Source: Natrarchaeobius halalkaliphilus
GTDB taxonomy: Archaea > Halobacteriota > Halobacteria > Halobacteriales > Natrialbaceae
DNA: 64,000 nt
Assembly: GCF_003841485.1 (NCBI RefSeq)
Contig: NZ_REFY01000002.1
Coordinates: 1-64,000 of the forward strand
Direction: 5' to 3'
Numbering within the stretch: position 1 is the stretch's first letter; every line of letters starts with the position of its first letter. The translations under genes were made by a program, and so were the position numbers. Of this stretch, positions 1 to 64,000 are shown piece by piece. The notes beneath the pieces are model-generated. The model was given only the letters and a program-made list of their open reading frames with translations, had not been told where the DNA came from and did no database searches.

Positions 1-24
1 AATCTAAAGGGAACAGCGAGAGTT

Positions 25-46
25 CCACGGGTCACCTGACCCGTGG
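25..46. repeat. IS left-end hairpin
   Basis: Perfect inverted repeat, CCACGGGTCA / TGACCCGTGG around a central CC. It is identical to the copy at the other end of the element. By family rule this is the subterminal hairpin bound by TnpA. Confidence 0.8.
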
Positions 47-65
47 GTGAATCGCGTACGCTTGC

Positions 66-467
66 CTAATGTTCAGTCTCCTCGATGTACCGACGAACCA
101 CATCCTCAGAAACTGCACCCGTTGTTCCGACGTAGTATCCGTCCTTCCACAGACCACTTCCCCAGAAGTACCGCTGTTTGATCTCGGGGTGACGCTTGAG
201 AATCGTTCGTCCCGAGTAGCCCTTGAATTGCTTCGCTATCTCGGCAGGACTCCATTTCGGGTCGGCCTCGACGAACAAGTGAACGTGGTCGGTGGCAATC
301 TCTCTGGACACAATCTCGTGACCGAACCGTTCAGCAGTTCCTTGGAACAATTCCGCAAGTTCGTCTTGAACTAACTCCAACACCTCGTGCCGGTACTTCG
401 GGCACCACACGAAATGATATTTACACAAACTAATCGAATGTGCATGACTCTTGTAACTTTCCACCAT
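66..467 (-). CDS. tnpA: IS200/IS605 family transposase TnpA (Y1 HUH)
   Basis: Single-strand DNA transposase of about 133 aa, the usual size for IS200 TnpA. The N-terminal SLCKYHFVWCPKYR block is the family signature. The metal-binding HUH motif is HVHLF in DHVHLFVEADP (middle of the protein), and the candidate catalytic tyrosine lies in the C-terminal helix (VRRYIEETE). The start is taken at the ATG of MVESYKSH; an in-frame ATG 21 nt upstream (488) is possible. The gene is divergent from tnpB with only about 20-40 nt between starts, so the promoters must overlap. No frameshift is visible. Confidence 0.9.
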   Translation of the reverse strand: MVESYKSHAHSISLCKYHFVWCPKYRHEVLELVQDELAELFQGTAERFGHEIVSREIATDHVHLFVEADPKWSPAEIAKQFKGYSGRTILKRHPEIKQRYFWGSGLWKDGYYVGTTGAVSEDVVRRYIEETEH

Positions 468-507
468 AATCCCTACTTTTATCATCATTTGATACGATAG
501 TCAAGAT

Positions 508-1824
508 ATGGGTATCGAAGAAGTCACGAAGACCGCACGCACCCGACTCTGCATAGAGTCTGGTGAGCGGTCGTGGCTCAAAGATGCCCGTTACACCGCA
601 CGAGACATCGCCAACGACACACTCCGACTCAAACAACAAGGCTACAACAAGACCGAGATTCAACGCGAGGTTGACCGCGATGACTTCCTTCGGAACAACA
701 AGTGCGCGGTCGTCGGCAAAGCCCTGCAAGCGTGGGACTCCTACAAAGAACTCCTCAACTGGTGGTACGACCAAGACGACACCAACGTTGGAAAACCGTC
801 GCCACCAGCCACAGACAAGAAAGGAGCCTACCCACTCGTCATGGCACACAGCGAAGGGTACCGCCTCACCTACAATGACGAAACTGACCGTCTTAGGTTT
901 CGTGTGAGTCCGAAGCCGTACAAGAAGGTGAGAGGACATCTTCGAGGGAGACAAGAAGACCTCAACCTCATCGAGGCAGCCTTGACCGAAGAGGAGTGGT
1001 CGTTGGGACAGGCCGAGCTTCTGTACCGAGATGGCGTGTACTACCTACACGTCACGGTCAAAACAGAAGTTCAAGTGCCTGAACCCGAAGACGCTGACAC
1101 ACTCGTCGGCGTCGATATTAACGAACGCAACATCGCTCTCACCGCTCTTAACCGTGAGACGATGGACACGCTCGGAACACTCGTGCTTGATTACGGCTCG
1201 GTGAAAGCCGAACGCCAACGCTACCACACCATCACGAAACGCTGTCAAGAACATGGGCAACACTCTATCCACAACCAACTCGGTGAAAAAGAAGAACGCT
1301 ACACCGAGTGGATTCTTCACCGACTGTCGCGAGTCGTGGTGGAGTTCGCCCAACAGTTCTCAAACCCGGTCATCGTGTTCGAGGACTTGAGCGGGATTCG
1401 AGACGCCATCAAGTACGGCACGTACATGAACCGTCGTCTGCACAAACTGCCGTTCCACAAGTTCGAGCAACAAGTTCGATACAAAGCAATGTGGAATCAG
1501 ATTCCGTGTGAGACGGTTGAGTCGCCGTACAACTCGAAGTCGTGTTCGTGCTGTGGACACCGTGGCTACCGCCAAGGTCGGCGGTTTCGGTGTACGAACG
1601 ACTCGTGTGCAGTTCAGCAAGATCACGCTGATCGAAACGCGAGCGTGAATGTGGCGTGGCGATCGTGGGCGAAACACGCTGGTGTAGACGTTGAATCAGT
1701 TAATTACCGGACTCGCAAAACCCAACCGTTTGTTCGGAAGGTGAGCCTGTCTGGGTCGGGGCGCTCTGTAAACCGCCCATCCTCATCCCGCGAAATCGCT
1801 TCGCGTGGAGTGCTTACGACGTAG
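508..1824 (+). CDS. tnpB: RNA-guided endonuclease TnpB of the IS605 element
   Basis: A 438-aa TnpB. The RuvC-like catalytic acidic residues are all visible: D in GVDINERNIAL (about residue 200), E in VFEDLSGIRD (about 293) and D in DHADRNASVNVA (about 373). A four-cysteine zinc finger (CSCCGH ... CTNDSC) lies between the last two, and the N-terminal helical/wedge part is present. Family knowledge: TnpB uses an RNA from the element's 3' end as guide and helps retain the IS. The segment between the tnpB stop and the right hairpin is therefore the likely end of such an RNA. No truncation is seen. Confidence 0.92.
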   Translation: MGIEEVTKTARTRLCIESGERSWLKDARYTARDIANDTLRLKQQGYNKTEIQREVDRDDFLRNNKCAVVGKALQAWDSYKELLNWWYDQDDTNVGKPSPPATDKKGAYPLVMAHSEGYRLTYNDETDRLRFRVSPKPYKKVRGHLRGRQEDLNLIEAALTEEEWSLGQAELLYRDGVYYLHVTVKTEVQVPEPEDADTLVGVDINERNIALTALNRETMDTLGTLVLDYGSVKAERQRYHTITKRCQEHGQHSIHNQLGEKEERYTEWILHRLSRVVVEFAQQFSNPVIVFEDLSGIRDAIKYGTYMNRRLHKLPFHKFEQQVRYKAMWNQIPCETVESPYNSKSCSCCGHRGYRQGRRFRCTNDSCAVQQDHADRNASVNVAWRSWAKHAGVDVESVNYRTRKTQPFVRKVSLSGSGRSVNRPSSSREIASRGVLTT

Positions 1825-1834
1825 GCTGAGGGAA

Positions 1835-2218
1835 TTACAAAAGCCACGGGTCACCTGACCCGTGGTTGTTTACTTCGAGATCGTCTTCAGATCGCATTCC
1901 GTTTTGAACAACAAGAATATAGGATTCGTCGAAATCCGTCTCGTCACTAAAAGCCGATACTTGTTCAACATCGTCAAATTCGCTGGCTGCAGTTTCTTCG
2001 TCTGCGATAAGCGTATAAGATTCTTCCCTCAGGGCAAAGACATCACGTGGGTCGAAGACATTTCGTTCGAGATATAATGTCTCTACGGTCATACCATCGG
2101 GTATTGACGGAGATTGAAATCTGTTCCATGCGAGATACCCTCCTGTCCCAAGACCAAGACCACCGACAGCAAGGAACTTCCGTCGATTCACAATCAAATG
2201 TTTGAGATGATTCATCAT
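1835..2218 (-). pseudogene. Tat-signal hypothetical protein truncated by IS insertion
   Basis: An open frame of 127 codons starts with an apparent Tat signal (NRRKFLAVGG followed by a hydrophobic stretch). A secreted or anchored acidic domain follows, containing SYILVVQNGM; I do not recognise its family. The last about ten residues (NHGSGDPWLL) are encoded by the IS right-end hairpin, so the native C-terminus is gone and the stop belongs to the IS. The missing part would lie on the other side of the element, outside the window. No lipobox cysteine is seen. A product could still be made, but it would be a fusion to IS sequence. Confidence 0.75.
1844..1865. repeat. IS right-end hairpin
   Basis: Second identical copy of the 10+2+10 palindrome, 20 nt after the tnpB stop. 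Read on the minus strand it supplies the last codons of the interrupted gene at 1835-2218. Confidence 0.8.
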
Positions 2219-2297
2219 ATGTCCTCGGGAAGCTCAAACCCCAATTTGATCAATCCGTACCTGTAGTGACCGCGAAGATCAAGGCGAATCAAAAGCG

Positions 2298-2465
2298 AGT
2301 TTATACGTTGTGTACGTTGTCTGTACTCAGAACTGGAAATCAAGATCGTGAGTACGAACTGATACAATCGGAACCGTAGCGTGTTACTCGTGTTCGAGCG
2401 CGTCGTAGATATCTCGATTCGCGTCACGGTCTGCCGTTGCCACTCGCTGGACGAGTTCTCGTCGG
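2298..2465 (-). repeat. Direct repeat copy A flanking the doc module
   Basis: About 170 bp similar in order and orientation to 3102-3272. Shared blocks include GTACTCAC..TCTTGAT, TTCTGAGTAC and ACAACGTACACAACG.ATAAA, and the 3' half of a small ORF ending IYDALEHE. The non-coding part contains a TATA-like stretch (TATAAAC, minus strand) about 80 nt before the interrupted Tat-signal gene. Confidence 0.7.
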
Positions 2466-2524
2466 ATGTCGTCCATCACTTCATCGAGCGGGGAACCAGA
2501 CTCTGAACCCTCCTCGGTTGCCAT
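2384..2524 (-). CDS. Small protein downstream of doc, candidate antitoxin
   Basis: A 46-aa acidic, probably helical protein (MATEEGSESG ... IYDALEHE) with an ATG start 26 nt after the Doc stop, on the same strand. It has no Phd or ribbon-helix-helix motif that I can recognise. It is called from its spacing, its halophile-like composition and the fact that a decayed copy of its 3' half exists upstream of doc. Antitoxin function is an inference from position. Toxin-first order would be unusual for a Phd/Doc pair. Confidence 0.5.
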   Translation of the reverse strand: MATEEGSESGSPLDEVMDDIRRELVQRVATADRDANRDIYDALEHE

Positions 2525-2549
2525 ATGCAGAGTATCGTCTCGACTGCGG

Positions 2550-3038
2550 TTAATCGTTTGGGTTAGATGAGTCGCCGGTTAGTTCGTCCAGTCCGTACCG
2601 GATGAGGTCGTCGCGCCATTGTTCAACCTCGCCTATGAGGTCGATCTCTTCAGTGTGCGAACGCAGGTATTCGATGGTTTCTGCTTCTTCGACGGTCGTC
2701 TGATCGGTGCCGAACTGTTTGAGGATCGTCCTGATTTCGTTGTCGTACGCGAACCGATATCCGTTGAGGAAGTAGAACACGACCGTCGTGTTGAGTGCAG
2801 TACGCTTGTTTGCGTCGACGAACGGGTGGTTCGCCACCAACAGCCGGATGAGGTGGAACGCTTTCCCGTGAATCGTCTCGGGTACCGTTCCGAAACTCCC
2901 GTCCTCGATGTAGTTCAGGGCAAACTCGAGATCTCCACGATTTTGGACGCCAGCGTGCGTGTCAGAATACTCTGATACGATGTCGTCGTGGATGGCAAGA
3001 ACGTCGCCCACTGACGGATACCAGAACGAGTCTGCCAT
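2550..3038 (-). CDS. doc: Fic/Doc family toxin (death-on-curing protein)
   Basis: About 162 aa from the ATG of MADSFWYP; a TTG 12 nt upstream is an alternative. The Fic core motif HPFVDANKRTAL is present in full, matching HxFx(D/E)xNKR. The fold context is right: an N-terminal LAIHDDIVSEYSDTHAGV segment as in Doc proteins and a downstream helix. Doc proteins phosphorylate EF-Tu, whereas other Fic proteins AMPylate; which applies here is unknown. No Phd gene precedes it. The sequence upstream holds a decayed copy of the small gene that now follows it. Confidence 0.85.
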   Translation of the reverse strand: MADSFWYPSVGDVLAIHDDIVSEYSDTHAGVQNRGDLEFALNYIEDGSFGTVPETIHGKAFHLIRLLVANHPFVDANKRTALNTTVVFYFLNGYRFAYDNEIRTILKQFGTDQTTVEEAETIEYLRSHTEEIDLIGEVEQWRDDLIRYGLDELTGDSSNPND

Positions 3039-3101
3039 TCGTTCGTTCAATCAGACTGCACCCGACGTAATCCTTGCTATTGCAGCTCACGGAGTTAGAC
3101 T

Positions 3102-3272
3102 GGATTTATCCGTTGTGTACGTTGTGAGTACTCAGAAGTACTGATCAAGACCGTGAGTACTAACTGACAACATTGGAGTCGAGTACGCTACTCGTTTTCG
3201 AGCGCATCGTAGATACTTTGATTCGGTCCCGGCCAGCCGCTGCTACCCGCTGGATGAGACCGGTCTCGTCGG
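3102..3272 (-). repeat. Direct repeat copy B upstream of doc
   Basis: Diverged copy of 2298-2465. It covers the end of a decayed small ORF and a non-coding segment with ACAACGTACACAACG followed by ATAAA, about 65-70 nt before the doc start. It probably contains the doc promoter or operator. Confidence 0.65.
3188..3272 (-). pseudogene. Decayed 3' fragment of the small doc-linked gene
   Basis: Reading on the minus strand, the codons for QRVAAAG and, after a frame change, QSIYDALENE followed by TAG match QRVATAD ... DIYDALEHE of the intact 46-aa gene. Small insertions and deletions break the frame and the 5' half is not recognisable. It sits upstream of doc, where an antitoxin gene would normally be. 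Confidence 0.6.
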
Positions 3273-3379
3273 TTCGAGGACCCGGATACTCGGCGGATTC
3301 GCCTCGTCGCCGGTTGTCCGATCGATGTGAACTGAGAGAGGATTGTCTCGATGAGCTCCGAGTCACAGCCGACGGAAAT

Positions 3380-3661
3380 TTATCGGCACGAAAGCGTCGA
3401 AGAGACCTGCTCTAGGTCCTCATCACACTCGGAACAGACGCGCTTGTCGTGGGCGATATAGACGGTTCGACACGTCGAGCAGTGAAAGAGATTTCCCGGT
3501 GAGTCAGGCGACCCGCTCGGTGATTTACCGTCGGAATCGCACTCCAGATCGGCGTCCGTAGACCGGTTCGTCCGCGGTCTGGATCCCGAAAGCGTCGTTC
3601 GAACGCGTTTGCGAAGGGATCCAAGCGACGGCACCGACGTCAGTTTGTTTCGACTATCCAT
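3380..3661 (-). CDS. Small haloarchaeal zinc-ribbon protein
   Basis: About 93 aa with a disordered, Ser/Arg-rich N-terminal half and a C-terminal zinc ribbon made of two CxxC knuckles (FHCSTCRTVY ... VCSECDEDL). The start at MDSRNK is a choice; ATGs at 3679 and 3706 are in frame. Such single-ribbon proteins are common in haloarchaea and mostly uncharacterised. It is convergent with nothing and stands alone between the doc region and pyrF. Confidence 0.65.
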   Translation of the reverse strand: MDSRNKLTSVPSLGSLRKRVRTTLSGSRPRTNRSTDADLECDSDGKSPSGSPDSPGNLFHCSTCRTVYIAHDKRVCSECDEDLEQVSSTLSCR

Positions 3662-3894
3662 AGGATGGGACTCAATCATCCGAGACAAGTACGTACCCCC
3701 TAACATATTTGGATCCGCGACAGACAGCGAACGACGAATGACGTCCGGTGACGAGACTTAACCGTTCGACGGCGAGAACGTTCCCCAGTGCAGTGCGGCC
3801 GAAAACGATTGCGCCGCTCGAGAAGCGCGCATCGTACTCGCTTCAACGACGACGATAGCAACCTTTTCGGCCGTTGCGCGTCCACTCGAGGATA

Positions 3895-4695
3895 ATGAAC
3901 TTCTTCGATCGACTGCACGACCGTATTCGGACGGTCGACAGCGTCGTCAGCGTTGGACTCGACGCCGACCGTTCGCGAATTCCCGACCATCTCGAATCGC
4001 ACGATCTTCCCCGGTGGGCGTTCAACCGGCGTATCATCGATGCGACCCACGAACACGCGGCGGCGTTCAAGCCAAACGCCGCGTTCTACGAAGATCCTGA
4101 CGGATGGCAGGCGCTCGAGGAGACCGTCGCCTACGCACACGGAAAGGACGTCCCGGTCCTCCTCGACGCCAAGCGGGCGGATATCGGGAACACGACGCGC
4201 CAGTACGCCCGGATTCTCGAGACGGTCGACGCGATCACCGTCAATCCCTACATGGGTCGTGATTCACTCCAGCCGTTCTTGGCGAACGAGGAGGCCGGCG
4301 TCTTCATCCTCTGTCGGACCTCGAACCCTGGCGGGAGTGACCTTCAGGACCTCGAACTCGAGACCGGCGAACCGATCTACGAGCGGGTCGCGGCGCTGGC
4401 CGACCTCTGGAACGAACGCGATAACGTCGGCCTCGTCGTCGGAGCGACGAACCCCGACGAACTCGCGGAGATCCGCGAGCAGGTCCCGGATCTCCCCTTC
4501 CTCGTGCCCGGCGTGGGTGCACAGGGGGGCGACGCCGAGGCGGCGATCGAGCACGGACTGTCGAACGGCGTCGGACTCGTCAACTCCTCCCGAGGGATTA
4601 TTTTCGCGGGCGAGAGCAGCGGCAAGGAGTTCGCACGCGCGAGCGGACAGTCGGCAAAGCGGCTCAAAGAGCGGCTCAATCAGTACCGTCGATAG
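3895..4695 (+). CDS. pyrF: Orotidine 5'-phosphate decarboxylase
   Basis: 266 aa, the size of the longer PyrF subfamily. The last step of UMP synthesis is decarboxylation of OMP. The catalytic LLDAKRADIGNT motif (about residues 85-100, with the Lys and the D..K..D array) is intact, as are the N-terminal SVGLDADRSRIP and the C-terminal phosphate-binding PGVGAQGGD and NSSRGI. The ATG at 3895 is preferred over an upstream TTG because MNFFDRLHDRI is the usual N-terminus. Confidence 0.95.
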   Translation: MNFFDRLHDRIRTVDSVVSVGLDADRSRIPDHLESHDLPRWAFNRRIIDATHEHAAAFKPNAAFYEDPDGWQALEETVAYAHGKDVPVLLDAKRADIGNTTRQYARILETVDAITVNPYMGRDSLQPFLANEEAGVFILCRTSNPGGSDLQDLELETGEPIYERVAALADLWNERDNVGLVVGATNPDELAEIREQVPDLPFLVPGVGAQGGDAEAAIEHGLSNGVGLVNSSRGIIFAGESSGKEFARASGQSAKRLKERLNQYRR

Positions 4696-4737
4696 CGCGT
4701 CGATACCGTCTTGAGACGGAACGGGTGGACGGGGTCG

Positions 4738-4989
4738 TCAGTCCGCGTCGGCGTCGACGATTTTGCCTGCGACTCGGCCGTCGACGACCCTGTCGAGGAT
4801 TTCGACCGTGACTGGCTGGGGTGGCGGACGGCGTGTGATCGACTCGAGTCCCTCGACGACGGCGACGTCCATCGGACTGTCGTCGTCCGGGTGAACCGCG
4901 ACGAGCGTTCCGTCGCGCTCGGTGAGGGTGAGACGATAGGTCTCTCCGACGCCGACTCGGTCCGCGAGCAGGTCTCGAATGGAAGTCAT
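4738..4989 (-). CDS. Conserved haloarchaeal protein, 83 aa
   Basis: Small acidic protein (MTSIRDLLADRVGVGETYRL ... KIVDADAD) that looks like a single beta-rich domain. I do not recognise a named family. It has an ATG start and normal halophilic codon use. It is convergent with pyrF, with 42 nt between the stops. Confidence 0.6.
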   Translation of the reverse strand: MTSIRDLLADRVGVGETYRLTLTERDGTLVAVHPDDDSPMDVAVVEGLESITRRPPPQPVTVEILDRVVDGRVAGKIVDADAD

Positions 4990-5080
4990 GGGTTTTCGTC
5001 GTTGAGGCGGGGTTCTCGGTAGGCGATGGCTCGTGTTCGACGATCACAGGGGCGGTCCTGCGCCCGCGTCATCGGTGACC

Positions 5081-5166
5081 TCATACGGTTTGCTGTGACT
5101 TTTTACCGGGACGACCACGAGCCGTCCTGCGGTCGCTCCGGTAACGACTTACAGTAGACCGTATCA
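5081..5166 (-). repeat. 86-bp stop-codon palindrome, copy 1
   Basis: Imperfect palindrome with outer arms TCATACGGTTTGCTGTGACT / CGACTTACAGTAGACCGTATCA, inner arms beginning ACCGG / CCGGTAA and a G+C-rich core. On the minus strand it starts with TGA, which is the stop codon of the gene at 5164-5343. Three other copies of exactly the same length occur at 20029, 22099 and 33530. Confidence 0.9.
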
Positions 5167-5343
5167 GAACCGGTGGACGTCCACGTCATCGTGGCCACGT
5201 TCCGGATCCGCGCGGGCGACACAGTCGGCACACAACCCCGTTCCCCGCTCGTAGTGTTTCTCACACGCGAGCGTGCCACAGTTCGAACAGCGCTCCTGGG
5301 CGGGCCGTGACTCGCAGATCTGGCAGAGGCCGCTGACGCTCAT
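5164..5343 (-). CDS. HIT-type/B-box-like small zinc-finger protein
   Basis: 59 aa, MSVSGLCQIC then CSNCGTLACEKHY and GLCADC: seven cysteines and a His in the spacing of a cross-brace zinc finger of the HIT or B-box kind. Family members are common in haloarchaea and presumed to mediate protein contacts. Its TGA stop is also the first three bases of the 86-bp repeat. Confidence 0.75.
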   Translation of the reverse strand: MSVSGLCQICESRPAQERCSNCGTLACEKHYERGTGLCADCVARADPERGHDDVDVHRF

Positions 5344-5491
5344 ACGGTACGTAAGCGCTCGAGTGTCTTGAAACCGGTCCCGAAACACGTCGACGTGACG
5401 GTCGAAAATTGCTTCGTGAGCGGTGAACGCCCACGCCCTCTGGTAACACACGACGAGAAAGCTTTTCACGTGGGGGCCGCTACCGGACCCT

Positions 5492-7147
5492 ATGAGCCGT
5501 GACCGGGCTCTCCTCGAGCGGGCCCTGGACCGTGGCGAACAGGACGGTGGGAGCGTCGAATTCAAAGAACGGCTTTCACGGGACGTCCACCTCGAGGGAG
5601 GACGTCGGGAGAGTTTGGCTGCACAGCTTCGCCACCGGTTGCTATCCGGTGACGGCGAGGCGACGTACGTCGTTGGAGTCACCGATGACGGCGGACTGGC
5701 CGGCGTTGACCACGACACCTTCTCGGAATCGATGGACGTGCTCTCGTTGCTAGCCGAGGAGGCCGACGCCCACATCGACGACGTCCAGACCTGGGGTGTC
5801 GACGGGGGAACGAACTCAAGCGCAGTCGATAGCGCTCCGTCGACTGAGAACGTAGGACGCGGCCTGGTCGGCGTCGCGACCATCCGTGACGGCGGCGTAC
5901 TCGAGACGGACGACGAACACGTCGTCGTCGGGACGGCGGGTCACGTCGATCACGGAAAGAGTACGCTCGTGGGTTCGCTCGTTACCGGTCGACCGGACGA
6001 CGGCGATGGCGCAACGCGTGCCTACCTCGATGTTCAGCCTCACGAAGTCGAACGCGGACTCTCGGCGGATCTCTCCTATGCGGTCTATGGTTTCGACGAC
6101 GACGGTCCAGTGCACGTTCGAAATCCGAACCGAAAAGAAGACCGAGCGGCGGTCGTCGAGGAAGCCGACCGGCTCGTCTCGTTCGTCGACACCGTCGGTC
6201 ACGAGCCCTGGCTTCGGACGACCATCCGTGGACTCGTCGGACAAAAGCTCGACTACGGATTGCTGGTCGTCGCGGCCGACGACGGTCCGACCCGAACGAC
6301 GCGGGAACACCTGGGGGTCCTGCTCGCGACCGAGTTGCCGACCATCGTCGCGATTACCAAAACCGACGCCGTCGACGACGAGCGCGTCGAAGAAGTCGAA
6401 CGCGATGTCGAGCGTCTCCTCCGAGAAGTCGAGAAATCACCGCTGCGAGTTTCACGACACGGCGTCGACGCCGCCGTCGAGGAGATCAACGAGCGCGTCG
6501 TCCCCATCGTCGAAACGAGCGCGATCACGATGGACGGCCTCGAGACGCTCGACGAGCTGTTCGATCGGCTTCCGAAGACGTCGACGGACGCCGGCGAGTT
6601 TCGCATGTACGTCGATCGGAGCTACTCGGTCACGGGTGTCGGCGCGGTCGCCTCGGGTACGGTCATGTCCGGCGAAGTCGAAGCGGGCGACGAACTCCTG
6701 ATCGGACCGATGTCGGACGGTCGGTTTCAGGAGGTCGAGGTCCGATCGATCGAGATGCACTACCACCGCGTCGACAGGGCCCGAGCGGGCCGGATCGTCG
6801 GCATCGCGCTCAAGGGGATCAAAGAGAGTGCCATCGAACGCGGGATGGCGCTCGTTCCGCGCGACGCCACACCGGAACCCGTCCGGGAGTTCGAGGCCGA
6901 AGTCATGGTGCTCAACCATCCGACCCGAATCGGTGACGGCTACGAACCCGTCGTCCACCTCGAGACGATCGGTGAAGCCGCGGCCTTCCATCCAGAAGGC
7001 GGCCGTCTCCTGCCGGGCGACACGGGCGAGACCAGCGTTCGATTCAAGTTCCGACAGTATCTCGTCGAGGAGGGCCAGAAGTTCGTCTTCCGTGAGGGCC
7101 AGAGCAAGGGAGTCGGAACGGTCACCGAGATCCACCCGACCGACTGA
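5492..7147 (+). CDS. GTPBP1-like translational GTPase
   Basis: 551 aa. An N-terminal domain of about 130 residues precedes an EF-Tu-type G domain: G1 GHVDHGKST (about residue 150), G3 DTVGHEPW and G4 TKTD. Beta-barrel domains II and III follow (SVTGVGAVASGTVMSGEVEAG; FKFRQYLVEEGQKFVFREG at the C-terminus). This is the architecture of the GTPBP1/GTPBP2 branch, elongation-factor-like GTPases linked in eukaryotes to mRNA decay and ribosome rescue; the archaeal role is unproven. ATG start, with a TATA-like GCTTTTCA about 30 nt upstream. Confidence 0.85.
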   Translation: MSRDRALLERALDRGEQDGGSVEFKERLSRDVHLEGGRRESLAAQLRHRLLSGDGEATYVVGVTDDGGLAGVDHDTFSESMDVLSLLAEEADAHIDDVQTWGVDGGTNSSAVDSAPSTENVGRGLVGVATIRDGGVLETDDEHVVVGTAGHVDHGKSTLVGSLVTGRPDDGDGATRAYLDVQPHEVERGLSADLSYAVYGFDDDGPVHVRNPNRKEDRAAVVEEADRLVSFVDTVGHEPWLRTTIRGLVGQKLDYGLLVVAADDGPTRTTREHLGVLLATELPTIVAITKTDAVDDERVEEVERDVERLLREVEKSPLRVSRHGVDAAVEEINERVVPIVETSAITMDGLETLDELFDRLPKTSTDAGEFRMYVDRSYSVTGVGAVASGTVMSGEVEAGDELLIGPMSDGRFQEVEVRSIEMHYHRVDRARAGRIVGIALKGIKESAIERGMALVPRDATPEPVREFEAEVMVLNHPTRIGDGYEPVVHLETIGEAAAFHPEGGRLLPGDTGETSVRFKFRQYLVEEGQKFVFREGQSKGVGTVTEIHPTD

Positions 7148-7258
7148 TCTCGACGCCAGGTGCGACACGTAGATGGGGGGCTCGTCGTACGCGATCACGT
7201 CGGAGACGTTCGTGATGATTCGGTGAACTTTTTGTCGTGCCAGAACGTTTTCCGGTCG

Positions 7259-7579
7259 ATGCTCTCCGAGTCTCCCCGAAATCGCCTCGAATGGGCGATC
7301 GTCGAATCGCTGATCGTCTTCGGAATCTTCCTGTTCTGGATCGTCGCTGCCATCGCCACCGTCGTCGGCATACGGATACTGGTGTTCCCGCTCGTAGTAC
7401 TGGGCGTCCGAGTCGAGAGGCCGTTTATCGAACTGTTTCAGTTGACGACACCGCTCTCGGACCTCGTTCTTCTGGTGGCGGTGATTACGTCGCTCCTGTA
7501 CGTCCTCGTTCGTGGGGGAACGCTCCTCATCGATCACTATCACCGGACCGTCCGCCCGAGGTCAGGGTCGGACGAATAG
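7259..7579 (+). CDS. Small membrane protein, two transmembrane helices
   Basis: 106 aa from MLSESPRNRLEWAIVESL. There are two hydrophobic segments (about residues 20-45 and 60-80) separated by a short charged loop, and a basic C-terminus (HRTVRPRSGSDE). No named family. The ATG at 7259 is chosen because upstream codons do not look coding. Confidence 0.6.
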   Translation: MLSESPRNRLEWAIVESLIVFGIFLFWIVAAIATVVGIRILVFPLVVLGVRVERPFIELFQLTTPLSDLVLLVAVITSLLYVLVRGGTLLIDHYHRTVRPRSGSDE

Positions 7580-7596
7580 CGGCGGAACGCGCCCGG

Positions 7597-8277
7597 CTAC
7601 CAGGACAGCGACGGCAACTCCGCGAGCGACTCGAGTTGGTGATCCGGAACCGGGTCGGGACGGTCGGGAACGGTCTCGCCGTGTGGTACCCAGATCGACC
7701 GCAGGCCGGCGGCGTTCGCCCCCGCGACGTCGGACGAAAGCGAGTTTCCGACGTAGGCCGCTCGCTCGGGCGTCGACTCGAGTCGCCCGAGCGCGACGTC
7801 GAAGGGTTCGGGGTCCGGTTTCGGTGCCGTGTCGAATCCGGCACAGACGACCGTCTCGAAGCGTTCGGCAAGGCCGGTCGACTCGAGTTTCGCCCGTTGC
7901 ATTCCCGGCGCACCGTTGGTGATCAGCCCGAGTCGATACTCCCCGGAGAGCGACTCGAGTACCCGCCGGACGCCGGGGAGACGTTCGACGCCAGCGCCGT
8001 CCCGAACCGTGGCGTACTCCTGAGCGACGGTCCAGCCCGTCTCGCGGTCGTATCCGGTAGCGACGGCCAGGTCCCCGAAGCAGCGTCGCCGGAGGTCCTC
8101 GATGTCCGCACTCTCCTCGAGATAGTCGCCGTATTGTCCGTGGTAGGCGTCGATCGTCCACGGATCGTCGACGCCGACGCGTTCGAACGCCGCCTCGAGG
8201 GCGACCTCGCCAGGCTGCGTGTACGTACACAGCGTGTCATCGAGGTCGAAGCAGACGGTATCGATCCCGTCGGTCAT
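7597..8277 (-). CDS. HAD-superfamily hydrolase
   Basis: 226 aa. HAD motif I is CFDLDDTLC at the N-terminus, motif II LITNG, motif III includes the Lys in AKLES, and motif IV-type acidic residues are in YVGNSLSSDVAGANAAG. The alpha-helical cap between motifs I and II fits subfamily I phosphatases. The substrate cannot be told. It is convergent with the small membrane protein gene; the stops are 17 nt apart. Confidence 0.85.
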   Translation of the reverse strand: MTDGIDTVCFDLDDTLCTYTQPGEVALEAAFERVGVDDPWTIDAYHGQYGDYLEESADIEDLRRRCFGDLAVATGYDRETGWTVAQEYATVRDGAGVERLPGVRRVLESLSGEYRLGLITNGAPGMQRAKLESTGLAERFETVVCAGFDTAPKPDPEPFDVALGRLESTPERAAYVGNSLSSDVAGANAAGLRSIWVPHGETVPDRPDPVPDHQLESLAELPSLSW

Positions 8278-8314
8278 GTCGAAGCGTACCGTCGTCTCGC
8301 ACAAAAGCCGATCG

Positions 8315-8857
8315 CTACCGATCCGAGACGAGGGTTCGATACCGTGGCCGGCGGTCGTCCGAATCCCCTGTCTGTTTGCCCTCGACCCGCTCTATGGCCC
8401 CGAGCAGGACGGCCCACTCGAGGATCCGTTCGGTCCGATCGAACTCCCGACGATTGGTCGAATTCCGGTCTCGAGCACCGGCGTCACCGGACGATCGATC
8501 CTCGGTCCGCTCGACGACGGCTCGTGCGTCGAGTGGTTCCCCGTGTTCTTCGAGGACGTCGAGTACCGCCGCCGAGCCGTAGACTCGCTCGCGAAACCGT
8601 TCGCGTAACGTCGGCGGGGACCGGCCCTCGCTCGTGCGAACGTACCCATGCGGCTCCGACCGAACCAGCTCGAGCGCTCTGAGGAACGTCAGCCAGTCGC
8701 CGGCGTCGTCTCGACTCCGGATGTGGGTTTCGTCGATCAGGCGGGCACAGCAGTCGATATCGTTCCGGCGCGACTCGGCGGGCAACGGCGTCGCGGCCCG
8801 GACGTCTCCGACGGTCTCGAGGTCGGACGGCGGCTCGGGGATCGGTTTGAACTGCAC
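8315..8857 (-). CDS. Haloarchaeal conserved protein with winged-helix-like C-terminus
   Basis: About 180 aa from a GTG start only 2 nt after the mch stop, so probably co-transcribed and coupled. The N-terminal half has DIDCCARLIDETHIRSRDDA and WLTFLRALELV. The rest (AVLDVLEEHGEPLDARAVVER) resembles a winged helix. Function unknown; the link to mch suggests nothing firm. Confidence 0.65.
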   Translation of the reverse strand: MQFKPIPEPPSDLETVGDVRAATPLPAESRRNDIDCCARLIDETHIRSRDDAGDWLTFLRALELVRSEPHGYVRTSEGRSPPTLRERFRERVYGSAAVLDVLEEHGEPLDARAVVERTEDRSSGDAGARDRNSTNRREFDRTERILEWAVLLGAIERVEGKQTGDSDDRRPRYRTLVSDR

Positions 8858-8859
8858 GG

Positions 8860-9792
8860 TTACAGCTCGAACGACTCGAGGAGGAGTTCCTCGTCCGTCT
8901 CGCCGTGGACGTACGTCGGCCCGCCGACGACGTCGACCGTCACGCGTGCGGGTGCGAACAGGTCCGAGGGAACCTCCTCGAACTCCCACTCGAGGTCGTC
9001 GAAGACGTCAGCGAACGGCCGCCCGTGATCGTCTCCGGCCGTCGATGGGACGGCGTCGAACACGTCGGCGTCCTCCCTGACGGAGAGGTGTGCGGTCCCG
9101 CCGTAGGCGATCGCGTCGGTGGTTCGGGCGATCGCCGTTCGTTCGTCCCCGGGAACGGGGGCGACCGGCCCTCGTCCCGTCGCGGAGACGATGTCGAGCG
9201 GATCGTAGCCGAGTTCCACGAGCCGGAAAGTGGCGAGTTCGGCCACGCGGGCGGCGTTCGAGATACTTCCGACGAGGCTCGCGGTCGGATACGCGAGCAA
9301 GAACACGCTGCCGGTCTCGACCTCCGCGAGCTCCGCGACCTGTTCGGCCGCGGCCTCCGTCGGGTGCGAATCGGCCTCGAGTGCGAGCGCGGTCAGATCG
9401 AACGCATCGGTGTAACCGATCCGTCTGAACTCCTCTTCTCTCGCGACCAGTGCGCGAGCGGGACCGCTCCCGAGGCCTTCGAAATCCTCGGTGGTCAGCT
9501 CCCAGCCGGCCTTCTGCGAGCAGAGTAACGACAGCGCCGGCTGGTCGCTCGAGAGCTGGACGAACGGAACCGACGCGTCACCGATCTCGCCCAGGTCGTA
9601 ATTCAGCGTCGCCATTCCGGCCGTCTGAATCTCCGTCAGGAGCAATCCAGCCTCGATTCCCCCGTCGAAGTCGAGGCCGAAATCGAGCACCGTCGCCTCG
9701 TTGTCGAGATCGTATCCGCCAACGTTCAGCTCCTCGGCGTACTCGAGGGCCTCGTCGACCAGTTCGATCGCCATTCGGTTGAGACTCTCCAT
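8860..9792 (-). CDS. mch: N5,N10-methenyltetrahydromethanopterin cyclohydrolase
   Basis: 310 aa, full length. It interconverts 5-formyl- and 5,10-methenyl-H4MPT-type C1 carriers. Characteristic blocks are LSSDQPALSLLCSQKAGW, GSGPARAL and LAYPTASLVGSISNAARV. Haloarchaea are not methanogens and use this enzyme in folate-like C1 metabolism. ATG start at MESLNRMAI; a coupled small gene follows. Confidence 0.93.
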   Translation of the reverse strand: MESLNRMAIELVDEALEYAEELNVGGYDLDNEATVLDFGLDFDGGIEAGLLLTEIQTAGMATLNYDLGEIGDASVPFVQLSSDQPALSLLCSQKAGWELTTEDFEGLGSGPARALVAREEEFRRIGYTDAFDLTALALEADSHPTEAAAEQVAELAEVETGSVFLLAYPTASLVGSISNAARVAELATFRLVELGYDPLDIVSATGRGPVAPVPGDERTAIARTTDAIAYGGTAHLSVREDADVFDAVPSTAGDDHGRPFADVFDDLEWEFEEVPSDLFAPARVTVDVVGGPTYVHGETDEELLLESFEL

Positions 9793-9847
9793 ACCGTCGC
9801 TTTAGCGCCCGGCGTAAAACCGTTTGTCAGTTCGTGTCCGACGACCG

Positions 9848-10162
9848 TCAGACCCGGTCGCTCGTTGCGGCGCGACCGAGGCGGTCCTCGACGGCCTCGA
9901 CTTTCTCGGCCGCGGATGTATCGACGGTTCGCTTGTCGTCGATCTTCAGGAACGTACTCACCCGATCGCCGTCGACAGCCTCGTGGGCGGCCTGTGCGGC
10001 CGAAAACAGCTCATCGGCGTCGTCAGCTTCGATCACCGTCCCCATCGGGTTCGTCTCGTACTCGACGTCGTAGGCCTCGAGCGCGTCGACGGCGTCCGCG
10101 ACATCGCTCGCCATACTGTCTTCGATCACCGGTGCGACGCTGAGGAGTGCAACGACTGTCAT
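9848..10162 (-). CDS. MTH1187/YkoF-type thiamine-binding protein
   Basis: 104 aa, UPF0045 family: TVVALLSVAPVIEDSMASDV at the N-terminus, then YETNPMGTVIEA and a C-terminal RVSTFLKIDDKRT. Members are ferredoxin-like and bind thiamine or related compounds; no reaction is known. Downstream of nothing obvious; 55 nt before mch on the same strand. Confidence 0.85.
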   Translation of the reverse strand: MTVVALLSVAPVIEDSMASDVADAVDALEAYDVEYETNPMGTVIEADDADELFSAAQAAHEAVDGDRVSTFLKIDDKRTVDTSAAEKVEAVEDRLGRAATSDRV

Positions 10163-10235
10163 CGGTGGTACCGTCGCGACGGGCGTTCCTAAATCCGTGG
10201 CCTTCGTTGTCGTGGGAAGCCGGGCTATCCCGTCG

Positions 10236-10595
10236 TCAGTTCGAGACCGGCGGATGGCTTACGTTCGCGTCCGTCGGCGGGTAAATGATGACGTCGCCGT
10301 TTGCATAGACGTACACCTCGTGTTCGAGGGCACTGAAGGCGACGTGACCGCCGGTCCGGTCCGTTCCGTCGGCCTTCTGACTGAAGATGTGCTCCAGGGC
10401 GTCCGGGTCGACACTGTCGTAGAGGGAGAACTCTCCCTGGGAGACATCGATATCAGCGATCGATGCGATCGCGTGGACGATCGTGGTCGTGATCGTTGCC
10501 GTTCCATCGCTGTCGTAGTGAAAGACGTATCTGTCGTTTGGCTGGTCGTACTGTGGCACGTTCACGTCGTCGGCGGAGGACAGTTCAGTTTGCAT
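10236..10595 (-). CDS. HalOD1 domain protein
   Basis: 119 aa. The C-terminal block with LYDSVDPDALEHIF, HVAFSALEHEVYVYANGDVII is the HalOD1 halobacterial output domain. It stands alone here without a receiver domain. HalOD1 is a predicted signalling output domain of unknown biochemistry. A TATA-like TTTTTATA on the minus strand lies about 48 nt upstream of the ATG. Confidence 0.8.
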   Translation of the reverse strand: MQTELSSADDVNVPQYDQPNDRYVFHYDSDGTATITTTIVHAIASIADIDVSQGEFSLYDSVDPDALEHIFSQKADGTDRTGGHVAFSALEHEVYVYANGDVIIYPPTDANVSHPPVSN

Positions 10596-10753
10596 TGCTC
10601 TCTAATCGGTCAATCGTCAGTTAGTCCGTAGCAAACGGCAGTATAAAAACTAACCGCACCGGGGAACGGTTGTGGGAAGTGAACTATCTGGGCTATGAGC
10701 GTTCCTTTCTAAAGACTGTCTGCTGGGCGTGACGATCCGCACCGAACTGAACG

Positions 10754-10760
10754 TTTTTTA
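10754..10760 (+). promoter_or_regulatory. TATA-like box of rpa
   Basis: TTTTTTA centred 27 nt before the ATG at 10784, the spacing of haloarchaeal leaderless promoters. Confidence 0.5.
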
Positions 10761-10783
10761 CGGCCCACCCCGAATACCCAGTG

Positions 10784-12085
10784 ATGGAACTCGACAGCCA
10801 TGCCGAGGATCTCGCCTCCGACCTCGGTGTCGACAAAGAGGAGGTCAAAGCCGACCTGAAGAATCTGGTGGAGTACAGTGTTCCGATCGACGAGGCCAAA
10901 GGAAGCCTTCGGCGGAAGTACGGCGACGGCTCGAGCGCTGGAAGCTCGACGCCGTCAGCGAGAAATCTCGGAGACGTTACGCCCGACGACGGGAGCGTTA
11001 CCGTTACGGGAGTCGTTCTGACGGCCGGCGAGCGGTCGATCCGGTATCAGGGTGACGATCAGGTTATCGTCGAAGGGCGACTTGCCGACGAGACCGGCGT
11101 CATCGATTACACCGCCTGGGAGGACTTCGGACTCTCTCCGGGAGAGACGATCACCGCGGGCAACGCGGGCGTCCGCGAGTGGGACGGCGAGCCAGAACTC
11201 AACCTCGGTGAGAGTACCTCGCTGTCGTTCGTCGACGAGTCTCTCGACGTCGACTACGAGATCGGCGGCGACGCACAGCTCGCGGAGCTACAGACGGGCG
11301 ATCGAGCGGTGTCGATCGAGGTCTCGGTCCTCGAGTGTGAACGTCGGACGATCGACGGCCGCGACGGCGAGACGGAGATCTTGAGCGGCGTCTTCGGTGA
11401 CGAGAGTGGCCGTCTTCCGTTTACGAACTGGGATCCCGCTCCCGAGATCGAAGACGGCGGACCCGTCCGTATCGAGAACGCGTACGTCCAGGAGTTTCGG
11501 GGGGTTCCCGAGGTCAACGTCTCGGCGTTTTCGACCGTCAGCGCGCTCGAGCGCGAGGTCGACGTCGGGGCGGATGCGACGACGATGGAGATCGGTGACG
11601 CCGTCCGTACCGGCGGTATCTACGACGTCGAGATCGTCGGGAATCTCATCGCCGTTCGAGACGGCTCAGGGCTCATCCAGCGCTGTCCCGAGTGCTACCG
11701 CGTGATCCAGAAGGGACAGTGTCGAACCCACGGCGACGTCGACGGCGTCGACGACCTCCGCGTGAAAGCGATTCTCGATGACGGTACCGGCACCGTCACC
11801 GTCGTCCTCGACGACGACCTCACGGAAGACGTCTACGACGGAACGCTCGAGGACGCCCTCGAGCAGGCCCGCGAAGCGATGGATCAGGAAGTCGTCGCGG
11901 ACACGATCCGGGAACGGATCGTCGGTCGCGAGTATCGCGTTCGGGGTCACCTCTCCGTAGACGACTACGGTGCGAACCTGGACGCGGAAACCCTCGAGGA
12001 GAGCGCCGACGATCCCACGACTCGAGCGCGAGCGTTCCTCGAGGAGTTTGGAGCTGACGCCGAGGCTACCGAGGTGGATTTATGA
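10784..12085 (+). CDS. rpa: Replication protein A (single-stranded DNA-binding protein)
   Basis: 433 aa. An N-terminal region (DLASDLGVDKEEVKADLKNL) is followed by several OB folds; repeated VTGVVLTAGER ... YTAWEDFG and LPFTNWDPAPEIEDG are typical. A zinc finger, CPEC ... CRTHGD, sits before the last OB fold. This is the haloarchaeal Rpa1 type, which binds ssDNA in replication and repair. The ATG at 10784 follows an overlapping GTG. The next gene overlaps it by 4 nt (ATGA), giving translational coupling. Confidence 0.93.
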   Translation: MELDSHAEDLASDLGVDKEEVKADLKNLVEYSVPIDEAKGSLRRKYGDGSSAGSSTPSARNLGDVTPDDGSVTVTGVVLTAGERSIRYQGDDQVIVEGRLADETGVIDYTAWEDFGLSPGETITAGNAGVREWDGEPELNLGESTSLSFVDESLDVDYEIGGDAQLAELQTGDRAVSIEVSVLECERRTIDGRDGETEILSGVFGDESGRLPFTNWDPAPEIEDGGPVRIENAYVQEFRGVPEVNVSAFSTVSALEREVDVGADATTMEIGDAVRTGGIYDVEIVGNLIAVRDGSGLIQRCPECYRVIQKGQCRTHGDVDGVDDLRVKAILDDGTGTVTVVLDDDLTEDVYDGTLEDALEQAREAMDQEVVADTIRERIVGREYRVRGHLSVDDYGANLDAETLEESADDPTTRARAFLEEFGADAEATEVDL

Positions 12086-13788
12086 GCGAGACCGGCGACG
12101 ATGGCGAGGAAATTCCGGGGCGAGAGATCGCCTATCGGATTCTGGCGGCCGAGTACGACGATGCCTCGGTCTCTCACACCGAAAGCGACGAAGAGCGTGC
12201 GCCGAACTACGTGATCACGCCGACCGGCGCGCGAGTCAACCGGCTGTTTGCGGTCGGAACGCTCACCGAGGTGACGTCGGTCAACGACGAGATGGTCCGT
12301 GCTCGCGTCGTCGATCCGACGGGCGCGTTCGTCGTCTACGCCGGGAAGTACCAGCCGGACGCCCTCGCGTTCCTCGAGGGGACGAACCCGCCGGCGTTCG
12401 TCGCGGTCACCGGCAAGGCACGGACTTTCCAGCCGGATGACTCGAATCAGGTTTACACTTCGATCCGCCCGGAGAGCATCGCGACGGTCGACGCCGATAC
12501 GCGAGACCGCTGGGTCCTCACCGCCACAGAGCGGACGCTCGAGCGAATCGGAACGTACGCCGAAGCTACTGGGCTCGACGTGACCGGTGACGAGCTGACG
12601 GCCGCGTTGCTCGAGGCCGGCGTCGAACAGGGGCTCGCGTCCGGTGTTCCGCTCGCACGGGAACACTACGACACGACGCCGTCGTACCTCGGCGCTGTTC
12701 GTGACTGCGCACTCGAGGCCGTCGAAGTCGTCGCCGGCGATCGAGACGAGGTGAGCGGTATCGGAACGGCTCCCAGCGATGCAGGCGATTCGTCGGTGAC
12801 GTTCGACGCGCTTTCGACGCTCGGTGACGTCGACTCCCTCGAGGAGGCGTCCGTGGCGGTCGCCAGCGAAGGCGCGACGAGCGCCCCCTCCAGCGCGGAC
12901 GACGCAAGCGGTGCTGGATCCGACGACGAGAGCGAGACGACGGATGAGACTGCTGTGCCTGATGAGACTGCCGTGACGGACGAAGCGAGTGACACAGTGT
13001 CTATGGACGAGGAGGATGACGCGCCGTCGATCGACGAGGGAGCGGACACTCCGTCGGTCGACGAGACGGATGGGCTATCGTCGCCGGCCGAAACAGTCGA
13101 CGCCGGTGAGGACCTGCGTGACGGCAACGACGGAGCTACCGACGAACTCGGTGACTTCGACGCCGCCGACGCCGGCGACGGAATGTACGAGATGGACGAC
13201 GATGAACGCGAACAGCTCGAAGCCGAGTTCGGTACCGAATTTACGACCGGCGGCGAGGTCGACGAGCCCGGTCAGGCGGGAATCGACGTTCCGTCGTCCG
13301 AAGACGGATCGGCTGAGGACGAGCCGACTGAGGACGAACCGACAGAAGACGAGTCGGCCGCTCCCGAGTCGGACGATCTCGGCGCGCCGCCGACATCTCG
13401 ACTCGAGGAACCGTCAGCGGAATCCGAGGATAAGACGGCCGACGAACCAGATGAGGCTGAGTCTGCAGGCGATTCCGGCAAGGCAGAAACAGCGTCTGAC
13501 GAGCCAGAGACGGGCCGCGATGACGACTCGGACGACGGCGTCGAGCGTGAGAGCGCTTCGGAGCCGGCCGACGAGGCCGACCCGGACGAGGACCTCGACG
13601 TCCAGAAGTACGTTATCGACACCATGTCGGAACTGGACGACGGCGACGGTGCGGATCGAACGGAGCTGATCGAGACGGCGACGACCGAGACCGGCCTCAC
13701 AGCGGACGAAGTCGAGGACGCGATTCAGGACGCGCTCATGGGCGGACAGTGTTACGAGCCGAACGACGAGACGGTAAAGCCGATCTAA
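12082..13788 (+). CDS. rpap: RPA-associated protein (Rpap)
   Basis: 568 aa. An N-terminal COG3390-type OB-like domain (GREIAYRILAAEYDDAS, NYVITPTGARVNRLFAVGTLTEV) of about 220 aa is followed by a long acidic, low-complexity linker with short tandem repeats such as DETAVPDETAVTDEA and EDEPTEDEPTEDESA. A C-terminal winged helix (DRTELIETATTETGLTADEVEDAI) closes the protein. In Haloferax the homologue forms a complex with Rpa and is encoded in the same operon. The linker is much longer than the domains need. Confidence 0.9.
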   Translation: MSETGDDGEEIPGREIAYRILAAEYDDASVSHTESDEERAPNYVITPTGARVNRLFAVGTLTEVTSVNDEMVRARVVDPTGAFVVYAGKYQPDALAFLEGTNPPAFVAVTGKARTFQPDDSNQVYTSIRPESIATVDADTRDRWVLTATERTLERIGTYAEATGLDVTGDELTAALLEAGVEQGLASGVPLAREHYDTTPSYLGAVRDCALEAVEVVAGDRDEVSGIGTAPSDAGDSSVTFDALSTLGDVDSLEEASVAVASEGATSAPSSADDASGAGSDDESETTDETAVPDETAVTDEASDTVSMDEEDDAPSIDEGADTPSVDETDGLSSPAETVDAGEDLRDGNDGATDELGDFDAADAGDGMYEMDDDEREQLEAEFGTEFTTGGEVDEPGQAGIDVPSSEDGSAEDEPTEDEPTEDESAAPESDDLGAPPTSRLEEPSAESEDKTADEPDEAESAGDSGKAETASDEPETGRDDDSDDGVERESASEPADEADPDEDLDVQKYVIDTMSELDDGDGADRTELIETATTETGLTADEVEDAIQDALMGGQCYEPNDETVKPI

Positions 13789-13803
13789 CTCGCCCGAAGC
13801 GCG

Positions 13804-14673
13804 ATGTCGGATCTTCCGTCTTCCGTTCACGTCGAACCGGTCCCCGGCGAGCCCGCGGCGACGGCGCTCGTCTCGAACGAGCGAATCCTCCTGATCGCGG
13901 ACTACCACGCCGGCTACGAAGCGGGGCTCCGATACGAGCGTGGTGTCGACGTGCCCAGCCACGCTTCCGACCGACGAGAGCGGTTGCTCGCGCTCCTCCA
14001 GCGAACGAACCCGGACCGACTCGTCGTACTCGGTGATCTGATGCACTCGATCGGTGATCCCGGTGGAGCCGAACGGGGCGAACTCGAGATCCTGTTCGAG
14101 TCGTTCCCGGCGGCACTCGATGTAACGGTCGTCAAGGGAAATCACGACGGGGTGATCGAGACGTGGCTCGGTGGAACCGGTGTGGACGAAATCGACGACG
14201 ACGATCGCGGTATCGAAACTGGAGAGAGTTCCGGGACGGACGCTCGCGCTTTTTCGAGAACGGCGATCGTCCCCGGTTCTGGCGTGGCGTTCGACGGCCT
14301 CGGCGTCTGTCACGGACACAGCTGGCCTGCACCGGCCGCCCTCGAGAGCGACGTGCTCTGTCTCGGCCACGAACATCCCTGCGTTCGACTCGAAGACGAA
14401 CTCGGCGGGAGTCGAACCGAACGCGCCTGGCTCCGTGGCCGGATCGATCCGACGCCGTTTCGGGACCGACCAGAGTACGAGGGCGTCTCCTGGCTCGAGA
14501 CGGGAGCCACGCCCGAGGTCGTCGTGGTTCCGGCGTTCAACGATCTCGTCGGCGGAACGTGGGTGAACGTTTCAGGACGATCGTTTCTCTCGCCGTTCCT
14601 GCCGGATGGACTGGACGACGGCGAAGCGTATCTGCTGGATGGCACTCGGCTCGGCTCGTACCGACGGATCTGA
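13804..14673 (+). CDS. rpe: RPA-associated calcineurin-like phosphoesterase (Rpe)
   Basis: 289 aa. The metallophosphoesterase motifs appear in order: LLIADYHAGYE, VVLGDLMHSIG, VKGNHDG, GHSW and GHEHP. It is the third gene of the rpa-rpap-rpe cluster, starting 15 nt after rpap, as in Haloferax. Substrate unknown; nuclease or phosphodiesterase activity is plausible. An insertion of about 30 residues (GIETGESSGTDARAF) between motifs is acidic and probably a loop. Confidence 0.88.
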   Translation: MSDLPSSVHVEPVPGEPAATALVSNERILLIADYHAGYEAGLRYERGVDVPSHASDRRERLLALLQRTNPDRLVVLGDLMHSIGDPGGAERGELEILFESFPAALDVTVVKGNHDGVIETWLGGTGVDEIDDDDRGIETGESSGTDARAFSRTAIVPGSGVAFDGLGVCHGHSWPAPAALESDVLCLGHEHPCVRLEDELGGSRTERAWLRGRIDPTPFRDRPEYEGVSWLETGATPEVVVVPAFNDLVGGTWVNVSGRSFLSPFLPDGLDDGEAYLLDGTRLGSYRRI

Positions 14674-14803
14674 GCTCCGATCGGAAGTATCGTCGATGGG
14701 AGCGGCGACTCCCATCCCGGTACAGGCAGATCGTGGCAACGGTCAGCCGCTGTCCCTTCGAATTGCAGAACGCTTTTCATTTGCCTCGCCGTTTCTCCCC
14801 CCA

Positions 14804-14833
14804 ATGACCGACGACGGGAGAGGGCAACCATGA
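14804..14833 (+). CDS. Nine-codon leader ORF coupled to pccB
   Basis: ATG, eight codons (TDDGRGQP) and TGA, whose ATGA overlaps the pccB start. A TATA-like CTTTTCATTT is centred 27 nt before its ATG, so a leaderless transcript would begin at this ORF rather than at pccB. Seen in sequence; function is an inference. Confidence 0.35.
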   Translation: MTDDGRGQP

Positions 14834-16380
14834 CGATGGGTGACCGAATCGACGAACTCGAGGAGTTGCGCGAGGAGGCCCGTCTGGGCGGCGGCGAAGA
14901 TCGAATCGAGCGACAGCACGAGAAGGGAAAGATGACCGCCCGCGAGCGGATCGATTACTTTCTGGACGAGGATACGTTCACCGAGTTCGATCAGCTTCGA
15001 ACCCACCAGACGAGCGAATTCGGCATGGAAGAAAAGAAGATTCCCGGCGACGGCGTCGTAACGGGATACGGCGAGGTCAACGGACGGACCGTCTTCGTCT
15101 TCGCACACGACTTTACCGTCTTCGGCGGCTCGCTCGGTGAAGTGTTTGCCGAGAAGATCAGCAAGGTCATGGATATGGCGATGGAGGTCGGTGCGCCGAT
15201 CGTCGGACTCAACGACTCCGCCGGCGCTCGCATTCAAGAGGGCGTCAAAAGCCTCGCCGGGTTCACGGAGATTTTTCGACGAAATCAGGAAGCCAGCGGC
15301 GTCGTTCCGCAGATCTCTGCGATCATGGGGCCCTGTGCCGGCGGTGCCGTCTACTCCCCGTCGATCACCGACTTCATCTTCATGGTCAAAGACACGAGCC
15401 ACATGTACATCACGGGCCCCGGCGTCACCAAGACCGTCACCGGCGAGGAGGTGACCCACGAGGAACTCGGCGGCGCGATGACTCACGCGAACAAGACCGG
15501 AGTCGCGGAGTTCGCCTGCGAGAGCGAAGAGGACGCACTCGACGACATCAAACGACTGCTCTCGTATCTTCCTCAGAACAACGTCGAGGACCCACCACGC
15601 GTCGATCCCTGGGACGATCCCGACCGCCGTGACGAGGATCTGACCGACATCGTTCCCTCGAGCCCGCAAAAGCCCTACGACATGGTCGACGTGATCGATT
15701 CGGTCGTCGACGAGGGCTCGTTTTTCGAGGTGGCGGATAATTTCGCGAACGAACTGGTCGTCGGCTTCGCTCGACTCGACGGTCGGTCGGTCGGACTGGT
15801 CGCAAATCAGCCCCGGGTGAACGCCGGAACGCTCACCGTCGACGCGTCGATGAAGGGATCGCGATTCATCCGCTTCTGTGATTCGTTCAACATCCCGATC
15901 GTTACCTTCGTCGACGTTCCCGGCTACATGCCCGGAACCGACCAGGAACACCGCGGTATCATCCGCCACGGGGCGAAGCTACTCTACGCCTACGCCGAGG
16001 CGACCGTTCCGCTTCTGACGGTCATTACGCGCAAGGCCTACGGGGGTGCCTACTGCGTGATGGCCTCGAAGAACCTCGGCGCGGACGTCAACTACGCCTG
16101 GCCGACAGCCGAAATCGCCGTTATGGGCCCACAGGGAGCGGTCAACATCCTCTACCGTGACGAACTCGCGGAAGCGGACGATCCCGACAAATTGCGAGAC
16201 GAGTTGATCGAAGAGTACCGCGACGAGTTCGCTAACCCCTACACGGCGACGGACAAGGGCTTCCTCGACGACGTCATCGTCCCGACCGAAACGCGTCCGC
16301 GCCTGATCGACGATCTCGAGATGCTCGAGACCAAACGCGAGGAGAACCCGGACAAAAAACACGGCAACATTCCGCTGTAA
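14830..16380 (+). CDS. pccB: Acyl-CoA (propionyl-CoA) carboxylase, carboxyltransferase subunit
   Basis: 516 aa. Carboxyltransferase domains show GEKM-type N-terminal helices, the oxyanion GLNDSAGARIQEG block, GPCAGGAVYSP, and the C-terminal FVDVPGYMPGTDQEH and TRKAYGGAYCVMASK. The enzyme transfers CO2 from carboxybiotin to propionyl-CoA or acetyl-CoA. It is followed by pccX and pccA in one operon. In haloarchaea propionyl-CoA arises from amino acids and odd-chain acids and feeds the methylmalonyl pathway. The start could be ATG 14830 or 14836. Confidence 0.93.
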   Translation: MTMGDRIDELEELREEARLGGGEDRIERQHEKGKMTARERIDYFLDEDTFTEFDQLRTHQTSEFGMEEKKIPGDGVVTGYGEVNGRTVFVFAHDFTVFGGSLGEVFAEKISKVMDMAMEVGAPIVGLNDSAGARIQEGVKSLAGFTEIFRRNQEASGVVPQISAIMGPCAGGAVYSPSITDFIFMVKDTSHMYITGPGVTKTVTGEEVTHEELGGAMTHANKTGVAEFACESEEDALDDIKRLLSYLPQNNVEDPPRVDPWDDPDRRDEDLTDIVPSSPQKPYDMVDVIDSVVDEGSFFEVADNFANELVVGFARLDGRSVGLVANQPRVNAGTLTVDASMKGSRFIRFCDSFNIPIVTFVDVPGYMPGTDQEHRGIIRHGAKLLYAYAEATVPLLTVITRKAYGGAYCVMASKNLGADVNYAWPTAEIAVMGPQGAVNILYRDELAEADDPDKLRDELIEEYRDEFANPYTATDKGFLDDVIVPTETRPRLIDDLEMLETKREENPDKKHGNIPL

Positions 16381-16389
16381 CGAGATCAG

Positions 16390-16731
16390 ATGGCATCACA
16401 GAATCAGGCGGAGACGGACCAGCAGACGACGGAGCCAGGACCCAAAAGCGACGCGGCGGCCGCCGATTCCGTCCCGGCAGCCGTCGAGATCGACGTACCG
16501 GACGACGCAAGCGACGAGGAGGCCGCTGCGATCGCGGCCGCGATGGGCGCTCACCTCCACGATCACGCGCTGGCGGTCGCGGCAGCCGCGGCCGACGACG
16601 ACCAGGAATGGGATGGAAAGCGGTGGGCGTTCTCCGGACGGATTCGCACTCAGCAGGGTCGAACCGTTCGGGTTCCGCGCCATGCACCGACGAATCCGTG
16701 GTCGGCGGCGGGACGAACCGATCGGTTTTGA
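16390..16731 (+). CDS. pccX: Third subunit of haloarchaeal propionyl-CoA carboxylase (PccX-like)
   Basis: 113 aa between pccB and pccA. A disordered acidic N-terminus leads into [13 protein letters not shown] and a C-terminal [20 protein letters not shown] with an aromatic-basic tail. Position and the SGR...RTVRVP end match the small PccX subunit described in Haloferax mediterranei, which is needed for carboxylase activity and recalls the epsilon subunit of actinobacterial enzymes. Identification rests on context and motif, not length. Confidence 0.8.
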
Positions 16732-16805
16732 TAGGGGCCGTGTCGATCGCCGTATTTTTCGTTGCGAAAAAGTAAGGTAGGAGCCCCGTGACGGTTCCAA
16801 AAGGG

Positions 16806-18635
16806 ATGTTTAGGAAGGTTCTCGTCGCGAACCGGGGAGAAATCGCGGTTAGAGTGATGCGCGCGTGTGAAGAACTCAACGTCGGAACGGTTGCGGTCTA
16901 TTCGGAGGCGGATGCGGATTCGGGCCACGTCAGGTACGCTGACGAGGCCTACAACGTGGGCCCGGCTCGAGCGGCGGATTCGTACCTGGACCACGATTCG
17001 GTTCTCGAAGCAGCGCGCAAGGCCGACGCCGACGCGATCCATCCCGGCTACGGGTTCCTTGCCGAGAACGCCGAGTTCGCGGAAGCCGTCGAAGCTGCCG
17101 ACGGAATTACCTGGATCGGTCCCTCGAGCGAGGCGATGGAGTCGCTGGGCGAAAAGACCAAAGCGCGGACGATCATGAACGACGCCGACGTGCCGATCGT
17201 ACCCGGGACGACGGAGCCGGTGACCGAACCCGAAGAGGTCGAGGCGTTCGGAGAGGAGTACGGCTACCCGATCGCGATCAAGGCCGAAGGCGGCGGTGGT
17301 GGGCGCGGGATGAAAGTCGTTCGCGATCGAAGCGAGATCGAAGACCAGCTCGAAAGCGCCCAGCGCGAAGGCGAGGCGTACTTCGATAACGACTCCGTCT
17401 ACCTCGAGCGCTACCTCCAGAACCCACGCCACATCGAAGTGCAGATCGTGGCAGACGGTCACGGAAACGTCCGCCACCTCGGAGAGCGTGACTGTTCGCT
17501 CCAGCGCCGTCACCAGAAGGTCATCGAAGAGGGACCGTCGGCGGCGCTCTCGGACGCTCTGCGAGAGGAGATCGGTGCGGCCGCACGTCGGGGCGTCGCA
17601 GCAGCGGACTACACGAACGCGGGAACGGTCGAGTTCTTGGTCGAAGAGGATCCCGACCGAGACGGTCCCCTCGGACCCGAGACGAACTTCTACTTCCTCG
17701 AGGTGAACACACGAATTCAGGTGGAACACACCGTCACAGAAGAGATCACGGGGATCGATATCGTCAAACGACAGCTCCGCATCGCAGCGGGCGAAGAGAT
17801 CGATTTCGCGCAGGACGACGTCGAGGTCGACGGCCACGCCATCGAGTTCCGGATCAACGCCGAAAACGCCGCCGACGATTTCGCGCCTGCAACGGGCGGC
17901 ACGCTCGAGACGTACGACCCGCCGGGCGGTCCGGGGGTCCGAGTCGATGACGCACTTCGGCAGGGTGACGAGCTGGTGACGGACTACGACTCGATGATCG
18001 CGAAACTGATCGTCTGGGGCGAGGACCGCGACGAGTGTCTCGAACGCTCGTTGCGAGCGCTCCGTGAGTACGAAATCGCCGGCATCCCGACGATCATCCC
18101 CTTCCACCGACTGATGCTGACCGACGAATCCTTCGTCGCGAGCACTCACACCACGAAGTACCTCGACAACGACCTCGCTGAGGGCCGTATCGAGGAGGCC
18201 CAGTCCCAGTGGGGCGGCGACGTCGGCAGCGGCGGTACCGAAGGCGACGAGGAGAGCGTCGAGCGGGAGTTCACCGTCGAAATCAACGGCAAGCGCTTCG
18301 AGGTCGAACTCGAGGAACACGGCGCGCCGGCCATTCCGACCGGAGACGTCGACGTCGGCGGAGCCGGCGGACCACCCCAACCGGCGGGGGGCGAAAGCGA
18401 CGATTCGGAGCTATCGGGCGACGGCGAAACCGTCGACGCCGAGATGCAGGGAACCATCCTCGATGTCACGGTGGCCGAAGGCGACGAGGTGGCCGCCGGC
18501 GACGTGTTGGTCGTCCTCGAGGCGATGAAGATGGAAAACGACATCGTCGCCTCGCGCGGCGGTACCGTCTCGCAGGTCGCCGTCGACGAGGGTGATAGCG
18601 TGGACATGGGCGACGTCCTCGTCGTTCTCGAGTGA
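16806..18635 (+). CDS. pccA: Biotin carboxylase / biotin carrier protein
   Basis: 609 aa. The N-terminal biotin carboxylase domain has [18 protein letters not shown], the ATP-grasp glycine loop GGGGRGMK and [21 protein letters not shown] linker of about 80 residues is followed by a biotinyl domain with [11 protein letters not shown], where the Lys is biotinylated. ATG at 16806 (MFRKVL) is chosen over an upstream GTG. It is the last gene of pccB-pccX-pccA. Confidence 0.94.
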
Positions 18636-18749
18636 ACGATCACCGAGATCGAATCGACGACTCTCTCGGTGGAACTGTCGAATGGCAACAGACGGCACGG
18701 CCGTGCGCGTTCCAACACCTTTGTATCGTAGGGTTTCAGATAGCCCAGT

Positions 18750-19919
18750 ATGACTAACAATGTCGTCGTACTCGGTGCCGGGTATGCCGGTGCTGGTGCG
18801 ATCAATACGCTCCAATCGGAGCTCGGGGGAAACGCCCGACTGACCTGGATCGCTGACGTCGATTATCATCTCGTCTTACACGAATCCCACCGCGTTATTA
18901 GAGATCCGACCGTTCGATCGGACATTACGTTCGCGGTCGACCAGATCGCTGACCCGTCGACCCGGTTCATTCAGGACGAAGTCACCGGACTTGACGTCGA
19001 CGAGCAAGCCGTCGAGCTTGCCGACGGCGACGACGTCGACTACGACTACGTGCTCGTTGCACTCGGAACCAAAACGGCCTACTACGGAATTCCCGGCCTC
19101 GAAGAACACTCGCGAACGCTCAAATCTCTCGACGACGCCCTCGAGATTCACGACGCCGTCAAGAGCGCGAGTCAGGACGCGACTCGCGGCGAGCCGGCAC
19201 AGGTCCTCATCGGCGGTGCTGGACTCTCCGGAATCCAGACGGCCGGCGAAATCGCGGAGTTCCGCGACGAGCACCGCGCTCCCATCGAGATTCACCTGAT
19301 CGAGGCGCTCGACGAGATCTTCCCGGGCAACGATCCCGAGATCCAGCAGGCGCTTCGCGATCTGCTCGAGGACGCCGGCGTTCGTATCCACACGGACGAT
19401 CCGATCACGGAAGCCACGGCGGATCACATCGAGTTCGACGAGGGCGATCCGCTCGAGCACGACGTACTCGTCTGGACGGGTGGCATTACCGGTCGTGACG
19501 CGCTCGACGACGCCGACCTCGAGAAAGAGCACAACCGCGTCAACACGGAGGCGAACTTCCAGACCTCCGACGAACGCGTCTTCGCGATCGGTGACTCCGC
19601 GATCATCGACCAGGGCGACCAGCCCGCCCCGCCGACCGCACAGGCCGCCTGGCAGGCCGCCGACGTCGTCGGTGAGAACATCGCTCGAGCCATCGAGAAC
19701 CGCCCGCTGAAGACCTGGGAGTACGAGGACAAAGGAACCGTCGTCTCCGTCGGTGACGAGGCTGTGGCCCACGGCGTCAAGCCCGCTTTCGGCGTGTCCC
19801 TGCCCGTCGATACCTTCGGCGGCTTCCCGGCGAAGAACCTGAAGAAGATGATCGCCGCTCGCTGGATCGCGGACATCACGTCCTGGGGAGAGTCACGGCG
19901 CTCCTGGTCCTCGCTGTAG
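18750..19919 (+). CDS. NADH dehydrogenase-like FAD oxidoreductase (NDH-2 family)
   Basis: 389 aa. Two dinucleotide folds: FAD site VVVLGAGYAGAGA at the N-terminus and a second GGAGLSGIQTAGE at about 155. The C-terminal FAD motif VFAIGDSA and APPTAQAAWQ are as in type II NADH dehydrogenases and sulfide:quinone reductases. The redox-active cysteines of SQR are absent, which favours NDH-2. A TATA-like TTTGTATC about 27 nt upstream of the ATG suggests a leaderless transcript. Confidence 0.88.
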   Translation: MTNNVVVLGAGYAGAGAINTLQSELGGNARLTWIADVDYHLVLHESHRVIRDPTVRSDITFAVDQIADPSTRFIQDEVTGLDVDEQAVELADGDDVDYDYVLVALGTKTAYYGIPGLEEHSRTLKSLDDALEIHDAVKSASQDATRGEPAQVLIGGAGLSGIQTAGEIAEFRDEHRAPIEIHLIEALDEIFPGNDPEIQQALRDLLEDAGVRIHTDDPITEATADHIEFDEGDPLEHDVLVWTGGITGRDALDDADLEKEHNRVNTEANFQTSDERVFAIGDSAIIDQGDQPAPPTAQAAWQAADVVGENIARAIENRPLKTWEYEDKGTVVSVGDEAVAHGVKPAFGVSLPVDTFGGFPAKNLKKMIAARWIADITSWGESRRSWSSL

Positions 19920-20028
19920 TCCGAGAGGAACGAATTCGGTGCCGCTCGAGATGTCCGTTCGATTTATTTGATCGTGGCCGTTCGTCTGGGGGCCAACAGC
20001 ACCAATCGATACTCGAGCGTGTTCCCAA

Positions 20029-20114
20029 TCATACGGTCTGCTGTAACTGTTTACCGGCGTATCCGGAGACCGGGTTCCGGGTACGCCGGTACTGACTTAC
20101 AGTAGACCGTATCA
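20029..20114 (-). repeat. 86-bp stop-codon palindrome, copy 2
   Basis: Same outer arms as copy 1, but a different inner stem (CCGGCGTAtCCGG / CCGGgTACGCCGG), so pairing is kept while bases change. Its minus-strand first bases TGA are the stop of the acyltransferase gene. Confidence 0.9.
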
Positions 20115-20678
20115 GTCGTTTTCGTCAGGTTCGTCGGCGTTTTCCTCTCGCGTTCGCCGCCGGTTCCGTTCGTCACTCTCAGCCCCCATCGGTCGCGCGG
20201 GCACTCCCGCAACGGTGGTTCCCGGCTCGACGTCGGTCGTGACGAGCGAGTTCGCAGCGATGCTCGCGTTCGCCCCGATTTCGACGCCGGGCAACACGAT
20301 CGCTCCGGCACCGATCATCGCACGCTCGCCGACGACGACCTCGCCCGTTCGATACTCGTCCTGTAGGAATTCGTGACAGAGCAGCGTCGCGTCGTAGCCG
20401 ACGATCGCATGATCCTCGACCGTGATCAGTTCGGGCCAGAACACGTCGGGAGTCGCTTCGAGTCCCCAGGAGACGCCTTCACCGACCGTCACGCCGATGC
20501 GACGCAACAGCCACCGCTTGAGCCGAAGGCTCGGCGAGATCCGAACGAGCCAGACGACGACGTAGGTAATCGCGACCCGAACCGGGTGTCTGGCGTCGGT
20601 CCAGTCGGCAAGCGAGTTGCGCGCGTTCGGCGTCGGATGGCGAGTGATCCGGTCGTGTCGGGTACTGTCTCCCCTCAC
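20112..20678 (-). CDS. Hexapeptide-repeat (LbH) acyltransferase
   Basis: 188 aa. A hydrophobic segment near the N-terminus (VAITYVVVWLVRISPSL) is followed by left-handed beta-helix repeats (ITVEDHAIVGYDATLL, VVVGERAMIGAGAIVLPG, ANASIAANSLVT) and the GVPARPMG end typical of sugar or serine O-acetyltransferases. The active-site-like His is in LLCHEF. Substrate unknown. The stop codon is shared with the 86-bp repeat. Confidence 0.85.
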   Translation of the reverse strand: MRGDSTRHDRITRHPTPNARNSLADWTDARHPVRVAITYVVVWLVRISPSLRLKRWLLRRIGVTVGEGVSWGLEATPDVFWPELITVEDHAIVGYDATLLCHEFLQDEYRTGEVVVGERAMIGAGAIVLPGVEIGANASIAANSLVTTDVEPGTTVAGVPARPMGAESDERNRRRTREENADEPDEND

Positions 20679-20749
20679 TATCAGTCCCTTCGACGTGTCG
20701 TTACAAGAAACCGATCGATCCGGCGGTGTCGATCAAGAGGAGACGAAAG

Positions 20750-21571
20750 CTATTCAGCCGTATCAACCTTTCCGTGCGCCACCGACCGATCCCCCGGCGT
20801 TCCGACGTTCGACCGAAACTCTTCGCCGGACAGCGAACAGCGGTACGCCGGCTTGAACATCATGTTCGATTTCCCCTCACGGACGTTCCAGGCGGCGGCG
20901 AGATCCTCGCGCAGATAGTACTGCGGGCGCTGATTGCCGGGCGCTACGTAGTACTCGCTGAGTCGGATCGGATACCGATCGAAGAGACCACCTGGCTCGC
21001 GACCGTCGACGATCACGATCTGTTTCTCGGCCAGGTACGGCGTATCGCCTCGAGCGCGCTTCGAGTGAGCGTTTTCCGCGTGCCTCTCGAAAAGCGCCTT
21101 TCGTTCGGCCGGGGGCGTTTCGGAGCCGATGACGTCGACGCGATCGACGGTAAAGTACCCGATCAGATAGCGGTGGGCGCGCTCGCCGTTCGGGCGGCGC
21201 AATCCTGCGTAGAACCCGACGACGTCGCCGGATTCGAGCGACCGAAGTCGAGTGACGTAACCGCTGGTCCGGTGTTCGCCGTACGTACGAGCCTCGAAGT
21301 TCGGATCGCGATGAAGGGGCCAGGACTCGAGATCGTCGCCGGTGACCGAGTCGACACCGCCGCGGACGGGTTGTGGATCGATTCGCGTCGTGAGATCCGC
21401 TGCGACGCGATCATCGGCTCGAAGCGTCCACGAACCGAGCGTTTCGACCTCGCTGGTCTCGCGCGTCTTTTCGGGAATCGGGACGTATTCGAACCGTCCA
21501 TCGTCGTACAGCGGCCCGAGCGCGCCGAGATTCGTACTGTCGGCACCGACGCCGGCGAGGACGACCGTCAT
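20750..21571 (-). CDS. Nmad3-like conserved protein (putative nucleotide-modification domain)
   Basis: 273 aa from MTVVLAGVGADSTNLG. The N-terminal GVGADSTN...LGPLYDDGRFEYVPIPE and later GDVVGFYAGLRR, YLIGYFTV and LSEYYV fit the Nmad3 family proposed from comparative genomics to act in nucleic-acid base modification; no member is biochemically settled to my knowledge. The family call is from memory of the motif and is moderate. ATG at 21571; upstream in-frame codons from 21616 start with GTG and look non-coding. Confidence 0.6.
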   Translation of the reverse strand: MTVVLAGVGADSTNLGALGPLYDDGRFEYVPIPEKTRETSEVETLGSWTLRADDRVAADLTTRIDPQPVRGGVDSVTGDDLESWPLHRDPNFEARTYGEHRTSGYVTRLRSLESGDVVGFYAGLRRPNGERAHRYLIGYFTVDRVDVIGSETPPAERKALFERHAENAHSKRARGDTPYLAEKQIVIVDGREPGGLFDRYPIRLSEYYVAPGNQRPQYYLREDLAAAWNVREGKSNMMFKPAYRCSLSGEEFRSNVGTPGDRSVAHGKVDTAE

Positions 21572-21622
21572 GTCTTCCGGTCGGTGAAGTGAGCCGATAA
21601 AGCTCCCGAAACACACGACCCG

Positions 21623-21730
21623 TTACCGGCCCGTCGGTTGGGTGGTATAAAAGAAGGGGAGCAAGAGTATGAGAAATAGTCCACCCATTGCGGCGAAGCC
21701 GATCCAGCTACCGCATCTGAGGCGATCCAT
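21623..21730 (-). CDS. Possible 35-aa single-span membrane peptide
   Basis: MDRLRCGSWIG then a hydrophobic stretch (FAAMGGLFLILLLPFFY) and a short tail. ATG start, and it ends 51 nt before the Nmad3-like gene on the same strand. Supported only by its clean membrane-protein character. Confidence 0.35.
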   Translation of the reverse strand: MDRLRCGSWIGFAAMGGLFLILLLPFFYTTQPTGR

Positions 21731-21932
21731 CCGGTGCCACTCGAGTCAACCGATGCTGAAACTATCTCGGAAACACGCTGGCATTGGGGACGTTCGAGAC
21801 GCCCATCGAACCACTATTTGTAGTAGATGATCCCGGTTGCTTGAATCTTTGTACGGTTGGTTTTTTCGATCGGTCGAAGACGGATCACATCGACGGCTAC
21901 AGATTTTTGGGCCGCTGCATCGTCCGTCTCCC

Positions 21933-22088
21933 ATGGCGACCAGAACACCAGTCGAGTGTCCGCTCTGCCGAGAGGTTCTGACCGGTCGATCGCTCGAGGA
22001 ACACCTCGTGGACGGTCACACCAAGCGCAAACTGGCGAAGTTCGTCGTCTCCGAAACCGAAGCAATGAACGACGGTAAGACGTCCTGA
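21933..22088 (+). CDS. C2H2-like mini zinc-finger protein
   Basis: 51 aa: VECPLCREVLTGRSLEEHLVDGH is a CxxC...HxxxxxH finger, followed by a helical, acidic tail. Haloarchaea encode many such single-finger proteins, several with regulatory phenotypes. ATG at 21933. Confidence 0.7.
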   Translation: MATRTPVECPLCREVLTGRSLEEHLVDGHTKRKLAKFVVSETEAMNDGKTS

Positions 22089-22098
22089 CTCGAGGAAC

Positions 22099-22184
22099 TC
22101 ATACGGTTTGCTGTGACTTTTTACCGGAGCGACCGCGAGCCGTCCTGCGGTCGCTCCGGTAACGACTTACAGTAGACCGTATCA
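22099..22184 (-). repeat. 86-bp stop-codon palindrome, copy 3
   Basis: The most regular copy: inner arms of 13 bp pair perfectly (CCGGAGCGACCGC / GCGGTCGCTCCGG). It lies 112 nt beyond the stop of the xdhC-type gene at 22296, so it is not fused to a stop codon but is still on the 3' side of a minus-strand gene. Confidence 0.9.
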
Positions 22185-22295
22185 GGCGGGGTACTATCGC
22201 TCGCTTCGGTGCAACCGCAAACCGTTCGTGGGTGCACCGATACGCAGGTACGACACTCCGTATGAAACTCCCGCTAGTCGGTCGATCCGGTCGCG

Positions 22296-23549
22296 TTATT
22301 TCGGAGGGGTCGGGTCGGCTTCGACCTCGATTCGGTCGTGGATGTGTCCCTCGCGCGCTCTCAGGTGGCGCGGGTCGCGGTCGTTGTGGACGGCGAGTAC
22401 CTCCGCGACGATACTGTGTGCGATCTGGTACGGTGAGCCGCCACCGAGGTCTAATCCGATCGGCGTATAGAGCGACGAACGATCGTCGTCGGTAATCGTT
22501 CTTTCCTCGGCGTCGAACTCCTCGATCATCTCCTCGAATCGTTCGTGGGGTCCCATCAATCCGACGTACGGAACGCCGGCATCGAGTAGCGTCTCGACGG
22601 CCAGTCGATCGTCGACGAAGTTGTGAGTCATGACGACGGCATAGGTCCGATCGTCGAGGCCCATCTCGAGGTCGTCCTCGATCGTACCGGGCGACGTCGT
22701 CACGGTCCGATCGGCGTCCGGGAACCGCTCAGCGAGGTCGACCGCGCCGCGAAATCCGACGACGGTCACCCGAAAGTCGTTCTTGCTCGCGAGTTCGGTC
22801 ACCGGGCCGACGTCGTGACCGCTGCCGAAGACGACGAGTTCGGCCGGAGCGGCGATGCCGTCGACGAACACTTCGAGCCTCGTCCCGTCGACCTCGAGGT
22901 CGATGACGTTCGCCCGTCCGCGACCGGCGAGTTCGGACGCCGGCTCAGAGAGTACGTCGATCGGCCAGTCCGCTTCGGTCGTCTCCCCGCCATCGCCACT
23001 CGCTCCGTCGTCGTCCGACGGCGTCGAAAGGCGATCCTCACCGGGGTGATAGTACGCACGGTCGCCGTACGCAAGCGGCGAATCGGTATCGCTGGCGTCG
23101 ACATCCTCACCGTGGACGCTCAACACCGTCAACACGGCGACGTCCCGACCCTCGGTGAACGCGTCGGTTGCCGAGCGATACGAGGGCGTCAACGGCTCGA
23201 GCAGAACCTCGATGATGCCGTTACAACCGACGCCTAGCCCCCAGACGTCGTCGTCATCGTCCATCAGATCGTAGGTGACGAGTTCGGGCTGACCTGTCCC
23301 GCGGACGCTCTCGGCTGCACGCAGGATATCGTCTTCGAGACAACCGGCCGTGATGCTTCCGACGCCGTCGCCCGCGTCGTCGAGGAGCATCTTCGCACCC
23401 GGTCTGCGGTAGGCGTTACCGTCGACGTCGACGATGGTTGCGAGGACGTCCGAACCATCGGCCTCGAGACGCTGGTGTACGCGCTGTACGACTTCCGTTT
23501 CGGGAACGCTCCAGTTACGCTGGGTCTGTGTCTTCTGTGATTCGGTCAT
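22296..23549 (-). CDS. XdhC/CoxI family maturation protein
   Basis: 417 aa. The N-terminal XdhC_CoxI part has the glycine/cysteine block GSITAGCLEDDILRAAE and GLGVGCNGIIEVLLEP. An acidic spacer and a C-terminal Rossmann fold (VVFGSGHDVGPVTELAS) follow, ending in DLGGGSPYQIAHSIVAEVLA. XdhC proteins bind molybdenum cofactor and help sulfurate it before insertion. It is the last gene of the cox cluster and overlaps the preceding gene by 4 nt. Confidence 0.9.
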   Translation of the reverse strand: MTESQKTQTQRNWSVPETEVVQRVHQRLEADGSDVLATIVDVDGNAYRRPGAKMLLDDAGDGVGSITAGCLEDDILRAAESVRGTGQPELVTYDLMDDDDDVWGLGVGCNGIIEVLLEPLTPSYRSATDAFTEGRDVAVLTVLSVHGEDVDASDTDSPLAYGDRAYYHPGEDRLSTPSDDDGASGDGGETTEADWPIDVLSEPASELAGRGRANVIDLEVDGTRLEVFVDGIAAPAELVVFGSGHDVGPVTELASKNDFRVTVVGFRGAVDLAERFPDADRTVTTSPGTIEDDLEMGLDDRTYAVVMTHNFVDDRLAVETLLDAGVPYVGLMGPHERFEEMIEEFDAEERTITDDDRSSLYTPIGLDLGGGSPYQIAHSIVAEVLAVHNDRDPRHLRAREGHIHDRIEVEADPTPPK

Positions 23550-24418
23550 GGCTGATCTTTCGTGCTGACGGATTCTAGTTGGATACCGGATGGACGGTCG
23601 GTTGCGGTGTAGACCTTTCGGACGCCCGCATCGTGAAGGCCGGTTCCGCAGGATCCGTCGGAAATCGCTTCGCGAACGCGACCCGGTTCGTCGATGGTGG
23701 CACCCGCGACCACGTCGACGCCCGATGCGAACAGCGGACCGGGGAGGAACGACGCCGTCGCGCCGACGACGACGACGGTCGCCGCATCCGGCGCTGTCTC
23801 GAGGTAGTTCGTTATTCCGTCGTAGACGAACACGGACCCCGTGACGAAGACGACCTCCGAACCCGCCATCGCCCGGGGTGCGTCCGCGGGTTCGAACGCC
23901 GAGACGCGCACGCCGTCGGGTGTCGAGAGGTCGTCGTCGACCGACGTTCGTTCGATGACGCGGACGTCCACGTCTTCGAACTTCCGAAACGCCGGTCGAA
24001 AGAGCCCGACAGTCGTGATCGTCTCGACCGACGGGTCGAGCAACGCCATCGGATCACCCGCCCGCCACTCGAGAAACGGAACCGACAGGGCGTTCACCGT
24101 CGCGACGGCGACGGCTCTCTCGAGCGATCCGACGTTCTCGTCACAGTCGCGGTCGTCCGCCTCGATCGGCTCGAGTAGCTCGTCGACCGTCCGGTTCGAA
24201 CGCGACGATTCCGTACCGTCGAGATCGAGTTCGGTGTTTCGCGGACGGTGTGCGAGCCCTGCGAGCGGGTGATCGTCCGATTCGGAGGAGTCGGATAACT
24301 CCACGAGAACGACCGAGTCACCGACAGTGACGCGGTTACACCTCACGCTTCGTAGCGCATCCCGCGCTCGAAGGCGGTCGGAGACGGTCTCGAGAATGGA
24401 GTCAGTCACTCTTCTCAC
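23546..24418 (-). CDS. DUF364 (putative heavy-metal chelation) protein in the cox cluster
   Basis: 290 aa. An N-terminal DUF4213-like segment (DSILETVSDRLRARDALRS) and a C-terminal Rossmann-like DUF364 domain (VVFVTGSVFVYDGITNYLETAPDAA, TASFLPGPLFASGVDVVAG) are present. DUF364 proteins are proposed to handle metals, often near molybdenum or ABC metal genes. A GTG start at 24418 overlaps the coxE-like stop; a second GTG is 9 nt on. Its 3' end overlaps xdhC by 4 nt, so it is part of the operon. A role in loading the CO dehydrogenase metal site is an inference. Confidence 0.75.
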   Translation of the reverse strand: MRRVTDSILETVSDRLRARDALRSVRCNRVTVGDSVVLVELSDSSESDDHPLAGLAHRPRNTELDLDGTESSRSNRTVDELLEPIEADDRDCDENVGSLERAVAVATVNALSVPFLEWRAGDPMALLDPSVETITTVGLFRPAFRKFEDVDVRVIERTSVDDDLSTPDGVRVSAFEPADAPRAMAGSEVVFVTGSVFVYDGITNYLETAPDAATVVVVGATASFLPGPLFASGVDVVAGATIDEPGRVREAISDGSCGTGLHDAGVRKVYTATDRPSGIQLESVSTKDQP

Positions 24419-25892
24419 CCCCGGATTCGGTCGGACGCCGACGTGGGTCGTACTCGTAGCCGATCGGTCCGTCCAGCCCGCGACGTTCGATCTGTCGGGC
24501 GGCCGACTCGAGGTCGGACGGGGCGACGAATCCGAACAGCGCGTCGACGTACGGAACGCTCGTCGCCATCCCTCGCGAGCGCGGCTCGAACGCAGGCGAA
24601 GCCGCGAGCGGGTTCAACCAGATGAAAGAATCGGCCCGGGATGCGAGCCAGGTGATCTGCGTTTCGAGGAGCTCTTGATCACCGACGTCGAGACCGTCGC
24701 TTACGACGACTACGACGGTCCGCCGATCGACTGCGTTCGGATGACGCCGACGAAGTGAGGCGATCGCAGCTCCGATCCGCGTTCCGCCCCCCCACTCGAC
24801 TTCGGCATCGCGCAGGGTAGCCGCGGGGTCGCCGTCCGCACGGGCGAACTCCGCCGTCGCGTCGACGAGGTCGGTATCGAAGAGAAAGACGCGGGCGTCG
24901 CGCGCACTCTCTTGGAGGTATTCCGCGAAGGTCAACAGCACGCTCCGGTCGATGGTATCGAGGACCGACCCGCTGACGTCGACGAGCAGGCAACACCGAA
25001 GCTCGCTCCGAATCGCCTCCGTCGCTGGGAGTTCGATCGGTGCGCCGCCGGTTCCGAGGCTCGATCTGAGCGCCCGGCGTGCGTCGACGGCCGATCCGGA
25101 CGGTGACGTCCTGCTTCGGCGGCCAGGAAGCGTGGCGAGTGCATCTACGAATCGTCGAATCGATGTCCGTTCTCCTCGCGAAAGCGGATGAATCTCGGCA
25201 TCGACAGGTTGGCTTCCGCCGACGGAACTGTAGCGCCGAACCTCTGACTCTTCGGTTGACGCCGAACGGTCGCCGGACACTTCCCGGCGGTTCGTCGCGA
25301 TCCGGACCGACGGAACCGACTCGTCTTCGTCACCAGAGTTTTCGGCGTCCATCGGCGGCGCGTCGGCATCGTTGAGGAAATCGGCGTCCCGCGGTGACTC
25401 GGATCGATCCTGATCGGGGTCGATCGCACCCTCGTCATCCTCGCCGTCAGGCGACGTCCAATCGTTCGCGGTCGCGATCCGCTCGAGACCTGTCCTGAGC
25501 CGGTGCCAGAACGTCGGAAACGCTGCGTCGAACGCTTCGCGCTCGTCCGCTTCGGTGACGAGCGTCGCCCGGAGTGCGGCGCTTGCGCGTGACTCGTCCG
25601 CCAGACCGATCACGGAGAGCGATCGCGCGGCCTCGAGCGTCCCCGTCGGTGGAACGGCGACACCCTCGCTTCGCAACGCGGACGCGAACCGGACCAGTTC
25701 CGTCAGGACGTGCTGACGCGCGCCGACGAAATCGGGGACGCCGTGATCCGATCGTGATCGGCCGGCTCCGAACCGGGCCACCGCGTCGTCGTCATCGTTC
25801 CGTCTCTCGGTCCGGCTCGTCGAATCCGACGCTATCGATCGCTCGACTCCATCGATCGCTTCTGTCGCGTCGAAATCGCCAGGTGGTGACAT
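24402..25892 (-). CDS. coxE: CoxE-type VWA (MIDAS) protein
   Basis: 496 aa. A helical N-terminus (GARQHVLTELVRFASALRSEG) of the CoxE kind and a long acidic insert precede a C-terminal von Willebrand A domain with an intact MIDAS (LLVDVSGSV, GGGTRIG, VVVVSDGLD). In Oligotropha CoxE works with the AAA ATPase CoxD in maturing the Cu-S-Mo active site. It follows the ATPase gene by 21 nt. Confidence 0.87.
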   Translation of the reverse strand: MSPPGDFDATEAIDGVERSIASDSTSRTERRNDDDDAVARFGAGRSRSDHGVPDFVGARQHVLTELVRFASALRSEGVAVPPTGTLEAARSLSVIGLADESRASAALRATLVTEADEREAFDAAFPTFWHRLRTGLERIATANDWTSPDGEDDEGAIDPDQDRSESPRDADFLNDADAPPMDAENSGDEDESVPSVRIATNRREVSGDRSASTEESEVRRYSSVGGSQPVDAEIHPLSRGERTSIRRFVDALATLPGRRSRTSPSGSAVDARRALRSSLGTGGAPIELPATEAIRSELRCCLLVDVSGSVLDTIDRSVLLTFAEYLQESARDARVFLFDTDLVDATAEFARADGDPAATLRDAEVEWGGGTRIGAAIASLRRRHPNAVDRRTVVVVVSDGLDVGDQELLETQITWLASRADSFIWLNPLAASPAFEPRSRGMATSVPYVDALFGFVAPSDLESAARQIERRGLDGPIGYEYDPRRRPTESGGEKSD

Positions 25893-25913
25893 TGTCCTCT
25901 CGTGTGGTTACCG

Positions 25914-26939
25914 TCACTCCTCGAGTCGACCTCGTGCCGTCGCGGCCGCATCACGAAGCTGCTCGAGGAGGTCGGTGTCTACCCGGTCTACGTCCTCGGC
26001 CTCCTTAAGCAGACAGCCGAGCGTTCGTTCGATTTCGTCGGGTGAAATCGCCTCGGGATCGCCCTCGTCGCCGGAAGCCGACCCATCACCGGCGTCCTGT
26101 CGTAATCTGGCGACCGCACCGGCCCAGTCGAGCGTCTCCGCGACGCCCGGGCGCTTGAGAAACGCCTCTTCGCGAAACCGTTCGACGATGGCACATACTT
26201 CGGCGGCGACGGCGGCGTCGAGCTCGGGAACCTTGCGACGGACGATCTCGTATTCGGTCTCGAACGACGGTGGTTCGACGTGTAAGTACAGACATCGGCG
26301 TTTCAGAGCGTCGCTGAGCCCGCGGGTCCGGTTCGACGTGAGAACGACGATCGGCGGATGTTGGGCGCTGACGGTTCCGAGTTCGGGAATCGACACCTGA
26401 AAGTCGGAGAGCAACTCGAGCAAGAACGCTTCGAACTCCTCGTCCGCTCGATCGATCTCGTCGATGAGCAACACCGGCGGCCGATCGGTTCCGGACCTAA
26501 TCGCGCGCAACAGCGGTCGCTCGAGGAGGAACTCCTCGTCGAACACCGTCCGAGAATCCGACGGTCCGTCCGCGTCGGTCGGCGTCGTCGCATCGACGGC
26601 GGACTCCCCATCGCTGGTGCCGGCGACCGTCCCCTCGTTCGCCTGGACCGCGAGCAGCTGTTTGGTGTAGTTCCACTCGTAGAGTGCGTTCTCTGCGGTC
26701 AGTCCCTCGTAACACTGAAGCCGAATCAGTTCGGCGTCGAACGCCGCCGCGAGAACCTTGCCCAGCTCGGTCTTCCCGCTCCCGGGCGGTCCCTCGACGA
26801 GCAGCGGACGCTCGAGTTGCAACGCGAGATAAACGGTCGTTACCGTCGCGTCGTCAGCGACGTAGTCCCGTTCGTCGAAGCGATCTCGGAGCGACCCCTC
26901 CGAAAGCGACTCGAGCGCGAGGGGTTCGGTCCCGGTCAT
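25914..26939 (-). CDS. coxD: MoxR/CoxD-type AAA+ ATPase
   Basis: 341 aa. Walker A GPPGSGKTELGKVL, Walker B VLLIDEIDRAD, sensor 1 VLTSNRTRGLSD and an arginine-finger region (LKRRCLYLHVEPP) define a MoxR AAA+ protein. An acidic insertion of about 35 residues (TVAGTSDGESAVDA) lies between Walker A and B. The ATG overlaps the upstream gene's TGA by 4 nt. Pairing with a VWA protein and the cox genes identifies it as CoxD. Confidence 0.9.
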   Translation of the reverse strand: MTGTEPLALESLSEGSLRDRFDERDYVADDATVTTVYLALQLERPLLVEGPPGSGKTELGKVLAAAFDAELIRLQCYEGLTAENALYEWNYTKQLLAVQANEGTVAGTSDGESAVDATTPTDADGPSDSRTVFDEEFLLERPLLRAIRSGTDRPPVLLIDEIDRADEEFEAFLLELLSDFQVSIPELGTVSAQHPPIVVLTSNRTRGLSDALKRRCLYLHVEPPSFETEYEIVRRKVPELDAAVAAEVCAIVERFREEAFLKRPGVAETLDWAGAVARLRQDAGDGSASGDEGDPEAISPDEIERTLGCLLKEAEDVDRVDTDLLEQLRDAAATARGRLEE

Positions 26940-28027
26940 GGCGTCGACACCCTGGTCTCGGTCGTCTCGAGGTACGATTCCGGATCCGATCGAAATGCGT
27001 CCGCACAGCCGGGACAACAGAAGTAATACCGTACGTCGTCGTGGTCGACGGTCGCCGGTGCGTCGGATCGGACGACCGTCATGCCACAGACGGGGTCGAT
27101 CGCCGGCTCTCGATCGGCCGAACCGTCGCCCGCCCCGCAGTCCGCGGGCGTGTAGTTCCCCGTTGCACCCCCGACGGTGGCGCGCACGTCGACGATTTCG
27201 GCCAGCAGGCTCGCAGCGATCTCCGCCGGCGTGTAGGCGGCGACGTCGACTCCCGCCGGGTTCGTTACGGCCTCACGAACCGCGCCGGGATCGGTTTCGA
27301 GGACCGTCGCGGCGCGCTCGATCACCTCCTCGGCTCGCGTGTTGCTCGCCACGAGCCCGATATAGAGCGCGTCCGTCATGATTCCCGCCGCGATTCCGCG
27401 GGCGTCGAACTCCCCCATGGAGGCGACGACGACGATCGGTTCCCGATCGATCGCGTCGACGATCGCGTCGGGATCGGTGGACGGTCGAACGGTCGTACCC
27501 GGCGGAACGTCACCGTCGAGCCCGTCGTCACCGCCTCCGCTGACCATCGTGACGTCGAAAGTCAACTCGCTCGCGAGCCGTGCGAGCGAGCGCGCGACCG
27601 GTGAGTCACCGACGATGAGGAGATCCGGTGCGGTGTTGACCGACTCGAGGAACACTTCGAGGACGCCCTCGCTGTGACACGTCATCTGGAACGCCTCGAG
27701 CCCATCGCGGTCGATCCGTTCCGGATCCGGGGCGATACCGAGAAGCTGTGGTTCGCCGGATTCGAGCACCGATCGGGCTTCGGTCGTGACGATCGACTGG
27801 GCGCACGATGCGCCACCGATCCATCCGCGAAGTTCGCCGTCAGCGGTGATCACCGCCCGATCGCCCACGTTCGCGGACACCGGGGGCTCCCGGCGAACAA
27901 CCGTCGCTCTGACGTACGGTTCGCGTCGCTCGACCAGGCGGTCCTCGATGGACTCGAGTCCGTCCTCGCGTTCGCCCTCGGCTGCGTCTGTCGCGGATTC
28001 GTCGTGTGGTGTCGTGTCGTGAGTCAT
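26936..28027 (-). CDS. coxF: CoxF/XdhC-type maturation protein with C-terminal YHS domain
   Basis: 363 aa. The XdhC_CoxI N-terminal part contains GWIGGASCAQSIVTTEA, and a central Rossmann fold (LLIVGDSPVARSLARLA) ends near NPAGVDVAAYTPAEIAASLL. From about residue 310 a YHS/TRASH metal-binding domain is fused: DPVCGMTV ... YYFCCPGCADAF. YHS domains bind copper or other soft metals in transport proteins. The fusion suggests direct metal delivery to the CO dehydrogenase site (inference). The gene begins 41 nt after coxL and overlaps coxD by 4 nt. Confidence 0.87.
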   Translation of the reverse strand: MTHDTTPHDESATDAAEGEREDGLESIEDRLVERREPYVRATVVRREPPVSANVGDRAVITADGELRGWIGGASCAQSIVTTEARSVLESGEPQLLGIAPDPERIDRDGLEAFQMTCHSEGVLEVFLESVNTAPDLLIVGDSPVARSLARLASELTFDVTMVSGGGDDGLDGDVPPGTTVRPSTDPDAIVDAIDREPIVVVASMGEFDARGIAAGIMTDALYIGLVASNTRAEEVIERAATVLETDPGAVREAVTNPAGVDVAAYTPAEIAASLLAEIVDVRATVGGATGNYTPADCGAGDGSADREPAIDPVCGMTVVRSDAPATVDHDDVRYYFCCPGCADAFRSDPESYLETTETRVSTP

Positions 28028-28068
28028 TCGTCGATCAGTATCGATGAGTTCGACTCGAGGATCGTCGA

Positions 28069-30570
28069 TCAGTCGTCGGCGGCGGCGTCCTCGTTCGATT
28101 CGTCTTCGAAGGCGAACTCGACGTTCTGTGCTGGTTGCTGTGCGAGCCCCGATTCCTTGAGCGTTTCCCAGACGACGTCGGGCGTCATCGGCATCTCGAC
28201 GTGGCTGACGCCGGCGTGGGCCATCGCGTCGACGACGGCGTTGACGATGGCCGGCGGCGAACCGACCGTCGGGGATTCACCGACCCCTTTCGCACCGATC
28301 GGGTGGTGTGGTGATGGCGTGACGGTGTGGCCCGTCTCGAACTCGGGAATCTCCATCGCGGTCGGAAGCAGGTAGTTCATGAAGTCGCCGCCGGTTACGT
28401 TGCCGTTGTCGTCGAAGGTGACGTGTTCCAACATTGCGGTTCCGATCCCCTGAGCGAGACCGCCGTGGATCTGGCCCTCGATGATCATCGGGTTGATACG
28501 GTTTCCGCAGTCGTCGACGGCGACGAACTTCTCGAAGTCGACCTCGCCGGTTTCGCGGTCGATCTCGACGATGACGACGTACGAGCCGAACGGATACGTC
28601 ATCTCCGGCGGATCGTAGTAGTTGACCGCCTCGAGACCTGGCTCCTCGCCGGCCGGCTTGTTCATGTACGCACCGGCCGCGATCTCCGTGATCGTGATCG
28701 ATCGCTCGGGCGCGCCGACGACGTGGAACTCGCCGCTCTCGCGGTCCCAGGTTACGTCGTCCTCGGCGGCCTCGAGTTCGTTCGCCGCGATCGATTTGGC
28801 CTTGTCTCGGACCTTTCGAGAGGCAACGGCGGTCGCCGCACCGGCGACGGGCGTACTCCGCGAGCCGTACGTTCCCAGCCCGTAGGGATCGGTATCCGTG
28901 TCGCCGTGTTCGACGGTGATATCCTCGACGTCCATGCCGAGTTCCTCCGCGACGATCTGTGCGAACGTCGTCTCGTGGCCCTGTCCCTGAGTCTGGACGC
29001 CAACGCGTACCGTGGCCTTCCCCGTCGGATGGACGCGGATGTCCGCGGAGTCGAACATCTCGACGCCGGCGATGTCACAGGACTTTCCGGGACCGGCTCC
29101 GACGACCTCCGTGAACGAGGAGATGCCGATCCCCAGAAGCTTCTTCTCGTCGGCTTCGATCCGACGGCGCTGTTCTTCGCGGTAGGCCTCGTAATCGGCC
29201 ATCTCGAGGGCCTTGTCCAGGGCCGTCTCGTAGTCGCCGGAGTCGTAGTTCCAGCCCGTCGGACTCTCGTAGGGGAACTGCTCTGGCTGGATGAAGTTCT
29301 TCCGGCGAACCTCTGCCGGATCCATCTCGAGTTCGTCCGCGAGCACTTTCACCATCCGCTCGATCAGGTAGACCGCCTCCGTGACCCGGAACGAACAGCG
29401 GTAGGCGACGCCGCCGGGCGCGGAGTTCGTATACGCCGCCGTGAGCGAGCCGTAGGCGGTATCGATGTCGTACGACCCCGTGAAGATATTGAAGAATCCC
29501 GCGGGGAACTTCGACGGCTGGGCAACGGCGTTGTACGCACCGTGGTCTGCGAGTACGTCGGTTCGAACCGCCAGGATCTCGCCGTCCTCGGTGGCGGCGA
29601 TCTCGCCTTTCATGTCGTAGTCTCGAGCGAACCCGGTCGACTGGATGTTCTCCGACCGCTCTTCGACCCACTTCACCGGCTGTTCCAGGACGTACGACGC
29701 GGCAGCCGCGACGACGTAGCCGGGGTAGATCGGCACCTTGTTCCCGAAGCCACCCCCGACGTCGGGGCTGACGATCCGGATTTTGTGTTCCGGAATCCCC
29801 GAGACCTGCGCGAACAGCGTTCGGTGAATGTGCGGTGCCTGCGAGGTCATGTGGACCGTTAGCTTGTCCTTGCCAGGATCGTAGTCACCCACAGCACCGC
29901 AGGTTTCGATCGGTGCCGGGTGCAGCCGCTGGTAGAGCATCTCCTCTTCGACCGTGACGGGCGCGTTCGCGAACGCGTCGGCGGTGGCCTCCTCGTCGCC
30001 GGTCTCCCAGTCGAGACAGTGATTGTCCTCTTTTCCCTCGATGTCGTCACGGATAACCGGGGCGTCGTCTTCGAGCGCGGCCGCGGCGTCGACGACCGGA
30101 TCGAGTACGTCGTACTCGACTTCGACCTTTTCGGCCCCGTCCTTGGCGGCGTAGCGGTCCTCCGCGATGACCGCCGCGACCTCCTGGGACTGGAACTTCA
30201 CCTTGTCGTTGACGAGGACGTCCTGCGTGTCGTCCATCAACGTCGGCATGGTCGCCAGACCGTACTCGAGTAAATCGTCCGCGGTCAACACGGCGACGAC
30301 GCTCTCGAGCGCCATCGCGCGCGAGCCGTCGATATCCTCGATTCGAGCGTGAGCGTGGGGGCTCCGGACGAGTTCGCAGTGGAGCATTCCCGGCCTCTTG
30401 ACGTCGTCGACGTAGTTCCCTCGCCCGGTGATGAACCGCTGATCTTCCTTCCGGGAGACCGATTCACCCATGCCGCCGCGGCCGTGTCCGCAGTGTTTCT
30501 CCGGCTGTGGTCCGTCGTCTTCCGGGTGTTGATACTCCGTGTCCGCCGAGTTTTCGTGATCACTGCTCAT
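28069..30570 (-). CDS. coxL: Aerobic carbon monoxide dehydrogenase, large (Mo) subunit, form I
   Basis: 833 aa from [13 protein letters not shown]. This is a molybdenum hydroxylase catalytic subunit. The active-site loop at 29386-29406 reads AYRCSFR, the form I signature whose Cys carries the copper of the [CuSMoO2] centre; form II enzymes have AYRGAGR. The catalytic Glu is in [14 protein letters not shown]. It oxidises CO to CO2 and passes electrons via CoxS and CoxM to quinone. A frame continues upstream, but the ATG overlaps the coxS stop by 4 nt and fits homologues. The N-terminus has an acidic/His-rich extension ([10 protein letters not shown]). Confidence 0.95.
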
Positions 30571-31211
30571 GATGACCCTCCGTCGTCGTGATCGCCAGAA
30601 CCAACTCCCGGACCGCCACAGCAGTTCTCGAGGCCGCAGTCGATGCTTTTCCCCTCGCTCCCGGTTGCTCCGAGGCTCGACGAATTCGTCGAATCGATCG
30701 GCGTCCCGCCGTCGGCGGCCGCACGCGACTCGAGTTCGTCGGCCGCGTACTCGATCGATCGAACGATGTTCTGGTAGCCGGTACACCGACAGAGGTTGCC
30801 GCTGATCGCCTCGCGAATTTCGTCCTCGTCGGGATCGGGGTTCTCGTCCAGGAGCGCTTTGCCCGCAATGATCATGCCCGGCGTACAGTACCCACACTGG
30901 AGCCCGTGTTCCTCGTGGAAGCCTTCCTGAAGTGGGTGTAATTCGCCGGCTGCAGCGGGTAACTCCTCCATCCCTTCGACGGTGAGGATCTCGCTTCCAT
31001 CGGCCTGGACGGCGAAGGCGAGACAGGATTTGATCGGTTCGCCGTCGACGAGGACGGTACACGCCCCGCAGTTGCCCGTATCACAGCCGATGTGCGTTCC
31101 AGTCAGATCCAGGTTCTCGCGGAGGGCGTGGACGAGCAATCGCCTGGGCTCGACCTCGATCATCCGTTCCGTTCCGTTGACCGTCAGCGTGAGTTCTCGT
31201 TCGTCGGTCAT
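30567..31211 (-). CDS. coxS: Carbon monoxide dehydrogenase, small 2Fe-2S subunit
   Basis: 214 aa. Two [2Fe-2S] sites: plant-ferredoxin type ([13 protein letters not shown] ... C) and the helical CGYCTPGM ... CRCTGYQNI. The normal subunit ends near residue 165. Here an extra Ser/Gly tail contains a cysteine cluster ([10 protein letters not shown]) that is not part of either cluster and is unusual. Overlaps coxL by 4 nt. Confidence 0.94.
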
Positions 31212-32095
31212 GGTGACACCGTCCGTTTGACGACTCCGGCGCGCTCGGCTGCGTCACCGAGCGCCCGCTGTGTGAGTACGTCGATCATGCGTTCTTTGTA
31301 GGACGCATCGCCGTGTTCGTCCGATTCGGGGTTCGACTCTTCCGCGGCGAGTTCACCGGCCTCCTCGAAGAGGGCCGAACTCGGACGCTCGCCCTCGAGC
31401 CGGTCTTCGGCGTCGCGTGCACGAGCGTTCGTGATGTCTACCGCGGTCATTCCGATCCCTGCCGTCTCGATTCGCCCGTCCTCGTCGAAGACGAGCCGCG
31501 TGGCGACGCCGGCCATCGCGTAGTCTCCCGTCTTGCGTTTGAGTTTGTGGTAGGCACTCCCCTCGCGAGCGTCGGGCGTGGGGACCCGAACCTCGGTGAC
31601 GAGCTCGCTCTCCTCGAGGGTCGTATCGTACGGCAACAGGAAGAACTCGTCGGCGGGAATCACTCGCTCGCCGTCGGGACCCTGTGCGACGACCGCTCCC
31701 TCGTGGGCCAGGAGAACGCTTCCCCAGTCGCCTTTCGGATCGGCCTGTGTGATCGAGCCGACGACGGTGCCGCGGTTGCGGATCTGCGGGTCCGCGACCA
31801 GCGGTGCGGTATCTGCAAAGCTCCCGTAGCTCTCTGCGATCACGTCGGCGTCTGCAACGTCGGCGTGGCGCGCGAGCGCACCGATCCTGAGAAAGCCGGC
31901 TTCCTCGCGGAGATAGTCGAGTGCGTCGATACCGTTGATGTCGATAACCGTCTCCGGGCGGGCCAGCCGAAACCGGAGCATCGGAACCAGGCTCTGTCCT
32001 CCCGCCAGGATAGTCGGCCGCTCGAGGCTTTCGAGCAGGCTGACCGCTTCGTCGGTCGTCGACGGTTCGTGGTGTTCGAAGGGTGCAGCTTTCAT
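31208..32095 (-). CDS. coxM: Carbon monoxide dehydrogenase, FAD subunit
   Basis: 295 aa from [16 protein letters not shown]-binding motifs are [15 protein letters not shown] near residue 33 and [10 protein letters not shown] near 105, close to the AGGHS/TIGG pair of Oligotropha CoxM. C-terminal [17 protein letters not shown] is conserved. It overlaps coxG upstream and coxS downstream by 4 nt each, so coxG-M-S-L is one coupled unit. Confidence 0.93.
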
Positions 32096-32691
32096 AACAT
32101 GTTGCGGAGTCTGTCGGTCACGCCGGAGTCGGTTTCCTCGTCGACGTCCGTCATCTGCTGTTCGATACTCGAAAAGAAGTTGTTCACGATCTTGGTGGCG
32201 ACGGGCTGGATGACCCGGGAACCAAGCTGGGCGATCCGTCCCGAGATGTCGGCTTCGGTCCACCACTCGATGCGAGAACCATCGCCGTCCTCGAGTTCGT
32301 GGATTCGCATGCCCGAACTCATGCTGAAGCTACTGCTGCTCGCGTCACCACTGCCGGATGCGATCATCTCGAACGTTTCGTCGTCGCGCTCGTCGATCGT
32401 CACCGTCGTCTCGAAGCGGGGCTTGACGCTGCCGACGCCGACTTGCATCAGTGCCGCATACGTCCCCCCTTCCTCGAACGCCCGAGCCGCAACGACCTCC
32501 GCATCCGCCTCCGGGAGCGTCTCAAGATCCTCGTCGGGCTCGTACTCGTCGAAATTGAAGTCGTCGTCCATCGGAGCGATGTACCGACACCCCTTCAGGG
32601 AGTTTCGAACCGCGACCGGATCCGAGAGAACGATCCACGCCTTTTCGGGTGGGACATTCTCGAGGTCGAACTCGCCGTCGAACTCCATCAT
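32092..32691 (-). CDS. coxG: CoxG (SRPBCC domain) CO dehydrogenase accessory protein
   Basis: 199 aa (two ATGs at the start, 32691 and 32688). SRPBCC fold of the CoxG family: FDGEFDLENVPPEKAWIVLSD, LKGCRYIAP and a C-terminal GSRVIQPVATKIVNNFF helix. Bacterial CoxG has been reported to carry menaquinone and recruit CODH to the membrane. Here the chain ends about 25 residues after the SRPBCC helix, with no hydrophobic anchor. It is first in the operon. Confidence 0.88.
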   Translation of the reverse strand: MMEFDGEFDLENVPPEKAWIVLSDPVAVRNSLKGCRYIAPMDDDFNFDEYEPDEDLETLPEADAEVVAARAFEEGGTYAALMQVGVGSVKPRFETTVTIDERDDETFEMIASGSGDASSSSFSMSSGMRIHELEDGDGSRIEWWTEADISGRIAQLGSRVIQPVATKIVNNFFSSIEQQMTDVDEETDSGVTDRLRNML

Positions 32692-32862
32692 CTTTTATAC
32701 CCCTGTCCTATGAGCATACTATTACCACGATCAATCATACGGATCCGTCTATGTTAAACATTGCCTTGGTCTTCGTTGGCACGTTTTTGACCGAAACGGC
32801 GACCAGCATATCCACTCTCGGCCCGTACCAGTGTCCGCCTTCAGGAAGAACTGCCGTCTTTC

Positions 32863-33021
32863 TCAGGGGTCGGTCGTCGATTGTTTTTCCACGATGATCC
32901 GTCCGTCCTCGACGTGCCATTCGACGCGATCACCCGCACCGACGTCGAGGAAGTTTCGAACCGGTTTCGGGACGGTCGTCAGGTTCTTTTCTGAGACTTT
33001 CGTATCGGCGAGACGGCCCAT
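32863..33021 (-). CDS. AbrB/SpoVT-type DNA-binding protein
   Basis: 52 aa from MGRLADTKVSEKN. VSEKNLTTVPKPVRNFLDVGAGDRV is the swapped-hairpin AbrB fold, as in antitoxins and small regulators. It lies about 170 nt upstream of the cox operon on the same strand and directly behind an array of inverted repeats, so it probably represses its own promoter. It is a candidate cox regulator by position only. Confidence 0.8.
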   Translation of the reverse strand: MGRLADTKVSEKNLTTVPKPVRNFLDVGAGDRVEWHVEDGRIIVEKQSTTDP

Positions 33022-33026
33022 TACCA

Positions 33027-33064
33027 CTACGTTTTCGCGTAGCAACTACATAGCTTTCGCTATG
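33027..33064 (-). promoter_or_regulatory. Three overlapping inverted repeats upstream of the AbrB-like gene
   Basis: CTACG-6nt-CGTAG (33027-33042), GTAG-3nt-CTAC (33039-33049) and CATAGC-4nt-GCTATG (33049-33064) follow each other with shared ends, starting 6 nt upstream of the ATG at 33021. The common half-site is (C)GTAG or GCTA. This is the form expected for cooperative binding of a dimeric regulator. Confidence 0.55.
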
Positions 33065-33085
33065 CAATCGTCGGACCCATTCGAA

Positions 33086-33376
33086 TCAATCCGCCGAGTT
33101 CCAGCGGTGAGCGCCGCCATCCGTCGCTCGTTCGAAGTCCAGATCGTACCGGTCCGACTCGACCAGAACCGGACCGGGAACGTAACAGTCCCGTCCATCG
33201 AGTTCCTCGAGGACGCCACGCTCCGCCATCGTCGAGAGGACGTCGCGGACGGTCCGTTCCTTGCCGGGGACCAGGTTCGCCTCCTCGACGACGCTCTCGA
33301 CGTCGACTCGACCCTGCAAAAACGCGAGGCGAATCGCTGCCACCCACGACGGTTCACGCCGCAACTCCCGGCACAT
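33086..33376 (-). CDS. Winged-helix-like small regulator
   Basis: 96 aa: RLAFLQGRVDVESVVEEANLVPGKERTV then VRDVLSTMAERGVLEEL looks like a winged helix, and YVPGPVLVESDRYDL like a wing or C-terminal strand. No named family recognised. Divergent context is lacking: it precedes the AbrB-like gene on the same strand, separated by the operator array. Confidence 0.6.
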   Translation of the reverse strand: MCRELRREPSWVAAIRLAFLQGRVDVESVVEEANLVPGKERTVRDVLSTMAERGVLEELDGRDCYVPGPVLVESDRYDLDFERATDGGAHRWNSAD

Positions 33377-33529
33377 AGCGTACTGAAAGAGTGATCCTGT
33401 CTTATAATTACTGGGAGGATATTCTACGACCGGTTCGCACGGTTCGCACCGGACCGAGCGCTGTCCCCGTCTCCCGGTACAATCACGAGCGGTGTGCGTT
33501 CACACCGAGACCGAGTGACAGTAGTTCCC

Positions 33530-33615
33530 TCATGCGGATTGCTGTAACTGTTTACCGGAGCGACCGGACACCGTCTCGCGGTCGCTCCGGAAATGACTCA
33601 CAGCAGTCCGTATCA
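33530..33615 (-). repeat. 86-bp stop-codon palindrome, copy 4
   Basis: Outer arm differs from copies 1 and 3 at matched positions on both sides (GCGGATTGCTGT / ACAGCAGTCCGTAT), keeping the pairing. Inner stem CCGGAGCGACCG / CGGTCGCTCCGG. Its minus-strand first bases TGA are the stop of the TrpD2-type gene. Confidence 0.9.
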
Positions 33616-34701
33616 GAACTGCTGTAGTTCCTCGAGAACCGCACGGGCGCTGCCGTCGGCAATGGCGTCGCGCGCTCGCTCGAGGCCGTCCTCGAGACTG
33701 TCGACGTCCTGGCGGGCGTACATTCGGAACGCGCCGTTGAGTGCGATCGCATCCGCGAAGTGGTCGTCGCGCTCGCCGGCCAGCACGTCCGTCGTAATCG
33801 CGGCCGAGTCCGCTGTCACGTCCTCGACGGCGAGATCGTCGCTTTCCATCTCCATGCCGTACGTTCCGGTCTCGATCTCGTAATCGTCGAAGGACTCCGA
33901 ACCACCCTCCCCGCGTCCGTCCCACTCTGCTACCTTCGTGTATCCCGGTCGAACGTCGTCGTACCCTTCCATTCCCTGGAAGAAGATGGCTCGAGAGAAC
34001 GATAGTTCGGCGCTCTCTTTGAGCAGCTCGGTCATCTTCTTTGCGAACGCCAGATGGTAGAACGAGCCGAGGTGAACGTCGGCGTTCGCCGGATTCGCGA
34101 CGGTCTCGACGGTGTTGACGAACACCCGAACGCCCATCTGATCGCGCCGATCGGAGAGATCGTCGATACCGGGATTGAACGCGGGCTGATAGTAGAACCC
34201 GAAGCCGGTTTCGTCGACCATCTCGGCGCTTTCGGTCGGCTCGAGTTCCGTCCGCACGTCGAGATCGTCGAGCACGTGTTTGTACGCCGTCGCCTTCTGG
34301 GTCGGGACGCGATCCCCCGAGTGGACCACGACCGGGGTCCCCGCGGCGGCAGCGACGACGCCGGCACCGACGCCGAGAACGGCCGAGGTGTGTTTGCCGT
34401 CGTAGTTGGCACCACAGTCGACGGGATCGCAGTCGGGTTCGCCAGTGACGACCGATTCCTCGCGCATGACGTCGGTGTAGGCCGCGAGCTCTTCGGGCGT
34501 GTTTCGCTTCCATCGGTTCGCAAGCCAGAACGCACCGAGCGTCGTCTCGTCCGGCTCACCCGCGAGAATTCGCTGAAAGGCCTCGCGAGCCTGTTCGCGC
34601 GTCATGTCGTCGGCGGATTTGTGCCCGGATCCGACGACCTCCGTCATCAGCCGTTTCAACGGCCACTCACCGAACTCCTGGGTTGCCTGAGCCATACCCA
34701 T
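33613..34701 (-). CDS. Anthranilate phosphoribosyltransferase-family protein (TrpD2-like)
   Basis: 362 aa. The glycosyltransferase family 3 N-terminal helical domain (MTREQAREAFQRILAGEPDETTLGAF) is followed by a catalytic part with DPVDCGANYDGKHTSAVLG and VVVHSGDRVPTQKATAYKHVL. TrpD proper has GTGGD; here the phosphate loop is diverged (CGANYDGK). It is therefore a paralogue whose substrate may not be anthranilate. No trp genes are nearby. Confidence 0.78.
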   Translation of the reverse strand: MGMAQATQEFGEWPLKRLMTEVVGSGHKSADDMTREQAREAFQRILAGEPDETTLGAFWLANRWKRNTPEELAAYTDVMREESVVTGEPDCDPVDCGANYDGKHTSAVLGVGAGVVAAAAGTPVVVHSGDRVPTQKATAYKHVLDDLDVRTELEPTESAEMVDETGFGFYYQPAFNPGIDDLSDRRDQMGVRVFVNTVETVANPANADVHLGSFYHLAFAKKMTELLKESAELSFSRAIFFQGMEGYDDVRPGYTKVAEWDGRGEGGSESFDDYEIETGTYGMEMESDDLAVEDVTADSAAITTDVLAGERDDHFADAIALNGAFRMYARQDVDSLEDGLERARDAIADGSARAVLEELQQF

Positions 34702-34818
34702 CGTACGGATAGCTGGCGCAAAAGCCTCCCGCTTCCGTACCGCTCGAATGTGGCCGTACAGCGCTCGAGCGGAGACGAACCCGAAAACGATACCTTCCGA
34801 ACCTCCCTATACCCGATA

Positions 34819-35859
34819 ATGAGCAGTCTCTCGAGGGACTGGCGCGACGAGATCGACGAGGTGGACGCCGCCATCATCGACGGCTACCAGAGCGATGTTC
34901 CGGTCGATCCCAGACCGTTCGAACGGATCGGAGCGAAGGTGGGGGTCGACGAACTCGACGCACTCGAGCGAGTGAGGCGTCTCTCCGGGCTCGGAATCGT
35001 CCGCCGGTTCGGTGCGGTTCTCAACCCCCCAGTTATCGGCTCCTCGACGCTCGCGGCCGTCCAGGCACCCGAAGAGCGATTCGACGAGATCGCGACGACC
35101 ATCAACGAGTACAGACAGGTTAACCACAACTACGCCCGCGATCACGACTGGAACATGTGGTTCGTCCTCACCACCGGCTCGCGCGACACGCGAGACGAGA
35201 TCATCGACGAAATCGAGCGCCGTACCGGCTGTTCCGTTCTGAATCTCCCGATGCTGACGGACTACTACATCGACCTCGAGTTCCCGGTCGTCAACACGGA
35301 CCGGTTCGCCCGCGAATCCGTAGCGGAGCGTACGGACTCCTCAGCGACCCGAATCAGCGAGGAAGCGACCGGTGACCTTTCGTCGTTCGACGCTGACCTC
35401 CTGCTCGCGATCCAGGACGGGTTTCCCCTCTCCGCGACGCCATATCGAGAGATCGCGGACGACCTCGAAGCGGACCTCGAGGCGGTACTTACGGGAATCT
35501 CCCGGCTGAAAGCGAGCGGCTGTATCAAGCGAATCGGGTGCATCGTAAACCACGTCGTCACCGGCTTCGACTCGAACTGCATGGTCGTCTGGGACGTCCC
35601 AGACGACGAACTCCACGAGCGCGGCGAACGCGTCGGCGCGCTTCCCTACGTCACCCTCTGTTATCATCGTCCCCGTCGTCCCGACCAGAAGTGGTCGTAC
35701 AACCTGTTTACGATGATTCACGGCCGCGATCCCGGAGCCGTCGAGGAGAAGATCGACGAATTGGCCACGAAACATCTTCCAGTCGAACACGAGCGCCTCT
35801 ACTCGACGGAGACGTTGAAGCAGACGGGGGCTCGCTACGACGAAATTCTGCCCTCGTGA
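34819..35859 (+). CDS. ahbAB: Siroheme decarboxylase, fused AhbA-AhbB type
   Basis: 346 aa with two tandem AsnC-like halves. The first has RLSGLGIVRRFGAVLNPP and VNHNYARDHDWNMWFVLTT; the second has LKASGCIKRIGCIVNHVV and VTLCYHRPRRPDQKWSYNLF. AhbA and AhbB form a heterodimer that decarboxylates siroheme to didecarboxysiroheme in the alternative heme pathway; here they are one chain. ATG at 34819 is chosen; the frame is open far upstream but only as an antisense shadow of the neighbouring gene. Confidence 0.88.
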   Translation: MSSLSRDWRDEIDEVDAAIIDGYQSDVPVDPRPFERIGAKVGVDELDALERVRRLSGLGIVRRFGAVLNPPVIGSSTLAAVQAPEERFDEIATTINEYRQVNHNYARDHDWNMWFVLTTGSRDTRDEIIDEIERRTGCSVLNLPMLTDYYIDLEFPVVNTDRFARESVAERTDSSATRISEEATGDLSSFDADLLLAIQDGFPLSATPYREIADDLEADLEAVLTGISRLKASGCIKRIGCIVNHVVTGFDSNCMVVWDVPDDELHERGERVGALPYVTLCYHRPRRPDQKWSYNLFTMIHGRDPGAVEEKIDELATKHLPVEHERLYSTETLKQTGARYDEILPS

Positions 35860-35922
35860 GCACGACGAGGCGATCGCTTCGTGGAAGGGACGGTTTCGCC
35901 TCGAGAGCTGACTCGGTTGGAA

Positions 35923-36615
35923 TCAGTTCCCGTGAACGGAAACCGACTCGAGGAGGACGTCCTCCGTCGGGCGGTCGTTTTCGTCGGTGTCGACGTCACC
36001 GATCTCGCGGACGACGTCCATCCCGTCGAAAACTTTTCCGAAGACCGTGTGATCGTCATCGAGGTGTGACTGAGCGTCGAGCGTGATGAAAAACTGCGAC
36101 CCGTTCGTATCCGGTCCGGAGTTCGCCATGCTCAAGACGCCAGCGTCGCCGTGACGAAGCTCCTCGTGGAACTCGTCGTCGAACTGGTAGCCGGGGCCGC
36201 CGCGTCCCGTTCCGGTCGGATCGCCGGTCTGGATCATGAACCTCTCGATAACTCGGTGGAAGAGAACGTCGTCGTACAGCGGTTCCTCCTCGATTTCGTC
36301 GCCGGTCTCCGGATCGGTCCACTCGCGCTCGCCGGTCGCAAGGCCGACGAAGTTATCGACGGTCCGTGGCGCGCGCTCGTCGTACAGTTCGACGGCGACG
36401 TCTCCCTCGCTCGTGTGCAATGTCGCGGCCAATCCGTCAGTATCCGCGCTGTCGCCCACGTCGGTGTCGGCGTCCGACCCGTCGTCGGCGTGCGCTCCGC
36501 CGGTCTCCCCGTCCGCTGTTCCATCGTCAGTCCCGTCGCTGCCCGAGCCCGAGCACCCGGCGACGACGCCGCCAAAACACGTGGCCCCCGCAGCCACTAA
36601 CGTTCGTCGGTGAAT
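35923..36615 (-). CDS. Exported peptidyl-prolyl cis-trans isomerase (cyclophilin lipoprotein)
   Basis: About 230 aa: Tat lipoprotein signal, acidic linker rich in D/G/T, then a bacterial-type cyclophilin domain ([39 protein letters not shown]). The signal reads HRRTLVAAG ... VVAGCSG with a clean lipobox, but the codon where ATG is expected is ATT (36615-36613). The next possible start, GTG at 36597, would remove both arginines. There is no ATG, GTG or TTG between ATT and the in-frame TAG upstream. A TATA-like box is 26 nt from the ATT. Paralogue of the next gene. Confidence 0.82.
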   Translation of the reverse strand: MHRRTLVAAGATCFGGVVAGCSGSGSDGTDDGTADGETGGAHADDGSDADTDVGDSADTDGLAATLHTSEGDVAVELYDERAPRTVDNFVGLATGEREWTDPETGDEIEEEPLYDDVLFHRVIERFMIQTGDPTGTGRGGPGYQFDDEFHEELRHGDAGVLSMANSGPDTNGSQFFITLDAQSHLDDDHTVFGKVFDGMDVVREIGDVDTDENDRPTEDVLLESVSVHGN

Positions 36616-36638
36616 ACTCGAGTGTGATCCGGCGAGAC

Positions 36639-36650
36639 AATAATGATACT
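36639..36650 (-). promoter_or_regulatory. TATA-like box in front of the ATT-started cyclophilin gene
   Basis: Minus-strand AGTATCATTATT, with the ATTATT part centred about 26-27 nt before the ATT codon, the leaderless spacing. Confidence 0.45.
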
Positions 36651-36697
36651 AATCGACAGCGGCGGACTATCGGTTCCGAACCGATCGGAGATCGTGT

Positions 36698-37216
36698 CTA
36701 CTCGTAGTCGATCGAAACCGACTCGAGGAGGACATCCTCCGTCGGGCGGTCGTTTTCGTCGGTGTCGACGTCACCGATCTCGCGGACGACGTCCATCCCG
36801 TCGACGACTTTTCCGAAGACAGCGTGACGGTCGTCGAGGTGTGGCTGAGCGTCGAGCGTGATGAAAAACTGCGACCCGTTCGTATCCGGTCCGGAGTTCG
36901 CCATGCTCAAGACGCCGGCGTCGTCGTGACGAAGCTCCTCGTGGAACTCGTCGTCGAACTGGTAGCCGGGACCCCCACGACCGGTTCCGGTCGGATCGCC
37001 ACCCTGAATCATGAAGCCGTCGATGATTCGATGAAAGAGGATATCGTCGTACAGTGGTTCGCCTTCGATTTCGTCACCGGTCTCTGGATCGGTCCAGCTC
37101 TGTCCGCCGGTGGCGAGACCGACGAAGTTATCGACGGTTCGAGGTGCGCGTTCGTCGTACAGTTCGACGTCGATGTCGCCCTCACTCGTGTGCAGGGTTG
37201 CAGTAACGTTTCCCAT
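36698..37216 (-). CDS. Cytosolic peptidyl-prolyl cis-trans isomerase (cyclophilin)
   Basis: 172 aa from [14 protein letters not shown]. Same cyclophilin core as the preceding paralogue ([33 protein letters not shown]) but no signal peptide. FHRII, Q in GSQFF and the FMIQ Arg-substitute region keep the usual active-site layout. Several blocks are nearly identical at DNA level to 35940-36320, so the pair is a tandem duplication with one copy gaining export. Confidence 0.92.
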
Positions 37217-37295
37217 ACGCCGACGACGAGGCGGCGACCCAAAACGGTAGTGGTCTCGAGTCAGGTACATATCCCAGGCCGATGAAGGGAAAGCC

Positions 37296-38279
37296 ATGAG
37301 TACCGGGACGCATTCGGTCGAGAAACTGACGCTCGCACGATTGCCGTCGGGCGTCGAACTCACGACGACGGCCCATACGTATCGTGGTTCCGCCGATGGC
37401 GATGGGCCGACGGTTTACGTCCAGGCAGCCCAGCACGGTCGCGAAGTGAACGGAACCGAACTCCTCCGGCGGTTCCACGGTCGAATCCCCCTCGAGTCGC
37501 TCTCCGGAACGGTGATCGCCGTTCCCGTTGCAAACCCACTCACGTTCGATCGCATTTCCTACACGACACCCGAAGCGTTCGACAGCGTCAACCCTAACAT
37601 GAACCGCGTCTGGCCGGGCGACGCCGGAGGAACGCTTCACGAGCGCATGGCCGCCCGCCTCTGGGAGTTCGTCGACTCAGCCGACGCCGTCGTCGATCTC
37701 CACACGGGCAGCCCGGACATGCTCTCTCACGTCGTCTATCTCGAGGGAGACGATCGATCCCGTTCGCTCGCGAATGCGTTCGGGAACGGTCTGGTGTTGT
37801 CGGAACCCGCCGACGACGATGCCACGGACGAATGGCACCGACGCGACTTCGCGGGGAAGCTTCGGGTCGCTGCGTCGAACGAGGGGATTCCATCGATCAC
37901 GCCCGAACTCGCTCACAACAAGCAGATCGTCGAACCAGCCGTCGAGGACGGCGTCGATGGCCTTCTCGATGTCCTCCGACACCTCGAGATGATCCCCGGT
38001 GAAGTGGCGGTCACCGGACGCACACTCGCCCGGAACTACCTCGGGCAGGTCACCACAGAGGAGTCCGGCCTGTTTCGACCGGTTCCGTCCCTCGGGGTCG
38101 GTGAGTCGGTGAGCCAGGGGACGACCATCGGAACCGTCTACGATCCCACGACGTACGAACCGCTACACGAGGCAACCGTCGAACGAGGCGGGTTGTTGTA
38201 CGCCCACAACCAGGAGGCGACGGTGACCGCTGGCGATCAACTCGCGAGCCTCGCAACGATCCGTGAAGAACCACCGTAA
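37296..38279 (+). CDS. Succinylglutamate desuccinylase/aspartoacylase family protein
   Basis: 327 aa. Zinc carboxypeptidase-like: [18 protein letters not shown] (H..E), the [10 protein letters not shown] block, [15 protein letters not shown] (third zinc His) and catalytic Glu in SITPELAH. The C-terminal beta domain is complete. Members remove acyl groups from amino acids; the actual substrate is unknown. Divergent from the cyclophilin gene. Confidence 0.87.
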
Positions 38280-38322
38280 CGGTCCACCGACGGTAGTTGC
38301 CGTACGACGGTGTTCGTTGATT

Positions 38323-38712
38323 CTATTCGCGAGACGGACGCTCGGGAACGATTCGATACCAGAGCAGTTCGTCGTCACCGATGAGCACGATCAGAATGTC
38401 ACCCTCTGCAATCGTATCGAATTCGTCGACTGAAGCGACGTGCTGGTCGACGGTCGTGCCGTCTTCCTCGAGGAGCAAAACGACGTGTTCGCCGTCGACG
38501 ATTCGGTCGACGACGGCAACGTACCGGTCTGCATCACAGAGGAGGTCTCCCTGTTGGTCTGGCGGTGCACGAGCGCTGTCGGTACGATCACGATCCGTTT
38601 CCTCGGCTCGAGCCTCCGTGGATGCGACGGCCGAGAGCATTGCTGTGCCGGCTCCAGCGAGAGCACACAGAGTCGATCGTCGCCGCAGCCGCGTTGGATC
38701 TGACATGAACAT
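38323..38712 (-). CDS. Tat-exported DUF3006-like protein
   Basis: About 129 aa. Tat signal with RLRRRSTLCALAGAGTAM and an AxA site at EARA. The mature part (YVAVVDRIVDGEHVVLLLEEDG ... EGDILIVL) has the small beta pattern of DUF3006. The start may be ATG 38712 or 38706. No partner gene is obvious; DUF3006 genes elsewhere sit next to beta-lactamase-fold proteins, which is not the case here. Confidence 0.65.
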   Translation of the reverse strand: MFMSDPTRLRRRSTLCALAGAGTAMLSAVASTEARAEETDRDRTDSARAPPDQQGDLLCDADRYVAVVDRIVDGEHVVLLLEEDGTTVDQHVASVDEFDTIAEGDILIVLIGDDELLWYRIVPERPSRE

Positions 38713-39180
38713 GTTGGCCCCGCTATCGGTTATAAACTTTCGTCCAGTAGATCGATCTCGAGAATTACCCATTATAGAGTAGAGTTTGTAATTATAATAT
38801 TTGGAAAAATATAATTTTGGTAAACTACTAGCCTGACAATATATTGGATAGCACGAATGTACGGTCGACCAACCGGGTCAGGAGCGGTGAACGGGGAGCT
38901 TATCGCACACCAGAACCGTGAAATACGAGTAAAACACTGCGTATCTGTCTCCCGAATATCGGCAAATCTGCTCGCCCACTAGGATCGCTTAGAGCCCCCC
39001 TCTAATCTGATACGGCTTGCAAAAAATCAGCCACGACAGACCAATCAGATATAAGTAAAAACTTTCCATCTATATCTGTTATCTTATTATAATTCATATC
39101 TCCCCCCACATGCCAATATGCAAGTGTATCTTGGTGAGAAAGATACCAAAGGTTTATCACTCAGCTGGGAAGTTGTTTGA
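38713..39180. other. AT-rich intergenic spacer
   Basis: 468 nt, clearly lower in GC than the genes around it, without a credible ORF. It holds a TATA-like TTTATC at 39153-39158, 26 nt before the SMC-like gene, and a short stretch at about 39009 (TGATACGGCTTGC) that resembles the first 13 nt of the 86-bp repeat and then diverges. Confidence 0.6.
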
Positions 39181-41169
39181 ATGATGGCTACGCAGCAACC
39201 TATTGCTCGAGAGGCTCAGTTACGAGCTCAGAATATTGGGGGTATCGAAGAGACGACAGTCGAACTGGAGTCGGGAATCACGGTTCTCGCGGGTCGAAAC
39301 GCAACGAACCGTACGTCGCTTCTCCAGGCGTTCATGGCGGCTCTCGGCGGCGAATCAGCGTCGTTAAAGGCGGATGCAGACGAGGGATTTGCCGAACTCG
39401 AGATCGGTGACGAAACCTATCGACGGACCCTCCAGCGAAGCGGTGGATCCGTGATCATGGGTGGCGAACCCTATCTCGATGATCCGAAACTCGCGGATCT
39501 TTTCGCGTTTTTGCTCGAGTCGAACCCGGCCCGGCGTGCAGTCACCACGGGCGCTGATCTCCGCGAAATAATGCTTCGTCCCGTCGACACCGACGAGATC
39601 GAATCCGAGATCAACCGACTTACTGCGGAAAAAGAGCAGCTTTCCGACGAGCTTAACCGCCTCGATTCGCTCAAAAACGAGCTCCCGAAGCTCGAACAAG
39701 AGCGAACCGACATCCAGAGTCAGATCGAGGAGAAAGAATCCGAACTCGAAGAGGTCAAAACCGAAATCGAAGAGACCGAAGCCGAGACGGAAACCCGTCG
39801 CGATGGACAAGACGAACTCGAAGAGAAACTGAGCGAGCTACGAGAACAGCGCTCCGTACTCGAGGACGTCCGATTCGACCTCGAAACCGAACGCGAGAGT
39901 CTGGCAGCGCTTCGTCAGGAGCGCGACGAACTAGAAGAGGAGGCGGAGGAACTTCCGGAGTCCGACTCGCTCAACCGCGACGAGATCGACCAGGAGATCG
40001 ATCGACTCCAGCAGCGGTCCCAGTCGATCGACAGCGTCGTAAATCAGCTTCAGAGTATCGTCCAGTTCAACGAAGAGATGCTCGACGGTGCACATCCCGA
40101 AATCCGTCGACTACTCGCCGGTGAAGACGCGTCAGCGGCCGACGGAACCGTTACCGATCAGCTTCTCGAGGGCGAAGAAACGGTCCAGTGTTGGACCTGT
40201 GGAAGTGACGTCCAGCGGACGGAGATCGAAGACACGATCGACCGACTTCGCTCCCTACAGGAGACGAAACTTGGCGAGCGTGACGATCTCGAAGACCAGA
40301 TCACGTCGCTTCGGAGCGAGCGCCGCGAGATCGATCAGACGCGCAAGCGACGCGAGCGTATCGAAACTCGACTCACGGATGTTCAAAACGAAATCGACCG
40401 ACGCGAAGGTCGTCTCGAGGACCTGACAACCCGGCAGGCGGAACTCGAAGACGAGATCGACGCCCTCGAAGACGAAGCTGCCGAGTTGGAATCCGAAGTC
40501 GACGACGAAGCCGAAGAGGACGACGAGGACGGCGGCCTGCTCGAACTCAACCGTCGTGCGAACGACCTGGAGTTCTCGCTTGGCCGACTCGAACGAGAAC
40601 TCGAGACGACCACCGAAGAGATCGAAGAGGTCGAGTCCGCTCTCGGCGAAGAGGACGAGCTGAAAGACCGGCGTGAAAACATTCGAGAGGACCTCGAGGA
40701 GCTTCGAACGCGCATCGATCGCATCGAGCGACAGGCAGTAGAGTCGTTCAACGAACACATGGATGCTGTCCTCGAGGTGTTAGAGTACGAGAATATCGAT
40801 CGAATCTGGATCGAACGCGTCGGTGAAACCGTCCGGGATGGTCGGCGGAAAGTCGAGCAAACGGTGTTCGATCTTCACATCGTTCGTAGCACGTCAAGCG
40901 GACAGACATACGAAGATACGATCGATCACCTGAGCGAGAGTGAACGAGAGGTCACGGGGCTGATCTTCGCACTCGCCGGCTATCTGGTACACGAGGTGTA
41001 CGATATCGTTCCGTTCATGGTACTCGACTCGCTCGAGGCTCTCGACTCGAACCGGATCGCAGACCTCGTCGAGTACTTCGAGGAGTACACGGACTTCCTC
41101 GTCGTTGCCCTGCTACCGGAAGACGCCGAAGCGATCGACGAAACGCACGACCGGATCAGCGAGATATAA
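39181..41169 (+). CDS. Archaea-specific SMC-related coiled-coil protein
   Basis: 662 aa. A globular N-terminus (QLRAQNIGGIEETTVELESG), long coiled coils from about 140 to 310 and 350 to 540, a central CxxC hinge (QCWTCGSDVQ, about 337) like a Rad50 zinc hook, and a C-terminal ABC-like part (LSESEREVTGLIFALAGY, FMVLDSLEALD). The Walker A is GRNATNRTS, lacking the usual G-K-S/T, and the Walker B lacks the D-E pair. Related SMC-like proteins in other haloarchaea are linked to cell shape or chromosome functions. Leaderless start. Confidence 0.85.
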   Translation: MMATQQPIAREAQLRAQNIGGIEETTVELESGITVLAGRNATNRTSLLQAFMAALGGESASLKADADEGFAELEIGDETYRRTLQRSGGSVIMGGEPYLDDPKLADLFAFLLESNPARRAVTTGADLREIMLRPVDTDEIESEINRLTAEKEQLSDELNRLDSLKNELPKLEQERTDIQSQIEEKESELEEVKTEIEETEAETETRRDGQDELEEKLSELREQRSVLEDVRFDLETERESLAALRQERDELEEEAEELPESDSLNRDEIDQEIDRLQQRSQSIDSVVNQLQSIVQFNEEMLDGAHPEIRRLLAGEDASAADGTVTDQLLEGEETVQCWTCGSDVQRTEIEDTIDRLRSLQETKLGERDDLEDQITSLRSERREIDQTRKRRERIETRLTDVQNEIDRREGRLEDLTTRQAELEDEIDALEDEAAELESEVDDEAEEDDEDGGLLELNRRANDLEFSLGRLERELETTTEEIEEVESALGEEDELKDRRENIREDLEELRTRIDRIERQAVESFNEHMDAVLEVLEYENIDRIWIERVGETVRDGRRKVEQTVFDLHIVRSTSSGQTYEDTIDHLSESEREVTGLIFALAGYLVHEVYDIVPFMVLDSLEALDSNRIADLVEYFEEYTDFLVVALLPEDAEAIDETHDRISEI

Positions 41170-41457
41170 GGCATCCGAAGCGAAACCGTTCGACTGACGC
41201 TTCAAATCACTGAATATCTACGCTTTTCGAGTTTATCACGCTTTTCAGCGGCTGGTATGAGCGACAGTCTACCGATTCCTGTGAAATCGTCGGAGAAGGC
41301 TGTGTACACCGACTAATTGGAACCGTTTCCCTCTCTGAAACTTATACGAACTCTCTGTCATAACCGGAAAATCGAGTGATTTCATACTAGTTGGTCTCGA
41401 GCGATCAACCGGTTCGGTTTGAGTGAACGCCCGCGGCCGAACGCAACGTCGCTATCG

Positions 41458-42621
41458 CTACTGATACGCCGAGATCCCGGTTAGTTCCTCACCGAGGATT
41501 AGCGTATGGATGTCGTGGGTACCCTCGTACGTATACACCGTTTCGATGTTCGCCATGTGTCGCATCGGGGAATAGTCCGTCGTGATTCCGTTTCCGCCGA
41601 GCATCTCGCGGGACCGCCTCGACGTCTCTCGTGCCGTTCGAACGTTGTTCCGTTTGGCCATCGAGACGTGCTGTGATCGCAGCTCGTCACGCTCTTTGAG
41701 ATCAGCGAGACGATAGGCGAGAAGCTGTCCGAGCGTAATCTGTGTCGCCATCTCGGCTAGCTTTTCCTGTTGCAACTGAAACCGAGCGATCGGTCCACCG
41801 AACTGATCGCGCTCTAGCGCGTACGTTCGTGCCTGCTCGAAACAGTCACGGGCCGCGCCGACGGCACCCCAGGCGATGCCGTACCGGGCCTGCGTGAGAC
41901 AGGAGAGTGGCCCCGCCATTCCGGAGACGTCTGGAAACACGTTTTCTTCGGGAACGGTCACGTCGTTCAGTCCGATCTCGCCCGTAATCGACGCTCGGAG
42001 CGAGAGCTTGCCGGTGATTTCGTTCGTCGTAACACCATCGCGGTCGGTTTCGATCAGAAAGCCACGAACTGGATCGCCCTCGCTCGAGCGATCGCGCGCC
42101 CAGACGACCGCGACATCAGCGATCGGGGCGTTCGTGATCCACGTCTTCGATCCGTCGAGAAGATATCCGGAGCCGTCACGCTCTGCAGTGGTCCGCATTC
42201 CCGCCGGGTTCGAGCCGTGTTCGGGTTCGGTAAGTCCGAAACAGCCGACGGAATCGCCGTTTCCGAGTCTCGGAAGCCACTTCTCTTTTTGAGCTTCGGT
42301 TCCATAGGCGGAGATCGGATACATGACGAGCGCACCCTGGACCGACGCCATCGAACGCACTGCCGAATCGCCCGCCTCGAGTTCCTGCATCAGGAGACCG
42401 TACGCTGTTTCAGAGACGTTCGGTGAGCCGTACCCCTCGAGGTTGGGGGCATAAAAACCGAGCTCCCCCATCTCGGAGATCAACTCGGTAGGAAACGTCC
42501 CCTCTTCGAAGTGATCCCCGATCGTTGGTTTGACCCGGTCCTCGACGAACTCGCGGGCCGTATCACGGACGAGTCGTTCCTCCTCGCCTACGTCCGCTTC
42601 GAGTCGAACGAAATCGAGCAT
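41458..42621 (-). CDS. Acyl-CoA dehydrogenase (glutaryl-CoA dehydrogenase-like)
   Basis: 387 aa from MLDFVRLEADVG. FAD/substrate motifs are CFGLTEPEHGSNPAGM and TWITNAPIADVAVVWARD. The C-terminal YTYEGTHDIHTLILGEELTG has the catalytic Glu in the YEGT position. Closest in pattern to glutaryl-CoA dehydrogenases, which also decarboxylate, but the assignment is not certain. The ATG at 42621 is preferred to an upstream start at 42675 because MLDFVRLEA is the family-like N-terminus. The 288 nt on its 3' side to the SMC-like gene are empty. Confidence 0.88.
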   Translation of the reverse strand: MLDFVRLEADVGEEERLVRDTAREFVEDRVKPTIGDHFEEGTFPTELISEMGELGFYAPNLEGYGSPNVSETAYGLLMQELEAGDSAVRSMASVQGALVMYPISAYGTEAQKEKWLPRLGNGDSVGCFGLTEPEHGSNPAGMRTTAERDGSGYLLDGSKTWITNAPIADVAVVWARDRSSEGDPVRGFLIETDRDGVTTNEITGKLSLRASITGEIGLNDVTVPEENVFPDVSGMAGPLSCLTQARYGIAWGAVGAARDCFEQARTYALERDQFGGPIARFQLQQEKLAEMATQITLGQLLAYRLADLKERDELRSQHVSMAKRNNVRTARETSRRSREMLGGNGITTDYSPMRHMANIETVYTYEGTHDIHTLILGEELTGISAYQ

Positions 42622-43195
42622 ACGCCACCCTACGGAAGTAATCGTATAGAGTTTGTTGGGTCGTTGTCCCCTCACCAGCGACCCACCGATTGCACCATCG
42701 AGTGACCCGACGTAATCGACAGTAACTCGTTCCGGTTGATTCGAGACCGGTAGTCACCCGTGTGGTAACCGGTTCGAGATCCGGCGTCATCGACCCGACT
42801 GGTCAGCGATCACGTGAGGATTCAGGGGATCATATAATGATTATGATCTTAATATAGATCTCCTCTAAATACTTCATGACAGATAGAATTGAAAAAAGAC
42901 CTACATAGCTTATAGTGCTAAAAGAGCAGTTGAATAGTATCTCTTGAATAAACACCACGTTTTCTAACAGTAATATGTATTATTTGATAAGGATAAGATA
43001 CATATTTTCTATCACATACTTCTGCCCAGTCGTTCTTCGGCACCGATACGACGGAAGCGGACGGAGATCCAGCATGGATTTACACCAATACGCCTGTAAT
43101 ACCTGCCAGAAGACGGTACGTACTGCTGAACAACACCCGCGACAGTCGGTCTTCAGAAATCATGCTCAGAACTGCAGTTACGGGATTTGCTCCCT
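42622..43195. other. Intergenic region, partly AT-rich
   Basis: About 574 nt. 42830-43020 is strikingly AT-rich. The only ORF with any character is a small cysteine/histidine-rich one from 43074, listed separately. Confidence 0.5.
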
Positions 43196-43229
43196 TCAAC
43201 ACGACGGATCGAGTAGTTGTACGGGATGA
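43074..43229 (+). CDS. Possible small zinc-finger ORF overlapping the LUD gene 3' end
   Basis: 51 codons from ATG: YACNTCQKTV, then HPRQSVFRNHAQNC and C further on, giving CxxC and H/C residues in a finger-like spacing. The 3' third is antisense to the end of the LUD gene. It may be a broken or spurious gene. Confidence 0.25.
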   Translation: MDLHQYACNTCQKTVRTAEQHPRQSVFRNHAQNCSYGICSLQHDGSSSCTG

Positions 43230-45433
43230 ACCGGTCGACGCTCGAGCAACGACTCGAGCTGTTCGTGACACGACGTCCCGGACGCCACGACCGTTCGGCC
43301 GACGGTCTCTTCGGTGGTAAACTGGTCTCGGAGGCGCTCTCCGACCGCCATGCTCAACTCGTAGTAGTCGCGCTTGTAGCCGAAGCTACCGGCCATTCCA
43401 CAGCACTCGACGTTCGAGGTCGTCACGGCGTAGCCGACTCGTTCGAGGACCGCGACAGTGTGTGAGTCGAGGCCGAGAGTGCGCTGTTGACAGTGGCCGT
43501 GGTAGGCCAGGTCTTCGTCCCCCGTTCGAAGGGCGTCCGCGTTCGCACCGTTCTCGAGCAATCCGTAGACGTATTCGAGTATCTCGTAGCTTCGTTCCGA
43601 AATCCGCTCGTACTCCGCCGGCGAGAGTAGCTTCTCGTACTCGCTACGGAACATCGCGAGGGCGCTCGGTTCGATGACGACGACGTCGTACTCGAACTCC
43701 GGATACCGCCGAAGCGCCCGGTCGACCGCCTCGGCCTTCCGTTCGGCCGTCGCGATCATCCCCTGCGAGAGGGGTGCCCGACCAGAGCCCGGCGCGTCCG
43801 GAACCGCGACCGGAACGCCGAGGGATTCGAGGACGCGGACGGCTGCTACACCGCGTTCGACCTGAACGTGGTTCGTGTAGACGTCTGGATAGAGCAGGGC
43901 CCGCCGATCGTACTCGAGGGTGTCCGAGCGGGCGCGGTTCGCTCGGGCCGTCGAGGCAGCCTCGCCACCTCGCGTTTCGAACCAGTCGACGAGCGTCTCG
44001 CGCTCGAAGACGGGAAAATCACGCCGTCCGTCCACCCCCAGAAGGCGCTCCACGATCGCGTTCGCACCGGGTAGCCTCACCGCCCAGTTCGAGACGGGTG
44101 CGGTTTTACTTCCCAGCCTCGCGAGCGTCTCGAAGTTCCCGAAGAATCGCTTCTGGAGGGGGTAGCTCGAGGCTTCCTCGTCGGGAACGAGTCCGTCGAC
44201 CAGGTGATCGAACCGGCCCCGGCTCTCGCCGTCGTTGATCCGGTTTCTGACAACAGTGTTGATCCAGGGGATATCGATCTTGACCGGACACTGGTTCATA
44301 CAGCGCGAGCAGCCGGTACAGAGATCGTTGAACTCCGCGGCGCTTTCCTCGCCGTGAACACCGGCTTCCCAGCCGGTGGCGATCCCGCCGGAGTAGGTCT
44401 CGCCGCCGAAGGCGTGTCCACCCACCTGCTGAAAGTTCGCACACGAGTTGAGACAGGCCGAACACCGGATACAGCGAAGCGTCTCTCGTAACTGCTCGTC
44501 GTCGCGCATCGCCATCCGTCCGTTGTCGAGCAATACGAGGTGGAACTCCCGATCGATATCACCGTCCTCGATCGGTCCTTCGAGATCTCCGGGAATCGCC
44601 GGCGTATCGACCGGCGGGGTCAACAGCGAGACGTAGGACGTGATCGACTGACCGGTCCCGGATCGGCCGATGAGTTCGACGAACGGCTGAAGGTCTCGAA
44701 ACGACGGAACGATCTTCTCGACGCCGGCGATGGCGACGTGCGTCTCCGGAACCGCGACGCATTTTCGGGCGTTCCCCTCGCTCGTCACCAGCGCCATCGT
44801 TCCCGTATCCGCCGTGATGAAGTTCGCACCCGTGATCCCGACGTCGGCCTCCTCGATGGCGTCGCTCAGGACGTCCCGAGCGAACGCGGTCAACTCGTCG
44901 GCCGTCTCGAGGGGCTGGTCGAGATCGTAGTGCTCGTTGAACAGGGTCGCGATCTCCTCGCGGGACTTGTGGATCGCGGGCGCGACGATGTGCGACGGTG
45001 TCTCGTCTGCCACCTGCAGGACGAACTCTCCGAGGTCAGTCTCCCAGACCGCCACACCCGTCGCCTCGAGGCGGTCGTTGAGGTCGATCTCCTCCGTCGT
45101 CATCGACTTCGACTTGACGACCGTTTCGGCGTCGCAATCGGTGACGACCCGCTCGACGTAGTCGTTCGCGTCGGCTGCGTTCTCGGCGTGGTAGACGGTT
45201 CCACCGTTGTCCTCGATCGTCTCGGTTACGTCATCGACGAGCTCCGGTAAGCGTGCGATCGCGTCGTCCTTGATCGCCATCGCCCGGTCTTTGAGCGCCT
45301 CGTACTCGTCTAACTCCTCGACCGTCGCGTAGCGTCCCTCGTTGAACGAGCGTGTCCCTCGCTCGACGTGTGGTCCCTCGGTCTCGAGGAGCCGCCTGAT
45401 CGCCGCCGCCTTCTCGTCACGATTCGACGCCAT
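43196..45433 (-). CDS. LutB/LutA-type iron-sulfur lactate utilisation protein (LUD + 4Fe-4S + CCG)
   Basis: 745 aa, a fusion. N-terminal LUD domain (ETVVKSKSMTTEEIDL, VGITGANFITADTGTMALVT), then two [4Fe-4S] motifs (CIRCSACLNSC, CTGCSRCMNQCP), then a LutA-like part with paired cysteine (CCG) motifs (YHGHCQQRTLG, VECCGMAGSFGYK, SGTSCHEQLE). Bacterial LutABC oxidises L-lactate to pyruvate; here A and B are joined. ATG at 45433 overlaps the lutC-like stop by 1 nt. Confidence 0.87.
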   Translation of the reverse strand: MASNRDEKAAAIRRLLETEGPHVERGTRSFNEGRYATVEELDEYEALKDRAMAIKDDAIARLPELVDDVTETIEDNGGTVYHAENAADANDYVERVVTDCDAETVVKSKSMTTEEIDLNDRLEATGVAVWETDLGEFVLQVADETPSHIVAPAIHKSREEIATLFNEHYDLDQPLETADELTAFARDVLSDAIEEADVGITGANFITADTGTMALVTSEGNARKCVAVPETHVAIAGVEKIVPSFRDLQPFVELIGRSGTGQSITSYVSLLTPPVDTPAIPGDLEGPIEDGDIDREFHLVLLDNGRMAMRDDEQLRETLRCIRCSACLNSCANFQQVGGHAFGGETYSGGIATGWEAGVHGEESAAEFNDLCTGCSRCMNQCPVKIDIPWINTVVRNRINDGESRGRFDHLVDGLVPDEEASSYPLQKRFFGNFETLARLGSKTAPVSNWAVRLPGANAIVERLLGVDGRRDFPVFERETLVDWFETRGGEAASTARANRARSDTLEYDRRALLYPDVYTNHVQVERGVAAVRVLESLGVPVAVPDAPGSGRAPLSQGMIATAERKAEAVDRALRRYPEFEYDVVVIEPSALAMFRSEYEKLLSPAEYERISERSYEILEYVYGLLENGANADALRTGDEDLAYHGHCQQRTLGLDSHTVAVLERVGYAVTTSNVECCGMAGSFGYKRDYYELSMAVGERLRDQFTTEETVGRTVVASGTSCHEQLESLLERRPVHPVQLLDPSC

Positions 45434-45993
45434 CAGTGTCGTCCCTCCGGGTCGTCCGTTGCGTCCTCTTCGATCCCCCCATCGTCGGTGGCAACGATCA
45501 CGACGTGGACCTCCGTCGGTCCGTGGACGCCGTGGACGAGTGCGCCCATGTCCGCGGTCGCGCTCGGACCCGTCGCCACGATCACGTCCGCCCCATCGCT
45601 TTCGACGATCGGTGCGAGTTCGTCGAACGCCGTCACCATGTCGTCGACGACGTCGCATTCGCGGACGAGGACGACGTGGCGCTCGGGAAACAGCGCGGCG
45701 AGTTCGTCGACGTCGCCGGTCGCCCGAAGAACGACCGAGCCGTAGGACGCGATACCGAGCGTCGCACCGGTGACGCCGGTCTCGGCCTCGAGGAGTTGGA
45801 TCCGAGTCGGGCGGGTGTCGATCGAAGGGGAAACCCGTTCGAGCGAGACGTCGTCGAACGGAAGCGGAGCACCGACTGCCGGAAGAGTGATGACCTTCGA
45901 GAGTATCTCGTCAATTGTTTCCGGCGTCGCCACGGTTACCGACGCATTCGTTTCCCGAATCGCGTTCTCGAACACTTCGAGACGAGTTGCCAT
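45433..45993 (-). CDS. lutC: LutC-like LUD-domain protein
   Basis: 186 aa. LUD domain with GVTGATLGIASYGSVVLRAT and the end-strand GPSATADMGALVHGVHGPTEVHVVI, typical of LutC. First gene of the minus-strand lactate unit, translationally coupled to the LutA/B fusion. Faces the D-lactate dehydrogenase gene across an AT-rich spacer. Confidence 0.88.
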   Translation of the reverse strand: MATRLEVFENAIRETNASVTVATPETIDEILSKVITLPAVGAPLPFDDVSLERVSPSIDTRPTRIQLLEAETGVTGATLGIASYGSVVLRATGDVDELAALFPERHVVLVRECDVVDDMVTAFDELAPIVESDGADVIVATGPSATADMGALVHGVHGPTEVHVVIVATDDGGIEEDATDDPEGRH

Positions 45994-46666
45994 CGTTCGT
46001 CGTATCGGAGCGCAGAAGCATTGTTCTTTCGTCACGTGACGGCAGCACGGCGGCCAGTTTACCGGTTCGGAGCGTCACGATCGTACCGGATCAACTCGCG
46101 GTCCCGGACGAAGTGATCGCTCACGGATCGCGCCGGTGTTCTATCGGGTGTTTTGACGCGACGGCTCGTTCGTCCTCGAGCGTCGACGTCGATGCTGTCG
46201 ACGTTGAAACCGTACCCGTCCCCACCGCTTCAGATTCTGTCGTCGGGTACCACCAGAAACGGTATGAGCCATCTCACCGGACCGGACTCCACCGACCTAA
46301 TGCAGCGACTGGTCGGTCTGGACAGCAATCGGATCATATAATATCTCAGTCAAGATCCAAATATAGTCTGTATTCAATGCATTCAGAAAAATAACCTCGA
46401 GTAAGAAACATCCAAAATAGTCTATAAAAGGACTTACTATAGATATTTATCCACTATTTAGATAAATAGTAATAGATTGCAAGATTATTATCGAGTACTA
46501 TTCCATCCGCTATACGGCCGATAATACTATCAATAATACAATATATGTGAGTATATGTTTATATCAGTAAAATATAGAAAACGATTAGAACTCGAAACGG
46601 GACACGGTGTGCAAACGCTGAGACCAAAGACCGACGCTTTATCCCCTGGAACAGCAATAGAGTGAT
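45994..46666. other. Divergent promoter region between lutC and dld, AT-rich
   Basis: 673 nt between divergent starts. 46330-46590 is very AT-rich with several TATA-like stretches. No credible gene. It is the likely site of joint control of both lactate units. Confidence 0.5.
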
Positions 46667-49600
46667 ATGTCCCTCGAGCCGAGCGCCGATCCCGCGGCCG
46701 ATCGGCGCGCGAACTACGAGTACCGGAGCGACGACGTGGATCGACCCGCACTCGAAGCGGATCTAGAGCGAGTCGTCGACTGCGAGGTCCGGGCCGATTC
46801 GTACTCTCGAGAGCTGTACGCGACGGACGCGAGCGCCTACGAGATGACGCCCGTCGCGGTCGCGTTCCCCGAATCAACCGACGACGTCGCGGGTATCCTC
46901 GAGTACTGTGCCGACCGGGAGATCCCGGTCCTCCCCAGAGGTGGTGGGACCAGTTTGGCCGGACAGGCGGTCAACCGGGCGGTCGTGCTGGATTTCACGC
47001 GTCACATGACGGAGGTTCTCGACGTCGACGTCGACGGTCGGATCGCGACCGTCCAGCCCGGCGTGATTCTCGGAACGCTCGACGAAACGCTCGCTCCCGA
47101 CGGTCTCAAATTCGCTCCCGATCCCGCCTGGGGAGACAAGAGTTCCATCGGCGGCGCGATCGGCAACAACTCGACCGGTGCACACTCACTCGAGTACGGC
47201 AAAACCGACGCCTACATCCAGGCATGCGAGGCCGTCCTGGCTGACGGCACCGTCACCGAGTTCGGTGAGGTCTCGCTCGCGGAAATCGAAGAACGGGGGG
47301 ATCCCGACGGAGATCTCGAGCAGCGAATCTATGCGGAAGTCGGCCGCATTCTCGACGCCGACGCCGATCGGATCGAGGACACCTATCCCGATCTCAAACG
47401 AAACGTCTCCGGATACAACCTCGACCGACTGGTCGCGGAGGCCCGCGGGAACACCTTGCCGGGCGGGGAGGAGACCGGCGAGTCGGGGACCGTCAACCTC
47501 GCGCGGTTGCTCGCCGGCAGCGAGGGTACGCTCGCGATCGTCACCGAAGCGACGATCGCACTCGAGACCGTTCCGGAGACGAAAGCCGTCTCGTTGCTCT
47601 GTTACTCCGATCTCCACGACGCGATGGCTGACGTCGGACCGATCCTCGAACACGATCCCGCGGCGCTCGAAGTCCTCGACGACGTGTTACTCGACCTCGC
47701 CCGCGACACCGCCGAGTTCGGCCCGGTCACGGAGATCCTCCCCGCGGAAACGAACGCGGTGTTACTGGTGGAGTTTTACGCCGACAGCGACGGGCATGGC
47801 CGCGAACAGGTCGCCGGGCTGGTCACCGATCGCTGTCCCGACGCAGCGTCTACAGGCCAGCCGCCACGGAACCCCCCGCGAACCGATGCGGAGACGCTCG
47901 CACTCGAGGCGATCGAGGCGTACGACGACGCAGAGCGTGCGAAACTGTGGAAGCTCCGCAAATCCGGCCTGCCGATTCTCCTCTCGCGTACGACCGACGC
48001 AAAGCACGTTTCGTTCATCGAGGACACCGCCGTTCCGCCGGCTCGCCTCCCCGAGTTCGTCGAGCGCTTCGAGGCAATTCTCGAAGTGCACGACACGTAC
48101 GCCAGCTTCTACGCCCACGCCGGTCCCGGCGTCCTTCACGTTCGACCGCTCGTCAATACGAAGTCGGAGCTGGGGATGGAACAGCTCTATGGCATCGCGG
48201 ACGACGTAACGGACCTCGTCGTCGAACTCGGTGGTTCCGTCTCGGGTGAACACGGTGATGGGCGGGCTCGGACTCAATGGAACCACAAACGCTACGGCGA
48301 CGAACTCTGGGAGACCTTTCGGGATCTCAAAACGGCGTTCGATCCGGAGTGGATTCTCAATCCCGGACAGGTCGTTTTTCGCGAGGACGATCCGACCGAC
48401 TTGCGCGAGCACTTGCGCTTTGACCCCGAATACGCCTTCGACGCCGGCTTCGAGCCGAACCTGGAGTGGGAGATCGATAACGGCTTTCAGGGGATGGTAG
48501 AACTCTGTCACGGCTGTGGTGGCTGTCGCGGTGAACAGTCCACGACTGGGGGCGTGATGTGTCCGACCTATCGGGCCAGCAACGAAGAGATCACGGCCAC
48601 TCGTGGCCGCGCGAACGCGCTCAGGCAGGCGATGGCCGGCGATCTCGAGCCCGGAGAGGCGTTCACTGACGAGTTCGTCGAAGAAGTGATGGGGCTCTGT
48701 ATCGGCTGTAAAGGCTGTGCGATCGACTGTCCGAGCGAGGTCGACATGGCGAAGCTCAAAGCCGAGGTGACCCACGAGTATCACGAACGAAACGGAGCCA
48801 CGCTCCGCGATCGCCTCTTTGCTAACGTCGCAGTTCTCTCGCGGTGGGGTTCGAAGCTCGCCCCCTTCTCGAACGTCGCACCCAAGGTTCCGGGTGCCCG
48901 GAAACTGCTCGATGCGACCGTCGGGATCGAACCGAACCGTTCGCTTCCAACGTTTCGGGCCACGACGTTCCGCGACAGGTTCGAAGAACGCGGCGGTTCC
49001 CGCGTTCGCGTAACCGACGCCGACCGCAAGGCGGTCGTCTACCCCGATCCGTACACGAACTACAGCAATCCCGGGGCCGGAATGGCCACCGTTCGCGTCC
49101 TCGAGGCCGCGGGCGTTCACGTTACCGTTCCCGACGAACTCGATGATACCGGCCGACCGGCGTTCTCGAAAGGATTTCTCGAGGACGCGCGGACGACGGC
49201 AATCGAGAACGTCGAAACCCTCGCACCGCTCGTTGCCGAGGGGTGGGACGTCGTCGTCATCGAGCCCTCCGATGCGGTCATGCTCCAGTCCGATTACCGT
49301 GACCTCCTCGACGACGACGCCACCGAACTGGTCGCGGAGACGAGTTACGGGGTGTGTGAGTACATCGACACGTTCGGGCTCGACGCCGAACTGACCGTCG
49401 ACGAGACGACCGACGGATCGCTGACGTACCACGGCCACTGTCACCAGAAGGCAACCAGAACGGACCACCACGCCGTCGCTGTGCTTCGACGGATCGGGTA
49501 CGACGTCGATCCGCTCGATTCGGGCTGCTGTGGGATGGCCGGAAGTTTCGGCTACGAGAGCGAGCACGCCTCGATGAGCGATGCGATCGCGTCGATCCTC

Positions 49601-49738
49601 TACGAGCAAATCGACGACAGCACCGGCGAGGTGGTCGTCGCACCCGGTGCCTCCTGTCGAACCCAGCTCGAGGGCCATCGCGGAAGCGACGGCACGCCAC
49701 CGACGCCGATCGAACTCGTCGACGACGTACTCGAGTGA
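46667..49738 (+). CDS. dld: D-lactate dehydrogenase-type FAD / Fe-S / CCG fusion
   Basis: 1023 aa. N-terminal FAD-binding PCMH domain (VLPRGGGTSLAGQAVN, GDKSSIGGAIGNNSTGAHS), the FAD-oxidase C domain (VSGEHGDGRARTQW), then two [4Fe-4S] motifs (CHGCGGCRGEQ, CIGCKGCAIDCP) and a GlpC/LutA-like CCG part (YHGHCHQKATR, DSGCCGMAGSFGYE, PGASCRTQL). It probably oxidises D-lactate or a similar 2-hydroxyacid and delivers electrons to quinone. The CCG part resembles the last third of the LUD fusion across the promoter. Confidence 0.9.
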   Translation: MSLEPSADPAADRRANYEYRSDDVDRPALEADLERVVDCEVRADSYSRELYATDASAYEMTPVAVAFPESTDDVAGILEYCADREIPVLPRGGGTSLAGQAVNRAVVLDFTRHMTEVLDVDVDGRIATVQPGVILGTLDETLAPDGLKFAPDPAWGDKSSIGGAIGNNSTGAHSLEYGKTDAYIQACEAVLADGTVTEFGEVSLAEIEERGDPDGDLEQRIYAEVGRILDADADRIEDTYPDLKRNVSGYNLDRLVAEARGNTLPGGEETGESGTVNLARLLAGSEGTLAIVTEATIALETVPETKAVSLLCYSDLHDAMADVGPILEHDPAALEVLDDVLLDLARDTAEFGPVTEILPAETNAVLLVEFYADSDGHGREQVAGLVTDRCPDAASTGQPPRNPPRTDAETLALEAIEAYDDAERAKLWKLRKSGLPILLSRTTDAKHVSFIEDTAVPPARLPEFVERFEAILEVHDTYASFYAHAGPGVLHVRPLVNTKSELGMEQLYGIADDVTDLVVELGGSVSGEHGDGRARTQWNHKRYGDELWETFRDLKTAFDPEWILNPGQVVFREDDPTDLREHLRFDPEYAFDAGFEPNLEWEIDNGFQGMVELCHGCGGCRGEQSTTGGVMCPTYRASNEEITATRGRANALRQAMAGDLEPGEAFTDEFVEEVMGLCIGCKGCAIDCPSEVDMAKLKAEVTHEYHERNGATLRDRLFANVAVLSRWGSKLAPFSNVAPKVPGARKLLDATVGIEPNRSLPTFRATTFRDRFEERGGSRVRVTDADRKAVVYPDPYTNYSNPGAGMATVRVLEAAGVHVTVPDELDDTGRPAFSKGFLEDARTTAIENVETLAPLVAEGWDVVVIEPSDAVMLQSDYRDLLDDDATELVAETSYGVCEYIDTFGLDAELTVDETTDGSLTYHGHCHQKATRTDHHAVAVLRRIGYDVDPLDSGCCGMAGSFGYESEHASMSDAIASILYEQIDDSTGEVVVAPGASCRTQLEGHRGSDGTPPTPIELVDDVLE

Positions 49739-49768
49739 GCGGACGCGGTCTTCACCCGCTTACTGGAG

Positions 49769-49793
49769 GTATGCGGGAGTTGGGATGTGGACC
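49769..49793 (-). repeat. Degenerate copy of the tRNA-Leu 3' end
   Basis: 25 nt matching 49885-49909 at 21 positions, including three bases beyond the tRNA 3' end. It could be an old attachment-site duplication. Nothing else of a tRNA is present. Confidence 0.5.
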
Positions 49794-49887
49794 ATGCCCG
49801 AGAGCCAGCTCGCATCGCTCGCAGAATCTCGATCTGATTCAACGCCCGAATCTCTCATACACGACTCTCACGGTCTTCGAGTCGGTA

Positions 49888-49971
49888 TGCGAGGGTTGGG
49901 ATTTGAACCCAAGGACCCCTACGGGAGCGGGTCTTAAGCCCACCGCCGTTGGCCTGCTTGGCTACCCTCGC
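49888..49971 (-). tRNA. tRNA-Leu (anticodon UAA)
   Basis: 84 nt on the minus strand. The acceptor stem is GCGAGGG / CCCTCGC with discriminator A. The D arm is TAGCCAAGCAGGCC...GGC, the anticodon loop is CTTAAGA with anticodon TAA, the variable arm is long (class II), and the T arm contains GGTTCAAATCC. No intron and no encoded CCA. Confidence 0.93.
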
Positions 49972-50133
49972 ATAGAAGGCAGTCGTCCGTTGTCGGCGGG
50001 GGTGGATGTGCGTTTCGGTGTGGCTCGAGTCGATACGACAGCGATCGGGCGGTTCGATCAGGTCGGCAAGCGATGATCGCTACACAGGCAGATACTATTA
50101 AAACTTTTTGCTCGTATACTCTCGTGATAGTTA

Positions 50134-50335
50134 GTGGATCGCCTCGACGAAACCGCTGTCGAAGAACTGCGAGATGCCTCGACAACGTGGAAGGGGAAAG
50201 CCGACACAGCGGTCGCTCAAGGAAGCGAGATTGAACTATCAAAAACCGCGCCGTACGGCCGCCGATGTTGACGCTGAGGAGCAAGAGCCGGCCCACTACG
50301 AACTCAAAAACGGCTGGGAATGGACACCACAGTAG
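50134..50335 (+). pseudogene. Decayed transposase fragment (IS630-like)
   Basis: The first codons (RLDETAVEELRDA) followed, after a frame change, by LDNVEG and KKP/TQR-like codons resemble the helical N-terminus of haloarchaeal IS630-type transposases. The end (AEEQEPAHYELKNGWEWTPQ then TAG) is in yet another frame, and the catalytic core is missing. Family recognition is from memory and is moderate; decay is clear. Confidence 0.45.
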
Positions 50336-50480
50336 TCTGTCCGATCAAGCCGAGAACTCCGTCCAAGTCGAGCCGCGTGCCGCGTGGTTTCTGTGCGGTC
50401 GGCGGTCAGGTTATCCGGCCAACGCGATTGGACGCGTCTGTTTAACGCGACCATAGAGAATATAAAATGAGCAGATACTT

Positions 50481-50945
50481 CTAAAGTCTACTATGGCTTC
50501 GACAGTCGACGCCGTTGATCTCCGCGTCGCCGTTACACTCGAGGTGGGAGTCGTCCTCGCGAACGCGTGACCGACAATCGTGGCGTCGTCAAGACTGAGC
50601 GTTCCGCTGTCCGTCTCGAGATCACCCTCGACGACAGTCCCGTCGACCATCTGGACGTCGTCGGTCGTCCGAACGCTTCCGTCGACAGCCGTCGGTTCGA
50701 TCGATACCGGCTCGTAGTGTCCGGTAACGTCCCCGCCGATGTCGCTGTCTGTGAGATCCATCTCTTCACCGTCGATATCTCCGTCGATCGTCGCGTCCTC
50801 GAGAAGGACCGGCGCTCTGTCCGTGTCGACGTGGGTACCGACGGTACTATCACGAACGGTAACACCGCTCTCGCCGTCGATCGCTCCAGTAACTATCGTT
50901 TCGTCGATAGTCGCCGTTCCAGAACCGCATGGAAATTACCAAAAA
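50481..50945 (-). pseudogene. Frameshifted beta-helix/bactofilin-like pseudogene
   Basis: An open frame without any start codon contains repeated short units (DATIDGDI, DSDIGGDV, GTVVEGDL, DATIVGHA) as in bactofilin-like or right-handed helix proteins. Near 50570 the frame must shift by one base to continue with EDDSHLECNGDAEINGVDC and then TAG. The 5' end is lost. The product, if the gene were whole, would be a surface or cytoskeletal beta-helix protein. Confidence 0.55.
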
Positions 50946-50987
50946 TTATAAATTAACTTTTTGCGTATTGGTTTCGAGCGAACGAGC

Positions 50988-51296
50988 ATGTCTCAGAAGC
51001 CCACTCCTCACGACGACGTTCCGGCGTTCATCGTAGAACGGTTTGCAGACCATTCGGCCGCGGAACTCCGGAATATCGCCACCTACGCCGAATCACTCGA
51101 GACGTCTATCGACGTTCCCCAGTACGTCGTTCAGGCGTTTGCGATTCAGGACGACGAAACACGAACCGTGGTGGCGATTTACGCCGCAGAACTCGCCGCG
51201 TTTCTCGAAGAGCAAGCCCAACGGAAATCGGAGGACGAGGAGGACGACTCGAGTCCGCCGGGACCCGGTCGGATGGGCGGTGCGTTCTTCGGGTGA
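50988..51296 (+). CDS. Conserved haloarchaeal protein, 102 aa
   Basis: From MSQKPTPHDDVPAF. A compact helical N-terminal part (IVERFADHSAAELRNIATYA, VPQYVVQAFAIQDD) ends in an acidic, Gly/Pro-rich tail (SSPPGPGRMGGAFFG). I recognise no functional family. Divergent from the pseudogene. Confidence 0.65.
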   Translation: MSQKPTPHDDVPAFIVERFADHSAAELRNIATYAESLETSIDVPQYVVQAFAIQDDETRTVVAIYAAELAAFLEEQAQRKSEDEEDDSSPPGPGRMGGAFFG

Positions 51297-51334
51297 AGCG
51301 TAACCGGTCGCGTCGCTGAGGAGGGAAAACGGGC

Positions 51335-52705
51335 TTACGTACGAATCCGTTTTCGGAGGAACGTCACACCGAGGCCGACGATTGCGAGCGCCATCGCGGC
51401 GGCGAATGCGACGACGAACGCGGACACGGGTTCGGTCACGGTTTCGAGTTCATCGAGAACGAACTCGCCGGCGAGAACGGTGGCGACGACGAACAGGGCG
51501 ATACCGCCGACGTTGGCCAGGTGGGAGTTCGTTTCGGGGACGACCTCGCGGTCGTTCAACAGGACGAGAATAACGGCGAGCGCGAACGGCGTTCCGACGA
51601 GACCGAACGCCAGGACGAGGACGAGAAGTTGGAAGAACGCTCCCTCGAGGAAGGCACCGAGCGCGGAGGCGAGCGCGACGGTGACGATCGCCGCCCGGTA
51701 ACGTCCGTCTTCGATGGAGCGATCCCAGCCGAGTTTGTCCGCGATCAGGTACGGCGGAACGATCGTGTTTCCACCGAGCGTCGAGACCGCTGCACCGAGT
51801 AGACCGAGCAGGAACAGCCACACGGCGTACTCGCCGGCAACGGGTCCGAGCGCGGCCGCCGCCTGAATCTCGTCGATCGTCGCCGGATCGATGCCGGCTT
51901 CGGGGAGGACGCTCGCGGCGACGAGGAAGACGGCGAGGCTGAAGACGCCGAAGGCGACGAGCATCGAGCTCACCACGTCGAACGTCGCGATGTCGCCGTC
52001 GTCACGACTCCAGCCGCGGGCGCGCATCGTGTAGCTCTGCATCGTCAACAGCGTGATGTGGACCGCGCCGCCGAGAACTCCCGCCGCGACGACTGCGCCA
52101 CCGACGCCGGCCGGCATCGACGGAACGAGTCCGCTTGCGGCCGCGCCCGGATCGATCGGAACGACGAACGCGGAGACGACGAACGCGACGACGACCAGCG
52201 AAACGAGCACCTTGGCACCGATCTCCGCCAGCCGGTAGCCCCCTCCGGCCAGTCCGAGCGCGAGCACGATCGCCCAGGTGATTCCCCAGAGCCGAGGATC
52301 ACCGAGCGCTGCGAATCCGAGGACCGAGCCGCCGACGATCGTCGCGCTGATCTCCGCGAGCGTCTTCATGATCACGAGCTGGGCCAACCCTGCCGCCAGG
52401 ACGACGTCGACGACGAGTACCCACGCCCAGAACGAGCCGAGGTGCTCTTCGACCACGGTGACGATCCCAGCTTCGGTGAGCAATCCGAGTCGCATCGCGA
52501 GGTACTGCCCGATCGTCCCGAGAACTGCCGACAGCACGACGACCCACAACAGCGTATAGCCGAAGCTCGCCCCCGCAACCAGCAAACTGACCATCGTCGC
52601 CGGACCCGCGGCGATCGCGCCGGCGAGCCACGTCGGTCCGAGTCGTCTCAGAAACGTTCCCACCCGTCCGACCGTCACTCCATCCGTCGTCGTTTCGGTT
52701 GTCAT
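51335..52705 (-). CDS. Divergent NRAMP-family membrane transporter
   Basis: 456 aa, about 11 hydrophobic spans. Overall NRAMP pattern (LGPTWLAGAIAAGPATMVSL in span 1; VLGGAVHITLLTMQSYTM in span 6; NTIVPPYLIADKLG). Classical NRAMPs bind metal with DPGN in span 1 and an A/M-P-H motif in span 6. Here span 1 reads GPAT, so the metal-binding Asp and Asn are gone. Substrate may therefore differ (magnesium-type or non-metal). Start ATG at 52705. Confidence 0.78.
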   Translation of the reverse strand: MTTETTTDGVTVGRVGTFLRRLGPTWLAGAIAAGPATMVSLLVAGASFGYTLLWVVVLSAVLGTIGQYLAMRLGLLTEAGIVTVVEEHLGSFWAWVLVVDVVLAAGLAQLVIMKTLAEISATIVGGSVLGFAALGDPRLWGITWAIVLALGLAGGGYRLAEIGAKVLVSLVVVAFVVSAFVVPIDPGAAASGLVPSMPAGVGGAVVAAGVLGGAVHITLLTMQSYTMRARGWSRDDGDIATFDVVSSMLVAFGVFSLAVFLVAASVLPEAGIDPATIDEIQAAAALGPVAGEYAVWLFLLGLLGAAVSTLGGNTIVPPYLIADKLGWDRSIEDGRYRAAIVTVALASALGAFLEGAFFQLLVLVLAFGLVGTPFALAVILVLLNDREVVPETNSHLANVGGIALFVVATVLAGEFVLDELETVTEPVSAFVVAFAAAMALAIVGLGVTFLRKRIRT

Positions 52706-52852
52706 CGGCTGAGCTTTCAGCCAGACCGGTATAACTCTGTAGTATTTCCCAGTGTTCACAGGGGGTCAGCGACACTCGAGCTATCCGCACCACGGTCGAC
52801 AGTCATCGCCAGAACCGATGCGTTCAACTATCCTGCGGAGGGATTTTTCACC

Positions 52853-53377
52853 ATGTACGCCGTCGTCGGCTGTAGCGAGTGCTCGAACCTCTGGATCATC
52901 GAGGGGCGCTCCGAGACGACCCAGTGCCCCCGCTGTGGGTCCCGGAAAGCCTTCGAGAAGCGCAAGAAGTTCGTCGAGACCGACGACGCCGATCACGCCC
53001 GCGAGGTCCGCGCTTCGATGCTCGCAAATCGGCAGGGACAGGGAGACGCGTTCGCCGCCGTCGACTCCTTTGCGGACCTCGAGAACGACGTCTCGGACGG
53101 CGTGGTCGACGAGACCGAGTATATAGAGCGCTCGGGCCTCGACGCGGACGAACTCGAGGCGGCCGGCGATCGAGATCCACGAGGGCCGAGTCGAGCCGGG
53201 AGCAAGGCCGATATCGTCGAGTGCGCACTCGAGGAACTCGACCGACCCACCGAAGCGGAGGTGATCGACTACGCCGACGAGCGCGGTGTATCCGCGGCGT
53301 ACGTCCGAGACACGCTCGAAAAGCTCGTCCGCCGGGGCGCAGTCAGCGAAAATCGAGGACGGTACCGGAACCTGTAG
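52853..53377 (+). CDS. DUF5817-like zinc-ribbon / winged-helix protein
   Basis: 174 aa. N-terminal zinc ribbon YAVVGCSECSNLWI ... QCPRCGSRKAF, a helical linker (DHAREVRASMLANRQGQGD), and a C-terminal winged helix (IVECALEELDRPTEAEVIDY, LVRRGAVSENRGRYRNL). A haloarchaeal family of presumed DNA-binding proteins. ATG at 52853. Confidence 0.78.
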   Translation: MYAVVGCSECSNLWIIEGRSETTQCPRCGSRKAFEKRKKFVETDDADHAREVRASMLANRQGQGDAFAAVDSFADLENDVSDGVVDETEYIERSGLDADELEAAGDRDPRGPSRAGSKADIVECALEELDRPTEAEVIDYADERGVSAAYVRDTLEKLVRRGAVSENRGRYRNL

Positions 53378-53464
53378 CATCGCCGTCGGTCCTGTAGCAC
53401 CGCCGTCGATCCTCCCCTGCTGGAAACGCCAGGGCTTTGGGCCGAGCACCGGAACTGTGAGGCG

Positions 53465-53821
53465 ATGACGGAGCAGGTTGACGTCCAGGAACTCGTGATC
53501 GGCGTCGGAACGGTGCTCGCGTTCGTCCTCTACGGATACGGAACGTTCCTCAGGGAGACGATTCTGGGCGTCGCCGCCACCGATCTCGCAGTGGGCGCGT
53601 TCGCCGGCACGTTTCTCGTCGTCGCGGTGCTTCACGGGGCCTACGGCCGTCGAGATTTCGCGGTCGCACACGCCGCTGCGGGTGCCGGCCTCGTCTTCGT
53701 CGCGGCCGCCTCGAGCGGCCCCGAGGTGCTGGTCGGTATCCTCCTGCTCGTCGCCGGCGGCTCGTACGTTGCGGTCGCGACTATGCGTGCTCGACGCGAC
53801 CGGCGAGCGGTCCAGGGGTAA
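53465..53821 (+). CDS. Small integral membrane protein
   Basis: 118 aa with three to four hydrophobic spans (VLAFVLYGYGTFL, LAVGAFAGTFLVVAVLHGAYG, AGLVFVAAAS, LVGILLLVAGGSYVAVATM) and a basic C-terminus. No family recognised. Convergent with the HMG-CoA reductase gene. Confidence 0.6.
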   Translation: MTEQVDVQELVIGVGTVLAFVLYGYGTFLRETILGVAATDLAVGAFAGTFLVVAVLHGAYGRRDFAVAHAAAGAGLVFVAAASSGPEVLVGILLLVAGGSYVAVATMRARRDRRAVQG

Positions 53822-53940
53822 CCTGGTGTCCGAGGAGAGTTGGTAGTCCGAGAAGACTGGATGTTGCGTGAGACGACGGCGCACGAAGGCGTCGAACACG
53901 ACGGAAGGACGACCGTCGTCCCCGACAGTTCCGGAGGACG

Positions 53941-55167
53941 TCAGCGACCGAGATCCTCGTGTGCGCTCGCGAGGTGGCGCGAGGCCAGCGCCGCGAGCAA
54001 GGAGAGTTCGCCCGCGAGCGCGCCGACGGCGATGATCTCGGCCAGTGCGTCGGCGTTCGATCCCGCCGGATCCCCGCCGCCCCGCAGGCCGAGAATTTCG
54101 AGTGCCTCGCTCTGGGTCGGGAGCGCCGTTCCACCCCCGACCGTGCCGACCTCGAGGGAGGCGAGCGAGACGGAGGCGTAGAGGTCGCTCGCGCCGTCCT
54201 CGCGGTCGCGTGCATCCATGGTGGTGATCGCGTTCGCGCCTTCGACGACCTGGGCTTCGTCCTGTCCGGTCGCGAGGAACGCAGCGCCGACGACGTTCGC
54301 GGCGTGGGCGTTGAATCCCAGGCTCCCCGCTTTCGCGCTACCGATCAGGTTCTTTCGGGTGTTCGCCTCGACGATCGCGTCGGCGGTCGTGTGCAATCGC
54401 TCCTCGAGGAGCGGACCGGGGATCACGACGTCCGCCGTCACGGACCGACCCCGTCCCTCGACGGCGTTGACGGCGGCGGGCTTTTTGTCCGAACAGAGGT
54501 TCCCCGAGAGCGCGACGAGCGAGGCCGGTGTCTCGCGTTCGACGATCGAACAGGCCTCGCCCGTTGCGATCGTGGCCATGTTCATTCCCATCGCGTCTTT
54601 CGTGTCGTAGGCGAAGCGAAGGTAGACCGAGTCACCGACGACGTACGGTTCGACGCCGAGCAATTCGCCGTGGCTCGTCGTCGACTCGGCCGCCTCGCGA
54701 AGCCGATCGACGTTCTTTTCGACCCACTCGACCGTCTCCGACGCCTCGACGACGCCCGCGACCCGGAACACCGGCGCGCGCGTCATCCCGGTTTTCGTCA
54801 CTCGAGCGTCAGCACCGCCCGCGACCCGGATCACCGAGAGCCCGCGGTTGACGGATGCGAGCAGTGCGCCTTCGGTGGTCGCGAGTGGAAGATAGTGTTC
54901 CCCGTCGGCCGCGCCGCCGGAGACGGCCACCGGCCCGACGACGCCCAGCGGAACTTGTGCCGCACCGATCATGTTCTCGACGTTCGGCTCCGCTCGCTCG
55001 GCGGGGAAGGTGTAGTCGGAAATCGTCTCGAGTTCGGTTTCCGTCTCGCGCTCGACGAGCAGCCGGCGGGCCGTCGCTGCGGTGTCGTAGTCGGCGTGGT
55101 CCTCGAGTTCGTGAAGGCGAAGCTCGCCGTCCTGTACCCGGTCTGCGAGGGCGTCCGGATCTGTCAT
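53941..55167 (-). CDS. hmgA: 3-hydroxy-3-methylglutaryl-CoA reductase
   Basis: 408 aa, class I archaeal size. Catalytic motifs ENMIGAAQVPLGVVGP, GMTRAPVF, DTKDAMGMNMATIATG (catalytic Asp; NADP site), SDKKPAAVN (Lys) and the C-terminal His in LASRHLASAH. It makes mevalonate for archaeal isoprenoid lipids and is the target of statins and of simvastatin-resistance markers in haloarchaea. Confidence 0.96.
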   Translation of the reverse strand: MTDPDALADRVQDGELRLHELEDHADYDTAATARRLLVERETETELETISDYTFPAERAEPNVENMIGAAQVPLGVVGPVAVSGGAADGEHYLPLATTEGALLASVNRGLSVIRVAGGADARVTKTGMTRAPVFRVAGVVEASETVEWVEKNVDRLREAAESTTSHGELLGVEPYVVGDSVYLRFAYDTKDAMGMNMATIATGEACSIVERETPASLVALSGNLCSDKKPAAVNAVEGRGRSVTADVVIPGPLLEERLHTTADAIVEANTRKNLIGSAKAGSLGFNAHAANVVGAAFLATGQDEAQVVEGANAITTMDARDREDGASDLYASVSLASLEVGTVGGGTALPTQSEALEILGLRGGGDPAGSNADALAEIIAVGALAGELSLLAALASRHLASAHEDLGR

Positions 55168-55288
55168 GGATCAGTGGAGACGGCGGTCCGTCCTAAGGAT
55201 TGCTGATTTCCGCTCTGATCGGTTGGCAAGGCTGTCCGGGATCGCTTTCCGCGGTGTCGCGGGCGTTTACAAGCAGTCTAGGAGAATT

Positions 55289-55308
55289 CCCCGGGGCTTG
55301 ACCCGAGG
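55289..55308 (-). terminator. Hairpin just after the 55313-55744 gene, possible terminator
   Basis: On the minus strand, CCTCGGG-6nt-CCCGGGG can pair over 7 bp with one wobble, starting 4 nt after the TGA. No U-run follows, so it may instead be an IS200/IS605-like end remnant. Confidence 0.3.
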
Positions 55309-55312
55309 CGGT

Positions 55313-55744
55313 TCACCTGGCTGATTGTGACTCGTCGGTTTCCTGCGAGCGGTAGCCGGCGACGAACTCGTGACAGACGAGCGCGACGAACGCACCGCCG
55401 CCGATCGCGAGGATCGCGAGGTGCTGGAGCGTCTCGAGGTCCGCCCCGAGTATCCCGGACCCGAGTACGGCCTCGGCTCTCGAGACGTCCGCCATCACGA
55501 GCGCGAACAGTCCCCACACGATTGTGGCGAACCGGACTCTGGTCCGCGGTGGGACGTCGTCGTCGGTTGCGGCGAGGTAAAGCTGTGGTCCGACGATCGT
55601 CAGTCCGGCAAACAGGAGGTACATTACGAGCGGATACTCGCCCAGCGCGACGGTCGTCGCGCCGTCGACGATCCCGATTCCCGCGAGAGCGAGAACGAGG
55701 AGAACGAACGAGCTGACGATGACGAGGTTTTCACGAGAGACCAT
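55313..55744 (-). CDS. Membrane protein, four transmembrane helices
   Basis: 143 aa: NLVIVSSFVLLVLALAGIGI, YPLVMYLLFAGLTIVGPQLYL, FATIVWGLFALVMADVSRAE and LAILAIGGGAFVALVCHEFV. A conserved haloarchaeal protein of unknown role. ATG at 55744. Confidence 0.65.
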   Translation of the reverse strand: MVSRENLVIVSSFVLLVLALAGIGIVDGATTVALGEYPLVMYLLFAGLTIVGPQLYLAATDDDVPPRTRVRFATIVWGLFALVMADVSRAEAVLGSGILGADLETLQHLAILAIGGGAFVALVCHEFVAGYRSQETDESQSAR

Positions 55745-55923
55745 GTGAATCGGTACGTGTCGAGATACCTAACCGTTTCCAGTCGGTAAGCGATTTCGGA
55801 TGCCGGAAAGAGACGATCTGTACCGGCATCAGCATCCACGAACCGGCCGTCGATGCAGACCACGCGCCGGACGCCGCCGTTTCTCCCACAACCGTTTTTG
55901 CACTCGCCAGTGGGTTCTCCGAC

Positions 55924-57489
55924 ATGACCGAGGCAGCCGACCGGGTATTCACGAACGCGGCGGTCCACACGCTCACGGAACCGGACGAGGAACACGAGGC
56001 CGTCGCCGTTCGTGACGGGGAGATCGTTCGACTGGACCGAGACGACGAGATCCGGTTTCTCGAGGGCGTCGAAACCGAAGTGATCGACTGTGCGGGACGA
56101 GTCGTTCTGCCGGGATTTATCGACGCACACACCCATATCGAGAACGCCGGTCGGTTTCTCGTTCACGCGGACCTCAGCGATGCGACCGGCTCCGAGGAGT
56201 GTCTCGACCGACTTTCAGAGCGAGCCAGTGAAACCGACGACGAGTGGATTCAGGGCTTTGGTTACGACGAGAGCGACTGGGAGGAAACCGATCGTGGCTA
56301 TCTCACGCGGACCCACCTCGACCGGGTGAGCACCGACCGTCCCGTCGTTGCGCTCCGGATCGACATGCACGCCGCGTCGCTGAACTCGGTCGCCCTCGAG
56401 CGCCTGGCCGACGATATTTCCGAAGACGACCTCCGTCGATCGGACGTGACGGGCGAGCCAACCGGGGTGGTCGTCGAAGACGCCGCCGAACTCGTCCGCT
56501 CACGGATCGCGCCCGGCTACGACGAAACTCGCGAACTCGTGACGGCGGGACTCGAGTACGCGGCTCGGAAGGGAGTGACTACGGTCCACGACATGGTTCG
56601 GCACTCGCGGTCGCCGCGGATCTACCGCGAACTCGAGGCGGCCGACGAGCTTCCAGCTCGCGTGCGGGTCAACTACTGGACGGATCACGCCGACAGCGCG
56701 ATCGAGGTCGGACTAGTAACGAACACCGGCGGCGAACGCGTCGAGACGGGTGCGATCAAGACCTACACCGACGGCAGTATCGGTGCCCGGACCGCAAAGC
56801 TGTCAGAGCCATACGAGCCGGCTGACGAGAGTGAGTCCGATTCGGACGGCGAGTGGGTCGTCACCCCGAACGACCTCCGAGATATCGTCGAGAAGGCCGA
56901 CGACGGCGGGTTTCAGGTCGCCGTCCACGCCATTGGCGACGAGGCGGTCGAGGCGGCGCTGTCGGCGCTCGAAGCGACGGCGAATCCCGCTTGCTCGCGC
57001 CACCGAATCGAGCACGCCGAACTCGCGACGGACGACCAGCTAGAGCGGATGGCCGACGCCGGCATCGTCGCCTCGATGCAGCCGAACTTCCACCGGTGGG
57101 CGGACGACGGCGGCCTGTACGACCAGCGTCTCGGCACCTCGCGCAGGCGACGAACGAACCGGTTCCGACGGCTGGCAGAGACCGGCGTATCGCTCGCGTT
57201 CGGCTCCGATTGCATGCCTCTCGATCCGCTGTTTGGAGTCCACCACGCCGTCACCGCACCGACCCACGCCCAGCGACTCTCCGTGACCGAAGCGCTTCGG
57301 GCCTATACTATCGGCGGGGCGTACGCCGGATTCGACGATAACCGCCTCGGAACGCTCGAGGTCGGAAAGCGGGCGGATCTCGTCGTACTCGAGGAGTCGC
57401 CGTGGGACCGTCCCGATCGCATCGACGGGATCGACGTGGCGATGACGGTCGTCGACGGCGAGATCGTTTTCGACGGTGCCACCGCGTAG
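55924..57489 (+). CDS. Amidohydrolase, YtcJ-like
   Basis: 521 aa. Metal-dependent hydrolase with GRVVLPGFIDAHTHIEN (HxH), VHAIGDEAVE and RIEHAE (His ligands), and SDCMPLDPL (Asp). The long N- and C-terminal beta segments and GAIKTYTDGSIGARTA are typical of the YtcJ/AmiA3 branch. Substrate unknown; relatives act on formamides and N-acyl compounds. Confidence 0.88.
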   Translation: MTEAADRVFTNAAVHTLTEPDEEHEAVAVRDGEIVRLDRDDEIRFLEGVETEVIDCAGRVVLPGFIDAHTHIENAGRFLVHADLSDATGSEECLDRLSERASETDDEWIQGFGYDESDWEETDRGYLTRTHLDRVSTDRPVVALRIDMHAASLNSVALERLADDISEDDLRRSDVTGEPTGVVVEDAAELVRSRIAPGYDETRELVTAGLEYAARKGVTTVHDMVRHSRSPRIYRELEAADELPARVRVNYWTDHADSAIEVGLVTNTGGERVETGAIKTYTDGSIGARTAKLSEPYEPADESESDSDGEWVVTPNDLRDIVEKADDGGFQVAVHAIGDEAVEAALSALEATANPACSRHRIEHAELATDDQLERMADAGIVASMQPNFHRWADDGGLYDQRLGTSRRRRTNRFRRLAETGVSLAFGSDCMPLDPLFGVHHAVTAPTHAQRLSVTEALRAYTIGGAYAGFDDNRLGTLEVGKRADLVVLEESPWDRPDRIDGIDVAMTVVDGEIVFDGATA

Positions 57490-57571
57490 TGACGGATCAT
57501 TGGGCGTGACATACACCGATTTGTTCAATTCTCAACCATTATGGGGAAGATCGGTGTAGTGGCCGCACACG

Positions 57572-58338
<767 letters not shown>

Positions 58339-58342
<4 letters not shown>

Positions 58343-59562
58343 ATCTCCGAGAGAGCCTCCGGATCAGTTGGCGGTCGATCCGCTCGCACAAACTTCGATC
58401 GACGCTGACGACGCTCGGCGTGATAATCGGCGTCGCCGCGGTGATCACGTTCATGGTGCTCGGATCGGGATTCTCCCAGAGCATCGTTGGAGACATCGAG
58501 GCCGATCAGGAGCCGGTGATGACCGTCCACACGCAAACCGAACCCGAAGATGGCTTCGGTATCATGCCGGTCGATACGCCGATCTACACCGAGACTGATA
58601 TCGAGGAACTCGAGGAGGTCGACGGCATCGAGTTCGTCGCGCCCGACGGATCGCTCGATCTGGTACAGACCTCGGCTGACGACGAGCAGGTGACGGGCGT
58701 TATCGACGCCCACGCGACGACTGCAGATCGATTCGAACACGGCTCGCTCGTCGACGGAGAAACCTTCAGCGGCGACGACGAGGTCGTCATCAACGAGCAA
58801 ACGAGCCAGCTGTTCGAGGAGAACCTCTCGACCGATGACGAACTCACGCTGACCTTCGAGGACGGGGAGTCTACGACCGTCACCGTCTCGGGCGTCGTCG
58901 AAGCCGAACTCGGGGATCAGATGCCGCCCCAGCTGTTCCTCCCCGTCGATCCGTACTACACGACGACCGTCGAAACGCCGGACGGCGACGAGGAGCGTGC
59001 CTATCCCTCGCTCGAGATGCGCGCCGAGAGCATCGACGACGTCGACGATGCCCAGAACTCGGTGATCGACTACCTCGAATCGGACTCCCACGCGGCCGAA
59101 CTCAAGCAATCGGACGACGAAATTCAGGTACAGACCGTCGAGGACGCGATCGATCAGTTCATGGACCTCGTCGATCAGCTCACGGTGTTCATCGGTGCCG
59201 TTGCCGGAATCGCACTCGTCGTGGGCTCGATCGGCATCGCCAACATCATGATCGTCAGCGTCACCGAACGAACGCGCGAGATCGGGATCATGAAAGCCGT
59301 CGGTGCGACGAAACGAGACGTCATGCAGCTCTTTCTCGTCGAATCCGTTATTCTGGGGATGATCGGCGCACTCGTCGGGGTGGGACTCGGTCTCGCCATC
59401 GGCTATCTCGGCGTGAATTTCCTCGAGTGGCCGATGGCGTATCCGATCGACTGGATCGGGATCGCGATCGCCATGGGTGTCGGAGTCGGCGTCGTCTCGG
59501 GACTCTATCCCGCCTGGCGGGCCGCTCGCGTCGATCCGATCGAGGCACTGCGTCACGAATGA
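58339..59562 (+). CDS. MacB/FtsX-type ABC transporter permease
   Basis: 407 aa. One N-terminal span ([22 protein letters not shown]), a large extracellular domain of about 230 residues, then three C-terminal spans ([20 protein letters not shown] and two more) with [15 protein letters not shown] and a final [16 protein letters not shown]. Mechanotransmission type exporter acting on lipoprotein or peptide substrates at the membrane surface. Confidence 0.92.
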
Positions 59563-59601
59563 GCGACCACGTTTCATTGCGATCGGCCTCGAAGAACGAG
59601 T

Positions 59602-60252
59602 ATGAGCGACTCGAGGGTCATCGCTGAACTCACGCTCGTCCACCCTGAACTCGTGTTGACGCCGACGATAGAAGCCGTTCCGGAGATGACCATCGAACTC
59701 GAGTACCAGGCGATCGCGAGCCCGGAATCGTACTTTCTCTTTTTCGAGGTCTGTGGCAATCATCTCGATCGGTTCGATCGCGCGATCGAGAGCGATCGAA
59801 CGGTATCGGAACCGACCGCCCTCATCGACGACGACGAGTGTCGGATTTACCGAGTGCGAGTGTCCTCTCTCGACCGACTCGTCCTGCCTCGAGCGGCGGA
59901 ACTGGGGATTCGCGTCCTCCGTACCGAAGCGGGAAGCGGTGGATGGATACCGACGCTCGAAATCCCCGAACTCGAGGCGTTACAGGAGTTCCGTGCCTAC
60001 TGTGAACGACGGGAGATCTCGTTTAGCGTCGATCGGCTCTATCACGCCGAGAAGGGCGAACGAGCCGGTGAGTTCGGTCTGACGCCGATCCAGCGAGAGA
60101 CGTTGCTCGTGGCGTACGAGGAGGGCTACTTCGACGATCCGCGCGGAACGTCGATGGCGGATCTCGCGGAGACGCTCGGCGTTTCCTCCTCGGCAGTCAG
60201 CGGTCGTCTTCGGCGGGGGATGGAAACGTTGATCGAGAATACCATACAATAG
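59602..60252 (+). CDS. HTH-10 (bacterio-opsin activator-like) transcription regulator
   Basis: 216 aa. An N-terminal sensor-like beta domain precedes the C-terminal HTH-10 block FGLTPIQRETLLVAYEEGYFDDPRGTSMADLAETLGVSSSAVSGRLRRG (positions about 60079-60225). Haloarchaeal BAT-type regulator. It begins 39 nt after the ABC permease gene and probably belongs to the same unit. Confidence 0.87.
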   Translation: MSDSRVIAELTLVHPELVLTPTIEAVPEMTIELEYQAIASPESYFLFFEVCGNHLDRFDRAIESDRTVSEPTALIDDDECRIYRVRVSSLDRLVLPRAAELGIRVLRTEAGSGGWIPTLEIPELEALQEFRAYCERREISFSVDRLYHAEKGERAGEFGLTPIQRETLLVAYEEGYFDDPRGTSMADLAETLGVSSSAVSGRLRRGMETLIENTIQ

Positions 60253-60386
60253 CTATTTAAGAACACTAGATAAGATCTAACTACAAACATCCTAATCGAA
60301 TTTAGTACGACAGAACTCGGAACCGGATATAAAACCCGAAATATGCCATCCATCGACTCAACCCGCCGACGAGTGTACACGAATAC

Positions 60387-60716
60387 ATGGGGAGCCTCTT
60401 GACCCAACACGACCATCGCCCCGTTCACCGGGCCCATTTCGATCCGCTCTCTTCGAACCAGCTCTCGAGTACGATTATCGAAGCGATCTCCACCGTCGAG
60501 GACGAGTCACCGCTCGAACTGACCCCGCTGTACGAAACGATCGATCTGGAAGCACTGGAACAACTCCTCACTCATTCGGTTTCAGCCGAATCGAGCGACG
60601 ATTTCGTCGTCGAGTTCAGCGTCGATAACTGGGACGTGACCGTTATCGGTGACGGCCAGGTACTTATTCACGACAACCCGACTGATTCCGAAACGGCTCG
60701 CGAACACGATCGGTGA
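60387..60716 (+). CDS. HalOD1 domain protein, second copy
   Basis: 109 aa. SSTIIEAISTVEDESPLELTPLYETIDLEALEQLL and the strand FSVDNWDVTVIGDGQVLIH are the HalOD1 domain. AT-rich upstream sequence (60250-60320) separates it from the regulator. Confidence 0.8.
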   Translation: MGSLLTQHDHRPVHRAHFDPLSSNQLSSTIIEAISTVEDESPLELTPLYETIDLEALEQLLTHSVSAESSDDFVVEFSVDNWDVTVIGDGQVLIHDNPTDSETAREHDR

Positions 60717-60935
60717 CACGGACGAGAGTCGAGCCGTGCACGACGCGGTCGTCCCTGTCGGGAACTCGAGTTGGAACGTGACGTGTTCGTCGACGTCGTC
60801 GAACGGGACGCCACTCGGGTGGCTTCTCGCAGATGACGTGCTTTCCACGTTCGGCGGCCGCGATCGCACAGTTTTTGTGAAACGCGTTAGGTGTCGCGAC
60901 GTAAATACCTTCTCGGGAGTCGTGGGCGTTGTAGG
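60715..60935 (-). pseudogene. Remnant of a Gfo/Idh/MocA-type dehydrogenase
   Basis: Minus-strand codons read GIYVATPNAFHKN and AAAERGKHVICEKPPEW, the NAD-domain end of a Gfo/Idh oxidoreductase. Then, in another frame, DVDEHVTFQLEFPTGTTA, a piece of its C-terminal domain, appears directly after. Most of the gene is deleted and the frame broken. No start or intact ORF remains. Confidence 0.6.
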
Positions 60936-61132
60936 ACCCGCAACGAAAAGGGACAATTGCACGACTGTCCAACTGTCACGGTGACCGACCACTTCGGTTC
61001 GATCGAGCAATGACAACTGTTTATCCTCCTCCCCCTCCCGATAGTCCGTACGAAATACTCGATCGGCGCGATCGAAGGAAAAAGTTATTCAATAGACGCC
61101 AGTGATATGCGATTACCCACAGGTGACGTAAT

Positions 61133-62266
61133 ATGGTCAAGATGGAAACCGCAGAGCTGGAAACCGATTTAAGTCTGTTCAAATACGACAATCTCGAGCA
61201 GCTCCCGACGAGATACCGTGAGCTCGATGAAGCCGAACGAACCGAACGCATCGAGGCAGCGCTCGGTGAGCTCGGTGACGACGTCGTGATCCTTGGCCAC
61301 AACTATCAGCGCCGAGAGATCGTCGAGCACGCGGATTTCATCGGAGATTCCTACCAGCTGTCGAAACAGGCGTCCGAGGCCGACGCGAAGTACGTGATCT
61401 TCGGTGGCGTGACGTTCATGGCCGAGTCGGCTGACATTATCACTGCCGACGACCAGACGGTGATCCTCCCGAGTATGGAGGCGTCGTGTCCGATGGCCGG
61501 CATGGCCGAAGCCCTCCAGGTTGATGCCGCGTGGGCTGAGATCACCGATGCCGCGCCCGAGGCGAACATCGTTCCGATCACCTACATGAACTCGTACGCG
61601 GATCTGAAAGCGTTCTGTGCGAGCCAGGGAGGACTCGTCTGCACATCCTCGAACGCCCACCGTGCTTTCGAGTACGCGTTCGAACAGGGCGACAAGGTCC
61701 TCTTTTTGCCGGACAAACACCTCGGTGAGAACACCGCTCACCGACTGGACATGGAAGACGAAATCGTCGAGTGGGACCCCTGGGATTCCGACGGAAAGGA
61801 CGCCGAAACGGTCGCCGAGCAGGATATCATCCTCTGGGACGGCTACTGCCAGGTCCACGAACGCTTCCGACCGGATCACATCGAACAGATCCGTGCCGAT
61901 CACGAGGACGCGAACGTGATCGTCCACCCCGAGTGTCGTCGCGAGGTCGTCGAAGCCGCCGATAAGGCAGGATCGACGGCGACCATCTGTGAGACGATCG
62001 AAAACGCAGCTCCGGGTGAGACGTGGGCGATCGGTACCGAGATCCACCTCACGAAGCACCTCCAGCGATGGCACCCCGAGGTGAACGTTCTTCCCCTCTG
62101 TGGCGACGCCTGTATGGACTGTAACGCCATGCGACAGATCGACCCGAACTACCTGACGTGGGTCCTCGAGGAACTGATCGAGGGCCGAGAACGCAACGTG
62201 ATCGAGGTCGCACCCGAGGAAAAAGACCTCGCCAAGGTCGCACTCGATCGAATGCTCGAGATCTAA
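61133..62266 (+). CDS. nadA: Quinolinate synthase
   Basis: 377 aa. First committed step with NadB in de novo NAD synthesis. GHNYQRREIVEHADF and CPMAGMAEA are conserved. The three cysteines for the [4Fe-4S] cluster include those in CPMAGM and the C-terminal GDACMDCNAM. ATG at 61133; nadB starts 5 nt after its stop. Confidence 0.95.
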   Translation: MVKMETAELETDLSLFKYDNLEQLPTRYRELDEAERTERIEAALGELGDDVVILGHNYQRREIVEHADFIGDSYQLSKQASEADAKYVIFGGVTFMAESADIITADDQTVILPSMEASCPMAGMAEALQVDAAWAEITDAAPEANIVPITYMNSYADLKAFCASQGGLVCTSSNAHRAFEYAFEQGDKVLFLPDKHLGENTAHRLDMEDEIVEWDPWDSDGKDAETVAEQDIILWDGYCQVHERFRPDHIEQIRADHEDANVIVHPECRREVVEAADKAGSTATICETIENAAPGETWAIGTEIHLTKHLQRWHPEVNVLPLCGDACMDCNAMRQIDPNYLTWVLEELIEGRERNVIEVAPEEKDLAKVALDRMLEI

Positions 62267-62271
62267 CGACG

Positions 62272-63816
62272 ATGACCGAGAGACACAAAACGACGGACGT
62301 TCTCGTCGTCGGTAGCGGCATCGCGGGCTGTGCTGCGGCGCTTTCGGCGGCCAGGGCGGGCGCGAACGTCCTCGTCCTTACGAAAGCACAACGCCCCACC
62401 GACGCGAGCACCGACTGGGCACAGGGTGGTATCTCGACGACGAGAGGAGACCCCGACGCACTGAAAGCGGACATTCTCGAGGCGAGCGACGACACCGCCG
62501 ACCCGGCGGCGATCGACGTGCTCGTCGAAGACGCCGACGAGGCGGTCGAAGACATCCTCATCGAGACGCTGGAGATCGCGTTCGACGAAACCGGAACGGG
62601 GGCGTACGATTACGCCCGCGAAGCGGCTCACTCCGAAAACCGGATCCTCCACGTCGACGCCGCGACGGGCACGCATATCCTGCGTCCGTTCTTGAACTAC
62701 ATCGACGATCACGACCGGATCGAGGTCAGACAGGACACGGCGGCCCTCGAACTCGTCACTCACGAGGGACGAGTTTACGGCGTCTTGAGCGACGAAACAC
62801 CGACTGGTCATCCGATCTTCGCCGGTACGACGATCCTCGCGACCGGTGGCATCGGCGCACTCTATACGCGCTCGACCAACCCGGACGACGCGACCGGCGA
62901 CGGCATCGCGATGGCCGCACTCGCCGGCGCGGACGTCGAGGACCTCGAGTACGTCCAGTTTCACCCGACGGCGTACGACGGCGACGATACGTTCCTCCTC
63001 TCGGAGGCCCTCCGCGGTGAGGGAGCGATCCTTCGAAACGGGGACGGCGATGCGTTCATGGTCGACTACCACCCGCAGGCTGATCTCGCGCCGCGGGACG
63101 TCGTCGCCCGCGCGGTCGAAACGGAACGCGAGGCGACCGGCGAGGTCGTCCTCGACGTGAGTCCGATCGCGTTCGAGACGGCGTTTCCGAACATCGCAGA
63201 GCGCTGTCGAGAGCGTGGCATCGACGGCGACGAGATCCCGGTATCTCCCTGCGAACACTTCCTCTGTGGTGGCATCGACGTCGACGAGAGCGGCCGTACC
63301 TCGCTCGGCCGGCTCTACGCCGTTGGCGAGTGTTCCCGAACGGGCGTCCACGGCGCGAACCGGCTCGCGAGTACGAGCCTGCTGGAGGGACTGGTCTGGG
63401 GACTTCGTGCGGGTTCTGACGCGGCCGAACGCGACGTCGATGCCGAGATCGTCGAGGCTCCCGAACTCCGCAACAGTGATCCGGACCTTCCCGAACGGTT
63501 CGCGACCGAGAAATCGATTCGACTGAAGCGCACGATGGACGAGTATCTCGGTCTCGAGCGCGATCTGGACGAGATCGGTCGTGCGAGCGCCGTACTCAGG
63601 CGGCTCAAAGGCGAGGTCGACGCCTATATCCGAACGCGAACGGCGCGCGATCTCTACGAGCTTCGTAACGCGAGCGTTACCGCGCTGCTGATCGCCCGCG
63701 CGGCGAGCGAAAACTCGACCTCGAGAGGCTGTCACTACGTTGTCAGCGGTGACGACGATGCCCCGACGGAACCGGAAACGGAGTCGGAGCCGACATCTCC
63801 GATCGATGGATCATGA
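62272..63816 (+). CDS. nadB: L-aspartate oxidase
   Basis: 514 aa from MTERHKTTDVLVVG. FAD site VVGSGIAGCAAALSAARAG, TDWAQGGIS, the active-site region HPTAYDGDD and GEGAILRNGDG, and the C-terminal RLASTSLLEGLVWG. It makes iminoaspartate for NadA. Overlaps nadC by 4 nt. The C-terminus carries a short acidic tail (TEPETESEPTSPIDGS). Confidence 0.95.
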   Translation: MTERHKTTDVLVVGSGIAGCAAALSAARAGANVLVLTKAQRPTDASTDWAQGGISTTRGDPDALKADILEASDDTADPAAIDVLVEDADEAVEDILIETLEIAFDETGTGAYDYAREAAHSENRILHVDAATGTHILRPFLNYIDDHDRIEVRQDTAALELVTHEGRVYGVLSDETPTGHPIFAGTTILATGGIGALYTRSTNPDDATGDGIAMAALAGADVEDLEYVQFHPTAYDGDDTFLLSEALRGEGAILRNGDGDAFMVDYHPQADLAPRDVVARAVETEREATGEVVLDVSPIAFETAFPNIAERCRERGIDGDEIPVSPCEHFLCGGIDVDESGRTSLGRLYAVGECSRTGVHGANRLASTSLLEGLVWGLRAGSDAAERDVDAEIVEAPELRNSDPDLPERFATEKSIRLKRTMDEYLGLERDLDEIGRASAVLRRLKGEVDAYIRTRTARDLYELRNASVTALLIARAASENSTSRGCHYVVSGDDDAPTEPETESEPTSPIDGS

Positions 63817-64000
63817 CGCTCGTTACCGATACCGACGTCGAACGCTGGCTCCGGGAGGACCTCGGCCACCACGACGTCACGAATCAGGTCCCGGGTGAGA
63901 CGACCGGTCGCCTCGTGGCGAAAGAATCCGGGATCCTCGCCGGTCTTGAAGCCGCAACCGCCGTCTTCGACTACCTCGACGTCACGGTCCGTGATCACGT
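63813..64000 (+). CDS. nadC: Nicotinate-nucleotide pyrophosphorylase, 5' part
   Basis: About 62 codons before the window ends: MTLVTDTDVERWLREDLGHH and AKESGILAGLEAATAVF, the NadC N-terminus. Third gene of nadABC; the rest lies outside. Confidence 0.9.
   Translation, partial: MTLVTDTDVERWLREDLGHHDVTNQVPGETTGRLVAKESGILAGLEAATAVFDYLDVTVRDH

What the first reader, a model, noticed from the sequence alone, without database searches (positions are those of the whole stretch)
26936..27045. YHS metal-binding domain fused to the CoxF/XdhC maturation protein
The last ~50 residues (DPVCGM ... YYFCCPGC) form a YHS domain, found in copper and other soft-metal proteins. The CODH active site needs copper bridged to molybdenum and the source of that copper is poorly understood. 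A fusion with the protein that handles the Mo cofactor is a natural copper-insertion device.
Basis: inference. Interest (0 to 1): 0.7.

Follow-up and report, generated by a model that had tools for sequence, protein, structure and literature searches.

The report
Copper-type domain on CODH chaperone CoxF
A small metal-binding (YHS) domain sits at the end of CoxF, the protein that puts copper into the CO-oxidising enzyme of this salt-loving archaeon; it turns out to be an ancient, near-universal part of CoxF in copper-containing CO dehydrogenase clusters, lost in the one bacterial lineage where copper insertion was studied, so it is a concrete, untested candidate for the copper-loading site.

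Summary
Confirmed and extended. The gene at 26936-28027 (-) encodes a 363-aa XdhC-family protein with a genuine C-terminal YHS domain (residues 310-355, nt 26963-27100; Pfam E 1.7e-11). It lies between form I coxL (AYRCSFR) and coxD and falls in one clade with O. carboxidovorans CoxF, whose mutant makes CODH with Mo and S but no Cu (PMC4240915).

The fusion is not peculiar to this cluster. In 139 XdhC-family genes sampled without regard to YHS (Actinomycetota, Chloroflexota, Halobacteria), 19 carry YHS. All are CoxF-type (CxSxG); 17 are adjacent to form I coxL and the other two cannot be judged. None of 51 XdhC genes nearest a non-form-I hydroxylase, and none of 16 CoxI-type paralogues in form I clusters, has it. 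SAR324 repeats this. The metal ligands D-x2-C...C-x3-C are 19/19 conserved.

On a tree YHS was gained once at the base of CoxF and lost three times, once in Alphaproteobacteria, which includes the model organism. No open-access paper found links YHS with CoxF or XdhC.

Most likely it is a mobile Cu(I)-binding arm that loads CoxF or hands Cu to CODH. Metal identity and transfer are inferred. The fusion is inherited, so its association with form I is one evolutionary event.

The parts
26936..28027 (-). coxF: XdhC-family CODH maturation protein with C-terminal YHS domain, 363 aa
   Evidence: Pfam hits; clade with O. carboxidovorans CoxF; Foldseek match of the model to XdhC structures 2we8 and 3on5
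26963..27100 (-). YHS domain, residues 310-355; ligand set D311, C314, C337, C341
   Evidence: Pfam PF04945 E 1.7e-11; only YHS in the genome; ligands 19/19 conserved in the unbiased set; fold like phenol-hydroxylase YHS and ribosomal L24e
27119..27166 (-). disordered linker (residues 288-303) between XdhC core and YHS
   Evidence: pLDDT <50; linkers are Ala/Pro/acidic, median 18 aa, longer in haloarchaea
27665..27685 (-). CoxF signature M115-T-C117-H-S119-E-G121; aligns with the Cu motif MCPSHGTM proposed for O. carboxidovorans CoxF
   Evidence: C117, S119, G121 and C75 invariant in 52 CoxF; absent from CoxI/XdhC paralogues; motif proposal PMC4240915
28069..30591 (-). coxL, form I Mo-Cu CODH large subunit (AYRCSFR loop)
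   Evidence: TIGR02416 1239 bits, cut-off 991; best PDB match 8uem CoxL; AYRCSFR at residue 396
30567..31211 (-). coxS, 2Fe-2S subunit with extra Cys-rich C-terminal tail CGLENCCGG (30612-30638)
   Evidence: Pfam; tail conserved in haloarchaeal form I CoxS
31208..32095 (-). coxM, FAD subunit
   Evidence: Pfam
32092..32691 (-). coxG
   Evidence: Pfam COXG
25914..26939 (-). coxD, MoxR-type AAA+ ATPase; start overlaps the coxF stop (ATGA)
   Evidence: Pfam AAA_5; sequence tcat at 26936-26939
24402..25892 (-). coxE, VWA protein
   Evidence: Pfam VWA_CoxE E 2.1e-41
23546..24418 (-). DUF364/DUF4213 protein ('putative heavy-metal chelation'); constant in haloarchaeal cox clusters, role unknown
   Evidence: Pfam; present in 12 of 12 other haloarchaeal form I clusters examined
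22296..23549 (-). second XdhC-family protein (CoxI-type), no YHS, no CxSxG: within-cluster control
   Evidence: Pfam

Best explanation
The gene encodes CoxF, the copper-insertion factor of form I Mo-Cu CODH, in its full ancestral form: an XdhC core (which meets the Mo site of folded apo-CODH) plus a flexible linker plus a YHS domain. The YHS domain most likely binds Cu(I) through D311/C314/C337/C341 and acts as a tethered loading arm: it takes Cu from the cytosolic supply and passes it to the CoxF core (C75 and the CxSxG site at C117) or straight to the Mo-SH of apo-CODH, with CoxD and CoxE assisting. SHOWN HERE: domain, predicted fold, ligand conservation, exclusive link with CoxF and form I CODH in the samples taken, single gain and few losses. 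SHOWN BY OTHERS: coxF is needed for Cu but not for Mo or S in O. carboxidovorans; a mycobacterial YHS-bearing cyclase responds specifically to Cu. INFERRED: that this YHS binds Cu, the relay, and the direction of transfer.
For: YHS Pfam hit and only YHS in the genome. Unbiased sample: 19 YHS among 139 XdhC genes, all CoxF-type; 17 next to AY[RA]CSFR coxL, the other 2 at a contig end or beside a truncated coxL; 0/51 nearest non-form-I hydroxylases; 0/16 CoxI-type in the same clusters. YHS-selected set: 64 of 80 beside AYxCSFR, 0 beside another type; most of the other 16 have a cut or missing coxL and one reads TYRCSFR. SAR324: 10/10 CoxF-type have YHS, 0/18 other XdhC. Nicotine-plasmid coxDE-linked XdhC beside a Cu-free ketone dehydrogenase has neither CxSxG nor YHS. 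Ligands 19/19 conserved, 104-109 of 109 overall. One gain, three losses. coxF mutant CODH: Cu 0.043, Mo 1.85, S 1.40 (PMC4240915). M. phlei cyclase is activated specifically by Cu through its YHS, proposed ligands D-x2-C/C-x3-C (PMC4626032). Several of the closest non-CoxF relatives of the domain in the plasmid collection are on heavy-metal P-type ATPases (H44, H45, H50).
Against: No metal binding or transfer was measured. Alphaproteobacterial CoxF (including the studied one) inserts Cu without YHS, one haloarchaeon (L203) and Nonomuraea (L039) have lost it, and Deinococcus L036 keeps only part of the ligands. The form I link is inherited from a single origin, so it is weaker than the counts suggest. 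Ligand conservation fits Zn or another soft metal equally well. In the coxF mutant CoxE is also missing, so the Cu defect is not cleanly assigned to CoxF.
Confidence: 0.7

Rival explanations
1. The YHS domain is a structural zinc (or redox) module that stabilises CoxF or docks it on CoxD, CoxE or apo-CODH, without carrying copper.
For: YHS/TRASH folds include metal sites with no transport role (the fold matches ribosomal L24e) and metal-free ones (diiron hydroxylases, PMC4626032); loss in Alphaproteobacteria is tolerated.
Against: Docking partners CoxD, CoxE and XdhC also exist in Cu-free systems (pAO1, form II), yet YHS is absent there. A flexible disordered linker suits a mobile arm better than a rigid structural part.
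Confidence: 0.14
2. The YHS domain is a copper sensor: Cu binding switches CoxF on, so that Cu (or Mo-site maturation) is delivered only when copper is available, as in the M. phlei cyclase.
For: Precedent of C-terminal YHS acting as a Cu-specific switch on a catalytic domain (PMC4626032); dispensability in one lineage fits a regulator.
Against: A poorly conserved, disordered linker makes allosteric coupling less likely; no second output domain on CoxF.
Confidence: 0.1
3. The YHS cysteines serve sulfur handling (persulfide relay for Mo sulfuration) rather than copper.
For: XdhC proteins stabilise sulfurated Moco (discussed in PMC4240915).
Against: The coxF mutant CODH still carries near-normal sulfane sulfur; XdhC proteins of sulfurated XDH-type enzymes lack YHS.
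Confidence: 0.04
4. The YHS is a passenger kept by descent with no role in CODH maturation.
For: Single origin; tolerated losses.
Against: All four ligands are kept across most of the phyla sampled while the whole protein has diverged to about 35% identity.
Confidence: 0.02

Closest known systems
CoxF of Oligotropha/Afipia carboxidovorans OM5 (PMC4240915)
   Same: Same clade by tree, same XdhC core, same CxSxG motif and GG-x-C, form I cox cluster with coxD and coxE; needed for Cu in CODH
   Different: 280 aa, no YHS domain (lost in Alphaproteobacteria); gene order M-S-L-D-E-F-G instead of M-S-L-F-D-E
CoxF-YHS proteins of Thermomicrobium roseum, Mycobacterium, Streptomyces, Acidimicrobiia and others (where annotated, only 'XdhC family protein')
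   Same: Same architecture, same ligands, same neighbour coxL
   Different: About 31-42% identical to the window protein; shorter linkers; several lack a neighbouring coxD/coxE
YHS domain of M. phlei adenylyl cyclase and of heavy-metal P-type ATPases
   Same: D-x2-C...C-x3-C ligand pattern, appended to another protein, Cu link
   Different: Sensor or transport setting, other partner domains
CoxI / XdhC (window 22296-23549; 2we8, 3on5)
   Same: XdhC_CoxI + XdhC_C fold
   Different: No YHS, no CxSxG; general Mo-cofactor chaperone family, found with Cu-free hydroxylases too

Membership tests
CoxF (Cu-insertion factor of form I CODH) | XdhC_CoxI + XdhC_C domains | tested here: met
   Pfam; Foldseek to 2we8/3on5
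CoxF (Cu-insertion factor of form I CODH) | falls in one clade with O. carboxidovorans CoxF, apart from CoxI/XdhC | tested here: met
   SH-aLRT 99; 89
CoxF (Cu-insertion factor of form I CODH) | in a cluster with form I coxL, coxD and coxE | tested here: met
CoxF (Cu-insertion factor of form I CODH) | mutant yields Mo- and S-containing, Cu-free CODH | not testable with these tools
   known only for O. carboxidovorans
YHS domain (PF04945) | profile match above the curated cut-off | tested here: met
   44.3 bits vs 30.3
YHS domain (PF04945) | four metal ligands D/C-x2-C ... C-x3-C | tested here: met
   D311, C314, C337, C341; 19/19 conserved
YHS domain (PF04945) | YHS/TRASH fold | tested here: met
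   model pLDDT 88; best Foldseek matches 2inp YHS (TM 0.60) and L24e, but E-values only 0.03 and weaker for this small domain
Copper chaperone | binds Cu(I) and transfers it to a target | not testable with these tools
Form I Mo-Cu CODH (target enzyme) | AYxCSFR active-site loop with the Cu-binding Cys | tested here: met
   AYRCSFR in window coxL

The most novel reading that the evidence does not exclude
The fusion of a YHS domain to an XdhC protein, made once at the root of CoxF, was part of the step that turned a Cu-free Mo hydroxylase into the Mo-Cu CODH: CoxF works by a two-site relay (YHS arm to the C75/CxSxG core to Mo-SH), and the model organism on which the field's maturation scheme rests belongs to a lineage that lost the arm and must load Cu by another route.
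Probability: 0.4. Interest if true: 0.78.

Novelty: new variant of a known kind. Interest (0 to 1): 0.63.

Why it matters
How the Mo-Cu enzyme that lets aerobes oxidise CO (including atmospheric CO) gets its copper is open; the published scheme rests on an alphaproteobacterial CoxF with a guessed Cu motif and a phytate route. This analysis points to a discrete, conserved, separately folding domain with a Cu precedent as the likely loading site in most of the CO oxidisers sampled (mycobacteria, streptomycetes, Chloroflexota, haloarchaea), offers a reason why it was missed, narrows the proposed core Cu motif to CxSxG plus GG-x-C, and makes the question testable by point mutants. It also gives a marker (XdhC + CxSxG, usually + YHS) that separates true Cu-CODH clusters from form II clusters.

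Tried and rejected
Haloarchaeal CoxS tails (CGxENCCGG) as a second Cu site: rejected as Cu-specific, because small subunits of Cu-free haloarchaeal hydroxylases also carry various Cys-rich tails. DUF364 as a Cu partner: present in all haloarchaeal form I clusters examined, but DUF364-xdhC2 also occurs without coxL nearby in G003 and G024, so no special link. Histidine-rich or CCGG linkers between XdhC and YHS: seen in a few species only (L007/L209, L008, L033), not systematic. Separate YHS gene replacing the domain in Alphaproteobacteria: none within the 9-19 kb around nine cox clusters; the rest of those genomes was not searched. Frameshifted YHS behind Nonomuraea CoxF: none found. Independent second fusion in Nitrososphaerales L091 (XdhC with C-x-G-G instead of CxSxG): the wider tree puts it inside the CoxF clade (support 89), so not counted as independent. 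Literature: no open-access paper holds YHS with CoxF, or YHS domain with XdhC; the two that hold YHS domain with molybd- are, by title and abstract, selenoprotein reviews and were not read.

Full report
Observation. The reverse-strand ORF 28027..26936 translates to 363 aa. Pfam finds XdhC_CoxI (32-96), XdhC_C (136-278) and YHS (310-355, E 1.7e-11, 44.3 bits against a cut-off of 30.3). The cluster reads coxG-coxM-coxS-coxL-coxF(YHS)-coxD-coxE-DUF364-xdhC2; the coxF stop overlaps the coxD start (ATGA). CoxL carries AYRCSFR, passes TIGR02416 by about 250 bits and matches the CoxL structure 8uem best, so this is a form I, Cu-type CODH. The YHS on CoxF is the only YHS domain found in the 3.5-Mb genome.

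Structure. AlphaFold2 on 52 CoxF-YHS sequences gives a confident XdhC core (pLDDT mostly above 90; Foldseek to the XdhC structures 2we8 and 3on5), a disordered linker (288-303) and a confident YHS domain. The isolated YHS model resembles the YHS of phenol hydroxylase (2inp, TM 0.60) and ribosomal L24e, at weak E-values because the domain is small.

Distribution, biased set. A genome-collection scan with a CoxF-YHS alignment returned 80 loci (the cap; 545 candidates confirmed) from Actinomycetota, Chloroflexota, Verrucomicrobiota, SAR324, Gemmatimonadota, Eremiobacterota, Thermoplasmata, Nitrososphaerales and Halobacteria. The nearest large subunit carries AYxCSFR in 64; 10 could not be classed (mostly cut at a contig end; one is TYRCSFR), 6 have none on the contig; none is of another type.

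Distribution, unbiased set. Of 139 genes, 19 carry YHS, all with the CoxF signature CxSxG. Seventeen adjoin form I coxL; one sits beside a truncated coxL and one at a contig end. None of 51 genes nearest a non-form-I large subunit (AYRGAGR form II, AMRGYG, AYRGFG, AFRGFG and the like), none of 41 with no large subunit in reach and none of 16 CoxI-type paralogues inside form I clusters has YHS (Fisher p 1e-8, which ignores shared descent). CoxF-type without YHS: L203 (true loss) and L149 (cut by the contig end). SAR324 loci chosen with a YHS-less CoxF as query: 10 of 10 CoxF-type have YHS, 0 of 18 other XdhC; one form I cluster there (L272) has no CoxF beside it. A useful negative control is pAO1, where coxD-, coxE- and XdhC-like genes serve a Cu-free ketone dehydrogenase: no CxSxG and no YHS.

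Evolution. A tree of the XdhC core only (YHS columns left out) puts all CoxF together (SH-aLRT 99) and needs three changes of YHS state among them: losses in Alphaproteobacteria (nine loci, eight genera, O. carboxidovorans among them), in Nonomuraea and in haloarchaeon G010. A wider tree with Cu-free XdhC sisters needs four: one gain at the base of CoxF, three losses. These are quick-search trees with SH-aLRT support only. Burkholderiales keep YHS (L035, L037); Deinococcus L036 has a decayed one. The association with form I CODH is therefore old and inherited; its weight comes from long retention of the ligands, not from many independent fusions.

Ligands. D311, C314, C337 and C341 are conserved in 19/19 unbiased and 104, 108, 108 and 109 of 109 sequences; C338 is only about 60%. 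This is the pattern proposed for Cu in the M. phlei cyclase YHS, whose enzyme responds to Cu and not to Zn, Fe, Cr, Co or Ni (PMC4626032). In the core, C75 and C117-x-S-x-G are invariant in 52 CoxF. The O. carboxidovorans motif MCPSHGTM, proposed as a Cu site, aligns with C117-x-S-x-G, but its Met, Pro, His and Thr are not conserved.

Mechanism. In O. carboxidovorans, CODH from the coxF mutant has Mo 1.85 and S 1.40 but Cu 0.043 per enzyme (wild type 1.5-1.6), so CoxF acts at the copper step; CoxE is lost in that mutant too. With a mobile soft-metal domain attached to exactly this protein and to no other XdhC sampled, a Cu-loading arm is the simplest reading. That Cu is the metal, that it moves from YHS to the core or to Mo-SH, and that CoxD/CoxE assist, is inferred. 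That CoxF works without YHS in Alphaproteobacteria suggests that the arm helps loading and is not the insertion chemistry itself.

Novelty. NCBIfam has no matching equivalog and records call these proteins 'XdhC family protein'. No open-access paper pairs YHS with CoxF or XdhC; subscription papers could not be checked. I class it as a new variant of a known kind: CoxF and its Cu role are known; its YHS domain as a general, ancestral feature appears not to be.

Noticed in passing
30612-30638 (coxS C-terminus); L033, L085, L105, L202-L209: Haloarchaeal form I CoxS has an extra tail with CGxENCCGG (11 other loci, a variant in L102); small subunits of Cu-free haloarchaeal Mo hydroxylases carry different Cys-rich tails (e.g. 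GCCGGGCDE, CSRTDCGCMEG). Function unknown.
   Followed up: partly
23546-24418: A DUF364/DUF4213 'heavy-metal chelation' gene is in all 12 other haloarchaeal form I cox clusters examined, always between coxE and xdhC2; in G024 (L251) coxD-coxE-DUF364-xdhC2 stands without coxMSL and coxF in the 19.5 kb read.
   Followed up: partly
L045:9968-11161: A Chloroflexota CoxF with two YHS domains in tandem.
   Followed up: no
L007/L209 CoxF linker: Histidine-rich linker (HGGHDHDDHSGHDHSDGGGHDHGDDGH) between XdhC and YHS in one haloarchaeon.
   Followed up: no
L036:8971-10029 (Deinococcus sp. AJ005): Decayed YHS: DPVCGM has become SPVDGE and FCC has become FTC, yet coxL is still AYRCSFR.
   Followed up: no
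L091:9860-10939 (Nitrososphaerales): CoxF-YHS with C-x-G-G instead of CxSxG, in a locus with a CoxL that reads TYRCSFR: an archaeal variant of the form I loop.
   Followed up: partly
L035:3779-6223 (Caballeronia): CoxL with AYRCSFM instead of AYRCSFR in the cluster of a CoxF-YHS.
   Followed up: no
33613-34701: A glycosyl-transferase-family-3 (thymidine/anthranilate phosphoribosyltransferase-like) gene lies upstream of coxG on the same strand.
   Followed up: no
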